Program-made: the position numbers and the translations under genes
Assembly (NCBI RefSeq): GCF_013141865.1
Contig: NZ_RCST01000001.1
Span: 1,302,001 to 1,366,000 of the forward strand
DNA from: Methylomonas sp. ZR1
GTDB lineage: Bacteria; Pseudomonadota; Gammaproteobacteria; Methylococcales; Methylomonadaceae
Direction of reading: 5' to 3'
Length of the DNA stretch: 64,000 bases
The notes under the pieces: generated by a model
Told to the model about the DNA's origin: nothing
What the model saw: only the letters and a program-made list of their open reading frames with translations
Database searches by the model: none
Part shown: positions 1 through 64,000 of the stretch, piece after piece
How the letters are laid out: each line of letters begins with the position of its first letter
Position numbering within the stretch: position 1 is the stretch's first letter

Positions 1-1491
1 TACTACGTCGGCGAAATTTCCTTAAATGGCATCATTAAAGCGCAAACCGAAAATTACGGTCTGTGGATGCTTGAAGCGCTACCGTTTATTTTCGGATTTT
101 GGGGTCAATATTCCAGCTCGGTCATCGCTTATCAAGCCGGGGCGATGATTTTGGACCAGACCCAGGAACTGCGCTCTCGCGCCGAATCATTGGAAAAACA
201 AGTCAGTTATTCCACCACCCACGATTCGGTAACGGACCTGCCGAACCGGGTATTGTTTTACGACCGGGTGGAACAAGCGATGTTAGCCGCCGGCAATCAA
301 AACAAAATGCTGTCTATCTTGTTGGTGGAAGTCGCCAATTTTAAGGAAGTTTACGACACACTGGGCCGTAACAGCAGCGACTTGATTTTGAAACAGATAG
401 CAACACGTCTGCAAAGCGTGGTGTTGGGCACTGATAGTGTCGCCCGTATCGACGGCAATATTTTCAGCGTGTTGTTGTCGGCGGTGGATAACGAAACTGC
501 TGGCCTGACATTGGCCAAAAATATCCAGGCGGCCCTGGATCCGGCCTTTAAAGTCGAGCGTCTGAGTCTGGTGATTCACAGCAATATTGGTATCGTCAAT
601 TTTCCCGAGCATGGCGACGATGTCGATACTTTGGTGCAAAAAGCCGGCGTGGCATTATTCGTAGCCGGCCAATCGCACGAAGGTTACACCACTTACGCGC
701 CGTCTTACGACGATCATAGTCCGCGCCGCCTGACCTTGATGAGCGAGCTGCGCCAGGCTATCGAAAAAGAGCAATTACATGTTTATTACCAACCCAAGGT
801 GTCGGTGCAAACCGGGCAAGTTTACGGTGCGGAAGCCTTAGTACGTTGGCAACACCCTAAGCATGGCTTTATCGCGCCGGATGAATTTATACCCATGGCC
901 GAAAGAACCCGGGTGATCAAGCATTTGACTGCCTGGATGCTGAAACAATCGTTCAAACACTGCGCGGAATGGCGCAAGCGCGGTTGGGAACTGATTATCT
1001 CCGTCAATCTGTCCGCCAAGGATTTACACGATCCTGAGCTGCCGGATGTGATGGCCGGTGTGGCGGCGGCAGCCAATATCAAACCCGGCTGGATGATGCT
1101 GGAGATTACCGAGAGCTCCATCATGACCGATCCGGAGCGGGCCATGGAAGTGATTCAGCGCCTGAATGAAATGGGCTACAAATTGTCTATCGACGACTTT
1201 GGTACGGGTTATTCGTCACTGGCTTACTTAAAACGCATGCCGTTAACGGAATTAAAAATCGATAAATCCTTTGTTGTCGATTTGTTGCACAGCGAAAACG
1301 ATGCAGTCATCGTTAAAGCCACCATCAACTTGGCGCACAACTTAGGATTGCAGGTGACTGCCGAAGGTGTGGAAACTCAGGAAATCATCGAAAAACTCAG
1401 CACTTACCGGTGCGACTTGGCGCAGGGTTACTTGTTCAGCAAGCCGATGCCGTTTGAGGCTTTTGGTGCGTGGGTGGAAGCCCATCGTTAA
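1..1491 (+). CDS. GGDEF-EAL protein, probable c-di-GMP phosphodiesterase (5' end outside window)
   Basis: The frame is open from base 1, so the ATG at 67 is probably internal and the N-terminus lies upstream. A hydrophobic stretch near bases 64-150 suggests a final membrane helix, followed by a short linker and a GGDEF-type domain. That domain is degenerate: the signature position near 445-463 reads RIDGNIF instead of a GGDEF box, so cyclase activity is unlikely. The EAL domain looks intact: EALVRW, the Asn motif SVNLSA, LEITES, DDFGTGYSSL, LKIDKSF and AEGVET are all present. The family hydrolyses cyclic di-GMP to pGpG at the inner face of the membrane. The degenerate GGDEF domain may be a GTP-binding regulatory module (inference). 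Confidence 0.85.
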   Translation, partial: YYVGEISLNGIIKAQTENYGLWMLEALPFIFGFWGQYSSSVIAYQAGAMILDQTQELRSRAESLEKQVSYSTTHDSVTDLPNRVLFYDRVEQAMLAAGNQNKMLSILLVEVANFKEVYDTLGRNSSDLILKQIATRLQSVVLGTDSVARIDGNIFSVLLSAVDNETAGLTLAKNIQAALDPAFKVERLSLVIHSNIGIVNFPEHGDDVDTLVQKAGVALFVAGQSHEGYTTYAPSYDDHSPRRLTLMSELRQAIEKEQLHVYYQPKVSVQTGQVYGAEALVRWQHPKHGFIAPDEFIPMAERTRVIKHLTAWMLKQSFKHCAEWRKRGWELIISVNLSAKDLHDPELPDVMAGVAAAANIKPGWMMLEITESSIMTDPERAMEVIQRLNEMGYKLSIDDFGTGYSSLAYLKRMPLTELKIDKSFVVDLLHSENDAVIVKATINLAHNLGLQVTAEGVETQEIIEKLSTYRCDLAQGYLFSKPMPFEAFGAWVEAHR

Positions 1492-1523
1492 AGCAAAATT
1501 ATGCAGATTCAGGAGCAGCAGTA

Positions 1524-1736
1524 ATGTCCACAGCCTGGGCGGGTGGTACCGATGCCATTCTGGAAAGAATGGACAAGATGACCGAGCTTTTCGTCGCCGA
1601 GACACGTAAAGCTATCTATACGGGCGAATCGGCCAGCCATTGCCAGGAATGCGGGGAGCCGATTCCGGAAGCTCGGCGTCAGGCGATTGCCTGCCAGTAT
1701 TGTTTGCCTTGTCAAACCGAGCTGGAAAAAAGCTGA
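1524..1736 (+). CDS. Small TraR/DksA-type C4 zinc-finger protein
   Basis: A 70-residue protein. The ATG at 1524 is preferred over an in-frame codon at 1470 because AGGAG stands about 8 bases upstream and the longer form would overlap the EAL gene. The C-terminal half has two cysteine pairs (CQECGEPIPEARR, then CQYCLPC), the C4 zinc finger of TraR/DksA-like proteins. Known members bind the secondary channel of RNA polymerase, but this protein is short and lacks most of the DksA coiled coil. It is more like the stand-alone TraR/YbiI type. It starts 33 bases after the EAL gene and may be cotranscribed with it. Confidence 0.75.
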   Translation: MSTAWAGGTDAILERMDKMTELFVAETRKAIYTGESASHCQECGEPIPEARRQAIACQYCLPCQTELEKS

Positions 1737-1748
1737 CGCAGCACTGTT

Positions 1749-2885
1749 TTATTGGGCTCGTTTAAACGGCAGGTAATTCGCCGCGTCTTGCTTGTAATGC
1801 GCAATCGCCTGTTTTTCCCGGGCTACAAATTGCGCCACGGCCTTGGCAAAACCGGCATCCTTTAACCAATGCGTGGAGTAGGTAGTGACCGGCTCGAAGC
1901 CGCGGGAGATTTTGTGCTCGCCTTGCGCGCCGGAATCAAAACGCGCCAAGGCGTGTTCTATACAGTAGTCCAAGCCCTGGTAATAGCAGGCTTCGAAATG
2001 CAGGGCGTTGTATTCTTCATCGCATCCCCAATATCGGCCGTACAAGGTATCCGCGCCGATAAAACTCAAGGCTGCGCCGACGTATCTATCGTCTTTCATT
2101 GCCAGAACCAGCAACAACTGTTCTGGCATGGTTCGCGCAATTTGTTTGAAAAACGCTAGATTGAGATAAGGTTCGGAACTGCGTTTTAAGTAGGTCAGTG
2201 CGTAAAAGCGGAAAAACACCTGCCATTGGATCTCGGTAACCTCCGTCCCCGGAACACGCAATAGCTCAATACCTTTTTCCGCTACCCGGCGTCGTTCACG
2301 CTTAATCATCTTGCGTTTGTCGGCGCTTAGGGTTTGTAAAAAATCTGAAAATGTTAGGTAATTTCGATTAAACCACTGAAACTGCACGCCCTCGCGGACG
2401 CTTAAACCTAAAGATCTCAGCAGCTCAAGCTGGGACGGTTCGGGAAATAAACAATGCCACGAGGAAATACCCTGTCGTTCGGCAAGTTGTTGGATAAAAC
2501 TGAATAATAAAGCGCAGATTGCCGTTTGGTCCGCATCCGCTGCGAATAGCAGTCTCTGTCCCTGGCAAGGGGTAAACGGGATCGCGCTGATGAATTTCGG
2601 GTAATAGGCCAGACCATGCTGCTGGTAAGCTTGAGCCCATTGCTGATCGAACACATACTCGCCCCAGGAATGGGTTTTTAAATACAGCGGCAATGCTGCC
2701 AACAATTTTTGATTGTCGAAAACCAATAAATGCGTAGTGTCCCAGCCGGTCTGCGGGCAAACGGCGGCGCTTTGTTCCAGTGCGGATAAAAACTCGTGGC
2801 GTAAAAAAGGATAGTCGGGTCCGCACAGTCGATTCCATGCCGTGGCTTCGATTTGCGCCATGCTGGCGATTTGTTTTACTTCCAT
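1749..2885 (-). CDS. FemAB-like/GNAT-fold acyltransferase family protein (DUF482)
   Basis: A 378-residue protein of the family annotated as peptidogalycan biosynthesis or GNAT-family N-acetyltransferase (PF04339 type). Supporting features are the N-terminal SMAQIEATAWNRLCG stretch, the basic region KRKMIKRERRRV near residues 190-205, and the late segment with ALSFIGADTLYGRYWG and FEACYYQGLDYCIEHAL. Length fits the family. No precise substrate is known for it. It converges on the zinc-finger gene and diverges from the DUF938 gene, their starts being 50 bases apart. That short shared region must hold both promoters. Confidence 0.75.
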   Translation of the reverse strand: MEVKQIASMAQIEATAWNRLCGPDYPFLRHEFLSALEQSAAVCPQTGWDTTHLLVFDNQKLLAALPLYLKTHSWGEYVFDQQWAQAYQQHGLAYYPKFISAIPFTPCQGQRLLFAADADQTAICALLFSFIQQLAERQGISSWHCLFPEPSQLELLRSLGLSVREGVQFQWFNRNYLTFSDFLQTLSADKRKMIKRERRRVAEKGIELLRVPGTEVTEIQWQVFFRFYALTYLKRSSEPYLNLAFFKQIARTMPEQLLLVLAMKDDRYVGAALSFIGADTLYGRYWGCDEEYNALHFEACYYQGLDYCIEHALARFDSGAQGEHKISRGFEPVTTYSTHWLKDAGFAKAVAQFVAREKQAIAHYKQDAANYLPFKRAQ

Positions 2886-2935
2886 TTTTAATCTTAGTAG
2901 AGTTAAAGCCCCAACATACCATCAAACCATTGCCC

Positions 2936-3538
2936 ATGACGACAGAGAAGCCGTTTTCTCAAGCTTGTGAGAACAACAAGGAACCGATTTTACAGATTCT
3001 CAAAACGGTTTTTGACCAACCGATGACAGTGTGGGAAATCGGCAGCGGTACCGGCCAGCATGCCTGTCATTTTGCCGAGAACCTGCCGCATCTGACATGG
3101 CAGCCTACCGATAGACCGGAGAATCTGCCGGGGATCCAGTTATGGCGGTACGAGGCGCAGCTGGTAAATCTACTGCCGCCGCTTAGTTTGGACGTGGCGG
3201 ATTTGCAATGGCCGTGCGCACGGGTTGAGGCGGTATTTACCGCGAATACTTTGCACATTATGAGCAGCGAAGAAGTAGGGCTGTTATTCAAGCGGCTAGC
3301 GAACTATTTGAGTGCCGAGGCGACGATGTGTATCTACGGCCCGTTTAATTACGCCGGTGCATATACCAGCGAAAGCAACGCCCGTTTCGACCTATGGTTG
3401 AAAGAACGGGATGCGCGCAGCGGTATCAAGGATTTCGAGGCGATCATGGCCTTGGCCGAACACATCGGTTTGACCTTACAGGCCGACCACGCCATGCCGG
3501 CCAATAACCGGCTATTAGTGTTGCGCAAGCGGGCATAG
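2936..3538 (+). CDS. DUF938 SAM-dependent methyltransferase-like protein
   Basis: A 200-residue protein. The ATG at 2936 is chosen because the product then starts with KPFSQACENNKEPIL, the conserved beginning of DUF938 proteins; an upstream in-frame ATG would run into the divergent acyltransferase gene. A Rossmann-type SAM motif follows (VWEIGSGTGQHACHFA), then FTANTLHIMS and YGPFNYAGAYTSESNARFD, both typical of the family. The reaction is unknown. Genes of this family often stand alone, as here. Confidence 0.8.
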   Translation: MTTEKPFSQACENNKEPILQILKTVFDQPMTVWEIGSGTGQHACHFAENLPHLTWQPTDRPENLPGIQLWRYEAQLVNLLPPLSLDVADLQWPCARVEAVFTANTLHIMSSEEVGLLFKRLANYLSAEATMCIYGPFNYAGAYTSESNARFDLWLKERDARSGIKDFEAIMALAEHIGLTLQADHAMPANNRLLVLRKRA

Positions 3539-3626
3539 GGATCAAAGTCTGACGTTTGGCGTGACTTAAGTGCCTGCGTGTTATTCTGCTGCCACAATTA
3601 AAGTTTTTCTATTCACGGAGTGGACG

Positions 3627-4217
3627 ATGCAAAAAATAGTAACGGTTTTTCTTTTAATCGTGATCTTGATGCTGCCCGGTTGCGGTTACAACACCTTTCA
3701 AACACAAGACGAACAAATCAATGCCGGTTGGGCGGAAGTGCTGAATCAATATCAGCGCCGCGCGGATTTGGTACCGAATCTGGTGAACACGGTGAAAGGC
3801 TACGCAGGACATGAAAAGGACGTATTGGAAGCCGTGACGGCTTCGCGCGCCAAAGTGGGCAGCATGCAAGGGACGCCGGAATTGGTGAACGACGAACAGG
3901 CTTTTGCCAAATTTCAAGCGGCGCAGGGCGAATTGAGCTCTGCTTTGTCGCGCTTGATGGTGGTGTCGGAAAATTATCCGCAACTGAAGGCTGACGCCAA
4001 TTTCCGCGATCTGCAAGCGCAATTGGAAGGTACCGAAAACCGTATCACCGTGGCACGCAATCGTTATATCGCCGCGATCAAGGAGTACAACATCACCGTG
4101 CGCTCGTTTCCCAGCAATCTGACTGCGATGCTGTTTGGCTACAAAACCAAGCCATCGTTTACCGTTGAAAATGAGAAAGCCATTTCGACTGCGCCAGTGG
4201 TTGATTTTGGTAAGTAA
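3627..4217 (+). CDS. lemA: LemA family lipoprotein
   Basis: A 196-residue product. The start at 3627 follows GGAG and gives a clean lipoprotein signal (hydrophobic stretch ending LPGC), so it is preferred to an upstream in-frame ATG at 3570. The LemA core is visible: DEQINAGWAEVLNQYQRR, LVPNLVNTVKGY, the central helices, and TVARNRYIAAIKEYN near the end. LemA proteins are membrane-anchored helical proteins of poorly known function. They are regularly encoded beside TPM-domain proteins, exactly as here: the next gene begins one base after this stop. Confidence 0.9.
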   Translation: MQKIVTVFLLIVILMLPGCGYNTFQTQDEQINAGWAEVLNQYQRRADLVPNLVNTVKGYAGHEKDVLEAVTASRAKVGSMQGTPELVNDEQAFAKFQAAQGELSSALSRLMVVSENYPQLKADANFRDLQAQLEGTENRITVARNRYIAAIKEYNITVRSFPSNLTAMLFGYKTKPSFTVENEKAISTAPVVDFGK

Positions 4218-4218
4218 G

Positions 4219-5079
4219 ATGTGGAAGACAGCTGATTTTTCAGGGTTTTGGGTCGCCCTATTCCTGGCGGTTTGTCTGTTTGCAGCGGCCGTAAATGCCG
4301 AGCAAGGAGTGCCCAATCTTGAACAGCGTGTCACCGATCTGACCGGCACCTTATCCGCACAGCAAAGAACCGCGCTGGAACAACGCTTACAGGCTTTTGA
4401 GCAACAAAAAGGCAGCCAGATTGCGGTATTGATCGTTGCCAGTACCAAGCCGGAAGACATTGCGCAATATGCTATTCGCGTGGTCGAACAATGGCGTCTG
4501 GGCCGCAAGGGTGTCGATGACGGCATATTGATGTTGCTGGCCAAGGACGACCGCGCCACGCGCATCGAAGTGGGTTACGGCTTGGAGGGTGTGGTGCCGG
4601 ACGTATTGGCTAAGCGGATTATTGACGACATCATGATTCCGTATTTTCGGCAGGGCGACTATTCGGGAGGTATTAATGCCGGCGTGGATAGCCTGATCGG
4701 AATATTTGATGGTGTGCCACTGCCTGCCCCTCAAGCATCCTTTGTCGATGGGCGAGTGCAACATTTACTGCCCCTCTTGGTGTTTCTAGCGGTGGCCGGC
4801 GCTTGGATTTTACGGACTCTGTTTGGAAGCTTTCTCGGCGGGATAATCAACGGCAGCGTGGTTGGTATTATCGCTTGGCTATTGAACGCGGGTTGGCTGG
4901 TTGTATGCCTTGCGGCATTGTTTGCGTTCATGGTTTCGCTTAGCAATGGCAGACGTGCGTTTCGCGGCCGGCATAACGACAATTTTTACGACGATGACGA
5001 TTTTGGCGGCGGGTCGGGAGGCGGATTCTCCGGCGGAGGCGGCGGTTTTGGCGGCGGCGGTGCGTCGGGGAGATGGTAG
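4219..5079 (+). CDS. TPM-domain membrane protein with glycine-rich tail
   Basis: A 286-residue product. The ATG at 4219 immediately follows the lemA stop and yields a signal peptide (WVALFLAVCLFAAAVNA). The TPM domain follows (VTDLTGTLSAQQRTALEQRL, then IAVLIVASTKPEDI, VDDGILMLLAKDDR, VGYGLEGVVPD). Two transmembrane segments near residues 175-240 lead to an acidic and then strongly glycine-rich C-terminus (bases about 5005-5070). The architecture matches YgcG/TPM_phosphatase proteins, which are exported to the periplasm and anchored in the inner membrane. Function is uncertain; linkage to lemA is conserved in many bacteria. Confidence 0.85.
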   Translation: MWKTADFSGFWVALFLAVCLFAAAVNAEQGVPNLEQRVTDLTGTLSAQQRTALEQRLQAFEQQKGSQIAVLIVASTKPEDIAQYAIRVVEQWRLGRKGVDDGILMLLAKDDRATRIEVGYGLEGVVPDVLAKRIIDDIMIPYFRQGDYSGGINAGVDSLIGIFDGVPLPAPQASFVDGRVQHLLPLLVFLAVAGAWILRTLFGSFLGGIINGSVVGIIAWLLNAGWLVVCLAALFAFMVSLSNGRRAFRGRHNDNFYDDDDFGGGSGGGFSGGGGGFGGGGASGRW

Positions 5080-5082
5080 GGC

Positions 5083-5583
5083 GTGCAAGTAATTAGATTC
5101 CTAAAGCATATTTTTAGTGGTCCCTGGCGTGTGCGTCTGGCGTTTTCCAAGCGCAGCTTGCAAGCCATCGAAGCGGCGATTGCTGATAGCGAAGCATCGC
5201 ACTTGGGTGAAATTCGTTTTGTGGTGGAAAGTGCGCTGGAGATAGGCGAGTTATTGCAGGGTGTTACGCCGAGACAACGCGCGCTTGAGGTATTTTCACA
5301 ATGCCGAATCTGGGATACGGAACACAATACCGGCGTCCTGATTTATTTGCTGTTTGCTGATCGTGATGTAGAGATTGTCGCTGATCGCGGTATACATGCC
5401 AGAGTTGGCGAAGCGGTTTGGGCCCGGATTTGCGAACAGATGGAAGCGCAGTTGAGGGCAGGCCGATTCGAAGTAGGCGTGATTGAGGGGATTGCCCTTA
5501 TCTCGGCGCAATTGCAACAGCATTTTCCGGCGTTAAATAAAGAAAATCCCAACGAAATAACTAATGCGCCTTTAGTTCTTTAA
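5083..5583 (+). CDS. Cytoplasmic TPM-domain protein
   Basis: A 166-residue protein starting with GTG, three bases after the preceding stop, so it completes a lemA-TPM-TPM operon. It lacks a signal peptide. Visible TPM-type features are AIADSEASHLGEIRFVVES, RALEVFSQCRIWDTEHNTG, VLIYLLFADRDVEIVADRG and VWARICEQMEAQLRAG. Members of this short type are paired with a longer exported TPM protein and LemA; the biochemical role is not established. Confidence 0.8.
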   Translation: MQVIRFLKHIFSGPWRVRLAFSKRSLQAIEAAIADSEASHLGEIRFVVESALEIGELLQGVTPRQRALEVFSQCRIWDTEHNTGVLIYLLFADRDVEIVADRGIHARVGEAVWARICEQMEAQLRAGRFEVGVIEGIALISAQLQQHFPALNKENPNEITNAPLVL

Positions 5584-5627
5584 GCCATTTTTTTAGCTAT
5601 TGTCTGCTGTTTTTTAAGTGTCTTTCT

Positions 5628-5656
5628 CTTGAATTTCTTGTGGTCTAACGCCATAT
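5628..5656 (+). promoter_or_regulatory. Probable heat-shock (sigma-32 type) promoter of hsp20
   Basis: CTTGAA at 5628-5633, preceded by a TC-rich stretch, is followed after 15 bases by CGCCATAT at 5649-5656. This resembles the sigma-32 pattern CTTGAA / CCCCATNT and lies 50 bases before the start of a small heat-shock gene. Judged by eye only. Confidence 0.5.
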
Positions 5657-5705
5657 TGGCATAGAACCATTCAGGTTTTTACATGCAACAAAGAGGAGAA
5701 TCGAC

Positions 5706-6134
5706 ATGAGTAACTTAAGCCCATTTGTTAGTCGCGGTCTGTTTGACGAACTGTTTCGCGATGTTAATCCCGGTTATTACATTAAACCGCTGCACGGCGA
5801 CGGTTTGCCGGCGCAAATCAAAGTGGATGTGAAGGAAAATCCGTCGGAGTTTATCGTCCAAGCCGAAATTCCGGGCGCTGGTAAAGAGAATATCCATGTG
5901 GACATCGACGGCAACGTGGTTGCCATCCGCGCGCAAATCAGCCAGCTGGATACCGAAAACAAAGACGATAAATTGCTGCGTAGCGAGCGCTATTTCGGTG
6001 AAGTGTCGCGTAGCTTTCAACTATCCGCCGAGATTGACGAGGAAGCCAGCAAAGCCCGTTACGAGAACGGCATATTGACGCTGAATCTAGCGAAGAAGCT
6101 GAAAAAAAGCGGACAGCGGATGACTATCGATTAA
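5706..6134 (+). CDS. Hsp20/alpha-crystallin small heat-shock protein
   Basis: A 142-residue protein with a strong Shine-Dalgarno (AGAGGAG) ahead of the ATG. The N-terminus (MSNLSPFVSRGLFDELFRDV) matches class A bacterial sHsps. The alpha-crystallin domain spans about residues 38-135 (KVDVKENPSEFIVQAEIPG, RSERYFGEVSRSFQL, ARYENGILTLNLAKK, the last holding the GxLxL motif). sHsps hold unfolding proteins in a refoldable state in the cytoplasm. A sigma-32-like promoter is visible upstream. The gene stands alone and converges with the diflavin reductase gene. Confidence 0.93.
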   Translation: MSNLSPFVSRGLFDELFRDVNPGYYIKPLHGDGLPAQIKVDVKENPSEFIVQAEIPGAGKENIHVDIDGNVVAIRAQISQLDTENKDDKLLRSERYFGEVSRSFQLSAEIDEEASKARYENGILTLNLAKKLKKSGQRMTID

Positions 6135-6161
6135 CTGCCCGGAGGAACCTCTATAGTGGGT

Positions 6162-6195
6162 GGTTCACGGGTTGACTGAGGTGAGCCCGTGAACC
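6162..6195. terminator. Stem-loop between convergent hsp20 and diflavin reductase genes
   Basis: GGTTCACGGG (6162-6171) and CCCGTGAACC (6186-6195) form a perfect 10-bp stem with a 14-base loop. It lies between two convergent genes and could end transcription in both directions, although no long T-run follows on either side. Confidence 0.5.
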
Positions 6196-6204
6196 GATCT
6201 CCGA

Positions 6205-7944
6205 TCAATAAACGTCTCTGACGTAACGTTTGTCTTTTTTCAATTGGTTGACATACTCAACCGCCTCGACCAAAGTTTTCTTGCCATGCTCGCGAATCAC
6301 ATCGTGCAGGGCTTGATCGACGTCTTTGGCCATCCGGTAAGCGTCGCCGCACACGAAGAAGTAACCGCCTTGTTCCAGCCAGGCATACAGTTCGGCACCG
6401 TGCTCTTTCATGCGATCCTGCACATAGATTTTTTCCGCTTGGTCGCGCGAGAACGCTAAATCCAGCTTGGTCAGCAAGCCGCTGGATTGCATCGCTTCGA
6501 TTTCCTCGCGGTAGATAAAATCGGTCGAAGCGTTGCGGTCGCCGAAAAACAGCCAGTTTTTGCCGGAGGCTTTGCGGAATTCGCGTTCTTGCAGGAAGGC
6601 GCGGAACGGGGCGATACCGGTGCCTGGCCCAACCATAATCATGGGCAGGCTATCATCGGCCGGCACGCGAAAGTTGTTGTTGGGGGTGAAGAATATCCGT
6701 ACATCGGTTTCTTCATTTACCAAGTCGGCCAGATAAGTCGAGCAGACGCCTTTGTGTTGGCGGCCGTGCGCGTCGTAACGCACGCTGGCGACGGTCAGAT
6801 GCACGCTGTCCGGATGCTTCTTGCCGCTGGAGGAGATGGAGTAAGCGCGATGTTGCAACGGTTTTAATAAACGCAAAAATTCGGCGGCCGAAAATTCCAC
6901 GCCGGGGAATTGCAACAGCAGATCGAGTATGTCGCGGCCCCACAGGTAATCGGACAGTTTTTCCTTGTCACCGGACAGCAATAAGGCATTTAACTCTTGA
7001 TCGCCGGACCGGCTGGCGATTTCCTCAACCAGTTCTTTGCTGGGTAATTTGATCTCGAAATGTGTGCGTAAGGCATCCGACAGCTTCATTAATTCGCCAT
7101 TGACCGGTTCGTCTTCCGCGCCGGTGCAGCCGATGGCTTTGACGATTTGCGCTACCAAGTCCGGGCAGTTGGTGGGGATCACGCACAGCGCGTCGCCGGC
7201 TTCGTAACTGAGGCCGGAGCCATCGATAGAAATTTCGTAATGTCGGGTTTCTTTCGACGAATCCAAAGCCGTGACAATGCGGTTGACGCGCATTTTGGCT
7301 GGAAATGGGTTTTTGCGGTTGTAAACCGATTTAGCAGCCTGAGTTTCGGTATCGACTACCGCAACCGTGCTGGCACCTTCCGCCATCAACGGAATCACTT
7401 CGCTGAGCCATTTTTCCGCTGGGGCTTCAAAATCCACATCGCAGTCGACGCGGTCAAACACGCGCTTGGCACCCAGAGCTGCCAGTTTATTATCCCAGTC
7501 TATGCCGGCCTGACAGAACAAGTCGTAACTGGTATCTCCCAGGGCCAATACCGAATAATTGACGTTGTCCAGGCGCGGAGCCGCATCACTATTGGCCGCT
7601 TCCCAAAGCATTTCGGCGTTGTCCGGCATAGCGCCTTCGCCGTATGTGCTGGTAACGATCAGCAAGTATTGCATTTGCGGCAATTGGCCGATTTCGACTT
7701 CATCCATGCTTTTGACGACCGGTTGCAAGCCATGTTTTTTTGCTGCATTGGCGGCGTCGTTAGCCAGCGACTCGGAGTTGCCGGTCTGAGTACCGTAAAG
7801 AATATGCAAGGTGCGGGCGTTCGCTTGATTGACACTACCGGCGCTTTGCAGCATATGGCTATGCATGCCGGCGAAAAAACCGCCAAGCCAGGCGCGTTGA
7901 GTATCACTAAAAGGGGCGTTTTGCGGGATAAAAGGTGCTTTCAT
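6205..7944 (-). CDS. cysJ: NADPH diflavin reductase, sulfite reductase flavoprotein (CysJ) type
   Basis: A 579-residue protein with three domains. The flavodoxin domain is at residues about 46-190 (LYGTQTGNSESLA, STYGEGAMPDNAE, LALGDTSYDLFCQAG). The FAD-binding domain carries RAYSISSS and GVCSTYLADL. The NADPH domain carries MVGPGTGIAPFRAFLQER, FFGDRNASTDF and FVCGDAYRMAKDV. The C-terminal aromatic residue (ending RDVY) stacks on FAD in this family. CysJ normally passes NADPH electrons to the CysI hemoprotein, but no cysI is nearby. The gene lies 96 bases downstream of a long glutamate synthase gene in the same direction, so it may serve another acceptor (see findings). Confidence 0.85.
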   Translation of the reverse strand: MKAPFIPQNAPFSDTQRAWLGGFFAGMHSHMLQSAGSVNQANARTLHILYGTQTGNSESLANDAANAAKKHGLQPVVKSMDEVEIGQLPQMQYLLIVTSTYGEGAMPDNAEMLWEAANSDAAPRLDNVNYSVLALGDTSYDLFCQAGIDWDNKLAALGAKRVFDRVDCDVDFEAPAEKWLSEVIPLMAEGASTVAVVDTETQAAKSVYNRKNPFPAKMRVNRIVTALDSSKETRHYEISIDGSGLSYEAGDALCVIPTNCPDLVAQIVKAIGCTGAEDEPVNGELMKLSDALRTHFEIKLPSKELVEEIASRSGDQELNALLLSGDKEKLSDYLWGRDILDLLLQFPGVEFSAAEFLRLLKPLQHRAYSISSSGKKHPDSVHLTVASVRYDAHGRQHKGVCSTYLADLVNEETDVRIFFTPNNNFRVPADDSLPMIMVGPGTGIAPFRAFLQEREFRKASGKNWLFFGDRNASTDFIYREEIEAMQSSGLLTKLDLAFSRDQAEKIYVQDRMKEHGAELYAWLEQGGYFFVCGDAYRMAKDVDQALHDVIREHGKKTLVEAVEYVNQLKKDKRYVRDVY

Positions 7945-8040
7945 TTCATTACCATCTGTGGACAGGTGTCAGGTTGTCCAGTCACTGTATTTGGTTCTTG
8001 CCAAGTGGCGCGAAGGGTGCGTGAAGCACCCTCCCTCAGC

Positions 8041-11000
8041 TCAGGCAGACTCGCTTTCCAGCATGTCTTTCACAATCGACAGGCTTTCCAAGCTCGCCAG
8101 ATTTTTATCGATAGACGGCAGGCCGGCCAAAGCTAAACGGTTGAATCTATCTTGTTCGATGATCCAGGCCGTGGAGCCTATCGAGTAAATGCTTTGCACG
8201 TCGCGCAGCATCAGCGTGGTTTTGTAGTCGTTCAGGCGTTTTTCCGCCATCAACGCGGCTAACTGACCATCATCGTATTGGCTGTAAGCTTCGCGGATAT
8301 TTTTAATCAGCGCGTCTTGCAGCTTGCGCGGACGTTCCATCACGAGCTTGTAGGCATGTTGATCAACTAAGGCTTCAGTAGCCGGTTGGCCGGCTTTAGT
8401 TAACTGATCGCGGGCAATTTGCTGGGCTTTATCGATCACCGCATAGCTGTTGATAAGCTTCAAGGTCAGATCGGTGTCGGTTTCGCCGTAACCGGGAATG
8501 GCGCCATCGAACAACGGGATGTTGCGTTTGTAAGCCTGTTTGATCTGCTCGATTTGTTTTTGCGCAAATGCCACCGACAACTCTTCGATCATCGCTTTGC
8601 GATCCAGCGCTTTGCTTAGGTATTCCGCCGTTTGCGTGCGATTTAACCAGAGCGGCAAGGCAAATTTGAAGTGCCGACGCTCGTTGGCCCAATTAGCCAG
8701 GATAGCCTTGGCTTTTTCCGAGTCGGTATGTTCAACATGTTGTTCCAGCATGTACAAAATAAATTGCTCATGGCTGCTTGCTAGGTCGTTGTCATCGGTC
8801 AAACTGTGTATGGATACCGAGGTATCGTCATACAAATCATTTAAACGATTGTCCGGGTCGTATTGGTAGGCGTTGCCGCCCGACATGCCGGTGCAGAAGC
8901 CTTTACCAAAGCCGCCCAGATTCAATACCGCGCCGTTAATCATGTATTCGCAGGCAAAATCGCCGACGCCTTCGACAACGGCCATAGCGCCAGAGTTACG
9001 CACGGCAAACCGGTCGCCGGCTTCGCCATTGATAAAGGTTTTGCCGCCGGAAGCGCCGAACAGAGCGAAGTTACCGATCAACACGTTCTCGCCAGGTAAC
9101 TTGGAGCCGCCACCGGGTGATTTAATCACGATGGTGCCGCCGCAAGCGGTTTTTCCGACACCGTCGTTGCAAGTGCCGGTGTGTTCCATGCGCATGCCGT
9201 CGTTGTTGAACGCGGCATAACTTTGGCCCGCCGAGCCATGGGTGCGAACGATAATTGTATCGTCGGCTAAATAGCGGCGACCATGTTGGTTGGTATAGAT
9301 GATGTTCGATTTAGCGACTTGCTCAGGGCTGAGTTCATAAGCCAATAAGCGTTCCAGATCGACTGCGGTTTGACCGCCGACGGTTTTGTTACGGTTGTTC
9401 AGTTTGAATTCGTCGCCTTCGACAAGTACTTGCTTTTGACCTTTTTCGAACAAGGCCGATTTAACGCGGGCAAAGATCAAATCGTCGATGGCGAAATCTT
9501 TTTCCAGATAAATCGGTTTCTCAATTTTGACAACCGGTACTTCCGCCAGTAGTTTTTGCAAATGGATTTGGCCGACCATGCTCGGATGGTCGATCAGATG
9601 CAGCAGCTCGGTTTTACCGCGAATTTCTTGCAAATTGGTGTAGCCTAAGTCTGCCAGGATTTCGCGCACTTCGTGGGCCAGGTTCATAAAGAACTGCGCC
9701 AACACGCGCGGGTCGCCTTTGAATTCCTCGTGTGCAGTGGTCAAACCGGCGGGGCAGCGGATGTTGCAGTTTTTCGCCATCACGCAACGCAGCATCATCA
9801 GGGCCGTGGTGCCGAACTCGAAGGAATCGCCGCCTAAAATAGCGGATTTGACGACGTCGGCACCGTTCTGGTGGGCCGCGCTGCAACGTATAATCACTTT
9901 ATCGCGCAAACCGTTGGCAGCGAGTGCTTGGTGCACTTCGGCTATGCCGATTTCCGGCGAACGACCGGTGTTTTTCAAACTGGTCACCGCCGCCGCGCCG
10001 GTACCGCCGGTGTTACCGGCTACGTTAATCACATCGGCACCGGCCTTGGCGACACCGACCGCGATAGTGCCGATACCTTCCGAAGATACCAGCTTGACCA
10101 CCACACGAACGCGGGCGGCTTTGGCATCGTGGATCAATTGGCCCAAGTCTTCGATCGAGTAAGTATCGTGGTGTGGCGGCGGACTCACCAATTCTACTTT
10201 GGGTGTGCCGCCACGCAGCGCAGCAATTTCAACCGATACTTTGGGTGCCGGTAATTGGCCGCCTTCGCCCGGTTTCGCACCTTGGCCGATTTTAATTTCG
10301 ATTTCTTCCAGATTTGGATCAGCCAGATAGCCGGCCCAGACTCCGAAGCGGCCGGACGCGAACTGTTTGATTTTACTGGAGCGTATCGTGCCAAAGCGGC
10401 TGGAGTGTTCACCACCTTCGCCGGAGTTACTCATGCCGCCGGCAATGTTAGTGCCTTGCGCCACGGCTTCGTGGGCTTCGGCCAGTAGCGCGCCGTGACT
10501 CATCGCGCCGGACGCGAAAGTCGGGGTGATTTGATGGGCAGGTTGCACGTAATCCAGCGCTATCCGCGAGCGGGCAGGGCGCACGTTGCTCAAATAGTGG
10601 TAAATCAGGCTGTCGCTGTCGTTCGCCCGCAGACTGATATTGTCGTTTTCCAGGTTTAAACCAAAATCGTTGCCGGCAAAACGCGCTTTCAGATGTTCTG
10701 CTAGTTGTTCCAGACGCGCTTTGCTTGAGTTCTCGGTAAACCGAATGCTGAAGACCACGCCGTTGCTTTTCTCGACTTGTAAGCCGCGGATCAGGTAGTT
10801 ATTGTTACCGTGTAAATCTTGGCTGCCCAGCAGGCGATCAAAATCGGCTTTGCTGTTAGCGGCGCTGACATCGGCTGGGAACTCCATTACGTCGCGCAAA
10901 GCAGCAGGACGGTTCGCGCGCTCCTGAGCCAGATTGTGGGTAAAGCTACGATAAGCCGGGGTAATGCCAAAAGCGTCGATTTGCTCGGGTGTGCGTTTTT

Positions 11001-13524
11001 CGTAGCCGAAATCCAAATAGGCGGTATCACTGGCTTCCGGCGCTTGTTGTGGCGCTATGTACATGATCGCTTCATCGGTCATGTTGATATATTCACGCAC
11101 CGCCGTATTGCCAAACGTGTGGCCGGCGCCTTCATTCCGCTCTTTGAATAATCCAAGGAATGGAATGTCGCTTTCGCTGGTGACGGACAGCGCCTTATGG
11201 TGCCATTCCGTTGCGCTGGCGGCGATGTCGCTGTATCGCACACCGCCCACCGAGGCATTGATGTTGGGGAAATACGGTTTTAGTTTTGGTTCGTCGGTAT
11301 CCAGGTAGTTGGATTCGAAAAACTCGCCGCCGATATAGCTTTCCGCGGTACACAGGCCGAATTTGCCCATGGTTTTCATCAGTGATTTTTCGACGCCTTT
11401 TTGAAAACTGTACAGGGCTTTTTGTTGCGCGGTCACATCGGCATATTCGGTAATTACCCGGTTATGCACGCTGAGCGGGCAGATCGCGGAGGCACCGAAG
11501 CCCAGAATGGTGGCGACGTCATGCGGGCTGGCTGCCTGGCCGGTTTCCATGATCAGCGAGCTGTTAAAGCGCAGACCATGTTTGACCAGATGCTGGTTGG
11601 CCGCAGCAATGGCGAGCAGCGCCGGGAGAGCTGCCTGGGATTTGCTGATGTTGGCATCGCTTAAAATGATAATGCCGGTATTGTCGCGCGCAGCTTGTTC
11701 GACTTGTATGCATACCGCTTGCAAGGCTTGTTCTAAAGCCAGTTCATTTTGCGCGGCATTGTCAAAGTTCGGAGTGTATAGCGCCTCAATAGTCGCGGTT
11801 TTTACCTGGCTTTGTCTGCGAATCTGCTCCAGTTGGGTGCGTTGCAGAATCGGCGATTCGATCATCAGCTGTTTGCTGCTTTGCGGCGCAAAAGTGGGTT
11901 TGGCGCCCAGGGCCACGCGCAAAGTCATGCCGTCGCTTTCCCTTAGGGAGTCCAGCGGCGGATTGGTCACTTGCGCAAAGCGTTGGCTGAAGTAACGCGA
12001 CATACCGCCTTCAGACGCGCTCAAAGCGTTCGGCGTCAGGCCGTAACCCATCGCGGAGACTTTTTCCAAGCCGGTTTGCAGGATAGGGTCCAGCAAAAAC
12101 TTAAAGCTTTCCTGGTTCAGCGAATAAGCTGTGTGACGTTGGTCGATATTCAGTTCATGCTCGTTACTGAGTTCCGAAAGCTCTACTTTGGGCAACTCGC
12201 TGATATGAACGCAGCTTTGTTTCAGCAGCGCTTTGTAGTCTCTTTCCTTAGCCAAACGTTCCATCACTTGATGGCTGTTGTAAGATTCACCGGTGCTATG
12301 GTCGAAATACAGCATGCCGCCTGCTTCGATGCGGCCGCGTTTGAGCACTTTTTCCGGTGGAAAATCGATCTGGCCCGCTTCGGACATCACCGCCAGGTAT
12401 TCTGCGGTTTCGACGGAGCGCAATGGTCTTAAGCCCAGGCGGTCCAGGCGCGCACCGACGCGAATGCCGTCATTGAAGATTAACGCGGCCGGGCCGTCGT
12501 TTTTCTCTTCGTACAGGCTGAAATATTCCAGCATCGCGCGTACATCTTCCGATAGGGTGCTATCGTTTTCCCAAGCCGGTGGCATCATCGCCAAAATAGC
12601 GGTGACAATGTCTAGTTGATCTTCGTTGATCCGGCGGGTCAGGGTTTGATCCAGGCGGCCGGAATCGGATTGGCCGCAAGGAAACACCACATGTTTGTTG
12701 TTTTGCCGAGCAATGGCGTTTTCGCTGAGGCGGTTTTTCTTGTCGGTGTTCAGCTCGCCGTTGTGTGCCATATACCGAAAAGGCTGCGCCATCATCGTCG
12801 CCGGTGCGGTATTAGTGGAAAAACGGGTATGGAAAAACAGCGTACTGATTTCGTGGTCCGCGTCGTACAAATCGACAAAGTAGGGGATGACTTCGAATGA
12901 GTTCAGGCGGCCTTTGTAAACTTGGGTGCGGGAACTCATGGATAACGGGTAAAAGCCATTCAGTTCCGGGCGAGTAAAGCCATGGGCTTCAATAGTCAGC
13001 AGCGCAGACTGAATATGTCTTTCAAAAGCCTCGTGACTGGCATCTTTGAGGGATTTTGGCCGGCCGAAAATGACCTGTTTGATCGGTAATTGCGCGCGCA
13101 ACGCTGCCGCATTCAACACCGAGCTGTCAACAGGCACTTCCCGCCATTTGATAATCGGCAGATCGAATTCCAGAAATTGTTCTTCGACTAGTTTTTGTGC
13201 CTCAGAATCGTAATGCGCGTGATCTTCCGGGAAGAAAAAGTTGGCTACGCCGAATTGCCCCAGTTCCAGGTCCGCATTCCCTGTGGCCTTACGGAAAAAC
13301 TTCAGAGACAAATCGATATTAACGCCGGCGCCGTCGCCTATACCTTCCGCGCTCATGCCGCCGCGATGAGGAATAGTACACAAGGCTTCGTGTGACTTGA
13401 CTAGGAGCTCGTGAGTCTGTTTGCTGTCTTTGCGGGTGATAAATCCAACACCGCAGCTGTCCTGGGAAAGATCAGCGTCGTAAAGCATGTGTATTGCGTT
13501 AATTTTCTGGGCGTTTTTAATCAT
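8041..13524 (-). CDS. gltB: GltB-type glutamate synthase large subunit with C-terminal extension
   Basis: A 1827-residue protein, about 300 residues longer than a usual GltB (near 1500). The N-terminal amidotransferase begins with a short propeptide ahead of Cys24 (DSCGVGF), the expected glutamine-hydrolysing nucleophile. The FMN/synthase domain has GMSNSGEGGEHSSRFG, IKIGQGAKPGEGGQLP, GGTPKVELVSPPPHHD and VAGNTGGTGAA. The 3Fe-4S cluster site is C-x5-C-x3-C (CVMAKNCNIRC), one residue shorter in the second gap than the common spacing. The GXGXG C-terminal domain follows (GPGG-like and FGASGGKTFINGEAGDRF). The last roughly 270 residues are a helical extension I do not recognise. No gltD lies beside it; instead a diflavin reductase follows in the same direction. 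Confidence 0.85.
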   Translation of the reverse strand: MIKNAQKINAIHMLYDADLSQDSCGVGFITRKDSKQTHELLVKSHEALCTIPHRGGMSAEGIGDGAGVNIDLSLKFFRKATGNADLELGQFGVANFFFPEDHAHYDSEAQKLVEEQFLEFDLPIIKWREVPVDSSVLNAAALRAQLPIKQVIFGRPKSLKDASHEAFERHIQSALLTIEAHGFTRPELNGFYPLSMSSRTQVYKGRLNSFEVIPYFVDLYDADHEISTLFFHTRFSTNTAPATMMAQPFRYMAHNGELNTDKKNRLSENAIARQNNKHVVFPCGQSDSGRLDQTLTRRINEDQLDIVTAILAMMPPAWENDSTLSEDVRAMLEYFSLYEEKNDGPAALIFNDGIRVGARLDRLGLRPLRSVETAEYLAVMSEAGQIDFPPEKVLKRGRIEAGGMLYFDHSTGESYNSHQVMERLAKERDYKALLKQSCVHISELPKVELSELSNEHELNIDQRHTAYSLNQESFKFLLDPILQTGLEKVSAMGYGLTPNALSASEGGMSRYFSQRFAQVTNPPLDSLRESDGMTLRVALGAKPTFAPQSSKQLMIESPILQRTQLEQIRRQSQVKTATIEALYTPNFDNAAQNELALEQALQAVCIQVEQAARDNTGIIILSDANISKSQAALPALLAIAAANQHLVKHGLRFNSSLIMETGQAASPHDVATILGFGASAICPLSVHNRVITEYADVTAQQKALYSFQKGVEKSLMKTMGKFGLCTAESYIGGEFFESNYLDTDEPKLKPYFPNINASVGGVRYSDIAASATEWHHKALSVTSESDIPFLGLFKERNEGAGHTFGNTAVREYINMTDEAIMYIAPQQAPEASDTAYLDFGYEKRTPEQIDAFGITPAYRSFTHNLAQERANRPAALRDVMEFPADVSAANSKADFDRLLGSQDLHGNNNYLIRGLQVEKSNGVVFSIRFTENSSKARLEQLAEHLKARFAGNDFGLNLENDNISLRANDSDSLIYHYLSNVRPARSRIALDYVQPAHQITPTFASGAMSHGALLAEAHEAVAQGTNIAGGMSNSGEGGEHSSRFGTIRSSKIKQFASGRFGVWAGYLADPNLEEIEIKIGQGAKPGEGGQLPAPKVSVEIAALRGGTPKVELVSPPPHHDTYSIEDLGQLIHDAKAARVRVVVKLVSSEGIGTIAVGVAKAGADVINVAGNTGGTGAAAVTSLKNTGRSPEIGIAEVHQALAANGLRDKVIIRCSAAHQNGADVVKSAILGGDSFEFGTTALMMLRCVMAKNCNIRCPAGLTTAHEEFKGDPRVLAQFFMNLAHEVREILADLGYTNLQEIRGKTELLHLIDHPSMVGQIHLQKLLAEVPVVKIEKPIYLEKDFAIDDLIFARVKSALFEKGQKQVLVEGDEFKLNNRNKTVGGQTAVDLERLLAYELSPEQVAKSNIIYTNQHGRRYLADDTIIVRTHGSAGQSYAAFNNDGMRMEHTGTCNDGVGKTACGGTIVIKSPGGGSKLPGENVLIGNFALFGASGGKTFINGEAGDRFAVRNSGAMAVVEGVGDFACEYMINGAVLNLGGFGKGFCTGMSGGNAYQYDPDNRLNDLYDDTSVSIHSLTDDNDLASSHEQFILYMLEQHVEHTDSEKAKAILANWANERRHFKFALPLWLNRTQTAEYLSKALDRKAMIEELSVAFAQKQIEQIKQAYKRNIPLFDGAIPGYGETDTDLTLKLINSYAVIDKAQQIARDQLTKAGQPATEALVDQHAYKLVMERPRKLQDALIKNIREAYSQYDDGQLAALMAEKRLNDYKTTLMLRDVQSIYSIGSTAWIIEQDRFNRLALAGLPSIDKNLASLESLSIVKDMLESESA

Positions 13525-13775
13525 TGCTATCCAGATCCTCTCATACTGAATAAAGCGCTAGCCGGTATTTTCCTTACCAGTAGTGCCGTTTATGGTTTTT
13601 CTGCCTGCTGCGTGTTAGAGTCGTCCCATGCGGCGAGAATCCCTGATTAACTTCGGAATTTCAGTTGGCGAAACTTTGTAATTCTACCATGTGGCGCGGC
13701 CTCTGTCATTCCGTAAAGCCAATGGCGGCGTCGTTCTCTCGTCTGGTCTCTAGTTTTAAAACTTTGTGAAGAAAT

Positions 13776-14996
13776 ATGAAAGAACAATTTGATGTGGTGA
13801 TCGTCGGCGGAGGGATGGTGGGTGCCGCCGTGGCTTGTTGTCTGGGTGGTAGCGAGTTAAAAGTCGCTGTGATAGAAGCGCAGGTTCCGGAAGCTTTTGC
13901 CAGCGATCAGCCACATGATTTAAGGGTTTCGGCACTCAGTATTGCCTCGAAAAATATTCTGGAAGCAGTAGGCGCTTGGGAAGGCGTGACATCGCGGCGT
14001 TATTGCCCGTTCAAGCGCATGCGGGTTTGGGAAACAGCCGGTGATACGACTTTTAATAGCGATGACATTCGCTATCCCGAGTTGGGCTATATCGTCGAAA
14101 ATCGCATCACCCAGCTGGCGTTGCTGGATAGATTGCCCCATTTCGAAAATATCGAATTGCTGATGCCGCAGACCATCAGCAAGATCAATTACGATGGCCA
14201 CGAATCGGAGTTGATATTAGCGGACGGGCGGGTGCTTCAGGCAAAATTGCTGGTGGCGGCGGACGGTGGACAGTCCCGAGTCAGGCAGGCGGTAGGTTTG
14301 GGTGTGACTAGTTGGGATTATAACCAGCACGCTTTGGTTATTTACACAGAGACCGCCTATCCGCAGCAAGACATTACCTGGCAGCGCTTTGTGTCCAGTG
14401 GTCCGCAAGCCTTTTTGCCGTTGACAGGTAATTATGGTTCCATCGTTTGGTATCAATCCCCCGATGAAGTTCGGCGTTTACAAGCCTTGTCTTACGAGCA
14501 ATTGCGGGATGAGCTGGTAGCGGCTTTCCCTGATTGCCTGGGCGAGGTCAAGCAGGTGTTAGGTGTGGCGAGCTTCCCGCTAAAGCGGCAGCATGCGCAA
14601 CGCTATGTGAAACAAGGTGTGGCTTTGGTGGGTGATGCGGCGCACATGATTAACCCATTGGCCGGGCAGGGCGTGAATATCGGCTTACTGGACGCTGCGG
14701 CGTTGGCGGAGATTCTGGTGGATGCGCATAAACGCGGTCAGAATATTGCGGATTTGGCGGTGTTGCAGCGTTATGAAGCGATGCGTCGCAACGAAAATCT
14801 AAAAATGATGACCCTGATGGATGTGTTTTATAAATCGTTTAGTAACGATATTTTGCCGATCAAATTTTTAAGAAACCTTGGGCTTGGATTGGCGCAGCGC
14901 ATCACCCCAGCGCGCAATAAAGCTATGAAGGCTGCGATGGGGCTGGAAGGTCGTCTGCCGAAATTGGCGCGTGGTGAGTCCTTGTTGGCAAGATAG
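13776..14996 (+). CDS. UbiH/UbiF/VisC-family FAD-dependent hydroxylase
   Basis: A 406-residue flavoprotein monooxygenase. The N-terminal dinucleotide motif is VVIVGGGMVGAAVAC. The mid-region has LRVSALSIAS and the second FAD motif is VALVGDAAHMINPLAGQGVN followed by GLLDAAALAEIL, diagnostic of the UbiH/COQ6 family. These enzymes hydroxylate the aromatic ring during ubiquinone synthesis. Which position (UbiH, UbiI or UbiF role) cannot be told from sequence alone. It is divergent from gltB across a 251-base region and its 3' end nearly touches the convergent glnD. Confidence 0.88.
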   Translation: MKEQFDVVIVGGGMVGAAVACCLGGSELKVAVIEAQVPEAFASDQPHDLRVSALSIASKNILEAVGAWEGVTSRRYCPFKRMRVWETAGDTTFNSDDIRYPELGYIVENRITQLALLDRLPHFENIELLMPQTISKINYDGHESELILADGRVLQAKLLVAADGGQSRVRQAVGLGVTSWDYNQHALVIYTETAYPQQDITWQRFVSSGPQAFLPLTGNYGSIVWYQSPDEVRRLQALSYEQLRDELVAAFPDCLGEVKQVLGVASFPLKRQHAQRYVKQGVALVGDAAHMINPLAGQGVNIGLLDAAALAEILVDAHKRGQNIADLAVLQRYEAMRRNENLKMMTLMDVFYKSFSNDILPIKFLRNLGLGLAQRITPARNKAMKAAMGLEGRLPKLARGESLLAR

Positions 14997-15001
14997 CGTC
15001 T

Positions 15002-17647
15002 CTAACCCTTAAGGCTCAAATATCTCAACATCGTGGTGCGTATCTGGGCCTTCTTATCTTCATTGCTGATCGGTAGCGACTGCTGGTCGCTGATGTAGAA
15101 CATGTCTTCCGCGCGACTGCCTATCGTGGTGATTTTTGCGTCGTGCAGTTGAATATCCAGCTCCGTAAACGCCTTACCTATGGTCGATAGCAAGCCGGCG
15201 CGGTCCGTCGTCACTAATTCGATGACGGTGTGTTTATGCGACGGATCTTCCAGAAAGGTGATGCTGGTTTCTATCGGAAAGTGTCGGGCCTGGCGGGACT
15301 GCTTGTGGATATTCTTTGACGCTTTCACTTTTTTGGCGATTAAGCCTTGGCGTAGCGAGGTGCAGATATGTACTTCGCGATACAAGTCGTTAATGGCTTC
15401 GCCGGATTGTTCCAAAACCTGAAAACTGTTCAGTACGTATTGATCGGCAGTCGTGATGATTCTGGCATCCAGAATTGTGAGGCCCAAATGGTCCAGGGTG
15501 GCGGTGGAAATCGAAAAAATCTGCGCTTCGTTGCGGGTGTAAACGAAAATCTCCGCACTGCCGCGCTGGGTTTGCGGGCGCAGTAATACCAACGGCAGTT
15601 CGCTTTCCTGGCAAGCCGCGATGGCGATGGTGTGCCAGGCGATTTCGTCCGCAGAATAGCGCAGAAAATAGTCGTCGCTGAGATGCTGCCACGACTGCGT
15701 GATATTGGTTTTGGATATACCCAGTTTCAAAAGCTCGTCGCCCGCTTCTTTTTTGTTTTCCTGTACCCGTTCCGAGCGGGCCACCGGATTTTGCAGGCCG
15801 CGGTGCAAGGCTTGGTGGGTGGAAATATACAAGTCTTTAAGCAATACGTCTTTCCAGGCATTCCATAAGCTAGGGTTGGTGGCGCGAATGTCCGCCACTG
15901 TCAGTAGATATAAATAATTTAGCCGCTCTATACTGCCGACTTCTTGGGCGAAGGTGTGGATGACGTCCGGGTCGCTAATATCCTTGCGTTGTGCGGTCAT
16001 TGACATCAACAGGTGCTGACGAACCAGCCAAGTGATCAACTTGGTATCGTGGCTTGATAATTCGTGTTGCTGGCAAAAGTTGTTGGCAATGGTTTCGCCG
16101 AGCGTGGAATGATCCCCGCCCCTGCCTTTGGCTATGTCGTGAAACATGGCGGCGATGTACAAAATGTCAGGCTTTGAAATCAGTAAAAAAATATTATTGC
16201 AAAACGGCAATTCCTTGTTGTGTTTGGCCAGCGAGAAGCGCCGCAAATTACGGATAACAAACAGAGTGTGCTCGTCCACGGTATAGATGTGGAATAGGTC
16301 GTATTGCATACGCGCCACAATATTGGCGAAATCCGGCAAATAGGCGGCGAGTACGCCGTAGCGGTTCATGCGCTTGAGTTGGCTGGTAATGCCGCGGGGT
16401 TGTCTGAGAATATCCATAAACAGGCGATTGGCCTGTTTGTTGGTACGGAAGTCGGCATTGATCAGGTGCAGATTTTTGCGAATCAAGCGGATGGTGCTGG
16501 CGCGAATTCCTTTCAAAGAGGGTGATTGTTGCAAGATTAAAAAAATTTCGAGCAAAGCTAATGGTTGTTTTTGAAATACGTCTTTGTGGCTGACTTCCAG
16601 ATAGCCGTCAATCGATGAAAAATTGGCGGTGATAGGGATGGGAGTTAGGCTTTCCTTGTTGCTGATCAGTCTCTCGTTCAGCAGTTGCAAGAGCATTTCA
16701 TTCAGGCGTTCAATGTCCACGACAGTTTTGAAGTAAAACTGCATGAATTGCTCGACGTCGGGTTGTTCGTTTTTATCGATGTAACCGAACTGGCTGGCAA
16801 GCTCGCGTTGGTAATCGAACACCAATCGGTCTTCGCAGCGGTTGGTCAGATTGTGCAGTGCAAAGCGCAGGCGCCAGAGGATGTCGCGAGCGGTAATAAG
16901 ATTGTCGTATTCCGATTTCGGTAAAAAACCGTACTTGATCAACTCGCGGAGAGAGGATGCGTTGTAATGGCGCTTGAATACCCAGCTGATGACCTGCAAG
17001 TCGCGAAGTCCACCAGGGCCTTCCTTAATGTTGGGCTCCAGGTTGTAAGCCGTATCATGGTACTTACTGTAACGCTTTTGCTGTTCGGCCATTTTGGCTG
17101 GAAAAAATTGTTCCGATGGCCAGAGTGTTTCAGAATTTATCTGGTGTTTTAGATCGCTAAATAGTTCGGAGTTGCCTGTAATCAGGCGCATTTCCAGCAG
17201 GTTGGTAAAGACGGTTTGGTCGTCCGCAGCAACCGCCAGGCACTCTGCTACGGAGCGTGTACTGAGTCCTGGTTTTAAGCCAATGTCCCAAAGAAAATTA
17301 CAAAAACTGGATACCGGCTGTTGAAAGTCTATCGGGTTGGCGGCGTCTAGCAGCACCAAGATATCGATATCCGAGTAGGGAAACAATTCGCTTCTGCCAT
17401 ATCCGCCGGTCGCAATCAGGCTATGGCGGCTAGCGGCTGCGTCGAGGAAATGTAGCCAGCAGGCGGTCAATAGATTATCGATGAAGCGAGCTTTCTCGGT
17501 CAGCAAGCCGACGGTCGCCTGGTCCGGGTTAAAGCGCATTTTTAACTGCGCATTTTCTTCGTTAATCGCATTTTTGAATTTGGCGACCGGATTTTCGCCT
17601 GCAAAGCAGTCGAGAAAATCGTTTTCGGTGAACAGCGCTTGGCTCAC
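15002..17647 (-). CDS. glnD: Bifunctional uridylyltransferase/uridylyl-removing enzyme GlnD
   Basis: 881 residues from a GTG start at 17647. That codon overlaps the map stop by four bases (GTGA), which decides the start over a longer frame beginning inside map. The nucleotidyltransferase site is GGYGRSELFPYSDIDIL. A glutamine-synthetase-adenylyltransferase-like linker follows, then the HD domain (FHDIAKGRGGDHSTLG), then two ACT domains near the C-terminus (IFSISTATLDHLGLTILDA; ELVTTDRAGLLSTIGKAF). GlnD senses glutamine and uridylylates or de-uridylylates PII proteins, controlling glutamine synthetase. Length fits the family. It is translationally coupled to map. Confidence 0.95.
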   Translation of the reverse strand: MSQALFTENDFLDCFAGENPVAKFKNAINEENAQLKMRFNPDQATVGLLTEKARFIDNLLTACWLHFLDAAASRHSLIATGGYGRSELFPYSDIDILVLLDAANPIDFQQPVSSFCNFLWDIGLKPGLSTRSVAECLAVAADDQTVFTNLLEMRLITGNSELFSDLKHQINSETLWPSEQFFPAKMAEQQKRYSKYHDTAYNLEPNIKEGPGGLRDLQVISWVFKRHYNASSLRELIKYGFLPKSEYDNLITARDILWRLRFALHNLTNRCEDRLVFDYQRELASQFGYIDKNEQPDVEQFMQFYFKTVVDIERLNEMLLQLLNERLISNKESLTPIPITANFSSIDGYLEVSHKDVFQKQPLALLEIFLILQQSPSLKGIRASTIRLIRKNLHLINADFRTNKQANRLFMDILRQPRGITSQLKRMNRYGVLAAYLPDFANIVARMQYDLFHIYTVDEHTLFVIRNLRRFSLAKHNKELPFCNNIFLLISKPDILYIAAMFHDIAKGRGGDHSTLGETIANNFCQQHELSSHDTKLITWLVRQHLLMSMTAQRKDISDPDVIHTFAQEVGSIERLNYLYLLTVADIRATNPSLWNAWKDVLLKDLYISTHQALHRGLQNPVARSERVQENKKEAGDELLKLGISKTNITQSWQHLSDDYFLRYSADEIAWHTIAIAACQESELPLVLLRPQTQRGSAEIFVYTRNEAQIFSISTATLDHLGLTILDARIITTADQYVLNSFQVLEQSGEAINDLYREVHICTSLRQGLIAKKVKASKNIHKQSRQARHFPIETSITFLEDPSHKHTVIELVTTDRAGLLSTIGKAFTELDIQLHDAKITTIGSRAEDMFYISDQQSLPISNEDKKAQIRTTMLRYLSLKG

Positions 17648-18408
17648 AGTTCTTCCTGTCTCAGCGTCAAAATCTCGAAGCCGGTGTCGGTCACCAAAAT
17701 CGTGTGCTCCCATTGTGCTGACAAGCTGCGGTCCTTAGTCACTGCCGTCCAGCCGTCGGCGAGGATCTTCATATGGCGTTTGCCTTGATTGAGCATGGGT
17801 TCTATCGTAAAAATCATGCCGGGCTCGATTATTTCGCCTTCACCGCGTTTGCCGAAATGCATCACGTGTGGGTCTTCGTGAAATTTTTTGCCGATGCCGT
17901 GACCGCAGAACTCTCTGACGATAGAGTAGCGATTGCTTTCCGCGTGTTTTTGAATGGCGTGGCCTATGTCGCCCAGGCGGGCGCCGGGTTTGACTTCCGC
18001 TATACCCAAAAACAGGCATTCGCGGGTGATGTCTACCAAGCGTTTGGCGTGTGGGCTGACCTCGCCGATGCAAAACATCTTGCTGGTGTCACCGTGGTAA
18101 CCGTCTTTAATCACCGTGATATCGATGTTGACGATGTCGCCGTTCTTTAGCTTTTTCTCGCTGGGAATACCGTGGCAAATCTGTTGATTAATGGATGTGC
18201 AAATCGACTTAGGGAAGCCGCGATAATTCAAGGGCGCGGGAATGGCTTGTTGCGCATCGACGATGTAGTCGTGGCAGATTTGGTCAAGCTCTTCGGTGGA
18301 TATGCCGGCAACGACGTAGGGGGCGATCATTTCAAGTACTTCGGCGGCCAGTTTTCCGGCAACGCGCATCTTGTCGATTTCTTCAGCGGTTTTTATGGTA
18401 ATAGTCAT
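17644..18408 (-). CDS. map: Methionine aminopeptidase, type I
   Basis: A 254-residue protein with the type I fold: DEIDKMRVAGKLAAEVL, then the metal ligands in NIDITVIKDGYHGDTSKMF (two Asp), CGHGIGKKFHEDP (His) and TIEPML and WEHTILVT (two Glu). It removes initiator methionine from nascent proteins in the cytoplasm. It is divergent from rpsB, a common arrangement in proteobacteria, and its stop overlaps the glnD start. Confidence 0.96.
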   Translation of the reverse strand: MTITIKTAEEIDKMRVAGKLAAEVLEMIAPYVVAGISTEELDQICHDYIVDAQQAIPAPLNYRGFPKSICTSINQQICHGIPSEKKLKNGDIVNIDITVIKDGYHGDTSKMFCIGEVSPHAKRLVDITRECLFLGIAEVKPGARLGDIGHAIQKHAESNRYSIVREFCGHGIGKKFHEDPHVMHFGKRGEGEIIEPGMIFTIEPMLNQGKRHMKILADGWTAVTKDRSLSAQWEHTILVTDTGFEILTLRQEEL

Positions 18409-18515
18409 CGGCAGGTGGCTAATTATTAGGATAAAAGCGGGTGCGGGCCTGGTTTTGCTATTTAATCAAGATGCTCTCGCAGGCAGGCGCCGACAGGAGT
18501 CTATCAGACTTGAAG

Positions 18516-18689
18516 TTGTTGTGAAATTCTAATCATGGTATAAAGGTAAGTTCACTATGTAACCAATACTCACACTTGTCGACACGGTCGGTGGGGTGCT
18601 GAAAGTCTGTTTCGGATTTTCGGTCACTGATCGGGGCGAGTGGAGGCGTAACCCAACGCCGAATTATTCGGCAATTTTAGGAGAAGTAA
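18516..18689 (+). promoter_or_regulatory. Promoter and untranslated leader of rpsB-tsf
   Basis: A possible sigma-70 promoter is TTGTTG (18516-18521), a 17-base gap, then TATAAA (18539-18544). Transcription from there would give a leader of about 140 bases containing GC-rich complementary segments (18580-18660) before the Shine-Dalgarno TAGGAG. In related bacteria the rpsB leader is a target for repression by ribosomal protein S2; whether this leader folds the same way was not tested. Confidence 0.4.
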
Positions 18690-19433
18690 ATGGCAGCAGT
18701 GTCAATGCGTCAAATGCTGGAAGCGGGTGTTCACTTTGGACATCAAACCCGTTACTGGAACCCAAAAATGGCTTCATATTTGTTTGGAGCGCGTAACAAA
18801 ATTCATATCATCGACTTGGAACAAACGCTTCCATTGTTTAACGATGCGATGAACTACCTCGGCCAAATGACCGCCAACAAAGGCACCATCCTGTTTGTCG
18901 GTACCAAAAAAGCGGCGCGTAAAGTCGTGGCGGAAGAAGCAAAACGTTGTGGCATGCCTTACGTCAACCATCGTTGGTTGGGCGGCATGTTGACCAACTT
19001 CAAAACCATCAAAAAGTCCATCAACCGTTTGAAAGAACTGGAAGCGATGAAAGCCGATGGCACCTTGTACCAACGTTTCAGCAAAAAAGAAGCTTTGGGC
19101 ATGGAACGCGAATTGGAAAAGCTTGAGCGTAGCTTGGGCGGTATCAAAGATATGCGCGGCACTCCTGACGCTATCTTCGTGTTGGACGTAGGTTATGAGA
19201 AAAATGCCATTATGGAAGCCAAAAAATTGGGCATCCCAGTGGTCGGCGTGGTTGACTCCAATAACTCCCCCGAAAAAATTGATTACGTTATCCCAGGTAA
19301 TGACGATTCTATCCGCGCAGTGACTTTGTATTGCCAAAGTGCTTCGGCCTCCGTGCTGGAAGCAAAAGCCTTGCGTATGGATGCTTCAGCCAAAGCCGAC
19401 GATTTTGTCGAAGAAGTCGTAACGGAAGCGTAA
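18690..19433 (+). CDS. rpsB: 30S ribosomal protein S2
   Basis: A 247-residue protein with the classic S2 opening ([22 protein letters not shown]) shortly after the start, then [30 protein letters not shown] and [22 protein letters not shown]2 joins the small ribosomal subunit late in assembly and is needed for S1 binding. A strong Shine-Dalgarno (TAGGAG) precedes the ATG. It heads the rpsB-tsf-pyrH-frr-uppS-cdsA-dxr-rseP series. Confidence 0.98.
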
Positions 19434-19502
19434 GTTTTAAACGCGCTCGGCCAAGGTGGTCGAGCGCCGCTGAATCTGGTATTCAGAACAGACTGTCTTT
19501 TA

Positions 19503-19529
19503 AACGCCTCCTTTGTGAGGCGTTTTTTT
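19503..19529 (+). terminator. Terminator/attenuator between rpsB and tsf
   Basis: AACGCCTC (19503-19510) pairs with GAGGCGTT (19517-19524) across a 6-base loop and is followed by a run of T to 19529: a canonical intrinsic terminator. Placed between rpsB and tsf, it likely gives partial read-through and sets the ratio of the two products. Confidence 0.85.
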
Positions 19530-19555
19530 AGTTAATAAAATTTGAGGAAAAAACG

Positions 19556-20434
19556 ATGAGTATTAGTGCGGCGATGGTCAAGGAATTGCGTGAGCGTACC
19601 GGCTCAGGCATGATGGAGTGCAAGAAAGCCCTGGTTGAGGCCAATGGCGATATGGAACTGGCCATTGAAAACATGCGTAAAGCCGGTTTGGCAAAAGCCG
19701 ATAAAAAATCCGGCCGTATCGCGGCGGAAGGCATCATAGGTGTTAAAGTTTCCGACGACGCTAAAACCGTTGTTATGGTAGACGTGAACTGCGAAACCGA
19801 TTTCGTTGCCAAAGGCGATGATTTTATTGGTTTTGCTAATGATGTAGTCAATAGTTTGTTGACCAGCGATGTCAACAGCGACGAAGAATTGCAAGCAATG
19901 GTACTGAGCACCGGCGTCAGCGTTGACGATACCCGTCGTGCGTTGATTGCTAAAATCGGCGAAAACATTACTGTGCGCCGTTTCGTTAAATTCACGACCA
20001 CTGAAGGTGGTCAGGCGGCTTACCTGCACGGCAGTAAAATTGGCGTTATCGTTGAGTTAAGCAAAAACGATCCCGCTTTGGGTAAGGACGTGGCGATGCA
20101 TGTTGCCGCTGCTAAACCTGAATATGTATCGGATGATCAAGTATCAGCCGATGTCATCGCCAAGGAAAAAGAAATTTTTGCCGCGCAAGCACTGGAAAGT
20201 GGCAAGCCTGCCGAGATCGTTGAAAAAATGATTGGTGGTCGTATCAATAAATTCCTGGCGGAAGTGACTTTGTTGGGTCAACCTTTCATCAAGGACGACA
20301 GCGTTACCGTTGGTAAATTGCTGGCATCTAAAGGTAATGCCGTTGTGCGTTTCGCCCGTTTCGAAGTCGGCGAAGGCATTGAGAAAAAAGAAGAAGATTT
20401 TGCCGCCGAAGTAATGGCACAAGTTAGAGGCTAA
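19556..20434 (+). CDS. tsf: Translation elongation factor Ts
   Basis: A 292-residue protein with the UBA-like N-terminus ([19 protein letters not shown]), the conserved core [21 protein letters not shown] and the later [19 protein letters not shown] and [20 protein letters not shown]-Ts recharges EF-Tu by exchanging GDP for GTP. The Shine-Dalgarno is TGAGGA. It is flanked by hairpin terminators on both sides. Confidence 0.98.
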
Positions 20435-20444
20435 ACGCCTCGGA

Positions 20445-20472
20445 ATAAACCCGGTTCGCCGGGTTTATTTAT
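20445..20472 (+). terminator. Terminator after tsf
   Basis: ATAAACCCGG (20445-20454), loop TTCG, CCGGGTTTAT (20459-20468): a perfect 10-bp stem capped by a stable UUCG tetraloop, followed by a short T-rich stretch. It probably ends or attenuates the rpsB-tsf transcript ahead of pyrH. Confidence 0.75.
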
Positions 20473-20517
20473 ATCAGTTCGTTGCTTTTAACCCATGTTT
20501 ACGGTGGATATTTGATT

Positions 20518-21237
20518 ATGAGTCAATTGATTTGTCAGAGAATTTTACTTAAATTGAGCGGCGAAGCACTGGCGAGCGAACGCGGCGGCAGTATCGATCC
20601 GGATATAGTGCAACGCTTGGCTCAAGAAGTGAAAGACTTGTGCGATGCAGGTATCCAGGTCGGCTTGGTGATTGGCGGCGGCAATATTTTGCGCGGCGGC
20701 GAGAAAGCATCGGAAGGCTTGAATCGGGTTACCGGCGACCAAATGGGTATGTTGGCTACGGTGATTAATGCTTTGGCGATGCAGGACGCGCTGGAGTATC
20801 TCGGGCAGCCCGTTCGGGTCATGACTGCTCTGAAAATCAATCAGGTGTGCGAAGATTACATCCGTCGCCGGGCTGTCAGACATTTGGAAAAAGGTAGAGT
20901 GGCTATTTTCGCTGCCGGTACCGGTAATCCGTTTTTTACTACCGATACCGCTGCCAGTTTGCGTGCTATTGAAATTGACGCCGAGTTGATGATTAAGGCG
21001 ACCAAAGTCAAAGGCGTTTATTCTGCCGACCCGAACAAGGTGGCTGACGCCGTATTTTATCCCCGCTTGACCTATGACGAAGCTATCGATCAACGCTTGA
21101 ATGTCATGGACACCACCGCTTTGGTTTTGTGCCGGGATAACAACCTGCCCATGCGGGTAATGAATGTATTTGAGCCGGGAGCGATTATGCGCTTAATGCG
21201 CGGTGAAGATATAGGCTCCCTAATCGAGAGGAACTAA
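20518..21237 (+). CDS. pyrH: UMP kinase
   Basis: 239 residues from the ATG at 20518; an in-frame upstream ATG at 20482 falls just after the terminator and lacks family similarity. Signature segments are [63 protein letters not shown] and [13 protein letters not shown]. The hexameric bacterial enzyme phosphorylates UMP to UDP and is feedback-controlled by UTP and GTP. frr follows four bases after the stop. Confidence 0.97.
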
Positions 21238-21241
21238 CAGA

Positions 21242-21799
21242 ATGATCAGCGATATTCAACAAGATGCCGCCAGCCGTATGGTAAAAAGCATCGAGTCCTT
21301 ACAAAAAGCATTTACCAAAATTAGAACAGGGCGCGCGCATCCCAGCTTGCTGGACCAAATCAGCGTCACGTATTACGGTAACGAATCGCCCTTGTCGCAG
21401 GTAGCCAACGTCTCTGTCGAGGACGCGCGCACCTTGAAAGTCGTGCCTTGGGAAAAGAGCATGATCCAGGCTATCGAGAAAGCCATCATGTCGTCCGGCT
21501 TGGGCTTAAATCCCGCCACTCAAGGTACCGTCATCAGACTGCCTTTGCCGGCGCTGACTGAAGAGCGGCGTCGCGATTTGGTTAAAATCGTCAAAAATGA
21601 AGCCGAACAAGGCCGCGTAGCGATTCGCAATATTCGCCGCGACGCCAATGCCGCGATCAAAGATGCTTTGAAAGAGAAATTAATTTCTGAGGACGATGCG
21701 CGTCAAGCCGAAGAAAAAATTCAGAAGCTCACCGATCAATACATCAAGGAAGTAGAGAAGCATCTTGAAGAAAAAGAAGCCGATTTGCTTTCCATGTAA
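21242..21799 (+). CDS. frr: Ribosome recycling factor
   Basis: The usual length of 185 residues. Characteristic stretches are [50 protein letters not shown] and [20 protein letters not shown] splits post-termination ribosomes together with EF-G. It sits in the conserved pyrH-frr pair with a GAGAGG Shine-Dalgarno inside the end of pyrH. Confidence 0.98.
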
Positions 21800-21811
21800 T
21801 CGAGAGGCGAG

Positions 21812-22576
21812 ATGACAGTTGCTGACAACGATAAACCGGCGATAAATAACGGCAACCCACGGCATATTGCCATCATCATGGATGGCAATGGCCGCTGGGC
21901 GCAAAAACGCTTGATGCCCAGAATCATGGGGCATTACGCTGGTGTGAAGGCGGTCAGGAAGATCGTCGAGTATTGTGCCAAAGAGAACATTGAAGTGCTG
22001 TCATTGTTCGCTTTCAGCAGCGAAAACTGGCGCAGGCCGCAAGATGAAGTGAGTTTGTTGATGGAGCTGTTCATGAACACGCTGCAATCCGAGGTCGATA
22101 AACTCGACAAAAACAACATCAGACTGAAAATCATCGGCGATAAAAGCGCGTTTCCGGAAAAACTGCGCGAAAAAATCGCCGCAGCGGAAGGGCAGACCGC
22201 ACAAAACGATGGATTGACATTGCTGATTGCTGCCAACTACGGCGGACGTTGGGACATCACCCAAGCTTTGCGGCAAATCGTCGCCGGGGTGAAATCGGGT
22301 GAGATCGACGAACAAGCCATTTCAGAACAGCTCGTCAATCAATATCTGGTGACCGCTGAGTTACCCGAGCCTGATTTGTTTATTCGTTCCGGCGGAGAGG
22401 AACGGATTAGTAACTTTCTGCTGTGGCAACTGGCTTATACCGAATTTTATTTTACCGATGCGCTTTGGCCGGATTTCGATCAGCAAGCATTGGAAAAAGC
22501 TATCGGCAGCTTCAAAGGCCGGCAAAGACGTTTTGGGCACACTGGCGAACAAGTGATCGATAACAGAGTTCTCTAG
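21812..22576 (+). CDS. uppS: Undecaprenyl diphosphate synthase (cis-prenyltransferase)
   Basis: A 254-residue protein with the diphosphate-binding loop IIMDGNGRWAQKR, then HYAGVKAVRKIV, FAFSSENWRRP and, near the C-terminus, RSGGEERISNFLLWQLAYTE. It condenses eight isopentenyl units onto farnesyl diphosphate to make the C55 carrier for peptidoglycan and O-antigen. It follows frr by 12 bases and precedes cdsA and dxr, so precursor supply and lipid-carrier synthesis share one operon. Confidence 0.97.
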   Translation: MTVADNDKPAINNGNPRHIAIIMDGNGRWAQKRLMPRIMGHYAGVKAVRKIVEYCAKENIEVLSLFAFSSENWRRPQDEVSLLMELFMNTLQSEVDKLDKNNIRLKIIGDKSAFPEKLREKIAAAEGQTAQNDGLTLLIAANYGGRWDITQALRQIVAGVKSGEIDEQAISEQLVNQYLVTAELPEPDLFIRSGGEERISNFLLWQLAYTEFYFTDALWPDFDQQALEKAIGSFKGRQRRFGHTGEQVIDNRVL

Positions 22577-22616
22577 GGATTTTTTCTATAACCATAATAA
22601 TTAAAAAACCACACAC

Positions 22617-23540
22617 ATGTTATTAAAACGCATCTTAACCGCGCTAGTACTGGCTACCGTGGTCATAACGGCAGTTATGCTGCTGCCAGCCCTTTATTTC
22701 TCCTTGTTTATCGCTGTGGTTACGCTGATCGCTGCCTTCGAATGGATGGCCTTGACTGACGTAAACACGCTTATCCGCAAAATACTTTTCCTCTTGTTTT
22801 TAATTGTGCCGATGTTGGGCGTTACTTATTGGACGGTATTGCTGGAGTTGCTTAGCGAGGCGATGGAATGGCCGGAAATCAAAGACTATTCGGATGCTTT
22901 AGAGTGGTTTGTTATCGTTCCGGTGCTGTTCTGGGTGCTAACGATGGTTTTGATCAGAAAAGCCGGTCCGCAGTTGTTGAATATCGAATTCAAGTCACGG
23001 CTTAAGACTTTTAGCGGTTGGTTGGTGTTGCTCTCTGCTTGGATGTTTCTCAGCAAGTTAAGAGCGTATTACGGTCCTGGCATGGTGATCTACTTTTTGC
23101 TGTTGATTTGGGCTGCCGATATTTCCGCCTTTTTTGCCGGTAAAACTTGGGGTAAAGATAAACTCGCGCCAGAAATAAGTCCGGGTAAAACCATTCAAGG
23201 CATGTACGGTGCTTTAATTTCCGCGGCTGTCTGTGGCATAGGCTTCACGGTGTATGGCTGGATTACCGCGACTCAGCCAGAAGATGTTGACTCTGGAACG
23301 TTGCGCTTCCTCAATGGATTGGTGTGGACCGATATGTTGATATTGTCGGTTATGACCGTGTTGATCTCAATTTACGGCGATTTGTTTTTCAGTCTGATAA
23401 AACGCAAAAAAGGTGTTAAAGATAGCGGTAACTTGTTACCGGGTCACGGTGGCATATTAGATAGAGTGGATAGCATCATTGCTGCCGCGCCTTTTTTCTA
23501 TGCAGGGATTTTATTGATTGGTAGGGTGTTTTACGCATGA
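22617..23540 (+). CDS. cdsA: Phosphatidate cytidylyltransferase
   Basis: A 307-residue integral membrane protein with about seven hydrophobic segments and the CDP-diglyceride synthetase signature near the C-terminus ([20 protein letters not shown], then [11 protein letters not shown]). An earlier conserved segment is [11 protein letters not shown]. It makes CDP-diacylglycerol for all phospholipids. It is slightly longer than common versions because of loops near residues 75-100 and 215-230. Its stop overlaps the dxr start (ATGA). Confidence 0.95.
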
Positions 23541-24721
23541 AAGGTCTTTGCATACTCGGAGCGACCGGCTCGATTGGCGTCAGCACCTTAGATGTGGTTG
23601 CGCGCCACCCCGACCAATATAAAGTGGTAGCGTTAACCGCCAACGGTAATATCGAAGCCTTGTACGAACAATGTTTGGCCCATCGTCCTGAGTATGCGGT
23701 AGTCGCCAATCCGGATAACGCTCAAGCATTCAAGGACAAAATCGCCGGTTCGCCTCTTGCCGATATTAAGGTGTTAGCCGGCGCGGACGCCTTGACGCAA
23801 GTAGCAACCTTGGACAATGTTGACGCAGTGATGGCCGCTATCGTCGGCGCGGCCGGTTTGTTGCCAACCTTGGCAGCCGCGAGAGCCGGTAAAACGGTGT
23901 TGCTGGCTAACAAGGAAGCCTTGGTCATGTCCGGGCAAATCTTTATGCAAGCCGTCGCCGAAAACGGCGCGACGCTACTGCCCATCGATAGCGAGCACAA
24001 CGCAATATTTCAGTGCATGCCGGCTGGCTATACGACCGGGCATACTGCCAAACAGGCCAGACGTATTTTGTTGACCGCATCCGGCGGTCCGTTTCGGCAA
24101 ACGCCGATTGCCGATTTGGATACTGTGACGCCCGAACAAGCGGTCGCGCATCCGAAATGGGATATGGGCCGAAAAATTTCGGTGGATTCCGCGACGATGA
24201 TGAACAAAGGTTTGGAGTTAATCGAAGCCTGCCTGTTGTTCAACATGGACCCGGATGCCATCCAAGTAGTGATTCATCCGCAAAGTATCATTCATTCCAT
24301 GGTCGATTATGTCGATGGCTCTGTGTTAGCGCAAATGGGCAACCCCGACATGCGCACACCTATCGCGCACGCCATGGCTTGGCCGGAGCGCTTTGACTCC
24401 GGCGTGGCGCCGCTGAATATTTTCGAAGTCAAGCACATGGATTTCGAACAACCTGATTTGCAACGTTTCCCGTGTTTGCGGCTGGCCTACGAAGCTATCA
24501 AAGCCGGCGGCATCATGCCGACCGTTTTGAACGCCGCGAATGAGATTGCCGTGGAAGCCTTTTTGAACGAGCAGGTACGCTTTACCGATATTGCCCGCAT
24601 CATAGAGCGAAGCATGGCCCAATTTACTGCCGATTGCGCCGATACGCTCGAACACGTCTTGGCAGCCGACCAGCAGGCCAGAGACGTTGCGAATAAAGTG
24701 ATCGCCGAACTCAAACACTAG
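23537..24721 (+). CDS. dxr: 1-deoxy-D-xylulose 5-phosphate reductoisomerase
   Basis: A 394-residue protein. NADPH site [13 protein letters not shown] at the N-terminus, then [13 protein letters not shown], the metal and substrate residues in [13 protein letters not shown], and the loop [18 protein letters not shown]. It performs the committed step of the MEP isoprenoid pathway, converting DXP to MEP. It overlaps cdsA by four bases and lies just before rseP. Together with uppS in the same operon it links isoprenoid production with use in the cell envelope. Confidence 0.97.
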
Positions 24722-24725
24722 TTAG

Positions 24726-26090
24726 ATGGATACTTTGCACACCTTGTTTTATTTCATCGTCGCCATCGCGGTACTGGTGGCGTTTCATGAGTACGGCCAT
24801 TTTTGGGCGGCACGCAAGGTTGGCATCAAAGTTATCCGTTTTTCCATCGGTTTCGGCAAGCCGTTAATCAGCTGGCAAAAAAGCCCTGCCGATACTCAAT
24901 TCGTCGTCGCTGCCATCCCGTTGGGCGGCTATGTGAAAATGGTCGACGAACGCGAAGAAGCCGTTAAGGCGGAAGATTTACCTTACGCATTTAACCGACA
25001 GCCGCTATTAGCCCGAACCGCCGTCGTCGCAGCCGGACCGATTGCCAATTTACTGCTGGCCGTGGTTTTATTTTGGTTGGTATTGGTCATCGGTGAAGCG
25101 GGCGTTAGACCGGTTATCGGTGGAGTGGAGGCCGGATCTCTGGCCGAGCAGGCCGGTTTTGCGGCAGGGGACGAAATAATCAGCGTTGATGAGACTGCCA
25201 CGCCTACCTGGATAGAAGCTCTGGACACCTTGTTGACCTCGGCGATTGACGGTAAAACCGAAATCAGCGTAGTGACTAAAGCGATAGACGATAGTCAACA
25301 AGTACGCTTGATTCACTTGACCGAACAAGACGTACAAACCCCGGAAACGCTACATAAGCGTTTGGGTTTGAAACCTTGGGTGCCCACTATTAAACCGGTT
25401 ATCGGTAAGGTGCTTGAGGATGGGGTTGCCAAACAAGCCGGTTTACAAAGCGGTGATTTAATTATCAGCGCAGACGGCACCGCCATTACCGATTGGCAAC
25501 AATGGGTAGATTATGTGCAGGCCCGGCCGGATGTTGAAATTAAGTTATTGCTGGAGCGTAGCGGCGCGCCATTATCCTTAAGCATCACGCCGCGTAGCGA
25601 ACAGCAGGGTGAGGGCAAGGCTGTCGGCAAAATCGGCGCCGGTGTGGATACGCCGAAAGACTTGCTGGACTCCATGATGGTGACCCATGCCTTGTCTCCC
25701 TGGGACGCGGTTCCGGTCGCCGGAAAGCGAGTTTGGTTTTACGCAGTGACCACATTAAAAATGATGGGAAAAATGGTGGTAGGTTCGGCTTCCGTCGAGA
25801 ATTTGAGCGGTCCCATCAGTATCGCCCAATATGCCGGTCAATCGGCTGAAATGGGATTTACGGCGTTTCTGAAGTTTCTAGGCTTGGTTAGCGTCAGTCT
25901 CGGTGTGTTGAATTTGCTGCCTGTCCCGGTGTTGGATGGTGGTCATTTGCTGTTTTTCGCCGTTGAGGCCGTTAAAGGCAGCCCGATTCCGGAAAGAATG
26001 CAACTGTATTTTCAGCAAGCCGGCATGCTGCTATTGATGCTGCTGATGGGCTTGGCGATGTTTCTGGATATAGGCAGATTATTTCAATAA
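24726..26090 (+). CDS. rseP: Site-2 intramembrane metalloprotease RseP
   Basis: A 454-residue membrane protein. The zinc site HEYGH is at residues 21-25 within the first helix, followed by GIKVIRFSIGFGKPL and IPLGGYVKMVDE. Two PDZ domains follow (GSLAEQAGFAAGDEIISVDE; GVAKQAGLQSGDLIISADG). The third zinc ligand is in LLPVPVLDGGHLLFFAVE. RseP cuts the anti-sigma factor RseA after DegS, releasing sigma-E during envelope stress. In many proteobacteria bamA follows; here a DsbC-type gene follows instead. Confidence 0.96.
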   Translation: MDTLHTLFYFIVAIAVLVAFHEYGHFWAARKVGIKVIRFSIGFGKPLISWQKSPADTQFVVAAIPLGGYVKMVDEREEAVKAEDLPYAFNRQPLLARTAVVAAGPIANLLLAVVLFWLVLVIGEAGVRPVIGGVEAGSLAEQAGFAAGDEIISVDETATPTWIEALDTLLTSAIDGKTEISVVTKAIDDSQQVRLIHLTEQDVQTPETLHKRLGLKPWVPTIKPVIGKVLEDGVAKQAGLQSGDLIISADGTAITDWQQWVDYVQARPDVEIKLLLERSGAPLSLSITPRSEQQGEGKAVGKIGAGVDTPKDLLDSMMVTHALSPWDAVPVAGKRVWFYAVTTLKMMGKMVVGSASVENLSGPISIAQYAGQSAEMGFTAFLKFLGLVSVSLGVLNLLPVPVLDGGHLLFFAVEAVKGSPIPERMQLYFQQAGMLLLMLLMGLAMFLDIGRLFQ

Positions 26091-26154
26091 CGCTGAACAA
26101 AGGCACCAGCGTTGTGGTCAACCACATTCCTTTCTAATCTTCCCTGGTAATTAC

Positions 26155-26865
26155 ATGAAAAAAATCACACACATTCTGGCTCTGACGCTACTGGCTTTGA
26201 CTAGCCCAGCATTATTTGCCGACGAAGCCGCCATTAAAAAAGCCTTGAGTGAGTTTATGCCTGGGGGACAGATAGACTCGGTGAAACCATCGGAAGTCAA
26301 AGGTCTGTACGAAGTCTCTATGGGCGGCAATATCTTTTATGCATCCGAAGACGGTAAATATTTACTGCAAGGGCAATTATTTGACGCCGAAGCAAAGAAA
26401 AATATCACCGAATCTAAGCTGGCTGAGGTGCGTAAAGCCTCGCTGGATAAAGTCGGCGAACAAAAAATGATTATTTTCAAACCGGAAAACAGCAAACATG
26501 TCGTGTCTATCTTTACCGACATCGATTGCGGTTATTGCCGTAAGTTGCACTCTGAAATCGATCAATACATGGCGCAGGGCATTACGATACGCTACATGTT
26601 CTTCCCTAGAGCCGGCAAAGGGTCGGATTCCTATAAAAAAGCAGTGTCAGTCTGGTGTGCCGCCGACAAAAACAAAGCATTAACCACCGCGAAGAAGGGT
26701 GAACATCTGGACGCGAAAACCTGTGAAAATCCAGTGGATGAACATATGGCCTTGGGTGAAGCGTTCGGTATGAATGGCACACCGATGATAGTCACGCAAA
26801 AAGGTAATATTCTGCCGGGCTATGTGCCTGCCGCGCAGTTGGCAAAAGTACTGGCCAGCGAATAA
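26155..26865 (+). CDS. dsbC: DsbC-type periplasmic thiol:disulfide isomerase
   Basis: A 236-residue protein with a clear signal peptide (ILALTLLALTSPALFA). An N-terminal dimerisation domain leads to a thioredoxin fold with the active site CGYCRKLH and a cis-proline in NGTPMIV. A second cysteine pair (VWCAADK and KTCENP) matches the structural disulfide of DsbC. Length and layout fit DsbC rather than DsbG. The protein reshuffles wrong disulfides in the periplasm and is kept reduced by DsbD (known for the family). Confidence 0.9.
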   Translation: MKKITHILALTLLALTSPALFADEAAIKKALSEFMPGGQIDSVKPSEVKGLYEVSMGGNIFYASEDGKYLLQGQLFDAEAKKNITESKLAEVRKASLDKVGEQKMIIFKPENSKHVVSIFTDIDCGYCRKLHSEIDQYMAQGITIRYMFFPRAGKGSDSYKKAVSVWCAADKNKALTTAKKGEHLDAKTCENPVDEHMALGEAFGMNGTPMIVTQKGNILPGYVPAAQLAKVLASE

Positions 26866-26876
26866 GCAAATACAAA

Positions 26877-26904
26877 AAACCGCCAGCTTTCGAGTTGGCG
26901 GTTT
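26877..26904. terminator. Bidirectional terminator between dsbC and ompA-like gene
   Basis: AAACCGCCAGCT (26877-26888), loop TTCG, AGTTGGCGGTTT (26893-26904): a 12-bp stem with one G-T pair and a UUCG-type loop. A-rich sequence on the left and T on the right let it work for both convergent genes. Confidence 0.8.
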
Positions 26905-26918
26905 GATGGGTTAGAAAA

Positions 26919-27509
26919 TTATCGGATCGTCACTTCTACTCGACGGTTTCGCGGTTCGGACGTTTCATCGCCGGTCTTGATCAACAAATTCTTTTCGCCG
27001 TGCGATGTCACGGCGACCTCTTTGACATCCATTTTGCCGGCATCGAATAACTTGCTGACCTGAACGGCGCGCTCATTAGCCAGCTTTTCGTTTTTGCCGG
27101 CATCGCCCACGGTGTCGGTGTGGCCTATCACTGAAATATCGGCGGCCGGATGTTTGCTGGCGGCTTCGATGATCTTCGGAATCAAGGCCGCAGAATCCGC
27201 GGTCAGCTTGGTGCCGCCGGTTTCAAAATACAATAGAAATGTTTCCGGTAATACCGGCTCGGACGCCAAGGCTCGGCCAAAGTCCTTATTGATCTTCTCT
27301 TGTTCTACTTTGAATACGGTTTTAGAGTTATCCAGATCCGCACCAAAACCGGCTTGTTCAACCACGGTTTCGCTGCCGGCACCGCTGAAAATCACTTTTC
27401 CGGTTGAGCCGTCGTGATCTTCCAGTAAGACCAAATAAGATTTGGCGCAACCGCTTAAAGCCAGCGCGACTGCGAATGTTAAGGTTTTGGGTATGGAAAT
27501 TGTCGTCAT
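26919..27509 (-). CDS. OmpA-family peptidoglycan-binding lipoprotein
   Basis: A 196-residue protein with a lipoprotein signal (hydrophobic stretch ending ALSGC) and a C-terminal OmpA domain. The domain shows LLYFETGGTKLTADSAALIPKI, the peptidoglycan-contact region SVIGHTDTVGDAGKNEKLANERA and EPRNRRVEVTIR. It is anchored in the outer membrane and probably binds the cell wall. It lies 14 bases after the FecR-domain gene, with the CHASE2 kinase gene further upstream on the same strand. Confidence 0.85.
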   Translation of the reverse strand: MTTISIPKTLTFAVALALSGCAKSYLVLLEDHDGSTGKVIFSGAGSETVVEQAGFGADLDNSKTVFKVEQEKINKDFGRALASEPVLPETFLLYFETGGTKLTADSAALIPKIIEAASKHPAADISVIGHTDTVGDAGKNEKLANERAVQVSKLFDAGKMDVKEVAVTSHGEKNLLIKTGDETSEPRNRRVEVTIR

Positions 27510-27523
27510 GGCAAATACTCAGT

Positions 27524-27970
27524 TTAATCTTCAACTTTGACTAAAAAACGTGTGCCTCTTACCGCAATCACGCCGGTGGGGGTTTTTACCGTTACCGCTT
27601 CCGGTTTGAGTTTGGCGATGACGCCGGAAATATAGTGCAGGGTGCCTTTTAATAAACTGGCGTTTAATTGCAATTTGTCCTGTTGTGGTTCGAATTGATA
27701 TGCTTCTATTTTGAATTCGGTATTCGGGCCGATCGACAAAATGGTATTGTCTTTCAGCGTTACCCCGGCTGCGCCGTTTTGGTCGGTTTTGATAACGTTG
27801 CCGACATGAATCGGCGAACCAAGGCTGGCTTTGATCGGGCCGCTACTCTCGTCAATAGTCGTTTGATCGTTGATGGTTTTGATGTAGCCGATGACTGTTT
27901 CATCGGCCGATGCCGCATTCGGCATGCAAAGGGCTAACCCCAGGCTACAACAGGCGAAAAGACGTTTCAT
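27524..27970 (-). CDS. Exported FecR-domain protein
   Basis: A 148-residue protein with a signal peptide (ending AASA) and a FecR-like beta domain: IHVGNVIKTDQNGAAGVTLKDNTILSIGPN in pieces, and VKTPTGVIAVRGTRFLV at the end. Such short secreted FecR-domain proteins are unlike the full FecR sigma regulator. They are often encoded with CHASE2 sensors and OmpA-like proteins, as here. Role unknown. Confidence 0.82.
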   Translation of the reverse strand: MKRLFACCSLGLALCMPNAASADETVIGYIKTINDQTTIDESSGPIKASLGSPIHVGNVIKTDQNGAAGVTLKDNTILSIGPNTEFKIEAYQFEPQQDKLQLNASLLKGTLHYISGVIAKLKPEAVTVKTPTGVIAVRGTRFLVKVED

Positions 27971-28254
27971 AATGGCCTCTACAAACGGTGTTTTGGGACA
28001 TCAATAGCCGCGCGGGCGGTATCGAAATTCAGCGTGTAAGTATAGACAGCATTTAATTGTTGTCAGATTCAAGAGCTTATTTGTTTTAGGGCTATTCGTA
28101 CGCCGCTTTTATATATCGTCTCACCGGCGAAGGCGGGAGCCTGGTGGCTATGTGGGATTCGGTTCAATGTTTGGCTTCAGGCTGCGCGCTCGCCCAACAT
28201 CGGAAACTAGCGCTTACGGAACGGTTGCCGGTATTAGATAAAAACCTCAGCGGC

Positions 28255-30516
28255 TTAACGGGTCAGCAATTCCACCCAGAACGTGCTGCCCACACCCGGT
28301 GTGCTGCTAACCCCGACGGTACCGTTCATCAATTCCGCCAGTTGTTTGGTAATTGCCAATCCAATACCGGTGCCTTCTATTTCGGTATTATCCGCACCGA
28401 GGCGCTGAAACGATTGGAATAACAATTGTTGTTGTTGCTCCGCCAGACCGTTGCCGGTATCGGTGATAGAAATTCTCACCCGGTTATCGTCCACCAGTCT
28501 GCTGCTCAAGTTGATGGAACCGTTGGGGCGATTGTATTTCACGGCGTTGGACAAAAAATTCAATAAAATTTGTTTGGCGCGTTTCGGGTCTGCTTGCAAC
28601 TCAATGTTCTCGGGTAAGCAATTATCGACAATCAACGCCAGACCTTTATTTTGCGCCAAGGGTGTGATCAGGGTTTGGCAATCCTTGATTAGCTCCGCCA
28701 AATTGATGCTGCCGATATTCACGCTGATTTTGCCGGACTCGATTTTAGCCAGATCCAAAAGCTCGTTAATCAGCCCGAGCAAGTGCAGACCGGCCTTGAG
28801 TATTTCATTCACCGAGTCCAGGTGAGTTTCAGCCAAAGGATGTTCCTGGTCGTCCATTTGCATCAGCTGCGCAAAACCGATAATGGCATTTAGCGGGGTG
28901 CGTAATTCGTGGCTCATTTGCGACAGAAATTGGCTTTTGGCCAAGCTGACTTGTTCGGTCCGGTTAATCAATTCTCGCATTACCGTTTGTTCTTCGGCTT
29001 TTTTCAGCAGCATTTTCGCCATGAGCATCCGCTCGCCAATATCGTTGATGGTCAACACCGTGCCCATCAGTGCGCCCCGACTGCCTATCAAAGGAGCGAT
29101 GGTCAGATTCGCGTTCATCGCATAATGGTCGGAAATGGATAAGCGGGTATTGCTGATTTTCAACGGTCCTTGATTGATGACGCTTTGTTGTATCAATTCT
29201 GCGATTCGATGCGGTTTGCCGTCTATTTCCAAACTAAAAATGTCGTCGATATTTTGACTGCTAGTCTTGGGACGTTTGCTGCCGATGATGTCCAGAGCGG
29301 CGGCATTCATGTATTCAATCGAGCCTTTGTTATCGGTGGTGATTACCCCATCGACGATAGCGTTTAAGGTGATATAGGCGCGCTTTCGTTCTGCGAATAA
29401 GGATTGGATCAGTTTCTCAAAATGCCGCCAGCTGCGCAGTGGATAGCTGATTATTAACACCAGTAATGCCACGGACGGTGCAAACCAATAGTGGCTGGTA
29501 TGCAGTAAGACTAAGCAAAACAGTAAAATTGCCATGGACAGCATAGAAACCGCCAGCGCCAGCCAGCGCAGTGAAAAACAGGTGCTGATCTTGATGGCGA
29601 TCCCGGCTATGGCCAGGCTTAACAGAAATTGCCAATGGCCCGGTAGCGGTTGCCAAAGCGTTTGCTTAATCAGGCCATCCAAGCCGGCTGCGACGAAATC
29701 CACCCCGCTCATGGGCCGACTACCGATAGCCAGAGGTGCCGGCAGGTCACGTTCTATACCGCTGGCGGTGAGCCCAACCAATACGTATTTATCGGTGAAT
29801 AATTGTCCGGACACATTACCCGATAATACGTCCAAATAAGAAACCCTAATGAAATCACTATCCGGCGCAAAGAACGGCAACCACACCCGATAATCGCCAT
29901 TTATGTTTTCTGGCGATGTTTCGATCCGTAAGCCCGGTAAATCGGCAAGTATCTCAGGATGGCTCAACGCATAAATAGCCAGCGGCATCGCCGACCACTG
30001 CGAGTCGCCCAAGGACAATCGCAATAAAATGCTTCTACTGATGCCGTCTTTGTCCAAATCGACATTGGCGTGTCCCAGGACTGCATGTTTGGCATAGTCC
30101 GGCAAGGGCAGCGTTTCCACCATCTTGTTATCGTTTTGTTCGATAATTACCGGCAGTACGACCTGTCCATTATTGGCTAGAGCACGGCTTAAGTGCGCGT
30201 CCAACTCAGGATGTTGCCGATCCGCTTCGGAAAAAATAAAATCCAGCCCAATTGCCTTGGGTTTTGCCGGCGCCAGCGTCTCCAATAGGCGAGCGTGAAT
30301 ATCTCTTGACCAAGGCCAGCGCCCCAGTTTTTGCAGGCTTTTTTGATCGACTTCGATAATGACAATATCTTTTGAAGCCGGTGTAGCCAACAGCTTTAGT
30401 TGGGCATCATAAATCCACCGATCAAAGCGCCACAGTGCATCCGTATAGCTTAAGCCGACCGTAAACAGTATCAGCAGCAAGACGATCAATGATTTTTCGA
30501 AGCGGCAAGTCGCCAT
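28255..30516 (-). CDS. CHASE2-domain sensor histidine kinase
   Basis: A 753-residue protein. An N-terminal membrane helix is followed by a periplasmic CHASE2 domain (about residues 30-285; VIIEVDQKSLQKLGRWPW, AIGLDFIFSEAD, KYVLVGLTASGIERDLPAP). Three closely spaced transmembrane helices (about 290-350) follow, then a PAS domain with ITTDNKGSIEYMN. The HisKA box is SQMSHELRTPLNAIIGFAQL with the phospho-acceptor His near 535. The ATPase domain has ILLNFLSNAVKYN, ITDTGNGL and GTGIGLAITKQL. No receiver domain or adjacent response regulator is present, so its partner lies elsewhere. It probably forms a unit with the FecR and OmpA-like genes 284 bases downstream; that gap shows no gene. Confidence 0.9.
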   Translation of the reverse strand: MATCRFEKSLIVLLLILFTVGLSYTDALWRFDRWIYDAQLKLLATPASKDIVIIEVDQKSLQKLGRWPWSRDIHARLLETLAPAKPKAIGLDFIFSEADRQHPELDAHLSRALANNGQVVLPVIIEQNDNKMVETLPLPDYAKHAVLGHANVDLDKDGISRSILLRLSLGDSQWSAMPLAIYALSHPEILADLPGLRIETSPENINGDYRVWLPFFAPDSDFIRVSYLDVLSGNVSGQLFTDKYVLVGLTASGIERDLPAPLAIGSRPMSGVDFVAAGLDGLIKQTLWQPLPGHWQFLLSLAIAGIAIKISTCFSLRWLALAVSMLSMAILLFCLVLLHTSHYWFAPSVALLVLIISYPLRSWRHFEKLIQSLFAERKRAYITLNAIVDGVITTDNKGSIEYMNAAALDIIGSKRPKTSSQNIDDIFSLEIDGKPHRIAELIQQSVINQGPLKISNTRLSISDHYAMNANLTIAPLIGSRGALMGTVLTINDIGERMLMAKMLLKKAEEQTVMRELINRTEQVSLAKSQFLSQMSHELRTPLNAIIGFAQLMQMDDQEHPLAETHLDSVNEILKAGLHLLGLINELLDLAKIESGKISVNIGSINLAELIKDCQTLITPLAQNKGLALIVDNCLPENIELQADPKRAKQILLNFLSNAVKYNRPNGSINLSSRLVDDNRVRISITDTGNGLAEQQQQLLFQSFQRLGADNTEIEGTGIGLAITKQLAELMNGTVGVSSTPGVGSTFWVELLTR

Positions 30517-30655
30517 GGAATTTACTGTGAAAGTGGAAATACTAGGAAAAGTATACTAGTTGCAACCGCAAACAGTTAATGTAAAACAAGGCTTTCCGCT
30601 GTTAATGGCCTGACAGCAGGGCGCAAATTGTCTTGAATCCGCAAACCCGCCACTA

Positions 30656-33256
30656 TCAACGCTTGTTAGCTTTTAGCAGCGCTTTCAATCGATATAAAGC
30701 GTCCAATGCTTGCCGAGGACTTAAATGATCAGGATCGAGTTCTTCCAGCAGCACGACCGCCGGATGGCATTCCTGACTGGTGAATAAATCAAACTGGTTG
30801 ATTTCGCTATGATTTTGCAGCTCGATATAGGCGGTGTTTTCCAGTTGCGCCAACTTGTTTTTGGCGTTGGCAATCACACTCTGCGGCACGCCGGCCAGTG
30901 CCGCCACTTGTAAACCGTAGCTTTGACTGGCCGGACCGTCTTTCACGGCATGTAAAAATACGATCTTGTCGCCGTGTTCCATCGCGTCCAAATGGATGTT
31001 ATGGATATTGCCTTGCTCTTCGGCCAGCGTGGTTAATTCGAAATAATGGGTCGCGAATAGCGTGAATGCCTGGGTGTGGCGAGCCAAATAATCGGCGCAG
31101 GCCCAAGCCAAGGACAAGCCGTCGAAGGTGCTGGTGCCGCGGCCGATTTCATCCATCAATATCAAGCTGTTGCTGGTGGCGTTATGCAGAATATTGGCGG
31201 TTTCCGACATTTCCACCATAAAAGTCGAGCGGCCGCTGGCCAGATCGTCGGAAGCACCGATGCGGGTGAATATTTTGTCTATCGGCCCGCAACGCAGAGA
31301 TGTAGCCGGCACATAGCAACCGATGTGAGCCATCAGTACAATCAATGCCGCTTGGCGCATAAAAGTCGATTTACCACCCATGTTCGGACCGGTGATCACC
31401 AGCATCCGCCGCTCTGTCGAGAAATTAAGATCGTTGGCCACGAAGGGAATACTGGATAGTGCTTCCACCACCAGATGCCGGCCGGCGACGATGTCGATGC
31501 CCGGCTGTTGGTCCAATATCGGTTGGGACAAGTTTAAGGTTTCGGCACGTTCGGCAAAATTTACCAGCACATCCAGTTCGGCCAAGGCATTAGCGCACTG
31601 CTGTAGATCGAGTAATGCGTCGCCCAGCGTATCCAGCAATTGATCATATAAGGCTTTCTCGAAGGACAGCGATTTTTCGCGGGCGCTTAGCACCTTGTCT
31701 TCAAAAGATTTAAGCTCCGGCGTGATGTAGCGTTCCGCACCTTTCAGCGTTTGTTTGCGGGTGTAATGTACCGGGACTTTGTCGGCTTGGGCGTTGGAAA
31801 TTTCGATGTAATAACCATGCACCCGGTTGTAATTGACCTTTAGTGTGGCGATGCCTGTAACGGCGCGCTCGCGCTGCTCCATGTCGATCAGGAACTGGTC
31901 GGCGTTCTGACTGAGATTACGTAACTCGTCCAGCTCAGGATGATAACCGGGGGCAATCACGCCGCCGTCGCGAATCAGTACCGGTGGGTTGTCGATGATG
32001 GCGCGTTGCAGTAAAGCCAGCAATGCCGGCTGTTCGCGTAATTGCGTGCGCAGGCTTTCCAGATGCGGATTCTCGCTATCGGCCAGTTGGCTTTGCAGTT
32101 GCGGCAAAACCGCCAAGGTCTGGCGCAATACCAGTAAATCACGTGGCCGTGCGGATTTCAGCGCGATACGTGAACTAATCCGTTCTATATCGCCCACTTG
32201 GCGCAGGCTGGCTTGTAGATCTTCATATAAATGATTCAGCAACAGGCTGGCGATGCAGGCATAACGGCCATTGACAACGGCATTATCTCGCAGCGGTCGG
32301 TGTATCCAGCGTCGCAGGCAGCGGCTGCCCATCGCGGTGGCGGTTTTGTCCAGTACGCCCAATAAGGTGTATTGAAGTTGGCCGCTGGGATGACTGTCCA
32401 GCTCCAGATTGCGGCGGCTGGCGGCGTCCAGGCTAATGCTGTCATCGCTGTTCTCGACGCGAATGCCTTGAATATGGGGCAGGGCGCTTTGCTGGGTGTC
32501 ACGGATGTATTGCAGCAAACAACCTGCCGCGCAAATCGCCGCCGGTAAATGTTCGCAGCCGTAGCCTTTTAAATCGTGGCTATTGAACTGTTTTAAAATC
32601 AACAACCGACAACTATCCAAGTCAAAATGCCAGGGAGGCCGTTTGCACAAGCCTCGGCGCTCCTTGACGGCCGACGGCAGTTTAATATCCTCGCTATACA
32701 ACAATTCAGCCGGATTCAAACGCTCGATCTCGCTGAGTAGCTGGGTTTCATTGTCTACTTGCTGCAGCGTGAATTTACCACTCCCTAAGTCCAGGCAAGC
32801 CAGCCCGAAGAACTTGTCGAATACGGCTAAAGCCACCAGCAGATTATCCTTGCGATCCTCCAATAAAGCTTCGTCGGTGACAGTGCCGGGCGTGACGATG
32901 CGCACCACCTTGCGTTCCACCGGCCCTTTGGATTTGGCCGGGTCGCCAATTTGCTCGCATATGGCAATCGATTCGCCTTGTTTCAGCAGGCGGGCGATGT
33001 AGTTTTCCGCCGCATGATAAGGAATGCCGGCCATAGGAATGGGTTGTCCCCCGGACTGGCCGCGAGCGGTCAGCGTAATATCCAATAACTGCGCGGCCTT
33101 TTTCGCATCATCGAAAAACAGCTCGTAGAAGTCTCCCATTCGGTAAAACAACAGCGTGTCAGGCTGGCCGGATTTGATGCGCATATATTGTTGCATCATC
33201 GGGGTGTGCTGTGTTTTGTTGCCTTGCCTGCTGTCTTGTTTTGTTTGGATATTCAT
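30656..33256 (-). CDS. mutS: DNA mismatch repair protein MutS
   Basis: 866 residues from the ATG at 33256; the frame extends further but that part lacks family similarity, and another Met at residue 20 of this version (MMQQYMRIK) is a possible start. The mismatch-binding motif [15 protein letters not shown] is near the N-terminus and the Walker A site [14 protein letters not shown] near residue 615, with [22 protein letters not shown] and ATHYFELT following. MutS recognises mispaired bases and recruits MutL. The integrase gene of the neighbouring mobile element starts 167 bases away and is divergent. Confidence 0.96.
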
Positions 33257-33347
33257 TCGTAAGTTAATGAAATAACAGATAATATGTCTATGTTGTGAGC
33301 CGGGTTCACTCCAGCTACACTTTTCAAAACTTCCCTGCACTTTGCTG

Positions 33348-33423
33348 TTTAGTATAGGTTTTAGTATAGGTTTTTTCGAGTTATACTCGTGTCATCGATC
33401 AACATAAAAAACCTATACTAAAA
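33348..33423. repeat. Direct and inverted repeats at the integrase start
   Basis: The 12-base unit TTTAGTATAGGT occurs twice in tandem (33348-33359 and 33360-33371). The stretch TTTTAGTATAGGTTTTTT (33359-33376) recurs as a perfect 18-base inverted copy at 33406-33423, ending on the A of the integrase ATG. Between them a small hairpin CGAGT/ACTCG lies at 33377-33389. Plausible roles are integrase arm sites, an operator for self-control, or part of the attachment site; a matching second att copy was not found in the window. Confidence 0.75.
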
Positions 33424-34691
33424 TGCAATTCGATGCCCGCACCGCTAAAGCTTTGCAGCCAGGACAGCATATGGCTTTTGACGATTACCCAGGACTGCGT
33501 TTGTCTGCCATGGCAAAAGTGAGAACTTGGTTTTATCGGTATAGAAGCACTGTTGATGGACGCCTTAGGCAGGTGTCAATTGGTCATTGGCCATCTATGT
33601 CATTTCCCGTGGCTATTGTCGCTTGGGAAGCTTTGAAAAACCAGCGTGATTCTGGTAATGATCCTGTATTAGAGGCAAAAGCTTTAATATTAAAACAAGA
33701 GGCGGCAAATTCTGAAAACGCTTATACAGTTAGAGTGCTGTGTGATGAATATTTAGCTGGACATGTTTGTCGCCACAGAGCCAAAAAAGGTTCTACTGAA
33801 ATTACTAGGATGTTTAACACAATGCTGGGTGATATGGCGGATTTACCATCCACTGCAATTACCCGCTCAATGGCTTTTGATTTGATTCAAAAGTACGCCG
33901 CAATATCGCCCGTGCAGGCCGGAAAATTACGATGTGAGTTAGGAGCAGCATGGGATTATGCAATGGATGCCGGCAGACTACCTGAAGCTGCAGTAAATTG
34001 GTGGCGCTTAATTTTACGTGGAAAAATTAGATCAAAAGGAAAGACCATAGAAGGTAAGAACATCGGCGTGGTCAAACGCGTACTCACTGAAGACGAAATC
34101 GGTGAATTGATAGCTTGGCTTCCAAATTTCGCACCGATAATTACTGACGTTCTAATGTTATATCTTTGGACCGGAACTCGCGGCTCAGAAATTGTCGGCA
34201 TGTCAGGAACTGAAATTAGTGAAGAGGGCGGTCAAGTTTGGTGGACGATACCGAAAATTAGAACGAAAAATGCTCGACATGAAACTGCTACAGATCAAAG
34301 GGTGCCTTTATTCGGTAGGGGTTTGGCAGTGGTGTTACGGCGGAAAAAATTGTATGGAGACGGTTTTCTATTTCCATCCCGTCATAAAGTGGGGCACATC
34401 GAACAAAAATACGTCACTGAACAGGTGTTTTATAGACAGCCCTATAGTCAGATACGCCCTGAGCAGGTGAGGCCTCGATTAACGGTGACTCATTGGGCAC
34501 CGCATGATTTGCGACGGACTTCACGCACCTTGCTTGCAAAATTAGGATGTCCAGATTCCGTAGGTGAAACGATTCTCGGTCATATGTTACCCGGTGTGGT
34601 AGGAACTTATAATCGGCATCAATATGACGATGAAAAACGCCTATGGCTCTTTAATCTGTCAGAGCATCTTGAGTCATTGGCAAATTTCTAG
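33423..34691 (+). CDS. int: Tyrosine integrase (phage/ICE type with arm-binding domain)
   Basis: A 422-residue protein. The N-terminus (residues 1-80: LQPGQHMAFDDYPGLRLSA, WFYRYRSTVDGRLRQVSIG) resembles the arm-type DNA-binding domain of P4-like integrases. The catalytic domain carries Arg in LWTGTRGSEIVGM (near 250), HDLRR (near 360), the second His in ILGHML (near 386) and Tyr in GTYNRHQY (near 395). It integrates and excises mobile DNA. Its promoter region contains strong repeats that include the start codon. Its 3' end overlaps the convergent alpA-like gene by 41 bases. It marks one end of a mobile element lying next to mutS. Confidence 0.92.
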   Translation: MQFDARTAKALQPGQHMAFDDYPGLRLSAMAKVRTWFYRYRSTVDGRLRQVSIGHWPSMSFPVAIVAWEALKNQRDSGNDPVLEAKALILKQEAANSENAYTVRVLCDEYLAGHVCRHRAKKGSTEITRMFNTMLGDMADLPSTAITRSMAFDLIQKYAAISPVQAGKLRCELGAAWDYAMDAGRLPEAAVNWWRLILRGKIRSKGKTIEGKNIGVVKRVLTEDEIGELIAWLPNFAPIITDVLMLYLWTGTRGSEIVGMSGTEISEEGGQVWWTIPKIRTKNARHETATDQRVPLFGRGLAVVLRRKKLYGDGFLFPSRHKVGHIEQKYVTEQVFYRQPYSQIRPEQVRPRLTVTHWAPHDLRRTSRTLLAKLGCPDSVGETILGHMLPGVVGTYNRHQYDDEKRLWLFNLSEHLESLANF

Positions 34692-34953
34692 ATTTAGGTT
34701 TGCCGTTGCGTCCGCCTATTGCCGTATTAGGAGGGGGTAATAAATCGGAAACAGGACGCGACTCAGCCCATTCTTCAATTTCGCGTAGTAACCAGCAGGA
34801 ACGGCGTGCAGATGCTTTACGAGGCTTAGGGAACTCATCGGCACGAATCAATGATTGGATGGTAGATTCAGAAAGCCCTGTGACTTCTGAAACCGCCTCA
34901 AGATCAATCATGATGGGTCTCAATACCGACTGACGTTTATGGGCGTTACTCAT
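34651..34953 (-). CDS. AlpA-family DNA-binding regulator (excisionase-like)
   Basis: A 100-residue protein from the ATG at 34953 (a longer frame has no better start). The core matches the AlpA/MerR-like winged helix: LEAVSEVTGLSESTIQSLIRADEFPKP in pieces, then ARRSCWLLREIEEWAESRP. AlpA-type proteins activate or direct excision of P4-like integrated elements. The convergent overlap with the integrase gene suggests joint control of integration and excision. Confidence 0.8.
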   Translation of the reverse strand: MSNAHKRQSVLRPIMIDLEAVSEVTGLSESTIQSLIRADEFPKPRKASARRSCWLLREIEEWAESRPVSDLLPPPNTAIGGRNGKPKSRNLPMTQDALTD

Positions 34954-35075
34954 GTATTTGTTGTCTACCAATAAATAGGTCGCTCGTTCGATCCGGCCTT
35001 GTTTTAAATAAAGCAATGACCGGATTGGTTGCCATTTTATCTTACTCAGGATTCAAATATTTTTGGTTAACCTTC

Positions 35076-35363
35076 TCATAAATGTATTTTGCAGATGCTG
35101 CAGCGATCAGTGAGATCTTCACGGGCTTTTAACAAAACCCAAGATTGACATTGTGGACACTTCGAAAGTTGAACTCGTTTATCTTTGATGTCCTGTGCCA
35201 CCACCCAAGCATCGGAAAACTCGAGTTGTCCCAAGGGATATGATTTTTTATACGCATTAAAGGCAGTAATTAGCGTCTGGATTTGGCCTTCTTTCGATTT
35301 GGCCGTGGCAACCTGAAAACACACGGCGAAGATGGTTACATCTTTATACTTACGGCGACTACC
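35076..35363 (-). pseudogene. C-terminal part of FlhC-like regulator 2, cut off by IS21
   Basis: Encodes the last 95 residues of an FlhC-like protein. The zinc site is CPQCQSWVL...RCSICKIHL (two CxxC pairs), preceded by AFNAYKKSYPLG and SDAWVVAQDIKDKRVQLS, which match the FlhC region before its zinc knot. An ORF prediction would start inside the IS end, but that start is accidental. Removing the IS and one copy of the 6-bp duplication joins this piece in frame to the fragment at 37982-38161, giving a 155-residue protein. It could be expressed only if the IS excised precisely. Confidence 0.85.
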
Positions 35364-35389
35364 TGTTGACGCCGGTTGAAAATTGACCA
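35358..35389 (+). repeat. Left target duplication and terminal inverted repeat of the IS21 element
   Basis: ACTACC (35358-35363) is the target duplication. The 26-base terminal repeat begins TGTTGACGCCGGTT at 35364 and matches the right end at 23 of 26 positions. A second copy of GAAAATTGACCA follows inward (ending at 35424), as in the multiple internal repeats of IS21 ends. Confidence 0.92.
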
Positions 35390-35478
35390 AGTAAGAGGCC
35401 GAATTCCGGCCGAAAATTGACCAGGGTTATTAACCTGTCCTGTCCAAAAATTAGACAGGAGCTTAGAAGGTGATAACC

Positions 35479-37020
35479 ATGATCTTATTTTCAAAAATTC
35501 GGCGGATGTATTTCCGTGACAAACTCTCCATCAACGAGATTGCCAAACGGACGAGTCTGTCTCGCAATACCGTTAAAAAGTGGTTGCGTATGCCCAATGG
35601 GACCGACCCGAAATATAAACGCCAGCCCGGCTCAACCAAGCTTTCCCCGTTTGAGGATCAACTCAAACAAGCGCTGATCGCTGACAGCTATCGCCCCAAG
35701 CGGGAGCGACGAACCGCCTTGAAGTTATTGGAAGAGTTACAGAAAGCCGGCTATGACGGCGGCTACACGCAGCTTACCGATTACATCCGTGCCTGGCGTC
35801 AGGGTGCCGGTAGCCAGGCTGGCAAACACGCCTTTGTCCCATTGAAATTCCGTTGGGGGGAAGCCTTTCAATTCGACTGGAGCGAAGAGTCTCTGGTGGT
35901 CGGTGGCGTTTATAGGCGTTTGCAGATTGCCCATACCAAGCTGTGTGCCAGCCGTGCCTTTTTGCTTTCCGCTTATCCAAGCCAAAGCCATGAGATGCTG
36001 TTCGACGCCCATCGCCGCGCATTTCAGGCTTTTGGCGGCGTGCCCTTGCGGGGGATATACGACAACATGAAGACGGCGGTCGACAAGGTACAGAAAGGCA
36101 AAGAACGCATCGTCAATACGCGTTTTGCGGCAATGACGGCGTATTACTTGTTCGATCCTGACTTCTGCAATGTCGCATCCGGCTGGGAAAAAGGCATCGT
36201 TGAGAAGAATGTGCAGGATAGCCGGCGGCGCATTTGGCTGGATGCCAGTCAACAATGTTTTGCCAGCTTTGCCGAGTTGAATGAGTGGCTGGAAGCCCGT
36301 TGCCGAGCCTTGTGGACGGAACTATCTTGGCCGGAACGCCAAGGGTTAACGCTACAAGAGGCGCTGGAACTGGAACAACCGGAGTTGATGCCCATGCCTG
36401 GCGTGTTCGATGGTTACATTGAGTTTGTGGCTCGTGTATCCAGCACCTGCTTGGTGACGGTGAAACGAAACCGCTATTCGGTGCCTTGCCGTTTTGCTAA
36501 TCGACGGATCAGTGTGCGCTTGTATCCGGAACAGCTTGAACTCTATGCCGACGATGCCTGGATTGCCAGCCATGTGCGACTGTTGGATCGCGATCAGGTC
36601 AGCTACGATTGGCAACACTATCTGCCGTTATTGGCGCGTAAACCCGGCGCGTTACGCAATGGTGCGCCCTTTGTTGAGATGCCGAAACCGTTGTCTTCTT
36701 TGCGGCTCGTGTTAAACAAGCGCCCTGGCGGTGATCGAGCGATGGCTGATCTTTTAGCCTGCGTACCCCGGCAAGGGCTGGATGCGGTGTTGGCGGCGGT
36801 TGAGTCTTTGCTGGCCGCCGGGGTGATCAGTATCGAGCAGGTCAAACATCTCGTGTCTACGCTCGCCGGGGACGGTCAACCGCCTGCCGAACCGCAGACG
36901 GTAATCACGCCTGACGTCTTACAGATCAAGGATGCGCCCATCGCCGATACCGCGCGATATGAGCAATTGCGCGAAGCGTTCGACTTAGCTCTGGTGGATC
37001 AGGAGAACGGCGATGCGTGA
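35479..37020 (+). CDS. istA: IS21 transposase IstA
   Basis: 513 residues from the ATG at 35479 (AAGG Shine-Dalgarno); a GTG at 35470 is the alternative. The N-terminal helix-turn-helix reads [22 protein letters not shown]. The retroviral-type DDE core has its first Asp in [10 protein letters not shown], the second in [11 protein letters not shown] and the Glu in [14 protein letters not shown]-terminal Mu-like beta domain follows ([13 protein letters not shown]). IstA binds the ends and catalyses transposition with IstB. Confidence 0.95.
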
Positions 37021-37828
37021 TCTGGAAGCGGAATTGAAATCTCTTAAACTCTTCGGCATGGCCTCAGCTTACGCCGAAGTCGCCAGCCAAGGCGGTGCCA
37101 AATTGCAATCCTCGGAATGGTTGCTGTGGCAACTACTGCACGCGGAAATCGAGGATCAACACATTCGCTCGATTCGGTACCAACTTCAAAGCGCACGATT
37201 CCCCGTGCATCGCAACTTGGCCGGTTTTGACTTTGAGCAAGCCAAGGTGGATCGCGTCTTGGTGGAACAACTGGCGAGCGGCGCCTTTATCGACGCCGCC
37301 CATAACGTGGTGCTGGTGGGCGGCACCGGTACCGGCAAGACGCATCTGGCCACCGCGTTCGGCGTCAAAGCCGTTACTGACCACAGCAAGCGCGTCCGTT
37401 TTTATTCCACCATCGATCTGGTCACACAACTCGAACGGGAAAAGGCCGCTGGCAACCAAGGCAAATTAGCCTATCGCTTGATGCAGGTCGATTTGGTCAT
37501 CTTGGATGAACTGGGCTACTTGCCGTTTTCCAAGGATGGTGGCGCGTTGTTGTTTCACTTGTTATCGAAGCTGTACGAGCGAACCAGCGTGGTCATCACC
37601 ACCAACTTGACCTTTGCCGAATGGCCCAGCGTGTTCAGTGATGCCAAAATGACCACCGCCTTATTGGATCGACTGACGCACCACTGCTATATCCTTGAAA
37701 CTGGCAACGAATCCTATCGCTTCCGGCAAAGTTCTGAAGAAGCCAAGGCTCGGATACAAGCGAGAGAGCAAGCTAAACGCAGTGGAAAAACACCGGAAGA
37801 TATCGCCTACGAGGAAAATCCGTTTTAA
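37013..37828 (+). CDS. istB: IS21 helper ATPase IstB
   Basis: A 271-residue AAA+ ATPase of the DnaC/IstB family. The Walker A motif is [14 protein letters not shown] and Walker [18 protein letters not shown]; sensor-type residues follow in [13 protein letters not shown] and [10 protein letters not shown]. It overlaps istA by eight bases. IstB assembles on target DNA and activates IstA. Confidence 0.96.
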
Positions 37829-37949
37829 AAATCCAGCTTGGAAACGGGTAGCAAGACTACCGATTGTTATCCGTTTCCTTTACACTTATCCACAGCCGGT
37901 GACTTCAAAAACCGGCTCCGCCCCCTGGTCAAATTTCAACCGGTACGGT

Positions 37950-37981
37950 TGGTCAATTTTATACCGGTGTCAACAACTACC
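37950..37981 (-). repeat. Right terminal inverted repeat and target duplication of the IS21 element
   Basis: The end TGGTCAATTTTATACCGG (from 37950) to CAACA at 37975 is the inverted partner of the left repeat, and ACTACC at 37976-37981 is the second target copy. An inner repeat of the GGTCAAATTT type lies at about 37927-37936. Confidence 0.9.
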
Positions 37982-38161
37982 GGTCAAACCTCGGGTTGAA
38001 AACTTGATCGATCCACGACTGGGCGATTGGCCATGTAATTGACGGTATGTCTGCCTCAGTAACTTTATTGGTACTCCCGTTGCTTGATGCACGATTTTGA
38101 CTTTCGCATGGAGATTGAGCAGTTCTATCGCCAAGGTTTGTTGTTGATATTTCTTGAGCAT
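37982..38161 (-). pseudogene. N-terminal part of FlhC-like regulator 2, cut off by IS21
   Basis: Sixty codons from an ATG at 38161 with a strong Shine-Dalgarno (GGGAGG). The product LAIELLNLHAKVKIVHQATG, then IKLLRQTYRQLHGQSPSRG and IKFSTR, follows the FlhC N-terminal pattern (helix, LG-type turn, KLYKELRGxxPxKG, PFST). It starts 12 bases after the FlhD2 gene, so the two formed an flhDC-like pair. The IS21 element interrupts it at codon 60; the rest is at 35076-35363. Confidence 0.85.
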
Positions 38162-38173
38162 TAGCTGCCTCCC

Positions 38174-38767
38174 TTAATCAATAGTGCCGCTTAATCCAAG
38201 CATGGCTTCCAGCATCGGAGGCGATTCTCTATTGATGTTTTGAATAAACTGACTCGAAAATCGAGGGGTAAAACATAGCCAGTTTGAGCGGGAAATTAAG
38301 TCAATGTCTTCTAAAGATAAACGACCAACTGCCAAGCGCATGGCCTCATCGGTAATCCCCAAGATTAATTCGGTCAGCACCGGGTTCTCCCGTGCGATTT
38401 CTCTGGCTTTGATGAGCCATGCCTGATTCATGGAATAGATCTCTTCATCGCAACCCAGTTGATCTATCGCCGTCAGTTTGTCAAAGTAGGCCTCAAGATT
38501 TTTGAATGCTGACTGCATCATGTTGTCGACGTGCTCCGCCATATTGACTATTTTCAGTTTCGATTTCAGATAATCGGATCCGAATTCGGCAACCAGTGGC
38601 AAAAACAATTCCTGAAAGAAACTCTGCGTGATGGTTTTGACGTCCTTAAAATCAATCGTCAGCGATTGCTGATTGGCAAAGCACTCCCGTGCCAGTCGCG
38701 CGAAATTTTTGCCATGGATTGCCTGGGGTATTTGGGAATGGGTGGCTGTAACGACAACGATATGCAT
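38174..38767 (-). CDS. STAS-like (DUF4325)-FlhD fusion regulator
   Basis: 197 residues from the ATG at 38767, which has AAGGAG seven bases upstream; an in-frame start at 38854 would overlap the upstream gene and lacks such a site. Residues about 15-90 resemble the STAS-like DUF4325 domain (KNFARLARECFA, SLTIDFKDVKTITQSFFQELFLPL split, LKIVNMAEHVDNMM). Residues about 105-180 resemble FlhD: EIYSMNQAWLIKAREIAREN, ELILGITDEAMRLAVGRLSLEDI, SNWLCFTPRF. FlhD with FlhC forms the activator of flagellar genes, and SetD/SetC or AcaD/AcaC are relatives controlling mobile-element transfer. The fusion is unusual. Its FlhC partner gene downstream is broken by IS21. Confidence 0.75.
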   Translation of the reverse strand: MHIVVVTATHSQIPQAIHGKNFARLARECFANQQSLTIDFKDVKTITQSFFQELFLPLVAEFGSDYLKSKLKIVNMAEHVDNMMQSAFKNLEAYFDKLTAIDQLGCDEEIYSMNQAWLIKAREIARENPVLTELILGITDEAMRLAVGRLSLEDIDLISRSNWLCFTPRFSSQFIQNINRESPPMLEAMLGLSGTID

Positions 38768-38799
38768 GCGACTTCTCCTTAGTAGCTCATTGATTGCCT

Positions 38800-39417
38800 C
38801 TAACGAGTGCTTGGTTTGTTCAAAGATTGACTTTTTGATTTTGCGGAAACCCAACGCCGCCGCCCCGACCGATCAGTCCACACCTCGCAGATAGGGCATT
38901 GGCTAAATGCGGCATCAGGGTGAATCATGCCCAGGTAGCGGGCGCGGCAACGACCGCAAACCATGAATACCAAATCACCCGCAGAGAGCAGGCTGGTCAA
39001 ATACCAAGCCCTGTTGATGTCTAACGGATAAAGTTGACTGGAGCGTGGTTGGATAAATTGCCTATCGGCTAAAATTCTGGAAGCAACGTTGCTGTAGATC
39101 TCATAGGTCGCAACCAGTAAGGTCGCGCTTAGGCTTGGGGTAGAAAGCCGGCTCCTAATGTCTTCAATAATGCTTAAAAATAAAGAAGCATGAATATTGT
39201 TGAATGCTGAGCGAATGGCCCATTGATGATCATGTGGCAGCATGCCTTGTTTGGGCGATTTTCCTTGTATAGCTTTAAAAAATGTGATGCTTTGCTTTCG
39301 GGTTAGATGGCAGAGTTGGCTGACAATTGGCGGACGGGTGCCGAGTTGAATTAGCCTTTCCGCCAAGACCAAGTCTGCGCCTATATTTGACCTGCTTTTA
39401 AACGGCATTGGTTTCAT
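38800..39417 (-). CDS. FlhC-like (SetC/AcaC-type) transcriptional activator 1
   Basis: 205 residues from an ATG at 39417 (nine bases further in, 39408 is possible). This start places the first helix as in FlhC. Family features are DLVLAERLIQLGTRPPIVSQL, the segment KAIQGKSPKQGMLPHD, NIHASLFLSII, TYEIYSN, NRAWYLTSLLSAGDLVFMVC and the zinc knot CGRC...CPIC. The start overlaps the end of the FlhD1 gene by about 20 bases, so the pair is translationally coupled. A basic serine/lysine-rich tail follows the zinc site. Probably part of an FlhD-FlhC complex that switches on element genes (inference from SetDC/AcaDC). Confidence 0.8.
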   Translation of the reverse strand: MKPMPFKSRSNIGADLVLAERLIQLGTRPPIVSQLCHLTRKQSITFFKAIQGKSPKQGMLPHDHQWAIRSAFNNIHASLFLSIIEDIRSRLSTPSLSATLLVATYEIYSNVASRILADRQFIQPRSSQLYPLDINRAWYLTSLLSAGDLVFMVCGRCRARYLGMIHPDAAFSQCPICEVWTDRSGRRRWVSAKSKSQSLNKPSTR

Positions 39418-39691
39418 CCGCAGTTCTAGTGATACAAGGTTGGAGGAGATCCACATAGGCAACCAGGGGCAAGTTGCTTGGGGTATAGACAGGCAATAAC
39501 TGAATCACAGCGCGACTGCTTTCGGCGTGTTCACGAAGTTGCTCCTGTGTCATGCCGGCGAGACGGTCTATGCCAACTCGATCTAATCCAAATCGCCAGG
39601 CCGCTTCTTCAGGATTACTGCGCGCGCACTCTCTAGCAAGCATGAGATATTCGAAATTTAACCGGGCAAGATCTTCGTCCAGTGTTGACAT
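39398..39691 (-). CDS. FlhD-like (SetD/AcaD-type) transcriptional activator 1
   Basis: 97 residues from the ATG at 39691, which has AGAGG six bases upstream. The frame is open for another 117 codons upstream, but that part is compositionally unlike coding sequence and has no recognisable domain. The FlhD pattern is visible: LDEDLARLNFEYLMLARECARSN, WRFGLDRVGIDRLAGMT, then QLREHAESSRAVIQLLP. It is the first gene of the flhD1-flhC1-flhD2-flhC2 series on the minus strand. Confidence 0.72.
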   Translation of the reverse strand: MSTLDEDLARLNFEYLMLARECARSNPEEAAWRFGLDRVGIDRLAGMTQEQLREHAESSRAVIQLLPVYTPSNLPLVAYVDLLQPCITRTADETNAV

Positions 39692-40128
39692 AAACGCCTC
39701 TGAGTTGATTAACGACTGTTGTCGATATGCTAGGAGAGCAACGCGCAAATGTCTCGGTCGCAAAGTGACCTGATTTGGGTCACAAAGCTCCGGAAGCCTC
39801 GATTGATCTGATTTGGCGTTGTTGAAAATAATTGGCTTATTGGGCTGGTGATGCTTCTTTCGGCATGTGATGTGCGGCCAATTTGATAACGCCAGGCAAT
39901 TTGCATGGTTTGATGGATTGAATGATTCTGAAATTCTTCTAACCTCGTTCTGCTTATTAGAGGCTTTGCCCACAACAAGTGGAGTCTTAATTGGCGTTTG
40001 ACCTGAATAAGTGCTTTCCAAAATCATTTTTACTTCGCTCATCTCGCATTCGTTATGGAGGATATTGTTATGAATCGGCTATTCGCTAACCAGACCGCAA
40101 CTACCGGTTACCTGGTTTGGGGTGGTTT
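39692..40128. other. Intergenic region between divergent flhD-like and membrane-protein genes
   Basis: 437 bases that must hold the promoters of the FlhD/FlhC series (leftward) and of the membrane-protein gene (rightward). A minus-strand frame stays open to 40042 but looks non-coding. No clear hairpin or repeat was recognised. Confidence 0.4.
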
Positions 40129-41112
40129 ATGCGCGAGGTAATTCAATGCTTGATCGATTGGTTGGATAGTGAGCCAAGCGATGAAAAAGGCCACCGCATA
40201 TTGCGCGCGTTAGCTCAGGAATCGTTAAAGAAAGTGGATTTCGAAGAGTCGGAGCGACGTTTCACGGCCGATGCAATCGTCGCTGCTGTTGGTGAGTCCT
40301 TAGACAGTGCCGAACCTAAAAAATGGATCGACTGGCCGGGTTCGTTAAAAAAATATTGCGAAATCCGTGAACCGCAAATCATGGAGTTTGCCCGTAAGCG
40401 TAGGCTTTCGCATTATCCAAAGCCGGAGCGTAAAAGCACAAAGGGAGGGCCGGGACGACACACGACGTTCTATATCAAAGCTGAAACGGTTCCGGTGATA
40501 TTGGAAGAAGACCAAGCAATCGAGAATGTTCGGGCTGGGAGCAACATAGCCGATTTGCAAGCCAGCTATCAACTGACAGAATTGGGTGAAGTCAAACCCA
40601 GTTGGATCGCGAGTTGGTTATTTCGGCACGGACAAATCGAATTACGCCGATGGCATGTATGGGGAGTACTGGGCTGGTTGGCAACAATAGGCGGACTTGC
40701 ATTGTTAATTGCCTATGCCGGATGGCTATCGTTATCCGTGCCTAGGCCGGTGACAACGCAAGATTTGACATTACTGGTCAGTATTTTTGCGATTCCCTAT
40801 GGTTCCTGGGTAACTATCATCAAGCCTTGGATATTATTGTTGGATGATCGAATTGTCGTAGCCCATGAACTATTCACAAATTTTTATGAACAGTCTGCGC
40901 AGTTCGAACTGCTTCGAGACGGAGATTTAAGAGTAATTCGGTTAGTTCGGTATTCGGCGGCATGTCCCATTTGTGGCGCCACTATTTATCTCGAAAAAGG
41001 CGAGCCGGATTACAGACGAAGATTGGTGGGGCGTTGTTATGAAAGCCCGAGAGAGCATGTGTTTAGTTTTGATAGAATCACTCGTTGCGGGCGATTACTG
41101 GTTGATCGATAA
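40129..41112 (+). CDS. Unknown membrane protein with C-terminal cysteine motif
   Basis: A 327-residue protein (ATG at 40129; a TTG four codons earlier is possible). I do not recognise a family. An acidic and basic helical region occupies residues 1-170, containing a lysine/glycine-rich stretch KSTKGGPGRHTTFYIK. Two hydrophobic segments lie near 175-202 and 209-235. The C-terminal cytoplasmic or periplasmic part has CPICGATIYLEKG...CYESP...CGRLL, suggesting a metal-binding fold. It sits between the regulator series and the cobalamin locus and probably belongs to the mobile element rather than to B12 synthesis. Confidence 0.6.
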   Translation: MREVIQCLIDWLDSEPSDEKGHRILRALAQESLKKVDFEESERRFTADAIVAAVGESLDSAEPKKWIDWPGSLKKYCEIREPQIMEFARKRRLSHYPKPERKSTKGGPGRHTTFYIKAETVPVILEEDQAIENVRAGSNIADLQASYQLTELGEVKPSWIASWLFRHGQIELRRWHVWGVLGWLATIGGLALLIAYAGWLSLSVPRPVTTQDLTLLVSIFAIPYGSWVTIIKPWILLLDDRIVVAHELFTNFYEQSAQFELLRDGDLRVIRLVRYSAACPICGATIYLEKGEPDYRRRLVGRCYESPREHVFSFDRITRCGRLLVDR

Positions 41113-41199
41113 CTTGTCGAGAGGAGCTGCTGCCGCACCGTTTATTCTTATTTCAATACATTTCATTTGCCCTACGACTAGCTGCGGCATACAATCGCC

Positions 41200-41312
41200 G
41201 CTGGTTTTAAGGTTCCCGCTCTTGGCGGGTGAAACTGGAAGTCGGTTAAATGCCGACGCTGCCCCCGCAACGGTAGGTGATTCGTCACGAGCCCGGAGAC
41301 AGGCCTAAAACT
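41200..41312 (+). promoter_or_regulatory. Cobalamin (AdoCbl) riboswitch
   Basis: The aptamer is recognisable from AAGGTTCCCG (about 41211-41220), CGGGTGAAACTGGAA, the core GCTGCCCCCGCAACGGTA (about 41260-41277) and the B12 box GGAGACAGGCCT (41295-41306). It precedes cbtB by about 100 bases. A short hairpin with a T8 run (about 41335-41357, CGAT/ATCG) may be the off-switch. In known cases B12 binding reduces expression of the downstream cobalt transport and corrin genes. Confidence 0.9.
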
Positions 41313-41410
41313 GTAGTCAACAGTATTGCGGAGGGCGATCTGTCAAATCGGTTTTTTTTGGTTTGTCTTTCCCTCTGTTATTCCGTCCACCTTATTCGGA
41401 ACAGACAACC

Positions 41411-41587
41411 ATGAAAACACTCGCGGCATCTACCACCCTTTCTTCCTCAAAAATCCTGCCCGGCCTGAGTGCTATTGTTTTGGGCCTGACCGTCGTGTTA
41501 GGTTTGGGTTTCTTGCAGGACGCTAACAACTACCTGCATAACGCCGCCCACGACGGACGTCACAGCGCAGCTTTTCCTTGCCATTAA
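41411..41587 (+). CDS. cbtB: Cobalt transporter subunit CbtB
   Basis: A 58-residue single-helix membrane protein with a C-terminal histidine-rich motif (NAAHDGRHSAAFPCH), the hallmark of CbtB. The helix is LSAIVLGLTVVLGLGFL. The ATG at 41411 is preferred to upstream in-frame starts within the riboswitch tail. It is directly followed by cbtA. CbtAB is a predicted B12-regulated cobalt uptake system in the inner membrane. Confidence 0.9.
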   Translation: MKTLAASTTLSSSKILPGLSAIVLGLTVVLGLGFLQDANNYLHNAAHDGRHSAAFPCH

Positions 41588-41588
41588 C

Positions 41589-42236
41589 ATGGCGGATTTT
41601 CGTAAGCTGGTCACCATCTCGCTACTGGCGGGACTATTGGGCGGCTTGTTACTCAGCGTGCTACAACACTATCAAACCTTGCCCTTGATTTTGGCCGCCG
41701 AACAATTCGAAACGCCATCGGCTGAGCATGTGCGTGACTGGCAACCGATGGACGGCTGGCAACGTAATGGCTTTACCTTGCTGTTCAATGGCCTAACCGG
41801 CTTCGGCTTTGCCTTGTTTATCAGTGTCGCCCTGTACTGGCGGGATCAACATGGTTACCTGTACGGACTCGGCTGGGGTTTGGCCGGTTATTTGGTATTT
41901 TTTGTCGCGCCATCATTGGGCTTGCCGCCGGAGTTGCCCGGCACCGACAGCGCCGAATTACATAGTCGCCAAGCGTGGTGGCTTTTTACGGCCGCCGCTA
42001 CCGCGATTGGCTTGTTTGGTCTGTTTTTGACCAAACAGCGCTGGCTGCAAATCGGCGGCGCTGGCTTACTGACCTTACCGCACCTGATCGGCGCACCGCA
42101 TCCCGAGGTTGCTCAGGCTTTAGCGCCCGAAGCCTTACAACAGCATTTTGTGGTGTTGACATCCATCAACAACGCTATTTTCTGGCTGGCCTTAGGCACA
42201 ATATCGGGCCGATTGTTGCGTAAAGTAACGTTTTAG
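41589..42236 (+). CDS. cbtA: Cobalt transporter subunit CbtA
   Basis: A 215-residue membrane protein with about five hydrophobic segments (for example LVTISLLAGLLGGLLLSVLQ at the N-terminus). The central YLGYLVFF/APSLGLPPELPG region is typical of CbtA (the LPPELPG motif), as are HSRQAWWLFTAAATAIGL and LPHLIGAP. It starts one base after cbtB and its stop lies next to the cbiA start. Confidence 0.9.
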   Translation: MADFRKLVTISLLAGLLGGLLLSVLQHYQTLPLILAAEQFETPSAEHVRDWQPMDGWQRNGFTLLFNGLTGFGFALFISVALYWRDQHGYLYGLGWGLAGYLVFFVAPSLGLPPELPGTDSAELHSRQAWWLFTAAATAIGLFGLFLTKQRWLQIGGAGLLTLPHLIGAPHPEVAQALAPEALQQHFVVLTSINNAIFWLALGTISGRLLRKVTF

Positions 42237-42238
42237 TG

Positions 42239-43537
42239 ATGAATGCTGCCGCAACACGCCATTGCCCGGCGATATTGATCAGCACCCCTGCCTCCGGGCA
42301 AGGCAAAACCACCATAACTGCAGCTTTGGCCTATTACCATCGTCAGCAAAACCGCAAGGTACGCGTGTTCAAAACCGGCCCGGATTTTATCGATCCGCAA
42401 ATCTTGAGCTTTGCTTGCGAACAACCGGTTTATCAGCTGGATTTATGGATGATGGGCGAAGCGCATTGCTGTGAGATGCTTTATAACGCCGCCGCCGACG
42501 CTGACGTTATCTTGATTGAAGGTGCCATGGGCTTGTTCGACGGCGATAGCAGCAGCGCCGATTTGGCACAAACACTAGACGTGCCTGTGGCCGTTGTCAT
42601 TGATGCGGGCGGCATGGCACAAACTTTTGCCGCAGTAGCTTATGGCTTAGCCCATTACCGTGCCAACTTAACGTTTGCCGGGGTCATCGCCAACAAAGTC
42701 GGCAGTCCTAGTCATGCCAAACTGCTAGAAGAAGCGTTGCCGAATAACATACCTTTGCTGGCGGCGATGGCGAAAGATACCGGAGTCGGCATGCCGTCGC
42801 GGCACCTGGGTTTGTTGCAGGCCGACGAAATCGGCGACCTCGATCTTCGCCTGGCCCGCGCCGCAGAATTGCTCAGCAGCCTTGCGCCGTGCCGATTGCC
42901 GCAGCCGGTCACCTTCGCGCCGATTACTACCGATCCGCCGCCGAAATTGCTGACTGGTAAGCGTATCGCAGTAGCTCGTAATGCCGCGTTTTCGTTTATC
43001 TATCAAGCCAATCTGGATTGTTTGCAAGCCATGGGCGCTGAACTGACGTTTTTCTCGCCGCTCGCAGACCACGTATTACCCGAGGCAGACAGTGTTTATT
43101 TGCCCGGCGGTTACCCGGAACTACATCTCCAAACATTGGCCGACTATGTCGCCATGAAACAAGCCTTGCAGCAACATCATCAAGCCGGTAAACCGATTTA
43201 CGCCGAATGCGGCGGTTTTTTATATTTGCTGGAACGCCTGGCCGATAAAGACGGCCATACGGCAGCGATGGCAGGATTACTACCCGGTAGCGCGCAGATG
43301 CAAAACCGGCTGGTCAATCTTGGCATGCACGGCGTGCAGTTAGAACAAGGTGAAATTCGCGGGCATAGCTTTCATCACTCGCAACTGGAAACCACACGGC
43401 AACCGTTCACCGAATCGAAGCCCCAACGCAATCGTCGCCGTAACGAAAACTTTTATCAGCTGGGTTCGTTGCAAGCGTCTTATCTGCACACCTACTTTCC
43501 GTTCAACCCCCAGGTCGCGGCTGGATTTTTTCTATGA
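42239..43537 (+). CDS. cbiA: Cobyrinate a,c-diamide synthase
   Basis: 432 residues from the ATG at 42239 (a GTG at 42236 overlapping the cbtA stop is an alternative). The ATP site is ISTPASGQGKTTITAAL, followed by RVFKTGPDFIDPQ and LIEGAMGLFDG. The glutaminase-like domain has LPGGYPELHLQTLA, the catalytic Cys in YAECGGFLYL and His in SYLHTYFPFN. It amidates the a and c side chains of (cobalt) cobyrinate with glutamine. It is called CobB in the aerobic route. It overlaps the cobM start (ATGA). Confidence 0.93.
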   Translation: MNAAATRHCPAILISTPASGQGKTTITAALAYYHRQQNRKVRVFKTGPDFIDPQILSFACEQPVYQLDLWMMGEAHCCEMLYNAAADADVILIEGAMGLFDGDSSSADLAQTLDVPVAVVIDAGGMAQTFAAVAYGLAHYRANLTFAGVIANKVGSPSHAKLLEEALPNNIPLLAAMAKDTGVGMPSRHLGLLQADEIGDLDLRLARAAELLSSLAPCRLPQPVTFAPITTDPPPKLLTGKRIAVARNAAFSFIYQANLDCLQAMGAELTFFSPLADHVLPEADSVYLPGGYPELHLQTLADYVAMKQALQQHHQAGKPIYAECGGFLYLLERLADKDGHTAAMAGLLPGSAQMQNRLVNLGMHGVQLEQGEIRGHSFHHSQLETTRQPFTESKPQRNRRRNENFYQLGSLQASYLHTYFPFNPQVAAGFFL

Positions 43538-44334
43538 GCATTCAACCTAAAGTGTGGTTTGTCGGCGCAGGTCCCGGCGATCCGGATTTAATCACAGTCA
43601 AAGGCCGCGACTTAATCGCCAAGGCTGATGCCATTTTGTTCGCCGGTTCGCTGGTACAAGCCGCCGCGACGCAATGGGCACCAAGCACTTGCGTGATCAA
43701 AGACTCCAAAGACATGACTTTGGAGCAGATTACCAACTGGCTGACCGAACAAGCCGGTCCGGGCAAAACCGTCATTCGCCTGCAAACCGGCGACCCTGGC
43801 TTGTACGGCGCATTAATCGAAATGGTGCAACCACTGGATGCGGCCAACATTGCCGTCGAAGTAGTGCCGGGCGTCTCGTCGGCGTTTGCCGCGATGGCTT
43901 GTGCAGTCGAAAGCCTGACCTTGCCCGAAGTCACGCAGACCGTGATTTTAACCCGTGTTGAAGGCCGCACGCCGATGCCGGACGGTGAATCATTGCAAGA
44001 ATTGGCCAGCCATCACACCACGCTGTGCCTGTTTTTATCGATCACCTTGCTGCCCACGATCGAACGCGAGTTAAAAGACGCAGGTTGGTCGGATGATGCA
44101 TCGGCATTGGTGGTCCACAAAGCCAGCTGGCCGGGTGAACAACAGATTATTCGCGGCACCCTGGCTGATATTCGCGAACGCTGCCGGGCCGCCAAAATCA
44201 ACAGTCAGGCCATGATCGTCATCAGCCCCACCTTGGGCGCGCGGCACTGGCCATCGTTAAAAAAATCCAAACTTTATGATGCCGGTTTTACCCATCGTTT
44301 TCGCCGCGCCGAGCGGCCTCAGTCTAAGGAATAA
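43534..44334 (+). CDS. cobM: Precorrin-4/cobalt-precorrin-4 C11-methyltransferase
   Basis: A 266-residue SAM-dependent tetrapyrrole methylase. Motifs are [18 protein letters not shown], the loop IRLQTGDPGLYGALIEM and VEVVPGVSSAFAAMACAVE, and the CbiF/CobM-type LILT and RVEGRTPMPDGE. It methylates C11 of the ring. It starts within the cbiA stop codon and is followed closely by cbiX. Confidence 0.93.
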   Translation: MSIQPKVWFVGAGPGDPDLITVKGRDLIAKADAILFAGSLVQAAATQWAPSTCVIKDSKDMTLEQITNWLTEQAGPGKTVIRLQTGDPGLYGALIEMVQPLDAANIAVEVVPGVSSAFAAMACAVESLTLPEVTQTVILTRVEGRTPMPDGESLQELASHHTTLCLFLSITLLPTIERELKDAGWSDDASALVVHKASWPGEQQIIRGTLADIRERCRAAKINSQAMIVISPTLGARHWPSLKKSKLYDAGFTHRFRRAERPQSKE

Positions 44335-44336
44335 GT

Positions 44337-45158
44337 ATGACAACCACCGTTCTCTTGGTCGGCCACGGATCGCGCAATCAGGCCGGCAACGATGAAATTC
44401 GCGAATTTCAACAACAATGGCAGGCGCAACACCCCGACTGGCGCATTGAGTTGTGCTATATCGAACTCGCCGAGGTGCTGTTGGAAGAAGGATTGAGCCG
44501 CGCCGCGCAAGGATCTAGCCGCGTGATAATCGTACCGCTGATCATCAGCGCCGCCGGGCATGTGAAGATGGAGATTCCCGAGCACATCGAGGAAGCCCGC
44601 GAAAATTTTCCGGCGGTCGAATTCATCTACGCGCCGCATTTGGGCAGCAACGAAACATTACTGGCCATTCTGCAAAAACAGCTCAAAACGGCACTCAAAT
44701 CTCTGGCGATGCCGGATCCAAAAACCACCGGTGTGATCATATTAGGCCGCGGCTCTTCCGACAAGGTCGCCAACGGGGAATTGGCAAAATTAGCGCGTTG
44801 GCTGTTTGAAGCTACCGAGCATGAACTCGTCGACATTGCCTTCACCGGTATTACCCATCCGCGTTTGGAAACCGCTGTGCAACGTCAAGTACGACTGGGC
44901 ATGACGCAGATTGCGATTTTGCCCTATTACCTGTTTACCGGCTTGCTGATCGAGCGCATCGGCAAACAAATCGAACGCTTGCAAAGCCAATATCCGCAGA
45001 TTGTCTTCGGTGCCGGTACGTATTTTGGTTTTGATCCGGCCATTTTTAAATTGCTGGATCAACGGGTTACCGAAGCCTGGGACCCGCTCGCGCCGAAAAT
45101 GCTGGAATGCGACGGCTGTCAGTATCGCGAGCAAGCCGAACATCACCACCATCATTGA
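44337..45158 (+). CDS. cbiX: Sirohydrochlorin cobaltochelatase CbiX (long form)
   Basis: A 273-residue protein with two CbiX half-domains. The first has the metal-site His in LLVGHGSRNQAGN and a second His in IISAAGHVKMEIPEHI. The second begins GVIILGRGSSDKVANGE. The C-terminus carries CDGCQYREQAE followed by five histidines, a metal-binding tail. It inserts cobalt into sirohydrochlorin, the defining early step of the anaerobic B12 route, so no CobNST chelatase is needed. It lies between cobM and cobH. Confidence 0.9.
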   Translation: MTTTVLLVGHGSRNQAGNDEIREFQQQWQAQHPDWRIELCYIELAEVLLEEGLSRAAQGSSRVIIVPLIISAAGHVKMEIPEHIEEARENFPAVEFIYAPHLGSNETLLAILQKQLKTALKSLAMPDPKTTGVIILGRGSSDKVANGELAKLARWLFEATEHELVDIAFTGITHPRLETAVQRQVRLGMTQIAILPYYLFTGLLIERIGKQIERLQSQYPQIVFGAGTYFGFDPAIFKLLDQRVTEAWDPLAPKMLECDGCQYREQAEHHHHH

Positions 45159-45164
45159 TTAGCC

Positions 45165-45833
45165 ATGAGCCACAACATTCAAACCGAACAACTGACCCAG
45201 GCTGGGCAACAAATCGAACACGATTCCTTTGCCATCGTCGACCGCGAAGTCGGCGAGCACCATTATTCCCACGGCCAATGGCAAGTGGTGCGTCGCATGA
45301 TCCACGCCACTGCGGATTTTGAGTTTAATGGCCTGACCGAGTTTTCCGCGCATGCAGTCGAAGATGGTATTCAAGCCATTTTAAATGGTGCGCCTATCGT
45401 TGCCGACGTGGAAATGATTTGCGTCGGCTTATCGCAGCCGCGCCTGGCGCATTTTGGCATCAGCGCCCGCCAGTTCATCGCCGATGCGGATGTCATAGCC
45501 GCCGCCAAACAGGTCAACAGTACCCGCGCGGTACAAGCCATGCGTAAAGCGCAGCGCCTGGGTTTAATCGCCGGCGGTATCGTCTCAGTTGGCAACGCAC
45601 CGACCGCGCTGTTGGAAGTGTTGCGGATGATCAAAGAAGAAGGCGTCAAGCCGGCACTGATCGTCGGGATGCCAGTCGGTTTTGTCTCTGCAGCGGAATC
45701 CAAGGATTTACTCGCCGAATTAGCCGATGTGCCATGGATCATCACCCGTGGACGTAAGGGCGGCTCGACCTTGGTCGTCGCGGCGATTCATGCCTTGTTG
45801 AGCTTGGCGGAAACCCGGCAGAAAAACGGCTGA
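45165..45833 (+). CDS. cobH: Precorrin-8X methylmutase
   Basis: A 222-residue protein (CbiC/CobH). The catalytic His is in VVRRMIHATADFEF, followed by GAPIVADVEMICVGLS, STRAVQAMRKA, GLIAGGIVSVGNAPTALLEVL and LIVGMPVGFVSAAESK, all diagnostic. It moves the methyl group from C11 to C12 to give (cobalt) hydrogenobyrinate. It starts six bases after cbiX. Confidence 0.95.
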   Translation: MSHNIQTEQLTQAGQQIEHDSFAIVDREVGEHHYSHGQWQVVRRMIHATADFEFNGLTEFSAHAVEDGIQAILNGAPIVADVEMICVGLSQPRLAHFGISARQFIADADVIAAAKQVNSTRAVQAMRKAQRLGLIAGGIVSVGNAPTALLEVLRMIKEEGVKPALIVGMPVGFVSAAESKDLLAELADVPWIITRGRKGGSTLVVAAIHALLSLAETRQKNG

Positions 45834-45837
45834 TAGC

Positions 45838-46941
45838 ATGGCAATGCCGGAACGCAAACCCAAAGGTACCCGCAAGGGTTACACCACCGGCGCCTGTTCG
45901 GCGGCAGCGGCACGGGCGGCAGTGCAGGGTTTGCTGAATGGGCGCGTGCCGGACACTATCGACTGCGTGCTGCCCAATGGGCAAGACGTGGCATTCAAAG
46001 TCGAAGAAAGCTTCGTACAGAACGACCGAGCACATGCTGTCATCGAAAAAGACGCCGGCGACGATCCGGACTGCACCCATCGCGCTCGGCTGACGGCGGA
46101 TGTGATGTGGATAGAACAACCGGACACTGTCGTATTGCAAGGCGGCGCAGGCATAGGCCTGATCACTCGGCCCGGTTTGGGGCTGGCGGTCGGCGGTCCG
46201 GCCATCAATCCGGTTCCGCGTAAAAATATCGAGGAGAACATCCGTCTGATCGCCGCCGAAGCGCTAAAAACCCGAGGTCTACAGGTAAAGATCTCGGTGC
46301 CGGGCGGCGAAGAGATGGCGAAAAAAACCCTGAATTATCGTTTGGGCATTATCGGCGGTATTTCGATTCTAGGTACGACCGGAATCGTGCATCCGTATTC
46401 CACGGCGGCGTTTCGGGCTAGCGTGGTGCAAGGCGTGGAAGTTGCGGCCAATCAGGGGCAGGCTAGCGTGGTGCTGACCACCGGCGGCCGCACCGAGAAA
46501 TTCGTGATGCGCGAATTGCCCGACCTGGATGAAAGCTGTTTCGTGCAAATGGGTGACTTTCTGACACCGGCACTGGACACCGCCGCTCGTTGCGGCATTC
46601 AAAACATCATCATTGGCGGTATGGTCGGCAAGCTGACCAAAATGGCTCAGGGTGAAACCATTACGCATGCCGGTCGCGCCCCGGTCGACGTGGAACTGGT
46701 CGCTGATATTGCCCGTAGCATCGGTGCGCCGGACGATGTGTGCGACGCCATCTCTGCTCAAGAAACCGCTCGCTACGCCTCCGAATGCATGGCCGAGTTG
46801 GGGTTGGAATACGAATTTCATGTCGAACTGGCTAACCGAGTCATCGCCACCTTGGAAAACCGTTATCCCGGCGGTTTTCACATCAGTGTTCTGGTGTGCG
46901 ATTTCGATGGCAACAAACTGGCCGAAGCCGGCAGGAATTGA
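45838..46941 (+). CDS. cbiD: Cobalt-precorrin-5B C1-methyltransferase CbiD
   Basis: A 367-residue protein with the CbiD N-terminal signature RKGYTTGACSAAAARAA, then GAGIGLITRPGLGLAVGGPAIN in parts, ISILGTTGIVHPYST and IIGGMVGKLTKMAQG. CbiD methylates C1 in the anaerobic pathway, replacing CobF of the aerobic route. Its presence with CbiG and CbiX fixes the route. Four bases separate it from cobH. Confidence 0.95.
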   Translation: MAMPERKPKGTRKGYTTGACSAAAARAAVQGLLNGRVPDTIDCVLPNGQDVAFKVEESFVQNDRAHAVIEKDAGDDPDCTHRARLTADVMWIEQPDTVVLQGGAGIGLITRPGLGLAVGGPAINPVPRKNIEENIRLIAAEALKTRGLQVKISVPGGEEMAKKTLNYRLGIIGGISILGTTGIVHPYSTAAFRASVVQGVEVAANQGQASVVLTTGGRTEKFVMRELPDLDESCFVQMGDFLTPALDTAARCGIQNIIIGGMVGKLTKMAQGETITHAGRAPVDVELVADIARSIGAPDDVCDAISAQETARYASECMAELGLEYEFHVELANRVIATLENRYPGGFHISVLVCDFDGNKLAEAGRN

Positions 46942-46943
46942 TC

Positions 46944-48251
46944 ATGCAAGCGATGTGCAGTTTTATCGGCGTACTAGACAACGGCGTCACCAGCCTGAGC
47001 CAGGAGGCCTTGCAGGCATTGCGCGAAGCAAAGCATGTCATCGCCGGCAGCCGTCTGCTGGCAACGCTGGCTAAAGACATTACTCAGGCCAAACACTACG
47101 ACTTAACAGGGCAACTCAAACAAGTGCCGGACTGGATCAATGTCGCGTTGGCACAAAATGAAGCAGTAGCTGTACTAGCGACTGGTGATCCCTTGTGCCA
47201 CGGCATCGCCGGTTTCCTGGCCGGCAAGCTGGAGTCCAGAAGGGTACGCATCTTGCCCAATCTAAGTACGATACAACTAGCCTTTGCCGAGTTGAAATTG
47301 TCTTGGCAAACCGCCGCTATCGTTTCGATCCACAGCAAGGATGCCGGTGAATGGCTGGGCGGGGCCACGCCGGAGCATGGCTTGTACGAATTAGCTCAGC
47401 GCTGCCGCAAACACGATTTGCTGGCGATATTGACCAGCCCGGACAACACCCCAGCACGTATCGCCCGCTTATTGCAAATCGAAGGCTTGGCTGATGCGTT
47501 CGAAATGGCGATTGCTGAAGCTCTAAAGCAGCCGCAACAGCGAGTCAACGCCTGGCTGAGTATCGCGGAGGTCGCTCAAAGCCGTTATCTCGATCCCAAC
47601 GTCGTCATTCTAAAACGCAAAACGGCTTTGTCCGCACCGGTATTGTTTGGCGTCAGCGACGACAGCTTTCAGCAGCGCAAGCCGGAAAAAGGCCTGATCA
47701 CTAAACGCGAAGTGCGTGCGGTATCGTTGGCGAGGATGCAATTGGCGCGTCGAAGTATTGTCTGGGACATCGGCGCCGGCTCCGGATCGGTGGGTTTGGA
47801 GGCGGCGCGGCTGTGTTCGGAGGGTCATGTCTTTGCCATCGAAAAAAACGCCGATGACATGGCTAATGTCGAACAGAATCAGGCTGCCTGGGGTATCAGC
47901 AATTACAGCTTAGTGCATGGCAAGGCGCCGCAATTTCTCGACACCTGGCCCGATCCGGATGCAGTATTCATCGGCGGTTCCGGTGGCGAATTGGCGGAAT
48001 TGATAGCCTTGTGTTTAGGGCGTTTGCGCCCGGCGGGTTGGCTGGTGATGAACTTCGTCACGCTGGAAAACCTGTCCACCGCCGTCGATACCCTTAAACA
48101 ACTCGGCGCAGACTGGGACGTCTGTCAGATTCAAGCCTCGCGTAGTAGCCCGATTCTCAATATGCATCGCATGCAGGCCGAAAATCCAGTGTGGATCGTA
48201 TCTGCCACCCATTCTTTACAGCCCATATTATTCGGTCACGATGAACACTAA
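46944..48251 (+). CDS. cobL: CbiE-CbiT fusion: cobalt-precorrin-7 C5-/C15-methyltransferase
   Basis: 435 residues from the ATG at 46944, just after cbiD. The N-terminal half is CbiE-like (FIGVLDNGVTSLSQEALQAL, VAVLATGDPLCHGIAGFL). The C-terminal half from about residue 235 is CbiT-like (ITKREVRAVSLARMQL, VWDIGAGSGSVGLEAARL, DAVFIGGSGGELAELI). The fusion corresponds to CobL and performs two ring methylations plus a decarboxylation. The last 11 bases overlap cobI. Confidence 0.93.
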   Translation: MQAMCSFIGVLDNGVTSLSQEALQALREAKHVIAGSRLLATLAKDITQAKHYDLTGQLKQVPDWINVALAQNEAVAVLATGDPLCHGIAGFLAGKLESRRVRILPNLSTIQLAFAELKLSWQTAAIVSIHSKDAGEWLGGATPEHGLYELAQRCRKHDLLAILTSPDNTPARIARLLQIEGLADAFEMAIAEALKQPQQRVNAWLSIAEVAQSRYLDPNVVILKRKTALSAPVLFGVSDDSFQQRKPEKGLITKREVRAVSLARMQLARRSIVWDIGAGSGSVGLEAARLCSEGHVFAIEKNADDMANVEQNQAAWGISNYSLVHGKAPQFLDTWPDPDAVFIGGSGGELAELIALCLGRLRPAGWLVMNFVTLENLSTAVDTLKQLGADWDVCQIQASRSSPILNMHRMQAENPVWIVSATHSLQPILFGHDEH

Positions 48252-49017
48252 ACTCGGCACACTCTACGGCGTCTCACTCGGCCCCGGCGACCCTGGCCTG
48301 ATTACCCGCCGTGCCTGGGACTTACTATCGGGGTCCCGGCACTGGACCTATCCGGTACGCAAGAAAAATAGCGACAGTTATGCCTTGAATATAGCCTTGC
48401 GCGCCGGCCTGAAACTGCCTGTCGAACATAGCGAGCTGCATTTTCCAATGACTCACGATGCCGAGATTCTGGCCCGTTACTGGCTGGCAGCAGCACAAAC
48501 CGTGTTGGCACTATTACAACGCGGCGAGGATGTGTTGTTTCTGGTGGAGGGCGACGCCTCGACCTATTCCACTTTCGGCCATTTGCAACGCAGCGTGCGT
48601 GCTTTGCAAGCCGATGTCACCGTGGAAGTCGTGCCGGGGGTGTCGTCGTTTCATGCCGCTGCGGCGCGTAGTGGCGAACCGCTGGCTGATGTTGATGACA
48701 CTATCGCCATCATCCCCGCCGGATACGGCATTGATCAGATTGAACGCCTGCTCGAGGATTTCGACACCTTGGTGCTGCTTAAGGTCAAACCTTTGCTGGA
48801 CGATGTAATCGATTTGCTGCGCCGCCGTGATTTGCTCGGTCAAGGCTGGTTTATCGAAAAAGCCGGGGCGCCGGAAGAACGCATGGTGCACGACATCGCC
48901 AGCCTCGAGGGGCAAAAGGTCAATTATCTGTCGTTACTTATCATCAAAAACCCAGGCCGTCAGCGCAGCGAAATGCAGCGCGGTTGCCGCAAGAAAAAGG
49001 ACTCAATCGATGAATGA
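48241..49017 (+). CDS. cobI: Precorrin-2/cobalt-factor II C20-methyltransferase
   Basis: A 258-residue tetrapyrrole methylase of the CobI/CbiL type: YGVSLGPGDPGLITRRAWDLL, WTYPVRKKNSDSYALNIA, the loop VLFLVEGDASTYSTFGHL and VEVVPGVSSFHAAAARSG. It adds the C20 methyl group. The start lies inside the end of cobL and the 3' end overlaps cbiG by eight bases. Confidence 0.93.
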   Translation: MNTKLGTLYGVSLGPGDPGLITRRAWDLLSGSRHWTYPVRKKNSDSYALNIALRAGLKLPVEHSELHFPMTHDAEILARYWLAAAQTVLALLQRGEDVLFLVEGDASTYSTFGHLQRSVRALQADVTVEVVPGVSSFHAAAARSGEPLADVDDTIAIIPAGYGIDQIERLLEDFDTLVLLKVKPLLDDVIDLLRRRDLLGQGWFIEKAGAPEERMVHDIASLEGQKVNYLSLLIIKNPGRQRSEMQRGCRKKKDSIDE

Positions 49018-49747
49018 AGTGCGTGTCGCCCTGGTGGCGATTACCAAACACGGCGCCGGGATTGCCACTCGCCTGGCACCACAACTCCCCGAAGCGGAGG
49101 TGGTGGTGTCGGAGAAGCAATCCGAACATTTGGGTGATTTTGCCAATCCGCGCCGCGTGTATCAGGGGGCGTTGAGCGCGCAACTCGGCGAGTTGTTCGC
49201 AGCCTACGACCAAATTATTTTTCTGGTGTCGCTCGGTGCGGTGGTACGGCTGATTGCGCCGCATCTTAAATCCAAGGATGTGGATCCCGGTGTGCTGGTG
49301 ATCGACGATGCCGCCGAATTCGTGATCCCGGTGCTATCCGGCCATGTCGGCGGTGCCAATGCTTATGCCGAAAAGGTCGCCGCGTTGCTAAATGCCACGC
49401 CGGTACTGACCACCGCATCGGACGTGGGCAAAACCATTCCGGTGGATATCTTGGGCCGTGAACTGGGCTGGCAAGTGGAAGCCCCTAAGGTCAACATCAC
49501 GCGTGTGTCGGCGGACGTGGTCAATCAACTGCCAATTGCCTTCGTGCAGGAAGCCGGCAGCTCAAATTGGTGGACGCGGCCCTCGCCGTTACCGGCCAAT
49601 ATTCATCTGTTCCAGCGCTTTGAGGACGTCAACACCGAACAATACCGGTCAATTCTATGGGTCACACACCGGGCAATCGATCCGGCTGTTTGGCAACAAC
49701 TGGCTGAGCGATTGGTGGTGTATCGGCCGCCCAGGGATCAAGCGTAA
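49010..49747 (+). CDS. cbiG: Cobalt-precorrin-5A hydrolase CbiG (N-terminal and central domains)
   Basis: 245 residues from the ATG at 49010, within the end of cobI. The CbiG pattern is clear: VRVALVAITKHGAGIATRLA, YDQIIFLVSLGAVVRLIAPHL, VLVIDDAAEFVIPVLSGHVGGAN and PVLTTASDVGKTIPVDILG. CbiG opens the delta-lactone and releases acetaldehyde during ring contraction in the anaerobic route. The C-terminal CobE-like domain found in many CbiG proteins is missing here and is encoded by the next gene. Confidence 0.93.
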   Translation: MNEVRVALVAITKHGAGIATRLAPQLPEAEVVVSEKQSEHLGDFANPRRVYQGALSAQLGELFAAYDQIIFLVSLGAVVRLIAPHLKSKDVDPGVLVIDDAAEFVIPVLSGHVGGANAYAEKVAALLNATPVLTTASDVGKTIPVDILGRELGWQVEAPKVNITRVSADVVNQLPIAFVQEAGSSNWWTRPSPLPANIHLFQRFEDVNTEQYRSILWVTHRAIDPAVWQQLAERLVVYRPPRDQA

Positions 49748-49751
49748 GCGT

Positions 49752-50144
49752 ATGAAAGTCATGATTGGCATGGGTTGCGACCGCAATGCCAGCCTGGAAA
49801 CCTTACGGCAAGCCTTGGCTCAGGCTTTGTGGCAATGCGGGCTAGGCGTGTCAGCGGTAGCCGGTTTGGCCAGCATCGACAAAAAAAACGACGAAGCGGC
49901 CCTGTTACAACTGGCCCAACTACACCGTTGGCCGTTGTTTTTTTACCCGGCAGAAGTCTTGGCCGCCATCCCGGTACCGAATCCATCCGAGGTGGTCATG
50001 AAATACATGGGTACTCCGGCGGTGGCGGAAGCGGCCGCTTTGAGAGCGGCCAATGCCGAATTGTCGGATTTACTGGTCGAGAAACATAAATATTGCGGCA
50101 CGGACGGCAAGAACGCCACCGTTTCGATAGCGAGAATCAAATGA
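49752..50144 (+). CDS. cobE: CobE/CbiG C-terminal-domain protein
   Basis: 130 residues from the ATG at 49752. The domain pattern is VMIGMGCDRNASLETLRQALAQAL (in parts), VAGLASIDKKNDEAALLQLA, LFFYPAEVLAAIPVPNPS and KHKYCGTDGKNATVSIARI, typical of the CobE/CbiG C-terminal family. It is a stand-alone version of the CbiG third domain, four bases after cbiG, and probably acts with it. Its end overlaps the cobJ start by four bases. Confidence 0.88.
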   Translation: MKVMIGMGCDRNASLETLRQALAQALWQCGLGVSAVAGLASIDKKNDEAALLQLAQLHRWPLFFYPAEVLAAIPVPNPSEVVMKYMGTPAVAEAAALRAANAELSDLLVEKHKYCGTDGKNATVSIARIK

Positions 50145-51502
50145 AAAAAGCAGGCAAAATTTTACTGGTGGGCATCGGCCCCGGCGCGCATGAGCACATG
50201 ACTGCCCGCGCTCGTCAAGCGATTGCGGAAGCGGACGTGGTGATTGGTTACAGCACCTACATCAAACTGGTGCAAGACTTGCTCGATGGCAAGGAAGTCA
50301 TCAAAAAAGGTATGACCGAAGAACTCGATCGCAGTATCGAAGCGTATGAACATGCCAAGCAGGGCAAAATCGTCGCTATGGTGTCGTCCGGCGATATCGG
50401 TGTTTACGGCATGGCCGGGCCTACTTACGAACTGCTGCTGGACAGTGGTTGGACGCCGGATGATCCAATTCAGGTGGAAGTGGTCCCCGGTAGTACCGCG
50501 TTGTCGAGTTGCGCATCCCTGGTCGGAGCGCCGCTGACCCATGATTTTTGTTCGATCTCGCTGTCCGACTTGTTGACGCCTTGGTCGGTGATCGCCCGCC
50601 GCCTGGAAAGCGCGGCGCGCGGGGATTTCGTGGTAGCTTTGTATAACCCGAAAAGCGGTCGCCGCACGCAGCATATCGTCGAAGCGCAAACTATATTGCT
50701 GCGTCATCGGAGCCCGGACACGCCGGTTGCCATCGTTAAATCCGGTTATCGTGCTCGGCAACACATCCAGCTCGTACGCTTAGCGGAGATGGCCGATTGC
50801 GACATCGGCATGTTGACCACGGTGTTGGTCGGCAATAGCAGTACCTTCGTCCGCGCAGGGTTGATGGTGACGCCGCGCGGCTATGCCAATAAATATGACG
50901 CCATGACCGGCGAAACCCGCGCAGGCGAGCAGGCGGGGCGTTCGCTGAGCATGGGTTTGGAGGGCTGGAAAGCTTGTGTGCGGCAATATTTGCGCGACAC
51001 GCCCAAGGTGACATTGCAACAGGCGGCAGCATACTTCGCGCAACCGCTGGCGGAGATTCTCGATGCCGTCAGCCAGTCCACGCCGGGCGATCAAGCCGGC
51101 CTGTTCTGCGCGCAACGGGCAATCCCGGACAGCCATGATCGTTTGCTGGAATCATGCCAGGCTTGGGGCAAATTACGCGCTGTGGTGCGCAGCGAAGCGG
51201 GCGCCGTGGCGGAATTGTTGATCAAGGCCGCTGATTTGCAAAACAAAAACGGCTGGATGAGTATCGTCAACGACGCCTTTCATTTGCACATCGACTGGCG
51301 CAAAACGCAGCAGATTTGGTTTGTCAGCCGTGATGATCAAACCTATGGCATTCAGGTACTCGATCAACACGGCGACGCCTTATTCAACTTATGGTTAGTC
51401 GCTGACGAAGCAGGCTTCGACAGCACAGCCCTACAACATTACCGCGATGACCGAGCGCAATTTAGCGCCCCAACTGTTTTGGAACCAACCCACCATGACT
51501 GA
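50141..51502 (+). CDS. cobJ: Precorrin-3B/cobalt-factor III C17-methyltransferase with extra C-terminal domain
   Basis: 453 residues from the ATG at 50141. The first roughly 250 residues are CobJ/CbiH: ILLVGIGPGAHEHMTARA, VIGYSTYIKLVQDLLDG, VSSGDIGVYGMAGPTYEL, VEVVPGSTALSSCASLVGAP, VVALYNPKSGRRTQHIVEA and MLTTVLVGNSSTF. Residues about 280-445 form a second domain not needed for the methylase. Its late part (WGKLRAVVRSEAGAVAEL, IQVLDQHGDALFNLWLV) resembles half of HemS/ChuX-type heme-handling proteins (by eye). CobJ catalyses C17 methylation and ring contraction; an added tetrapyrrole-binding domain would make sense but is an inference. The 3' end overlaps the ferredoxin gene. Confidence 0.88.
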   Translation: MKKAGKILLVGIGPGAHEHMTARARQAIAEADVVIGYSTYIKLVQDLLDGKEVIKKGMTEELDRSIEAYEHAKQGKIVAMVSSGDIGVYGMAGPTYELLLDSGWTPDDPIQVEVVPGSTALSSCASLVGAPLTHDFCSISLSDLLTPWSVIARRLESAARGDFVVALYNPKSGRRTQHIVEAQTILLRHRSPDTPVAIVKSGYRARQHIQLVRLAEMADCDIGMLTTVLVGNSSTFVRAGLMVTPRGYANKYDAMTGETRAGEQAGRSLSMGLEGWKACVRQYLRDTPKVTLQQAAAYFAQPLAEILDAVSQSTPGDQAGLFCAQRAIPDSHDRLLESCQAWGKLRAVVRSEAGAVAELLIKAADLQNKNGWMSIVNDAFHLHIDWRKTQQIWFVSRDDQTYGIQVLDQHGDALFNLWLVADEAGFDSTALQHYRDDRAQFSAPTVLEPTHHD

Positions 51503-51839
51503 TAACACCATCCCCATGCCGGAAAAACCCAAAATGGGTGACTACAAACGCCACTTGCTGGTGTGTACCGGCCCCCGCTGCACCGAAAATGGCGAAGCGC
51601 AGGCCTTATTCGAAACCCTGGGCGAGAAGTTCAAAGCGGCCGGCATCAGGGTTAAGCGCACCCGCACCCACTGTTTTGCCACCTGTAAATCCGGTCCCAT
51701 CATGTGTGTACAGCCCGATGGCGTCTGGTATTACAACGTCAATGAAACCAATTTACAGCGCATCATTGACGAGCATTTGGTGGGCGGTCGACCTGTCGAA
51801 GCGCTGATTTATCATCAAAGTACTTGCTCGGTTCCATAG
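51495..51839 (+). CDS. Thioredoxin-like [2Fe-2S] ferredoxin
   Basis: 114 residues from the ATG at 51495. The cluster ligands fit the thioredoxin-like ferredoxin layout: Cys in LLVCTGPRCTENG, and the later pair in HCFATCKSGPIMCV, with YYNVNETNLQRIIDEHLVGG near the end. Such ferredoxins occur in cobalamin gene clusters. It may supply electrons to a reductive step such as ring reduction or cobalt reduction (inference). It overlaps cobJ by eight bases. Confidence 0.87.
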   Translation: MTDNTIPMPEKPKMGDYKRHLLVCTGPRCTENGEAQALFETLGEKFKAAGIRVKRTRTHCFATCKSGPIMCVQPDGVWYYNVNETNLQRIIDEHLVGGRPVEALIYHQSTCSVP

Positions 51840-51856
51840 CAGTAAAACAAAGCGTT

Positions 51857-53246
51857 ATGGATTATTTTCCTCTTTTCTTAAAAGTTAAAGGCCAAACGTG
51901 TTTGGTGGTAGGCGCTGGCGAAATTGCGGCGCGAAAAATTGAATTACTGGTCCGAGCTGGAGCAAACATCGTCGTCGTTGCTTTGGAAATTGGTAACACG
52001 GTAGCTGCTATGAATCATTCGAATCAAATCGTTATCCGTCAAAAAGCATTTACGCATGAGGATATCGACGGTATGGGACTCGTGGTTTCCGCTACCAATT
52101 GCCGCTCCACGAATATAGAGGTCTCCAAGTTGGCGAATCAGCGGAAAATCCCCGTTAATGTGGTTGATGATCCGGCGTTATGTTCCTTTATATTCCCGGC
52201 CATTATTGATCGTTCGCCCCTACTTATCGCCATATCCTCAAGTGGTGTATCGCCCGTATTAACGCGACTTTTACGCGCCAGGGTGGAAAGTGCCATTCCG
52301 GCATCGTTTGGCCTGTTGGTGCAATTGGCTGAAAAATTCAAATTATTGGTCAAACAACGCATTCCGCAACCGAATCAGCGTAGAGTTTTCTGGGAAAAAA
52401 ATTTTACAAGGGCCCGTGGCTGAATTAGTTTTTTTAGGCAAGCAGAGCGACGCGGAAGAACTGCTGCGGTCGCAACTGCAGCAGGCTGACCCTACAGCAA
52501 ATCAGGGTGAAGTGTATTTAATAGGCGCCGGTCCTGGCGACCCCGATTTATTAACGTTTAAAGCCTTGCGTCTGTTGCAGCAGGCAGACGTTATTGTTTA
52601 TGACAGGCTGGTTTCTATAGAAGTGCTCGATATGGCCCGACGAGACGCCGAGAAAATCTATGTCGGCAAACAGAGGGATAACCATAGCCTACCGCAGGAG
52701 TCGATTAATCAACTGTTAATTGATTTAGCCCTGGCCGGCAAACGTGTCGCCCGATTAAAGGGTGGCGATCCTTTTATCTTTGGTCGTGGGGGTGAAGAAA
52801 TCGAGTCCTTTATCCAACTAGGGATCCGCTTTCAGGTTGTGCCTGGCATTACTGCAGCGGCAGGCTGTGCCGCCTATGCGGGCATTCCGCTGACCCATCG
52901 CGATCATGCTCAATCCTGCACATTTGTCACCGGCCACTTAAAAGACGGCAGTATCAATCTCGACTGGCAGCAATTATCTCGTCCCCATCAAACCATTGTG
53001 ATTTATATGGGACTGGCTGGATTGGCAATCATCTGCCGATCGCTGATCCAGTACGGTTGTCCGGCCAATCACCCCATTGCCGTCATTCAGGAAGGTACAA
53101 CCCGAAACCAGCGGGTTTTAACCGGAACACTAGCGGATATGCCAAGTCGTATGGAACAGTCCGAGATCAAGCCGCCGTCACTGATTATTGTCGGTGCGGT
53201 AGTTACACTTCATCAACAATTGGACTGGTTTCAGCGTTCGGACTAA
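51857..53246 (+). pseudogene. cysG: Siroheme synthase CysG, frameshifted
   Basis: The gene is in two frames. Bases 51857 to about 52400 encode the dehydrogenase/ferrochelatase half (PLFLKVKGQTCLVVGAGEIAARKIELL in parts, NVVDDPALCSFIFPAIIDRSP). Bases from about 52396 to 53246 encode the uroporphyrinogen-III methyltransferase half ([58 protein letters not shown]). The break is at an A7 run (52395-52401); removing one A restores [17 protein letters not shown], the usual CysG junction, and a 462-residue protein. It may be a true mutation, a sequencing error or, less likely, slippage. CysG makes precorrin-2, the entry substrate of this locus. Confidence 0.85.
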
Positions 53247-53249
53247 ATC

Positions 53250-54324
53250 ACAAGTGGAGGTTAGCATTGCCCGAAACTGAGGATTTTTGGTAAACGGTCT
53301 CATTAGGAACAATATGAGATTCTTAAAAACGAGCCAATCAACAGACGATAGCGGGTTTATGTTCAAGAACTGACGAAAATCAACCTCGGAGGCGGTGGAG
53401 CGGATTTGCATCCAGGTTTCCAGGGCGGTTCGCGATTGTTGCCAGAGATTGGAAATCCCCCACGAGCGTTTCAGATTGTGGAACAAGGGTTCTATCCACC
53501 AGCGACGGGCGTAAAACTCGACCATCGCTTCGACCTGACAGTTCGGTTTCAGTCACCAACAACAGGCGCGGCTTTGCCCAGGATAGTTTTTTGTCGTCGT
53601 AAAACTCGCACCAGCCGGCCCGCACAGGTGCTCCTTTCAGGAAGCGGGCCAAGGCTAGCGCCGAACGTATTCGCGTTTGCCATAGATGGTCAGCGACAAC
53701 TCAATCGCCGGCGAGGTGGTGATCGCCTCCGCCGTCAGGCGTTGGCCATACTTCCGCGGTCGGCCACGACCAGACTTGCCGGACATGTCGGGCGGCAAAA
53801 ACAAGGCGGATCGATGCGGGCTTGGGTAATGGCCTGGATGCCACGGCTGAGCAACGGCAAAACCAAACGGCCGCGCATGAACCATGAGTCGCATAACAAC
53901 CGTGTCGGCACCGTCTGTGTTGTTGCCAAGACTCGCGCAAGGCTAATGCGAGGGGCAGCTTGTTACGATTGCCGGTGTCTGACACCAAACGCGAAAAAAT
54001 CTGCAGCACCAACTTAGCCTTGTTGTGACCCAAGACGCTGACGCTAAGCGTCACCCAACATTGTGCCTGCACGAAATCAGGGCGACTGGTTTTGTGCTCA
54101 TGATCGTGGCGCATCGCCAGTGTATCGTCGATCACCAAGTTCAGGGTTTGCACCGGCAACACTAGGCAGGCGCGCAGCAATCTGATGAAGGTCGCCCGCG
54201 AACGCGGCGGCACGGCTGGAAGCAAGGCGGAAATCCATTGGGACAGAAAATGGCTACTACGCAGAGAAAAGGACATGAAGTGAACCCGGAGCAAATAAAT
54301 GCTCCAAGGGCCGCCACTCGACAA
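53250..54324 (-). pseudogene. Decayed DDE transposase (IS4/IS701-like)
   Basis: Fragments of one transposase appear in successive frames. The N-terminus is at about 54276-53930 (FIRLLRACLVLPVQTLNLVIDDTLAMRHDHEH, in parts), then CDSWFMRGRLVLPLLSRGI, then SGKSGRGRPRKYGQRLTAE, then FLKGAPVRAGWCEFYDDKK, and finally FYARRWWIEPLFHNLKRSW with the DDE glutamate. At least three frame changes are needed. The C-terminal frame runs into the end of cysG, so one end seems lost. The exact IS family and ends were not resolved. Confidence 0.7.
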
Positions 54325-54352
54325 TCTATCAAAGGGTTGTCGAGTGGCGGCC
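54309..54352. repeat. Perfect 16-bp inverted repeat next to the transposase remnant
   Basis: GGCCGCCACTCGACAA (54309-54324) and TTGTCGAGTGGCGGCC (54337-54352) with a 12-base loop. It could be the IS end, the target hairpin or a terminator; no T-run follows. Confidence 0.8.
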
Positions 54353-54408
54353 GCGCGGGTTAGGTATTATATTAACTACTTTTTTACGCAACGTGAAAAA
54401 GCCATGCA

Positions 54409-54443
54409 CAAAAAAGCCGCCGACCCTAACGGATCTGGCGGCT
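54409..54443 (-). terminator. Terminator of the minus-strand mobile-element block
   Basis: On the minus strand AGCCGCC (54443-54437) pairs with GGCGGCT (54421-54415), followed by a T-run to about 54409. It lies 120 bases after the GHKL ATPase stop and would end the leftward transcript. Confidence 0.75.
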
Positions 54444-54562
54444 GAATGTCTAAAGTTGATTTTTCACTATCCATGAATGGAGCTTTAATTTGATTTCATT
54501 TGCGGTGATTAAGGAGAGCGCATTATTCGGCTGGATAATGCGCTAATATAAAAGTGACTTAG

Positions 54563-56215
54563 CTACCTATCAGCTGCAGGTGTTTGTGCTTGAACGGATT
54601 GAGCCGCTGGATACGCCATTACCGAAGCCAGTTTACCTTGCTGATCCAACTCCACCACGAAGGCTTTGCCGTACAACGCCGGACAGCCGCAAAAGTTTGG
54701 CAATAGTTGCTGTATGGCATTGGCTGGATCGCTGGCGGTATTGGCCACCACAAAGGCGATGAAGGCATCCGAATCACTTTCAAAGGTCGATTCCTGAAAT
54801 TCATCGTATTCGCTTCTGAAACTGGCCATTTGTTGCAAAACCTGAGCCGAGCAATCGCCCTTGGGCACAATGATGTCATCAGCGTTTTCCTGGCCTTGGT
54901 AGCAAGCCTCATCCCTGATCTCAACAATATCCTGTCCAAGCCGGATTCGGTAAGCATCGCAAAACCGCACGTAGACCCAACACCAATCACCTTGAAATTG
55001 AGCCTGGTGCGATTCATTGACCGTTTCAATCACTAGCTCCTCATCCTTAAGATGCCGAACCAGCGAATGAAGCCAATGTCCCTTATCCAGCGAGCCATGG
55101 TAGAGCAAATAATTACGGCTCCATGCAAACATAAAACGCGCAGCGCCGTCCTGCTTGATGTCATCATCAATCGAAACGATACCGCGGGCCACTATGTCTG
55201 CACGGGTCATGGCTTTTTCCGGCCGTTGCTCGAAGTTATCAAAAACTTCGGTATCGCAAACCGGATAAGCAATGAGTTCGCGTAAGGCCTCGGGCGGTAC
55301 TACGGGCACATCGTTGAGTAACCGCAGAAGTTCCCAATGCCGCAACATGTCATAAAAACCGACAAACTCTTCAGCAGAGAGCGTGGCTTTCATCTGGATA
55401 AAGCGCTGTTCGATGGCTTTCGCCAGCACGGCTTTAACCCGCTTGACCACATCAGCCTCGTCGACCAGCTTGTCACGATCCGGCAAGCGGGCGTGAAAAC
55501 CGGCAGAATCCAGATGAATGATATGGCGGTGCGATGTATAGCTGTGCGAGGAATATATAGGTAAACCCTGCAGGTAGACATCGAACTCATATTGCGCTCC
55601 GTCGGGTTGATCCATGCCATGCAGATAAATCACACCAATCTCGGTGTCAACAAAAATCAACCCGCTATCCAGCGCGCAGGAACGTTCCAGCAATTGATCG
55701 TTGAACAGCACGGGAACGGGGAAACCGCGCACCAAGCGTTTCAGCGTGGCGGCAATTTGCCCCATCTCCAACGCGACATCCTGTAAGGTAATGCAGGTGA
55801 TACCGTTCCAATCTTCGATTGGTGTGATCGTTACCGGTTTAAATGCCAGAATGTGGTCGGTCTCGACATCGATCGAACCGCTTTTGCTGATGACGCTGAT
55901 GTGACGACAGGCAAACAGAGCCGATAGAAAGCCGATTCCGAACGGATGCTCGTGGGCGATCACATCCGCATCCCAGCCGGATTCGGCTACTGTCAATAAT
56001 GTTGCCATCGAGTCGATGCCGCAGCCATCATCCAAAACTTGAAGCGTTCTGGTTTCAGGACAAAAGTTAATCACCACCGTGGTCGCATTGGCTCGGCGCG
56101 CATTTTGAATGAGCTCGCCCAGGACCGCGGTTTTGTTGGTGAAGCTGAAGCGTAGACTGTTGACCAAGTTGGTTGGGTTCACTTTCATCGCGACTTCGTT
56201 GGTTTGTGTTTTCAT
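54563..56215 (-). CDS. GHKL (Hsp90-like) ATPase protein
   Basis: A 550-residue protein with an N-terminal Bergerat ATP-binding fold. The N-box is VLGELIQNARRANAT, the G1 box VLDDGCGID and the lid glycine box HPFGIGFLSALFAC. The rest (from about residue 200) has no recognised domain; it includes a region rich in Trp, Tyr and acidic residues. The layout resembles Hsp90/MORC-like proteins rather than histidine kinases. Proteins of this size recur on integrative/conjugative elements without known function. A structured leader precedes the Shine-Dalgarno GGAGA. Confidence 0.75.
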   Translation of the reverse strand: MKTQTNEVAMKVNPTNLVNSLRFSFTNKTAVLGELIQNARRANATTVVINFCPETRTLQVLDDGCGIDSMATLLTVAESGWDADVIAHEHPFGIGFLSALFACRHISVISKSGSIDVETDHILAFKPVTITPIEDWNGITCITLQDVALEMGQIAATLKRLVRGFPVPVLFNDQLLERSCALDSGLIFVDTEIGVIYLHGMDQPDGAQYEFDVYLQGLPIYSSHSYTSHRHIIHLDSAGFHARLPDRDKLVDEADVVKRVKAVLAKAIEQRFIQMKATLSAEEFVGFYDMLRHWELLRLLNDVPVVPPEALRELIAYPVCDTEVFDNFEQRPEKAMTRADIVARGIVSIDDDIKQDGAARFMFAWSRNYLLYHGSLDKGHWLHSLVRHLKDEELVIETVNESHQAQFQGDWCWVYVRFCDAYRIRLGQDIVEIRDEACYQGQENADDIIVPKGDCSAQVLQQMASFRSEYDEFQESTFESDSDAFIAFVVANTASDPANAIQQLLPNFCGCPALYGKAFVVELDQQGKLASVMAYPAAQSVQAQTPAADR

Positions 56216-56220
56216 GTAAT

Positions 56221-56300
56221 TCTCCGGGTATAAAAAAGCCCCGAGGACACGACACAGTCCAACCCCGACGGGGAGAACGGATCATCTCCCCGAGGCGGGT
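56221..56300 (-). promoter_or_regulatory. Structured 5' leader of the GHKL ATPase gene
   Basis: In the sense strand, CGGGGAG (56292-56286) pairs with CTCCCCG (56275-56269). A third GC block, CCTCGGGG (56246-56239), repeats the first arm and can compete for the same partner. T-rich sequence, GGAGA and the ATG follow. Same layout as four other leaders in this block. Confidence 0.65.
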
Positions 56301-56347
56301 GATACTGGCGAGGCCAGTGGTTAAGTTAAGTTCCGTCTAACACCGGA

Positions 56348-58111
56348 TTACGATGCCAAAGCCAGATCGGTAGCCGATGGTAGAGACCCCGTCCATTCCA
56401 ACAAGCTGGATTGTTCGTTTTCCAATACCGCATCGGGATCGATGCCGCGGCTGGTCAACACGCTGCTCATAGCCTGGGTTAACAGACGATGGCCTTTTTC
56501 CCGTTCCGACTCGCCACCGTGCTTGATCGCCCAAAAGGGATCGAATCGGATAGCTCGACCATTGCGTTTGCACTGCTTGTTCACTTCGGTGTGAAACGCC
56601 TTATCGAACGCTTCCGCCTGTTCGAACTGCTGCCAGAAACCTTTTCCAGCTTGGATGTCCACCGGCGGCAACCAGCGGCGCTGGCGGCCGACCCAACGGT
56701 TCATCCGATCGATCAAGATTTTGCTTTTCGGAAAAAAGTGAATGGTGCCGACGCCCGGATAATAGCGAACGTCAAAATAACTGCCACCGATCCGTTTTCC
56801 AACCCGAAGCGCGTGAAAATGCTGCCGAAACACCGACACCAAACTCACTTCCGCTTCGGTCTTGCCGTCGAGCAAAGCGAACACCTTGTCGAAGTCGGCC
56901 AGCAGCCGTTCCGATTCCCAGTTCAAACCTTTCTGGTAAGAACTCGAGCCATGACCCGGCAGAATGAAGCGCGTGGTTTTGATCCGCATCCCCAACGTGC
57001 GATGTTTGTCGTTGGATTTCCAGCCCATGTAAAACACCGCGTTATCGCTGACATAGCGGGTGATCAGATCGAATACATCGAAGACCATGCTCAGTTGAAT
57101 TTCACCTTGCTGATCGATGATGCCTTGCAGAAAGCCATAGATATTCGGTACGGCAAATTCCAAGGACTTCACCGTTTCGAAATCCGATTCCAAGCGTTTT
57201 TGCGCCGCCGACGACAAGCGCGACGTGACCTGTGTCGAGCGTAAAATGCTGACCCAGGCCCGATTCTTCAAATCGTGATAGCGTTTAAACAGCGTCCGCT
57301 TCACCGCATCCGAAGACGACTCGTCTTCACTACTGATACCGCCACCGCTCAGTTCGCCGAGAGTTTTACCCAGCATGGCCCGATAACGACTGGCTCGGGC
57401 TTCACTGAATACGGCTTGGCGCGCGGCTTCGACCGCGGCATTGAACATCAGTACCGCATTGTCGATGAAGGCGTTTGGTAAGGCCAACTCGTTGGGCATT
57501 TGAAACTCACCGGCTAAATCGTCGGCCTCCCGCCTATCCTGGCGCAAATCATCCAGAATACAGCCGAGGATGTCCTGCTCAAACGTTGAGGTTTTCCTCA
57601 ACCAGACCAAGGCCACCTCGACCGGCGTTTTGCGTTCGGCATCCTCGCCGGCGAACATTTCTGGCAGAAACTCGACTTCGCCGTGCTGCTCGATCAAACG
57701 CAATAACAGCTGGCGTTCTTTCGAAAACGGATTGCGCACGGTTTCGGCGTTGAGGATGGCGACGATTTCACCGTCAAACAAAATCTCCCAAGCCTTCAAC
57801 ACGTGTTTGGCCCCGTCGGCAAACGGCGGATTCATGATGATGTGCGAATAGACACTGCCGCTTTGAAACTGCAGAAAATCCATCCCCACCACGGCAAAGC
57901 CTTCATCGCGCAGAACTGCATGTTTGCGGATATCGATTTCAATGCAATCGATCGGCAAACGTTTCCCGTATTGGTAGGGTACTGAACGAAGCAAATGTCC
58001 TTCGCCTGCTGAAGGCTCCAATACCCGAGTGAATTGTTGGTTCTTGAACATAGCCCAGGCTTTACGGCTCAGTGCTTCTGGCGTGGGGTAATATTGATAA
58101 GGGTCTGTCAT
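56348..58111 (-). CDS. DUF4942-type N6-adenine DNA methyltransferase
   Basis: 587 residues from the ATG at 58111 (GGAGA upstream; a TTG four codons earlier would sit on the ribosome site). The N-terminal SAM motif is VLEPSAGEGHLLRSV and the catalytic motif IIMNPPFADGAKHVLKAW (NPPF), as in N6-adenine methyltransferases. The remaining 400 residues resemble the DUF4942 region (FDVFDLITRYVSDN, NDKHRTLGMRIKTTRFILPG, YPGVGTIHFFPKSKILIDRMNR in parts). Solitary methylases of this kind are frequent on conjugative elements and may protect the incoming DNA. No restriction enzyme gene is beside it. Confidence 0.8.
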   Translation of the reverse strand: MTDPYQYYPTPEALSRKAWAMFKNQQFTRVLEPSAGEGHLLRSVPYQYGKRLPIDCIEIDIRKHAVLRDEGFAVVGMDFLQFQSGSVYSHIIMNPPFADGAKHVLKAWEILFDGEIVAILNAETVRNPFSKERQLLLRLIEQHGEVEFLPEMFAGEDAERKTPVEVALVWLRKTSTFEQDILGCILDDLRQDRREADDLAGEFQMPNELALPNAFIDNAVLMFNAAVEAARQAVFSEARASRYRAMLGKTLGELSGGGISSEDESSSDAVKRTLFKRYHDLKNRAWVSILRSTQVTSRLSSAAQKRLESDFETVKSLEFAVPNIYGFLQGIIDQQGEIQLSMVFDVFDLITRYVSDNAVFYMGWKSNDKHRTLGMRIKTTRFILPGHGSSSYQKGLNWESERLLADFDKVFALLDGKTEAEVSLVSVFRQHFHALRVGKRIGGSYFDVRYYPGVGTIHFFPKSKILIDRMNRWVGRQRRWLPPVDIQAGKGFWQQFEQAEAFDKAFHTEVNKQCKRNGRAIRFDPFWAIKHGGESEREKGHRLLTQAMSSVLTSRGIDPDAVLENEQSSLLEWTGSLPSATDLALAS

Positions 58112-58120
58112 GGTATTCTC

Positions 58121-58180
58121 CAAAGAAGCCCCTGACGACCGATTTATCCCTGGCGGGATAGAATCATCCCGCAGGGGTAG
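58121..58180 (-). promoter_or_regulatory. Structured 5' leader of the adenine methyltransferase gene
   Basis: In the sense strand GCGGGAT (58172-58166) pairs with ATCCCGC (58159-58153). An outer pair CCCCTG (58177-58172) / CAGGGG (58134-58129) can enclose it. GGAGA and the ATG follow. Confidence 0.7.
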
Positions 58181-58224
58181 AGTGAAAGACTCGGTTTAAC
58201 CGAGTGTCGAAATCAAACGGCGCG

Positions 58225-58722
58225 TCATATCAACGCGAACCGCTTACCTTGAATGAAGTCCTGATACTGCCGGGCTTCGGTTTTTGCTTTGAATCGGGCA
58301 TGTACGCTGCCGTCGATCCAAATTTCCCATGGCAAACGGTTAAGCTCGCCTCTGACCAGTTCCACCGCGCCAACCCGAAAGTCGTCGTGTTGATAAAGTA
58401 CCTGGCGTGGGCTATCAATGCGAACGATGCACTGATCCAGTAATGCCGGACCACCGATATCGCCGGGTTCTATTAACAATGGCACTTTAATCGTGCCGGT
58501 CGAGCGACTAATCCAACCGATGACATCGTGTTCATCAAGCCACGATTGACCGGTAGTTGGATCGCCGTAATACAACCGGATTTTTCGCCGGCTATGGCGA
58601 AGCTGTTCCAACAACTCGACTACCGGTTCTGGTGTGTCGGCGTGATAACAGGTGCCGGATGACAAACGCTGATAGCGAATGCAATGACCCGTACCGAAGG
58701 TGTGTTGAAAGATTTGTGTCAT
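58225..58722 (-). CDS. Unknown mobile-element protein (165 residues)
   Basis: I do not recognise a named family. The protein is soluble and beta-rich in appearance: IRLYYGDPTTGQSWLDEHDV, GWISRSTGTIKVPLLIEPG, VLYQHDDFRVGAVEL and a C-terminal KTEARQYQDFIQGKRFALI. Small proteins with a YYGDPxTGxSW-type segment often accompany the methylase and VWA genes on such elements (from memory). The start at 58722 has GAGGA upstream and a hairpin leader. It reads toward the methylase gene. Confidence 0.65.
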   Translation of the reverse strand: MTQIFQHTFGTGHCIRYQRLSSGTCYHADTPEPVVELLEQLRHSRRKIRLYYGDPTTGQSWLDEHDVIGWISRSTGTIKVPLLIEPGDIGGPALLDQCIVRIDSPRQVLYQHDDFRVGAVELVRGELNRLPWEIWIDGSVHARFKAKTEARQYQDFIQGKRFALI

Positions 58723-58735
58723 GATGTTGTCCTCA

Positions 58736-58790
58736 ATAAAAATACGGAAACATCACGATTCCCCAGCGGGAATAGGACATTCCCGTGTGG
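58736..58790 (-). promoter_or_regulatory. Structured 5' leader of the 165-residue gene
   Basis: In the sense strand CGGGAAT (58785-58779) pairs with ATTCCCG (58773-58767). Alternatively ACGGGAA (58786-58780) pairs with TTTCCGT (58750-58744) using one G-U. The two pairings exclude each other. Confidence 0.7.
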
Positions 58791-58871
58791 ATGGATAAAA
58801 ATGAGTGCCGAATCGAATGACTTAGCTAACTCAGGTTTCTGCAAATTGCGCGCTTAAATCGCGCACATTTT

Positions 58872-59533
58872 TCAGGATTGGATTTCTAGCGCAGGTTTTC
58901 CCAAGGCTTGTAAGGCCAGAGGGATTAACTGATCTAAATTTTCCCAATCGATACTGCCGCCGTTGGCTTCGCCTTGTTGATAGGCTTCAACCAAACTGCG
59001 GCAAACTTGCAGGGCCGCTTGCTCTTTCTTCAATTGCCGTACCGAATAATCTGGTTCCGGCCACTGTGCAACGGCAACGCATTCCCAGACCAGGCTTTCA
59101 TCGCCCGACTCAAGGTATTCGTCGGACAATAACGGCATGGCGACAGTGTCATCCCAAATCGTGGCGTCATTGAATGCCTGCTCGGCAATCTGTTGTGCCG
59201 ATTCGGGACTGTCCGCGGTGATACCTACCGAGACTCGGTGCACATAATCGATTTCATACGAAACCACGAAGTGCCGAGTCATGCCTTCCGCCGAGGCAGT
59301 AGCTATGGCGGGTTCTTCGACTGGCGAATCGGTTTTCACCGACTCACTCTCGAGCAATGTGCTTTCATAAGGCTCGATCTCCTTGTTGCAGTCCGGGCAG
59401 CGATCGTTACAGGCGCAATCCCACACATCCTCCCATTCGGTTGGCAGTAAGGGCAGCGGTACTGATTCAGATAGCGAACCGTGCTGTTTTCGATAGCGGT
59501 TGTGCCAACGCTGGGTTGGTTGATTGTTTTCAT
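58872..59533 (-). pseudogene. Small zinc-motif protein gene, frameshifted
   Basis: From the ATG at 59533 (GGAGG eight bases upstream) the frame gives a short N-terminal part ending in YLNQYRCPYCQ, then runs out of sense. The other frame continues with EWEDVWDCACNDRCPDCNKEIEPYES and the remaining 190 residues to 58872. One missing base near 59439-59444 (a CAACCG that should read CAAACCG) explains this; the restored protein would be about 220 residues. It would contain a cysteine-rich N-terminal motif (CPYC...CNDRCPDC) and a domain with RHFVVSYEIDYVHRVSVGIT. Function unknown. A sequencing error is possible. Confidence 0.75.
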
Positions 59534-59544
59534 GGTCATGTCCT

Positions 59545-59592
59545 CCAAAAAATGCAGGAACGACCACCCGGCAGGATGAGGTTCCTGCAGGT
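59545..59592 (-). promoter_or_regulatory. Structured 5' leader of the frameshifted zinc-motif gene
   Basis: In the sense strand GCAGGA (59588-59583) pairs with TCCTGC (59576-59571), or the longer GCAGGAAC (59588-59581) pairs with GTTCCTGC (59561-59554). The two folds are mutually exclusive, a switch-like arrangement just ahead of GGAGG and the ATG. Confidence 0.7.
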
Positions 59593-59698
59593 AATAAATC
59601 GCTGATTAAAGCCGAAAATCGGCTCGCACAGCGGGGTTGAATTCGCGCAAAAATCGGTATATGGTGACTAAAACTCATTAAAAAGCAGAGAAATAGCC

Positions 59699-60076
59699 AT
59701 GTTTGACGATATTTTGCGCATTTTTGATTTCCTCAGTCCTAAGCAGACGGAAGAGACGTATCCAAGTCGAAAACCGATGGCGATTCCGGTCGACGAACCA
59801 CTAAAAGTCATTCGACATTGCCAACAAATTTTCCAAAAATTGGATGTTTTGGAAGCCGACGTGCTCAAGCGGATTGATAATCCTGAACAAGCCTGGCCGT
59901 TTCTAAACAAGATTCGACAGATTCGCCGGGAAACCCAGAACGATTTGTTGTCGTTATTGCCCGAAGGCAGCTGGGTATTTACTGATGAATCGAATCAAGA
60001 CGAGACTCCGGTTCGCCGTATCAATACGGCAACCGGAACCACGTTACGGGTCTTCAATGGCGGGCTTGCTGATTAA
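59699..60076 (+). CDS. Unknown 125-residue protein on the opposite strand
   Basis: I do not recognise a family. The protein opens with FDDILRIFDFLSPKQTEE and has a helical centre (VIRHCQQIFQKLDVLEADVLKRI, FLNKIRQIRRETQNDLLSLL in parts) and ends TTLRVFNGGLAD. It is the only plus-strand gene in this block, diverges from the frameshifted gene and converges with the coiled-coil gene, overlapping its 3' end by 23 bases. The codon pattern and a plausible start support a real gene. Confidence 0.6.
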   Translation: MFDDILRIFDFLSPKQTEETYPSRKPMAIPVDEPLKVIRHCQQIFQKLDVLEADVLKRIDNPEQAWPFLNKIRQIRRETQNDLLSLLPEGSWVFTDESNQDETPVRRINTATGTTLRVFNGGLAD

Positions 60077-60590
60077 CCGGTAACGCGTTGGCGTTACCTT
60101 TCAGCGCTTCCCGCAACTGAAAAACCTGTTGGGCGGTTTTGGTGGTTTTGTCATTTGCCAAAGCTGATTCGCCCACTTTTTTAGACCGCCGACGGGGTTT
60201 GGTCTCGGTTTCCGCCGAGACAATCGTCGGTTTGATTTTCAATAGCTCCCGCTCCAATTTGGTGATTTCAATATCCGCCTCGTAGAGTTTGATTGTTTTC
60301 TGTTTGGCTTGATATTGAAGCTCCAATTGCTCCAACTCTCGATTGGTTTCACGATTGCGACTCTGAATTTCCTGGCGCACCGAATCCGATATCGCCAACC
60401 AATCCAAGTCTTCTCGGCTACGTGGCATGATGACCGGTAGCCGATTTCTTGCCAATCGCTGCATACGATAGCGGTGAAACGCTTGAGTTACGTGTTTCAA
60501 CGTGCTAAAGATTTGCAACGCTGTTGCCCAAAGGACTCGCAGAGCGATGATAAACATCGCCAAAATGATGATGCCGAAAATAAAGTTCAT
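60054..60590 (-). CDS. Small membrane-anchored coiled-coil protein
   Basis: A 178-residue protein with one N-terminal helix (FIFGIIILAMFIIALRVLW), a basic stretch after it (HRYRMQRLARNRLP) and a long charged helix at about residues 75-120 (EIQSRNRETNRELEQLELQY, then AKQKTIKLYEADIEITKLE). The C-terminus is lysine/arginine-rich. The layout suggests a cytoplasmic coiled coil held at the inner membrane. No family is recognised. Confidence 0.6.
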   Translation of the reverse strand: MNFIFGIIILAMFIIALRVLWATALQIFSTLKHVTQAFHRYRMQRLARNRLPVIMPRSREDLDWLAISDSVRQEIQSRNRETNRELEQLELQYQAKQKTIKLYEADIEITKLERELLKIKPTIVSAETETKPRRRSKKVGESALANDKTTKTAQQVFQLREALKGNANALPVNQQARH

Positions 60591-60943
60591 TGAAGTTCTC
60601 CTTTAAAAGTTTAAAAAATCACTTCGAACGAACAGCACCCGGTCGGGCGATGGACGCCCAAAGCGGGTTTTGGATTTGCAGTGGGTAATACCTCTGCGAT
60701 TTACATCGGGCTTAACGCACCCGACACGATCAAGGGAATACCTTGCTCGCCGCCTATAGACGGAACGCCGACCGAAGTCGGATTCAGCATTCTTCGAAAA
60801 GAACACATGAAAGGTCTGTTTGTCGAATGGGCTCGTTATATGGAGTGCATTCGACAAACCGCAGTTGCAATCAGTTACCCATAGCCACAATCGCATAGGT
60901 TATGACCTAAGGATTGGGCTACGGATAATTGACTGGCCGAGAT
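60591..60943. other. 353-base non-coding stretch with a 12-bp inverted repeat
   Basis: No convincing gene is seen; a minus-strand frame at 60603-60896 and a plus-strand frame at 60681-60884 lack coding character. A perfect inverted repeat GTTTGTCGAATG (60818-60829) / CATTCGACAAAC (60848-60859) with an 18-base loop lies within it. It could be a terminator-like element or an untranslated RNA. Confidence 0.5.
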
Positions 60944-62764
60944 TTAGGCCGCCAACAATAACGATTTCGAGAGATCGAACAATTGCGCTCTCAACTCTGA
61001 AAGATCGTTAATGGTGATGGCAATCGGGAATAGATGACTGACATCCAATCCCAATCCCACGCCGACCGTTTCGATTCCACTATCGCGGCAGCGCTGTAAC
61101 AGTTCCAGCGTACTCAACGTATCGTTGGGTTGGCCATCGGTCATCACCATCAACACTTTGCGCGGTTCCCGGCAACGCAGTAGTGATGCCGCACCAAACC
61201 AGATCGCTTCGGTCATCGGTGTGCTGCCAGTGGCGGCCAGAGAAAAGGCGCCGGTTCGGGCATTGACGCGTTGACCATGCTCCAGCAATCGGAAAACTGA
61301 GTCATCCTGATGCCCTGGAAACGCAGTCACGCCGGGATTAACCCCCGGAATGCCTTCAAAGGCCAATGCCAGCGCCAAGGTGGCTTCCAACGCAATCGGC
61401 ATCCGCGATCCCATCGGTTGGCCTTGGCTATCAGTCACCTGATAACCCATGCTTTCCGATTTATCCAGTAGCAGATGAGTCGCCGTATTGGGTGCCGCTT
61501 TGGTCTCTTTGCGTTGAAACAGCTTGGTTTCTCCTAATGGCAAACGGTGTAAACGCTTGCCATCCATCCGCCGTCCACGACAGGCGTGTTGCGAGCGGTT
61601 GAGGGTTTGCGACTGCACCAGGCCTTGTAAAGCGGCGCGGATTTTTCCCGACTCGCCTTGCACCTTGCGCAGTAAAAACGCACTGGCCCGCTCATCCATG
61701 GGCGGCTCGTGGCCACTGGGCATTAGCAGTTCTGACACGTTTTCCGCCGCCAACGACAAGGCTGATTTAAGGGATTCAAACAGGTCTTGTTCAATGTCAC
61801 CGTCGCCGGCGGACAACAGGGTTTGCAAGACGCCCATCGGGTCTGCAATCTCCGTGCTCTCTTCGTTATCCCCTTGCGGGTTGGATGAAGAATTTTCTGT
61901 TTGCGCACTGGGGTCATCGTCAGGATTTTCCTGGCTGGAATCATCGTTATCACCGGATTCTGAAGACTGTTTGTCGTCATTATCCGCAGGTAAACCTTGA
62001 TCGTGTTCCATATCATCTTCGGAATCAGAGCCATTCGAATCTTCCGAATTGGCTGATTCACTATCCTGATCCGTATCATCCGATTCAGGCGATGTGTCCT
62101 CATCTGCCGATGGCCGTGCCTGATTACGTTGCCGTTGTTGCTCGAACTCCTGCTCAATCATGGTCAGGATGCGATCGGTCAACTGCAGACAATCGGACTC
62201 CGATTGCAAACCTTCCGGTACTTCCGACAACAAGCCTTTCAGCCGCGTGACGGCACCTTTCGGAAATTTCGCTTTCAGTGCCACTTCGGTTTGCGCGACC
62301 AAAGGTTGCAGGGCCGATTGACCTAATACCTTTGCCCGCAAACTTTTCAAGACAAAGCTGTACAGAATATTAGCCGGATGATCATCAATACTACTGGCCA
62401 CAAAGTCGCCTTTGGCAATCATCTTTTCAATTACGGTGCGGATGGTTAGTCGCGTTCCCGGAAAGTCCTTGGCCAGTTCGTGCTCGATGCGGACATCTTC
62501 GATGGCACCGCATAAGCGCCTGCGTAATACCGAATGCCCAAAGCGCAGCGTAAAATCCGAATAACGAATATGCGCCGCCTCGTGGGCCAATAGTCCCCAG
62601 GCGTAATCCTGATAATCCGCATCGTCGCCCTCATAGGCTGGCAGCCAAATGGTTTGGCCATCGGTTTCGGCTTTATCACCGCCGACACTGACTTTGACGC
62701 CAAAGCGATTGCCAATGGCCGCCGCGACGATGGGGAATGCGCTGTGTAAGGTTCTATTTTTCAT
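60944..62764 (-). CDS. CobT-like VWA-domain protein of mobile elements
   Basis: 606 residues from the ATG at 62764 (GGAG upstream; the longer frame includes the leader hairpin). The N-terminal half has a HEAAH motif (LLAHEAAHIRYSD), suggesting a metal site. Residues about 225-310 are a very acidic serine/aspartate-rich linker. The C-terminal VWA domain has the MIDAS motif LLLDKSESMGY, then TGSTPMTEAIWFGAASLL and VLMVMTDGQPNDTLS. It resembles cobaltochelatase CobT in shape. The CbiX/CbiD route nearby makes a B12 role unnecessary, and the same protein occurs on conjugative elements next to DUF3150 and a MoxR/CobS-like ATPase. Confidence 0.82.
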   Translation of the reverse strand: MKNRTLHSAFPIVAAAIGNRFGVKVSVGGDKAETDGQTIWLPAYEGDDADYQDYAWGLLAHEAAHIRYSDFTLRFGHSVLRRRLCGAIEDVRIEHELAKDFPGTRLTIRTVIEKMIAKGDFVASSIDDHPANILYSFVLKSLRAKVLGQSALQPLVAQTEVALKAKFPKGAVTRLKGLLSEVPEGLQSESDCLQLTDRILTMIEQEFEQQRQRNQARPSADEDTSPESDDTDQDSESANSEDSNGSDSEDDMEHDQGLPADNDDKQSSESGDNDDSSQENPDDDPSAQTENSSSNPQGDNEESTEIADPMGVLQTLLSAGDGDIEQDLFESLKSALSLAAENVSELLMPSGHEPPMDERASAFLLRKVQGESGKIRAALQGLVQSQTLNRSQHACRGRRMDGKRLHRLPLGETKLFQRKETKAAPNTATHLLLDKSESMGYQVTDSQGQPMGSRMPIALEATLALALAFEGIPGVNPGVTAFPGHQDDSVFRLLEHGQRVNARTGAFSLAATGSTPMTEAIWFGAASLLRCREPRKVLMVMTDGQPNDTLSTLELLQRCRDSGIETVGVGLGLDVSHLFPIAITINDLSELRAQLFDLSKSLLLAA

Positions 62765-62775
62765 GGTGTGCTCCA

Positions 62776-62828
62776 AAATACAGGGCAAACCATGACCCCA
62801 TTGGGACATGAATTTGCCCCAATGGGTG
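62776..62828 (-). promoter_or_regulatory. Structured 5' leader of the VWA gene
   Basis: In the sense strand CCCATTGGG (62826-62818) pairs with CCCAATGGG (62805-62797). GGGCAAA (62819-62813) in the loop side pairs with TTTGCCC (62789-62783) downstream. With a slight trim the two stems can form a pseudoknot. GGAG and the ATG follow. Confidence 0.72.
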
Positions 62829-62852
62829 AATAGTTAAATGGCGTCAGATCAT

Positions 62853-64000
62853 TCAGAACCAGTAGTCCTGGTCAGAATCGTCCGCTTCCTCATCGTCTCC
62901 CGCCGTCACTGTTGCCGGTTCTGCTGAATGCTCAGAAGGGTTGGATTCATCTGCATCGCTGTCGGTTACCAGTTTGGTCTGATTTTTATCAAGTAAGACC
63001 TCAAGCGCCCAGTCATCCGATGCCGATTCCGGTTCGAGTTCATCGTCGAAGATGCCGTCAAACAGATCGGTATAATCGTGGCTGTCTGGAACGGTTTCAA
63101 TAATGACAGGTGTTGGTTCTGTTGCGACTGTTGTTGCTGTTGGTACTGTCGGTGGCTCGTACTCCGCGTGATCAATGGTTTCATCAATATCAACCTCTTC
63201 AACAACGGGCGGTTGAGTCGCTAATAGTCCTTCACCGTGCCGACGGGTTTTATCCGGATCGGACAACAGCATCGCCGTAGCTAAAATCTCCTGCAAAATG
63301 CTGCCTTCAATGGCACCTTTGTTGGGAATTCTCGCCAGTAGGTCGTCAATGGTGCTGACGACCGGCGCGACCCGATGATCCAGAAAACCCAGACCATCGA
63401 GTTTGTCACGCATACGGCGAATCGGTCGTAACGCATTTCGCGTCACTTGCTCCTTGCCTAGCAACGACTGCTCGATGAGTTGATTGGCTTCCACGGAGAT
63501 TTCGTAGAACATCTGCTCACTGAGTGAACCGATTTTGCTTTCCAGACGCGCGACGTCTGCCGGCGGCAAACTATCGGGCAAACCGACGCTGACCACCAGA
63601 AAATCAAACGACAGCCGCGTCGAGACAAACTCCACCGAATCCACCGCTTGCTCGATAATGCCGGCAAATTCCGGATGGCGAACCACCCAGTCAGTCACCG
63701 CCGCATCGTAACCGGCAATAAACTCGGTTTTAGCCGCTGCAAAATCCAGCGCAATGCGCTCGAGTTCCGCGGTAATACTGGCGGCCGATTCAACCGGTAC
63801 GGCAAAGCCACCCAGAAAGCGGGTGCCAACGCGCAAGCAAATGCGTTCGGCTTCCTTCTTCAGGCGGTTAAATACCGTCAGCTTATCGGGATCGAGCAAA
63901 CGTTTGGAACCCAGGCTGGCTAAATCCTCCGGCGGCAATTTGCTACCATCGGCCAGCACCAGGTCTTCTTTTTTCAGTTTCTTGCGGGCGCCGTAGATAT
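62853..64000 (-). CDS. DUF3150 protein (5' end outside window)
   Basis: At least 380 residues; the frame stays open to the right edge, so the start at 63959 is not the true one. The conserved opening ARKKL...LPPEDLASLGSKRL is typical of DUF3150. A long helical body follows (KKEAERICLRVGTRFLGGFAVP, in parts), then RNALRPIRRMRDKLDGLGFLDHR. The C-terminus from about residue 270 is acidic and low-complexity (rich in Glu, Asp, Thr, Val) and ends EADDSDQDYWF. DUF3150 proteins accompany CobT-like VWA and CobS-like AAA proteins on mobile elements; their function is unknown. Confidence 0.8.
   Translation of the reverse strand, partial: IYGARKKLKKEDLVLADGSKLPPEDLASLGSKRLLDPDKLTVFNRLKKEAERICLRVGTRFLGGFAVPVESAASITAELERIALDFAAAKTEFIAGYDAAVTDWVVRHPEFAGIIEQAVDSVEFVSTRLSFDFLVVSVGLPDSLPPADVARLESKIGSLSEQMFYEISVEANQLIEQSLLGKEQVTRNALRPIRRMRDKLDGLGFLDHRVAPVVSTIDDLLARIPNKGAIEGSILQEILATAMLLSDPDKTRRHGEGLLATQPPVVEEVDIDETIDHAEYEPPTVPTATTVATEPTPVIIETVPDSHDYTDLFDGIFDDELEPESASDDWALEVLLDKNQTKLVTDSDADESNPSEHSAEPATVTAGDDEEADDSDQDYWF

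Follow-up and report, generated by a model that had tools for sequence, protein, structure and literature searches.

Leaders that stand before the genes of an element in the genome of Methylomonas sp. ZR1 are probably cis-acting RNA switches of translation, a reading that draws on comparative sequence analysis and modelled folds. Each leader can form three mutually exclusive helices (A:B, A:D and D:RBS), and covariation among relatives shows that every one of them is kept by matching changes. In the third helix, segment D pairs across the SD-to-ATG stretch of its own gene. The initial annotation had read the leaders as switch-like, which the analysis supports, but had overlooked this D:RBS helix; because D covers its own RBS, the leader would be a switch of translation. 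Across many mobile elements, leaders of this kind stand before the majority of genes in one block; together, they look like an unnamed, widespread control of translation timing for these genes.

IncC plasmids and their relatives move genes among many kinds of bacteria. A common RNA switch before 23 of the 35 genes of one IncC block would add a layer to the control by which such elements keep their DNA-processing genes quiet and activate them, a layer directly testable with reporters.

Leaders and genes of the window

The window is the whole 64,000-nucleotide stretch that was analysed. In each leader, segments A0, A, B, C and D follow one another and lead through a T-rich stretch to the RBS. 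Five leaders had been noted earlier, before the gene starts at 56215, 58111, 58722, 59533 and 62764. All of them lie there, on the minus strand, and each has the GC hairpin and a third segment that competes for one of its arms, followed by T-rich sequence, SD and ATG. Their number did not hold: the five are a subset of about 12 leaders per element.

The leader of the CobT-like VWA gene (606 aa, 60944–62764, minus strand) occupies 62762–62827, with A0 at 62821–62827, A at 62807–62820, B at 62800–62806, C at 62795–62799, D at 62783–62794 and the RBS at 62762–62774. Complementarity to its D extends over all of A, the GGGG shared with B included, so the pseudoknot once suggested at 62783–62826 is not needed. 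The leader at 59531–59593 (A0 59588–59593, A 59580–59587, B 59572–59579, C 59565–59571, D 59554–59564, RBS 59531–59546) precedes a minus-strand gene (58872–59533) whose frame is broken in this copy and intact in the copies of relatives. A third, at 58720–58790 (A0 58786–58790, A 58775–58785, B 58767–58774, C 58758–58766, D 58745–58756, RBS 58720–58734), stands before a 165-aa gene on the same strand (58225–58722) with no Pfam match.

Two further leaders are variants, each before a minus-strand gene. The leader of the DUF4942 gene (587 aa, 56348–58111) lies at 58109–58178, with A0 at 58172–58178, A at 58161–58171, B at 58154–58160, C at 58146–58152, D at 58129–58141 and the RBS at 58109–58121; here the end of D pairs with A0. 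That of the HATPase_c_3 gene (550 aa, 54563–56215) lies at 56213–56300 (A0 56294–56300, A 56283–56292, B 56269–56277, C 56261–56268, D 56239–56255, RBS 56213–56228).

Hairpin I of a sixth leader, recognized by a motif match at 60638–60668 on the minus strand, lies upstream of a 178-aa gene (60054–60590, minus strand), in whose class a clear A:D pairing is not evident. The DUF3150 gene (62853–63998, minus strand) is cut by the window end at 64000. Its leader lies just past that point, at G000:C1:1366056-1366123, where covariance model R1 matches it with an E-value of 1.9e-9, and additional leaders of the same element lie beyond position 64000.

Covariation and distribution of the leaders

We examined covariation by swap tests in 76 leaders that had been picked by downstream-gene homology, share less than 80% identity and were tested within gene classes. 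The strongest signal came from A:D (z −8.5), followed by D:RBS (z −7.1) and A:B (z −4.1), with 0 of 5000 permutations in each case, while the controls stayed near 0 (z 0.5, −0.7 and −0.1). With the SD excluded, so that the RBS was represented by the last 7 nt and the ATG alone, D:RBS still gave a z of −6.0 (n = 82 leaders). A0:C and B:C reached z −1.9 each, a weak signal because both hardly vary. Covariation scores exceeded nearly all shuffles and all slid versions. Selection on structure had been proposed from the window alone, and the covariation of mutually exclusive pairings in relatives bears this out. The accompanying claim that complementarity is kept does not hold throughout: the bases between CCC and GGG of the 62764 leader are often unpaired in relatives.

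The A:D result was replicated in three further sets, namely IncC-like plasmids, DUF3577-type loci (for which we used model R1, of which the A:D pairing is not part) and pKLC102 with five more plasmids; D:RBS was replicated independently in the first and last of these. An A:RBS control in the IncC-like set gave z −2.7. Our first D:RBS test used a wider, 20-nt RBS window. With it, only 4 of the 11 classes reached significance by themselves, and DUF4942 showed the reverse tendency (0 of 3 better than average). Since any CCC pairs with the SD, this window diluted the signal and was narrowed. Mismatch tolerance in A:D favors G-U over A-C (21 cells to 2), an excess for which base composition accounts in part; D:RBS has no clear bias (28 to 20). 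When the lower of the D:RBS and A:D scores is taken, the gap between leaders and shuffles is modest (median 12.6 versus 8.8), and we therefore relied on the swap tests.

The leader-bearing element is present in three copies in the Methylomonas genome studied, and related leaders occur in Methylococcaceae elements, IncC-type plasmids and DUF3577-type conjugative elements. A motif drawn up on this leader family itself matches 26 of the 32 module leaders in the three copies and none of 267 other gene starts of the genome, a comparison with other genes of the kind that the initial annotation had named as a possible refutation; chance is thereby excluded as the source of the leaders. In one block of the IncC plasmid pP91278, 23 of 35 genes are preceded by the motif, against none of the 93 genes outside that block. 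A DUF3085 gene (locus L118) and the DUF3577 genes of loci L185, L186, L188 and L190 have the same leader type.

A0, A, B and C contain CCC and GGG blocks that hardly vary throughout the family. The only other position that stands out is the base preceding A0, an A in 81%; the A-to-B loop, counted from A to B, ranges from 7 to 17 nt and is not conserved in sequence. Model R1, trained without the 62764 leader of this copy but with a 69-nt relative from the genome's own copy 2, finds the 62764 leader at E 7.4e-12. It also finds the 58722 leader (E 2e-7) and, weakly, the 59533 leader (E 0.27); up to E 1 it reports neither the 56215 leader nor the 58111 leader. In plasmids that have this module yet lack the leader, other repeated sequences stand before the genes.

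Predicted folds and rival explanations

In the OFF state, hairpin I (A0:C with A:B) would form and leave D free to pair across the stretch from SD to ATG of the gene that it precedes; in the ON state, A would pair with D around a small B:C hairpin, and the RBS would be open. By energy calculation, at the single temperature of 37°C, RNA that ends before the RBS is predicted to prefer ON and full-length RNA to be mostly OFF. For the shorter RNA, A:D is the predicted form in 68 of 76 leaders (49 of 227 controls with D swapped). At full length, the RBS is predicted to be hidden in 56 of 76 (72 of 226 controls with the RBS swapped), and A:D is favored in 20 of 76. In the set of pKLC102 and five more plasmids, the nascent A:D form is predicted in only 17 of 31.

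For the window's own leaders, the values without the RBS are A:D 0.87 (62764), 1.0 (59533) and 1.0 (58722), and all three reach 1.0 for both A:B and D:RBS at full length. The 58111 and 56215 leaders fit less well than the others, with a predicted full-length fold that is mostly open: A:D goes from 0.99 without the RBS to 0.90 at full length in the former (D:RBS 0.09) and from 1.0 to 0.68 in the latter (D:RBS 0.32). The path A:B, A:D, OFF is predicted in this order for 48 of 76 leaders. From the barrier calculation, which contains at least one artefact value (−72.5) due to unit handling, we used the median alone.

A growing RNA would thus form A:B, then A:D and then, slowly, A:B with D:RBS, an inferred order by which the mRNA would be born open and close later. 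We put forward such a timer tentatively, as a plausible reading of the models. A long operon would then be translated only from its young transcripts, for example just after the element has entered a cell. More speculative still is the idea of a self-timed switch, born open and then locking without a ligand or dedicated regulator, that serves as a cassette on most genes of the DNA-processing block in many conjugative elements (IncC-type plasmids, pKLC102-type and other DUF3577 elements, and the Methylomonas elements). If so, the block would be translated only when freshly transcribed, as right after entry into a new host. A shared RNA switch would also be a rare instance in which dozens of unrelated genes carry copies of a single folding path, and the leaders would offer a natural set on which to test how RNA folds while it is being transcribed.

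It is quite conceivable that a factor acting in trans sets the same switch; a small RNA or an RNA-binding protein, encoded by the element or the host, would recognize the near-invariant ACCC...GGG hairpin I and keep the RNA in the ON or the OFF state. This would add to the cis-acting switch and not contradict it. In favor are the near-invariant blocks and the A before A0, the one block with one uniform leader in pP91278, and the leaderless plasmids of the same module, which repeat sequences of their own before genes. However, the loops are not conserved, and comparison of one IncC block with stretches of 9–25 kb per element revealed no regulator, or any other gene, common to leader-bearing elements and absent from others. 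A metabolite riboswitch with hairpin I as its aptamer, to which we give very little credence, would share the two-state layout and the sequestered RBS. Yet hardly any unpaired base is conserved once the CCC/GGG blocks are set aside, the A preceding A0 being the one that stands out, the length of the A-to-B loop varies, and no pathway is common to the regulated genes.

Transcription attenuation, with A:D and the T-rich stretch as an intrinsic terminator and A:B as the antiterminator, is very unlikely, although TTTT occurs between D and the SD in 49 of 76 leaders and the 12 bases upstream of −17 have 38–41% T and 9–16% A. The other 27 leaders lack TTTT there, terminators before every gene would stop a long operon, and the covariation of D with its own RBS and ATG would be left unexplained. 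The palindromes might instead work as single-stranded DNA during transfer, as a single-strand promoter or as a protein site: these are conjugative elements, and the available part of PMC12826799 describes promoters of that type in leading regions. This seems highly improbable given that D matches its own RBS and ATG and that 22 of 27 plus-strand model matches on the IncC plasmid end exactly at the annotated start codon. These exact ends, together with the G-U tolerance of A:D, make it most likely that the structure acts as RNA.

Relation to known systems

The leaders have the features of a two-state translational RNA switch: exclusive helices, one of them over the RBS, each covarying. In keeping with the earlier statement that no named regulatory element has this layout, Rfam 15 at its gathering cut-offs, applied to the window and to 15 fetched loci, placed no family on any leader; the matches at cut-off, all off the leaders, were to group II introns, t44 and a cobalamin riboswitch. 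At low thresholds, all matches stayed below the cut-off, and we took them as chance, among them an MS2-operator match at 56384–56414 (26.1 of 40 bits). A comparative study of 2017 reportedly described DUF-named RNA motifs as structured leaders before DUF genes. The leaders here are alike in preceding such genes, DUF3085 and DUF3577 included; loci with these genes gave no Rfam 15 match, and overlap with alignments that are unpublished or outside Rfam is possible.

In erm-type translational attenuators, alternative helices free or hide the RBS, a leader peptide is required and the alternative pairing joins segments 2 and 3. Here it joins segments 1 and 3, and an SD-preceded start between A0−45 and B was found in just 4 of 76 leaders.

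We found no published description of the leader in literature on DUF3150, DUF3085, DUF3577 and broader topics, including the available parts of PMC3118119, PMC12826799 and PMC6733600. According to the part of PMC6733600 available, hok and aapA3 toxin mRNAs pass through successive exclusive folds during transcription and end in a stable, untranslated one; their mRNA is silent in the transient folds and becomes active through processing. The present leaders resemble them in their predicted succession of mutually exclusive folds and predicted closed final fold, but differ in having a transient fold that is confined to the 5′ leader and predicted to be open. Another comparison is with the maturation-gene leader of phage MS2, in which a transient structure permits translation before the stable RBS-hiding fold forms (same part of PMC6733600); an open fold followed by a closed one is likewise expected here, with kinetics that are only predicted. 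Whereas MS2 has one cloverleaf leader, the form here is a short linear A-B-C-D-RBS arrangement, repeated before many unrelated genes.

Leader architecture and the genes that carry it

The window is G000:C1:1302001-1366000, 64 kb of this 5.18 Mb genome, and the named relatives of the element in it are mostly from Methylomonas. The initial annotation had placed switch-like leaders before five genes, and the starts it gave (56215, 58111, 58722, 59533 and 62764, all on the - strand) match ours. The leader family is indeed present, but five is too low a number: by motif search, most genes of the module, in the three copies that this genome holds, carry a leader.

With those five genes included, the module encodes ssb, Bet, a lambda-type exonuclease, a CobS-like ATPase, DUF3150 and a CobT-like VWA protein. 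Names come from Pfam inside the window and otherwise from annotated plasmids where the module recurs. In the motif search of the three copies, leaders precede bet, a 110-aa gene, a small gene, the CobS-like, DUF3150 and CobT-like genes, a 178-aa gene and the next four, although not every gene in every copy. Both exo and a 255-aa gene are without a leader, and both overlap or abut the preceding gene.

From 5' to 3', the leader has A0 (ACCC) and, after a few bases, A, which is GGG with a variable tail. A loop leads to B (CCC), and a further few bases separate B from C (GGG); D, a T-rich stretch, the SD and ATG follow. A0:C and A:B together make hairpin I. D has two complementary partners: A, and the SD-ATG stretch of the gene it precedes. 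A third segment competing for one arm had been recognized in the initial annotation, and this part stands; the second match of that segment, to the SD-ATG of its own gene, was absent from it. Pairing of A with B and of D with the RBS would hide the RBS (OFF), A:D would leave it open (ON), and the three helices are mutually exclusive. In the relative locus L095, for example, D GGTGTTTCCCC matches RBS GGAGAAACACCATG; in a contrasting relative, L077, D GATGTTTCCCC matches RBS GGAGAAACATCATG.

Several local variations were seen. The CobS-like leaders of many Methylomonas copies (L026 and relatives) have an additional small hairpin, placed after D and before the SD. Before the 178-aa gene (leader region 60603-60668, - strand), hairpin I is present and a clear A:D is lacking; a later leader segment is still complementary to its own RBS in several relatives. 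The 59533 gene (58872-59548, - strand) is split across two frames here and occupies a single frame in homologues of relatives. By ORF reading, the bet-like gene of this element copy, beyond the window at about G000:C1 1370510-1372870, appears to be interrupted by two genes resembling IS21 istA/istB.

Covariation of three exclusive helices

We sampled leaders according to the homology of the gene they precede rather than their structure; 82 representatives under an 80% identity limit, spread over 11 gene classes, were retained. The duplex energy of each native segment pair was compared with that of the same segments exchanged between leaders of one class. D:RBS gave z -6.0 when the RBS segment was cut to its final 7 nt plus ATG, and z -5.4 for 9 nt plus ATG (0/5000 permutations each, n=82). 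Controls for the 9-nt version gave 0.3 (window -110..-63) and -0.4 (a leaderless gene class, n=9). With a 20-nt RBS window, single classes reached significance only in cobS, DUF3150, g5 and g1 of the 11, and the DUF4942 class (n=3) ran in the opposite direction, which counts against D:RBS.

A regular expression segmented 77 of the 82 leaders, and removal of one clear mis-segmentation (cobS of the relative locus L024) left 76. In these, within-class z was -8.5 for A:D (-17.4 pooled over classes; -7.8 for the A tail without its GGG), -7.1 for D:RBS, -4.1 for A:B and -1.9 for both A0:C and B:C, with three controls at 0.5, -0.7 and -0.1. In an alignment of 24 sequences, 1/500 shuffles reached the covariation score of the OFF helices and 0/500 that of A:D, and all slid versions fell below the true score.

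The signal recurs in other elements. In IncC-like plasmids (pP91278, pVP7-1, and one each from Stutzerimonas and Alcaligenes), D:RBS gave z -8.5 against 0.8 for the control window (66 annotated starts within the module or next to it). Thirty of their leaders, segmented by regular expression, gave -9.0 for A:D, -6.6 for A:B and -9.4 for D:RBS, a test that is not fully clean because its A:RBS control stood at -2.7. In pKLC102 and five further plasmids, D:RBS reached -6.8 (control 1.1) over 61 annotated starts that were not model-selected, and A:D reached -8.6 in 31 segmented leaders of 36 model matches tested (47 matches up to E 1). Where the same module has other pre-gene sequences (five plasmids: L115, L116, L117, L119, L122), z was -0.8 over 64 starts, and there were zero matches up to E 1 to R1, a covariance model built from 24 Methylococcaceae leaders in the OFF fold only.

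R1 made 121 matches up to E 0.3 in 20 fetched loci. After exclusion of reverse-strand copies, near-duplicates and weaker ones, 77 were tested; 74 finish in a start codon and 72 could be segmented. A:D, which is not part of R1, gave z -13.5 (A:RBS control -0.9), D:RBS and A:B in this set not being independent of the model.

A probable switch of translation

Because D has to fit A as well as its own RBS, the case that the leader is a switch of translation is strong. Equilibrium folding of the 76 leaders at 37 C predicts A:B in 76/76 RNAs ending at C, A:D in 68/76 without the RBS, and A:B with D:RBS in 56/76 at full length; 48/76 are predicted to pass through all three folds in order. With D exchanged from another leader, A:D is predicted in 49/227, and with the RBS exchanged, OFF in 72/226. 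The corresponding predictions for A:D without the RBS and for full-length OFF are 21/29 and 24/29 in the IncC-like set, and only 17/31 and 23/31 in the pKLC102 set. Without the RBS, the five window leaders are predicted to form A:D at 0.87 to 1.0. In complete form, those of 62764, 59533 and 58722 are predicted to turn OFF (1.0), and those of 56215 (D:RBS 0.32) and 58111 (0.09) mostly to remain ON.

We infer that the RNA is born open. Hairpin I would form before the other helices, the A tail in its loop would catch D as it emerges, and D would displace B; the RBS would emerge only later, as a competitor for D. The stretch after D is T-rich (T 38-41%, A 9-16% between -29 and -17), and polymerase may be slowed there. 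A heuristic path search on model energies, in which at least one value is an artefact, puts the median ON-to-OFF barrier at 15 kcal/mol; a barrier of that height, if right, would make the open form long-lived. The principle has a precedent in the MS2 maturation-gene leader, which is reported to be translated ahead of the formation of its stable fold (PMC6733600). It is also quite possible that a trans-acting factor sets the switch: the CCC/GGG blocks are near-invariant, and module-bearing plasmids without the leader repeat other sequences before their genes.

Exclusive helices that hide an RBS are a known principle. What appears to be new is the family itself, the three-helix form that it takes, and its occurrence before the majority of genes in a conjugative block. 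We found no description of the leader in the literature searched, and Rfam 15 matched no family on the leaders of the window and fetched loci. A 2017 study reportedly described DUF-named RNA motifs, so part of the family may already be named, without a mechanism. The Rfam scan of the window placed a cobalamin riboswitch at 41193-41322 (+) and a t44 RNA at 18551-18652 (+). By ORF reading, a cobalamin gene cluster adjoins the element, whose CobT-like gene does not obviously belong to it.

Specificity and spread

In this genome the motif occurs at 26 of 32 module leaders and before none of 267 other gene starts in 400 kb spread across the chromosome. R1 has 26 matches up to E 1 in the genome; the best 22 all lie within the three copies of the element, and two (E 0.29 and 0.44) lie outside them. 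In pP91278, 23 of the 35 genes in one block (57.4-84.7 kb) have the motif, against 0/93 genes examined outside it (stretches 1-49900 and 54353-122000 of 131520), and R1 has no match in 1-49900, home of the relaxase and many transfer genes. Within the class, R1 matches 28/274 genomes, this one among them, and 19 of the 28 have at least two matches; at phylum level 15/349 match, again counting this one, with two candidates outside the class.

Downstream genes vary from element to element. When the 35-gene IncC block was compared with four Methylomonas stretches, cobS-like, exo, DUF3150 and VWA genes matched all four, ssb two, and two further genes one each. Elsewhere, genes that follow the leader in plasmids have annotations such as DUF3577/STY4534, DUF3275 and DEAD-box helicase, among others; for the genome loci found by R1, such names, and RadC, come from reading the sequences by eye. 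Near-identical leaders stand before eight consecutive genes at L172:50-7378, a fetched locus; this suggests that the leader spreads as a cassette, copied as it were from one gene to the next.

A uniform signal ahead of the genes seems to be particular to each lineage. The Serratia, Citrobacter and Shewanella plasmids L115, L116 and L117 carry the module without the leader and repeat other sequences before many genes, such as AAATATATAAATTTAT in L115 and a CCAATC-rich one in L117. Group II intron matches lie near the end of another leader-bearing locus (L173:567-2922, - strand).
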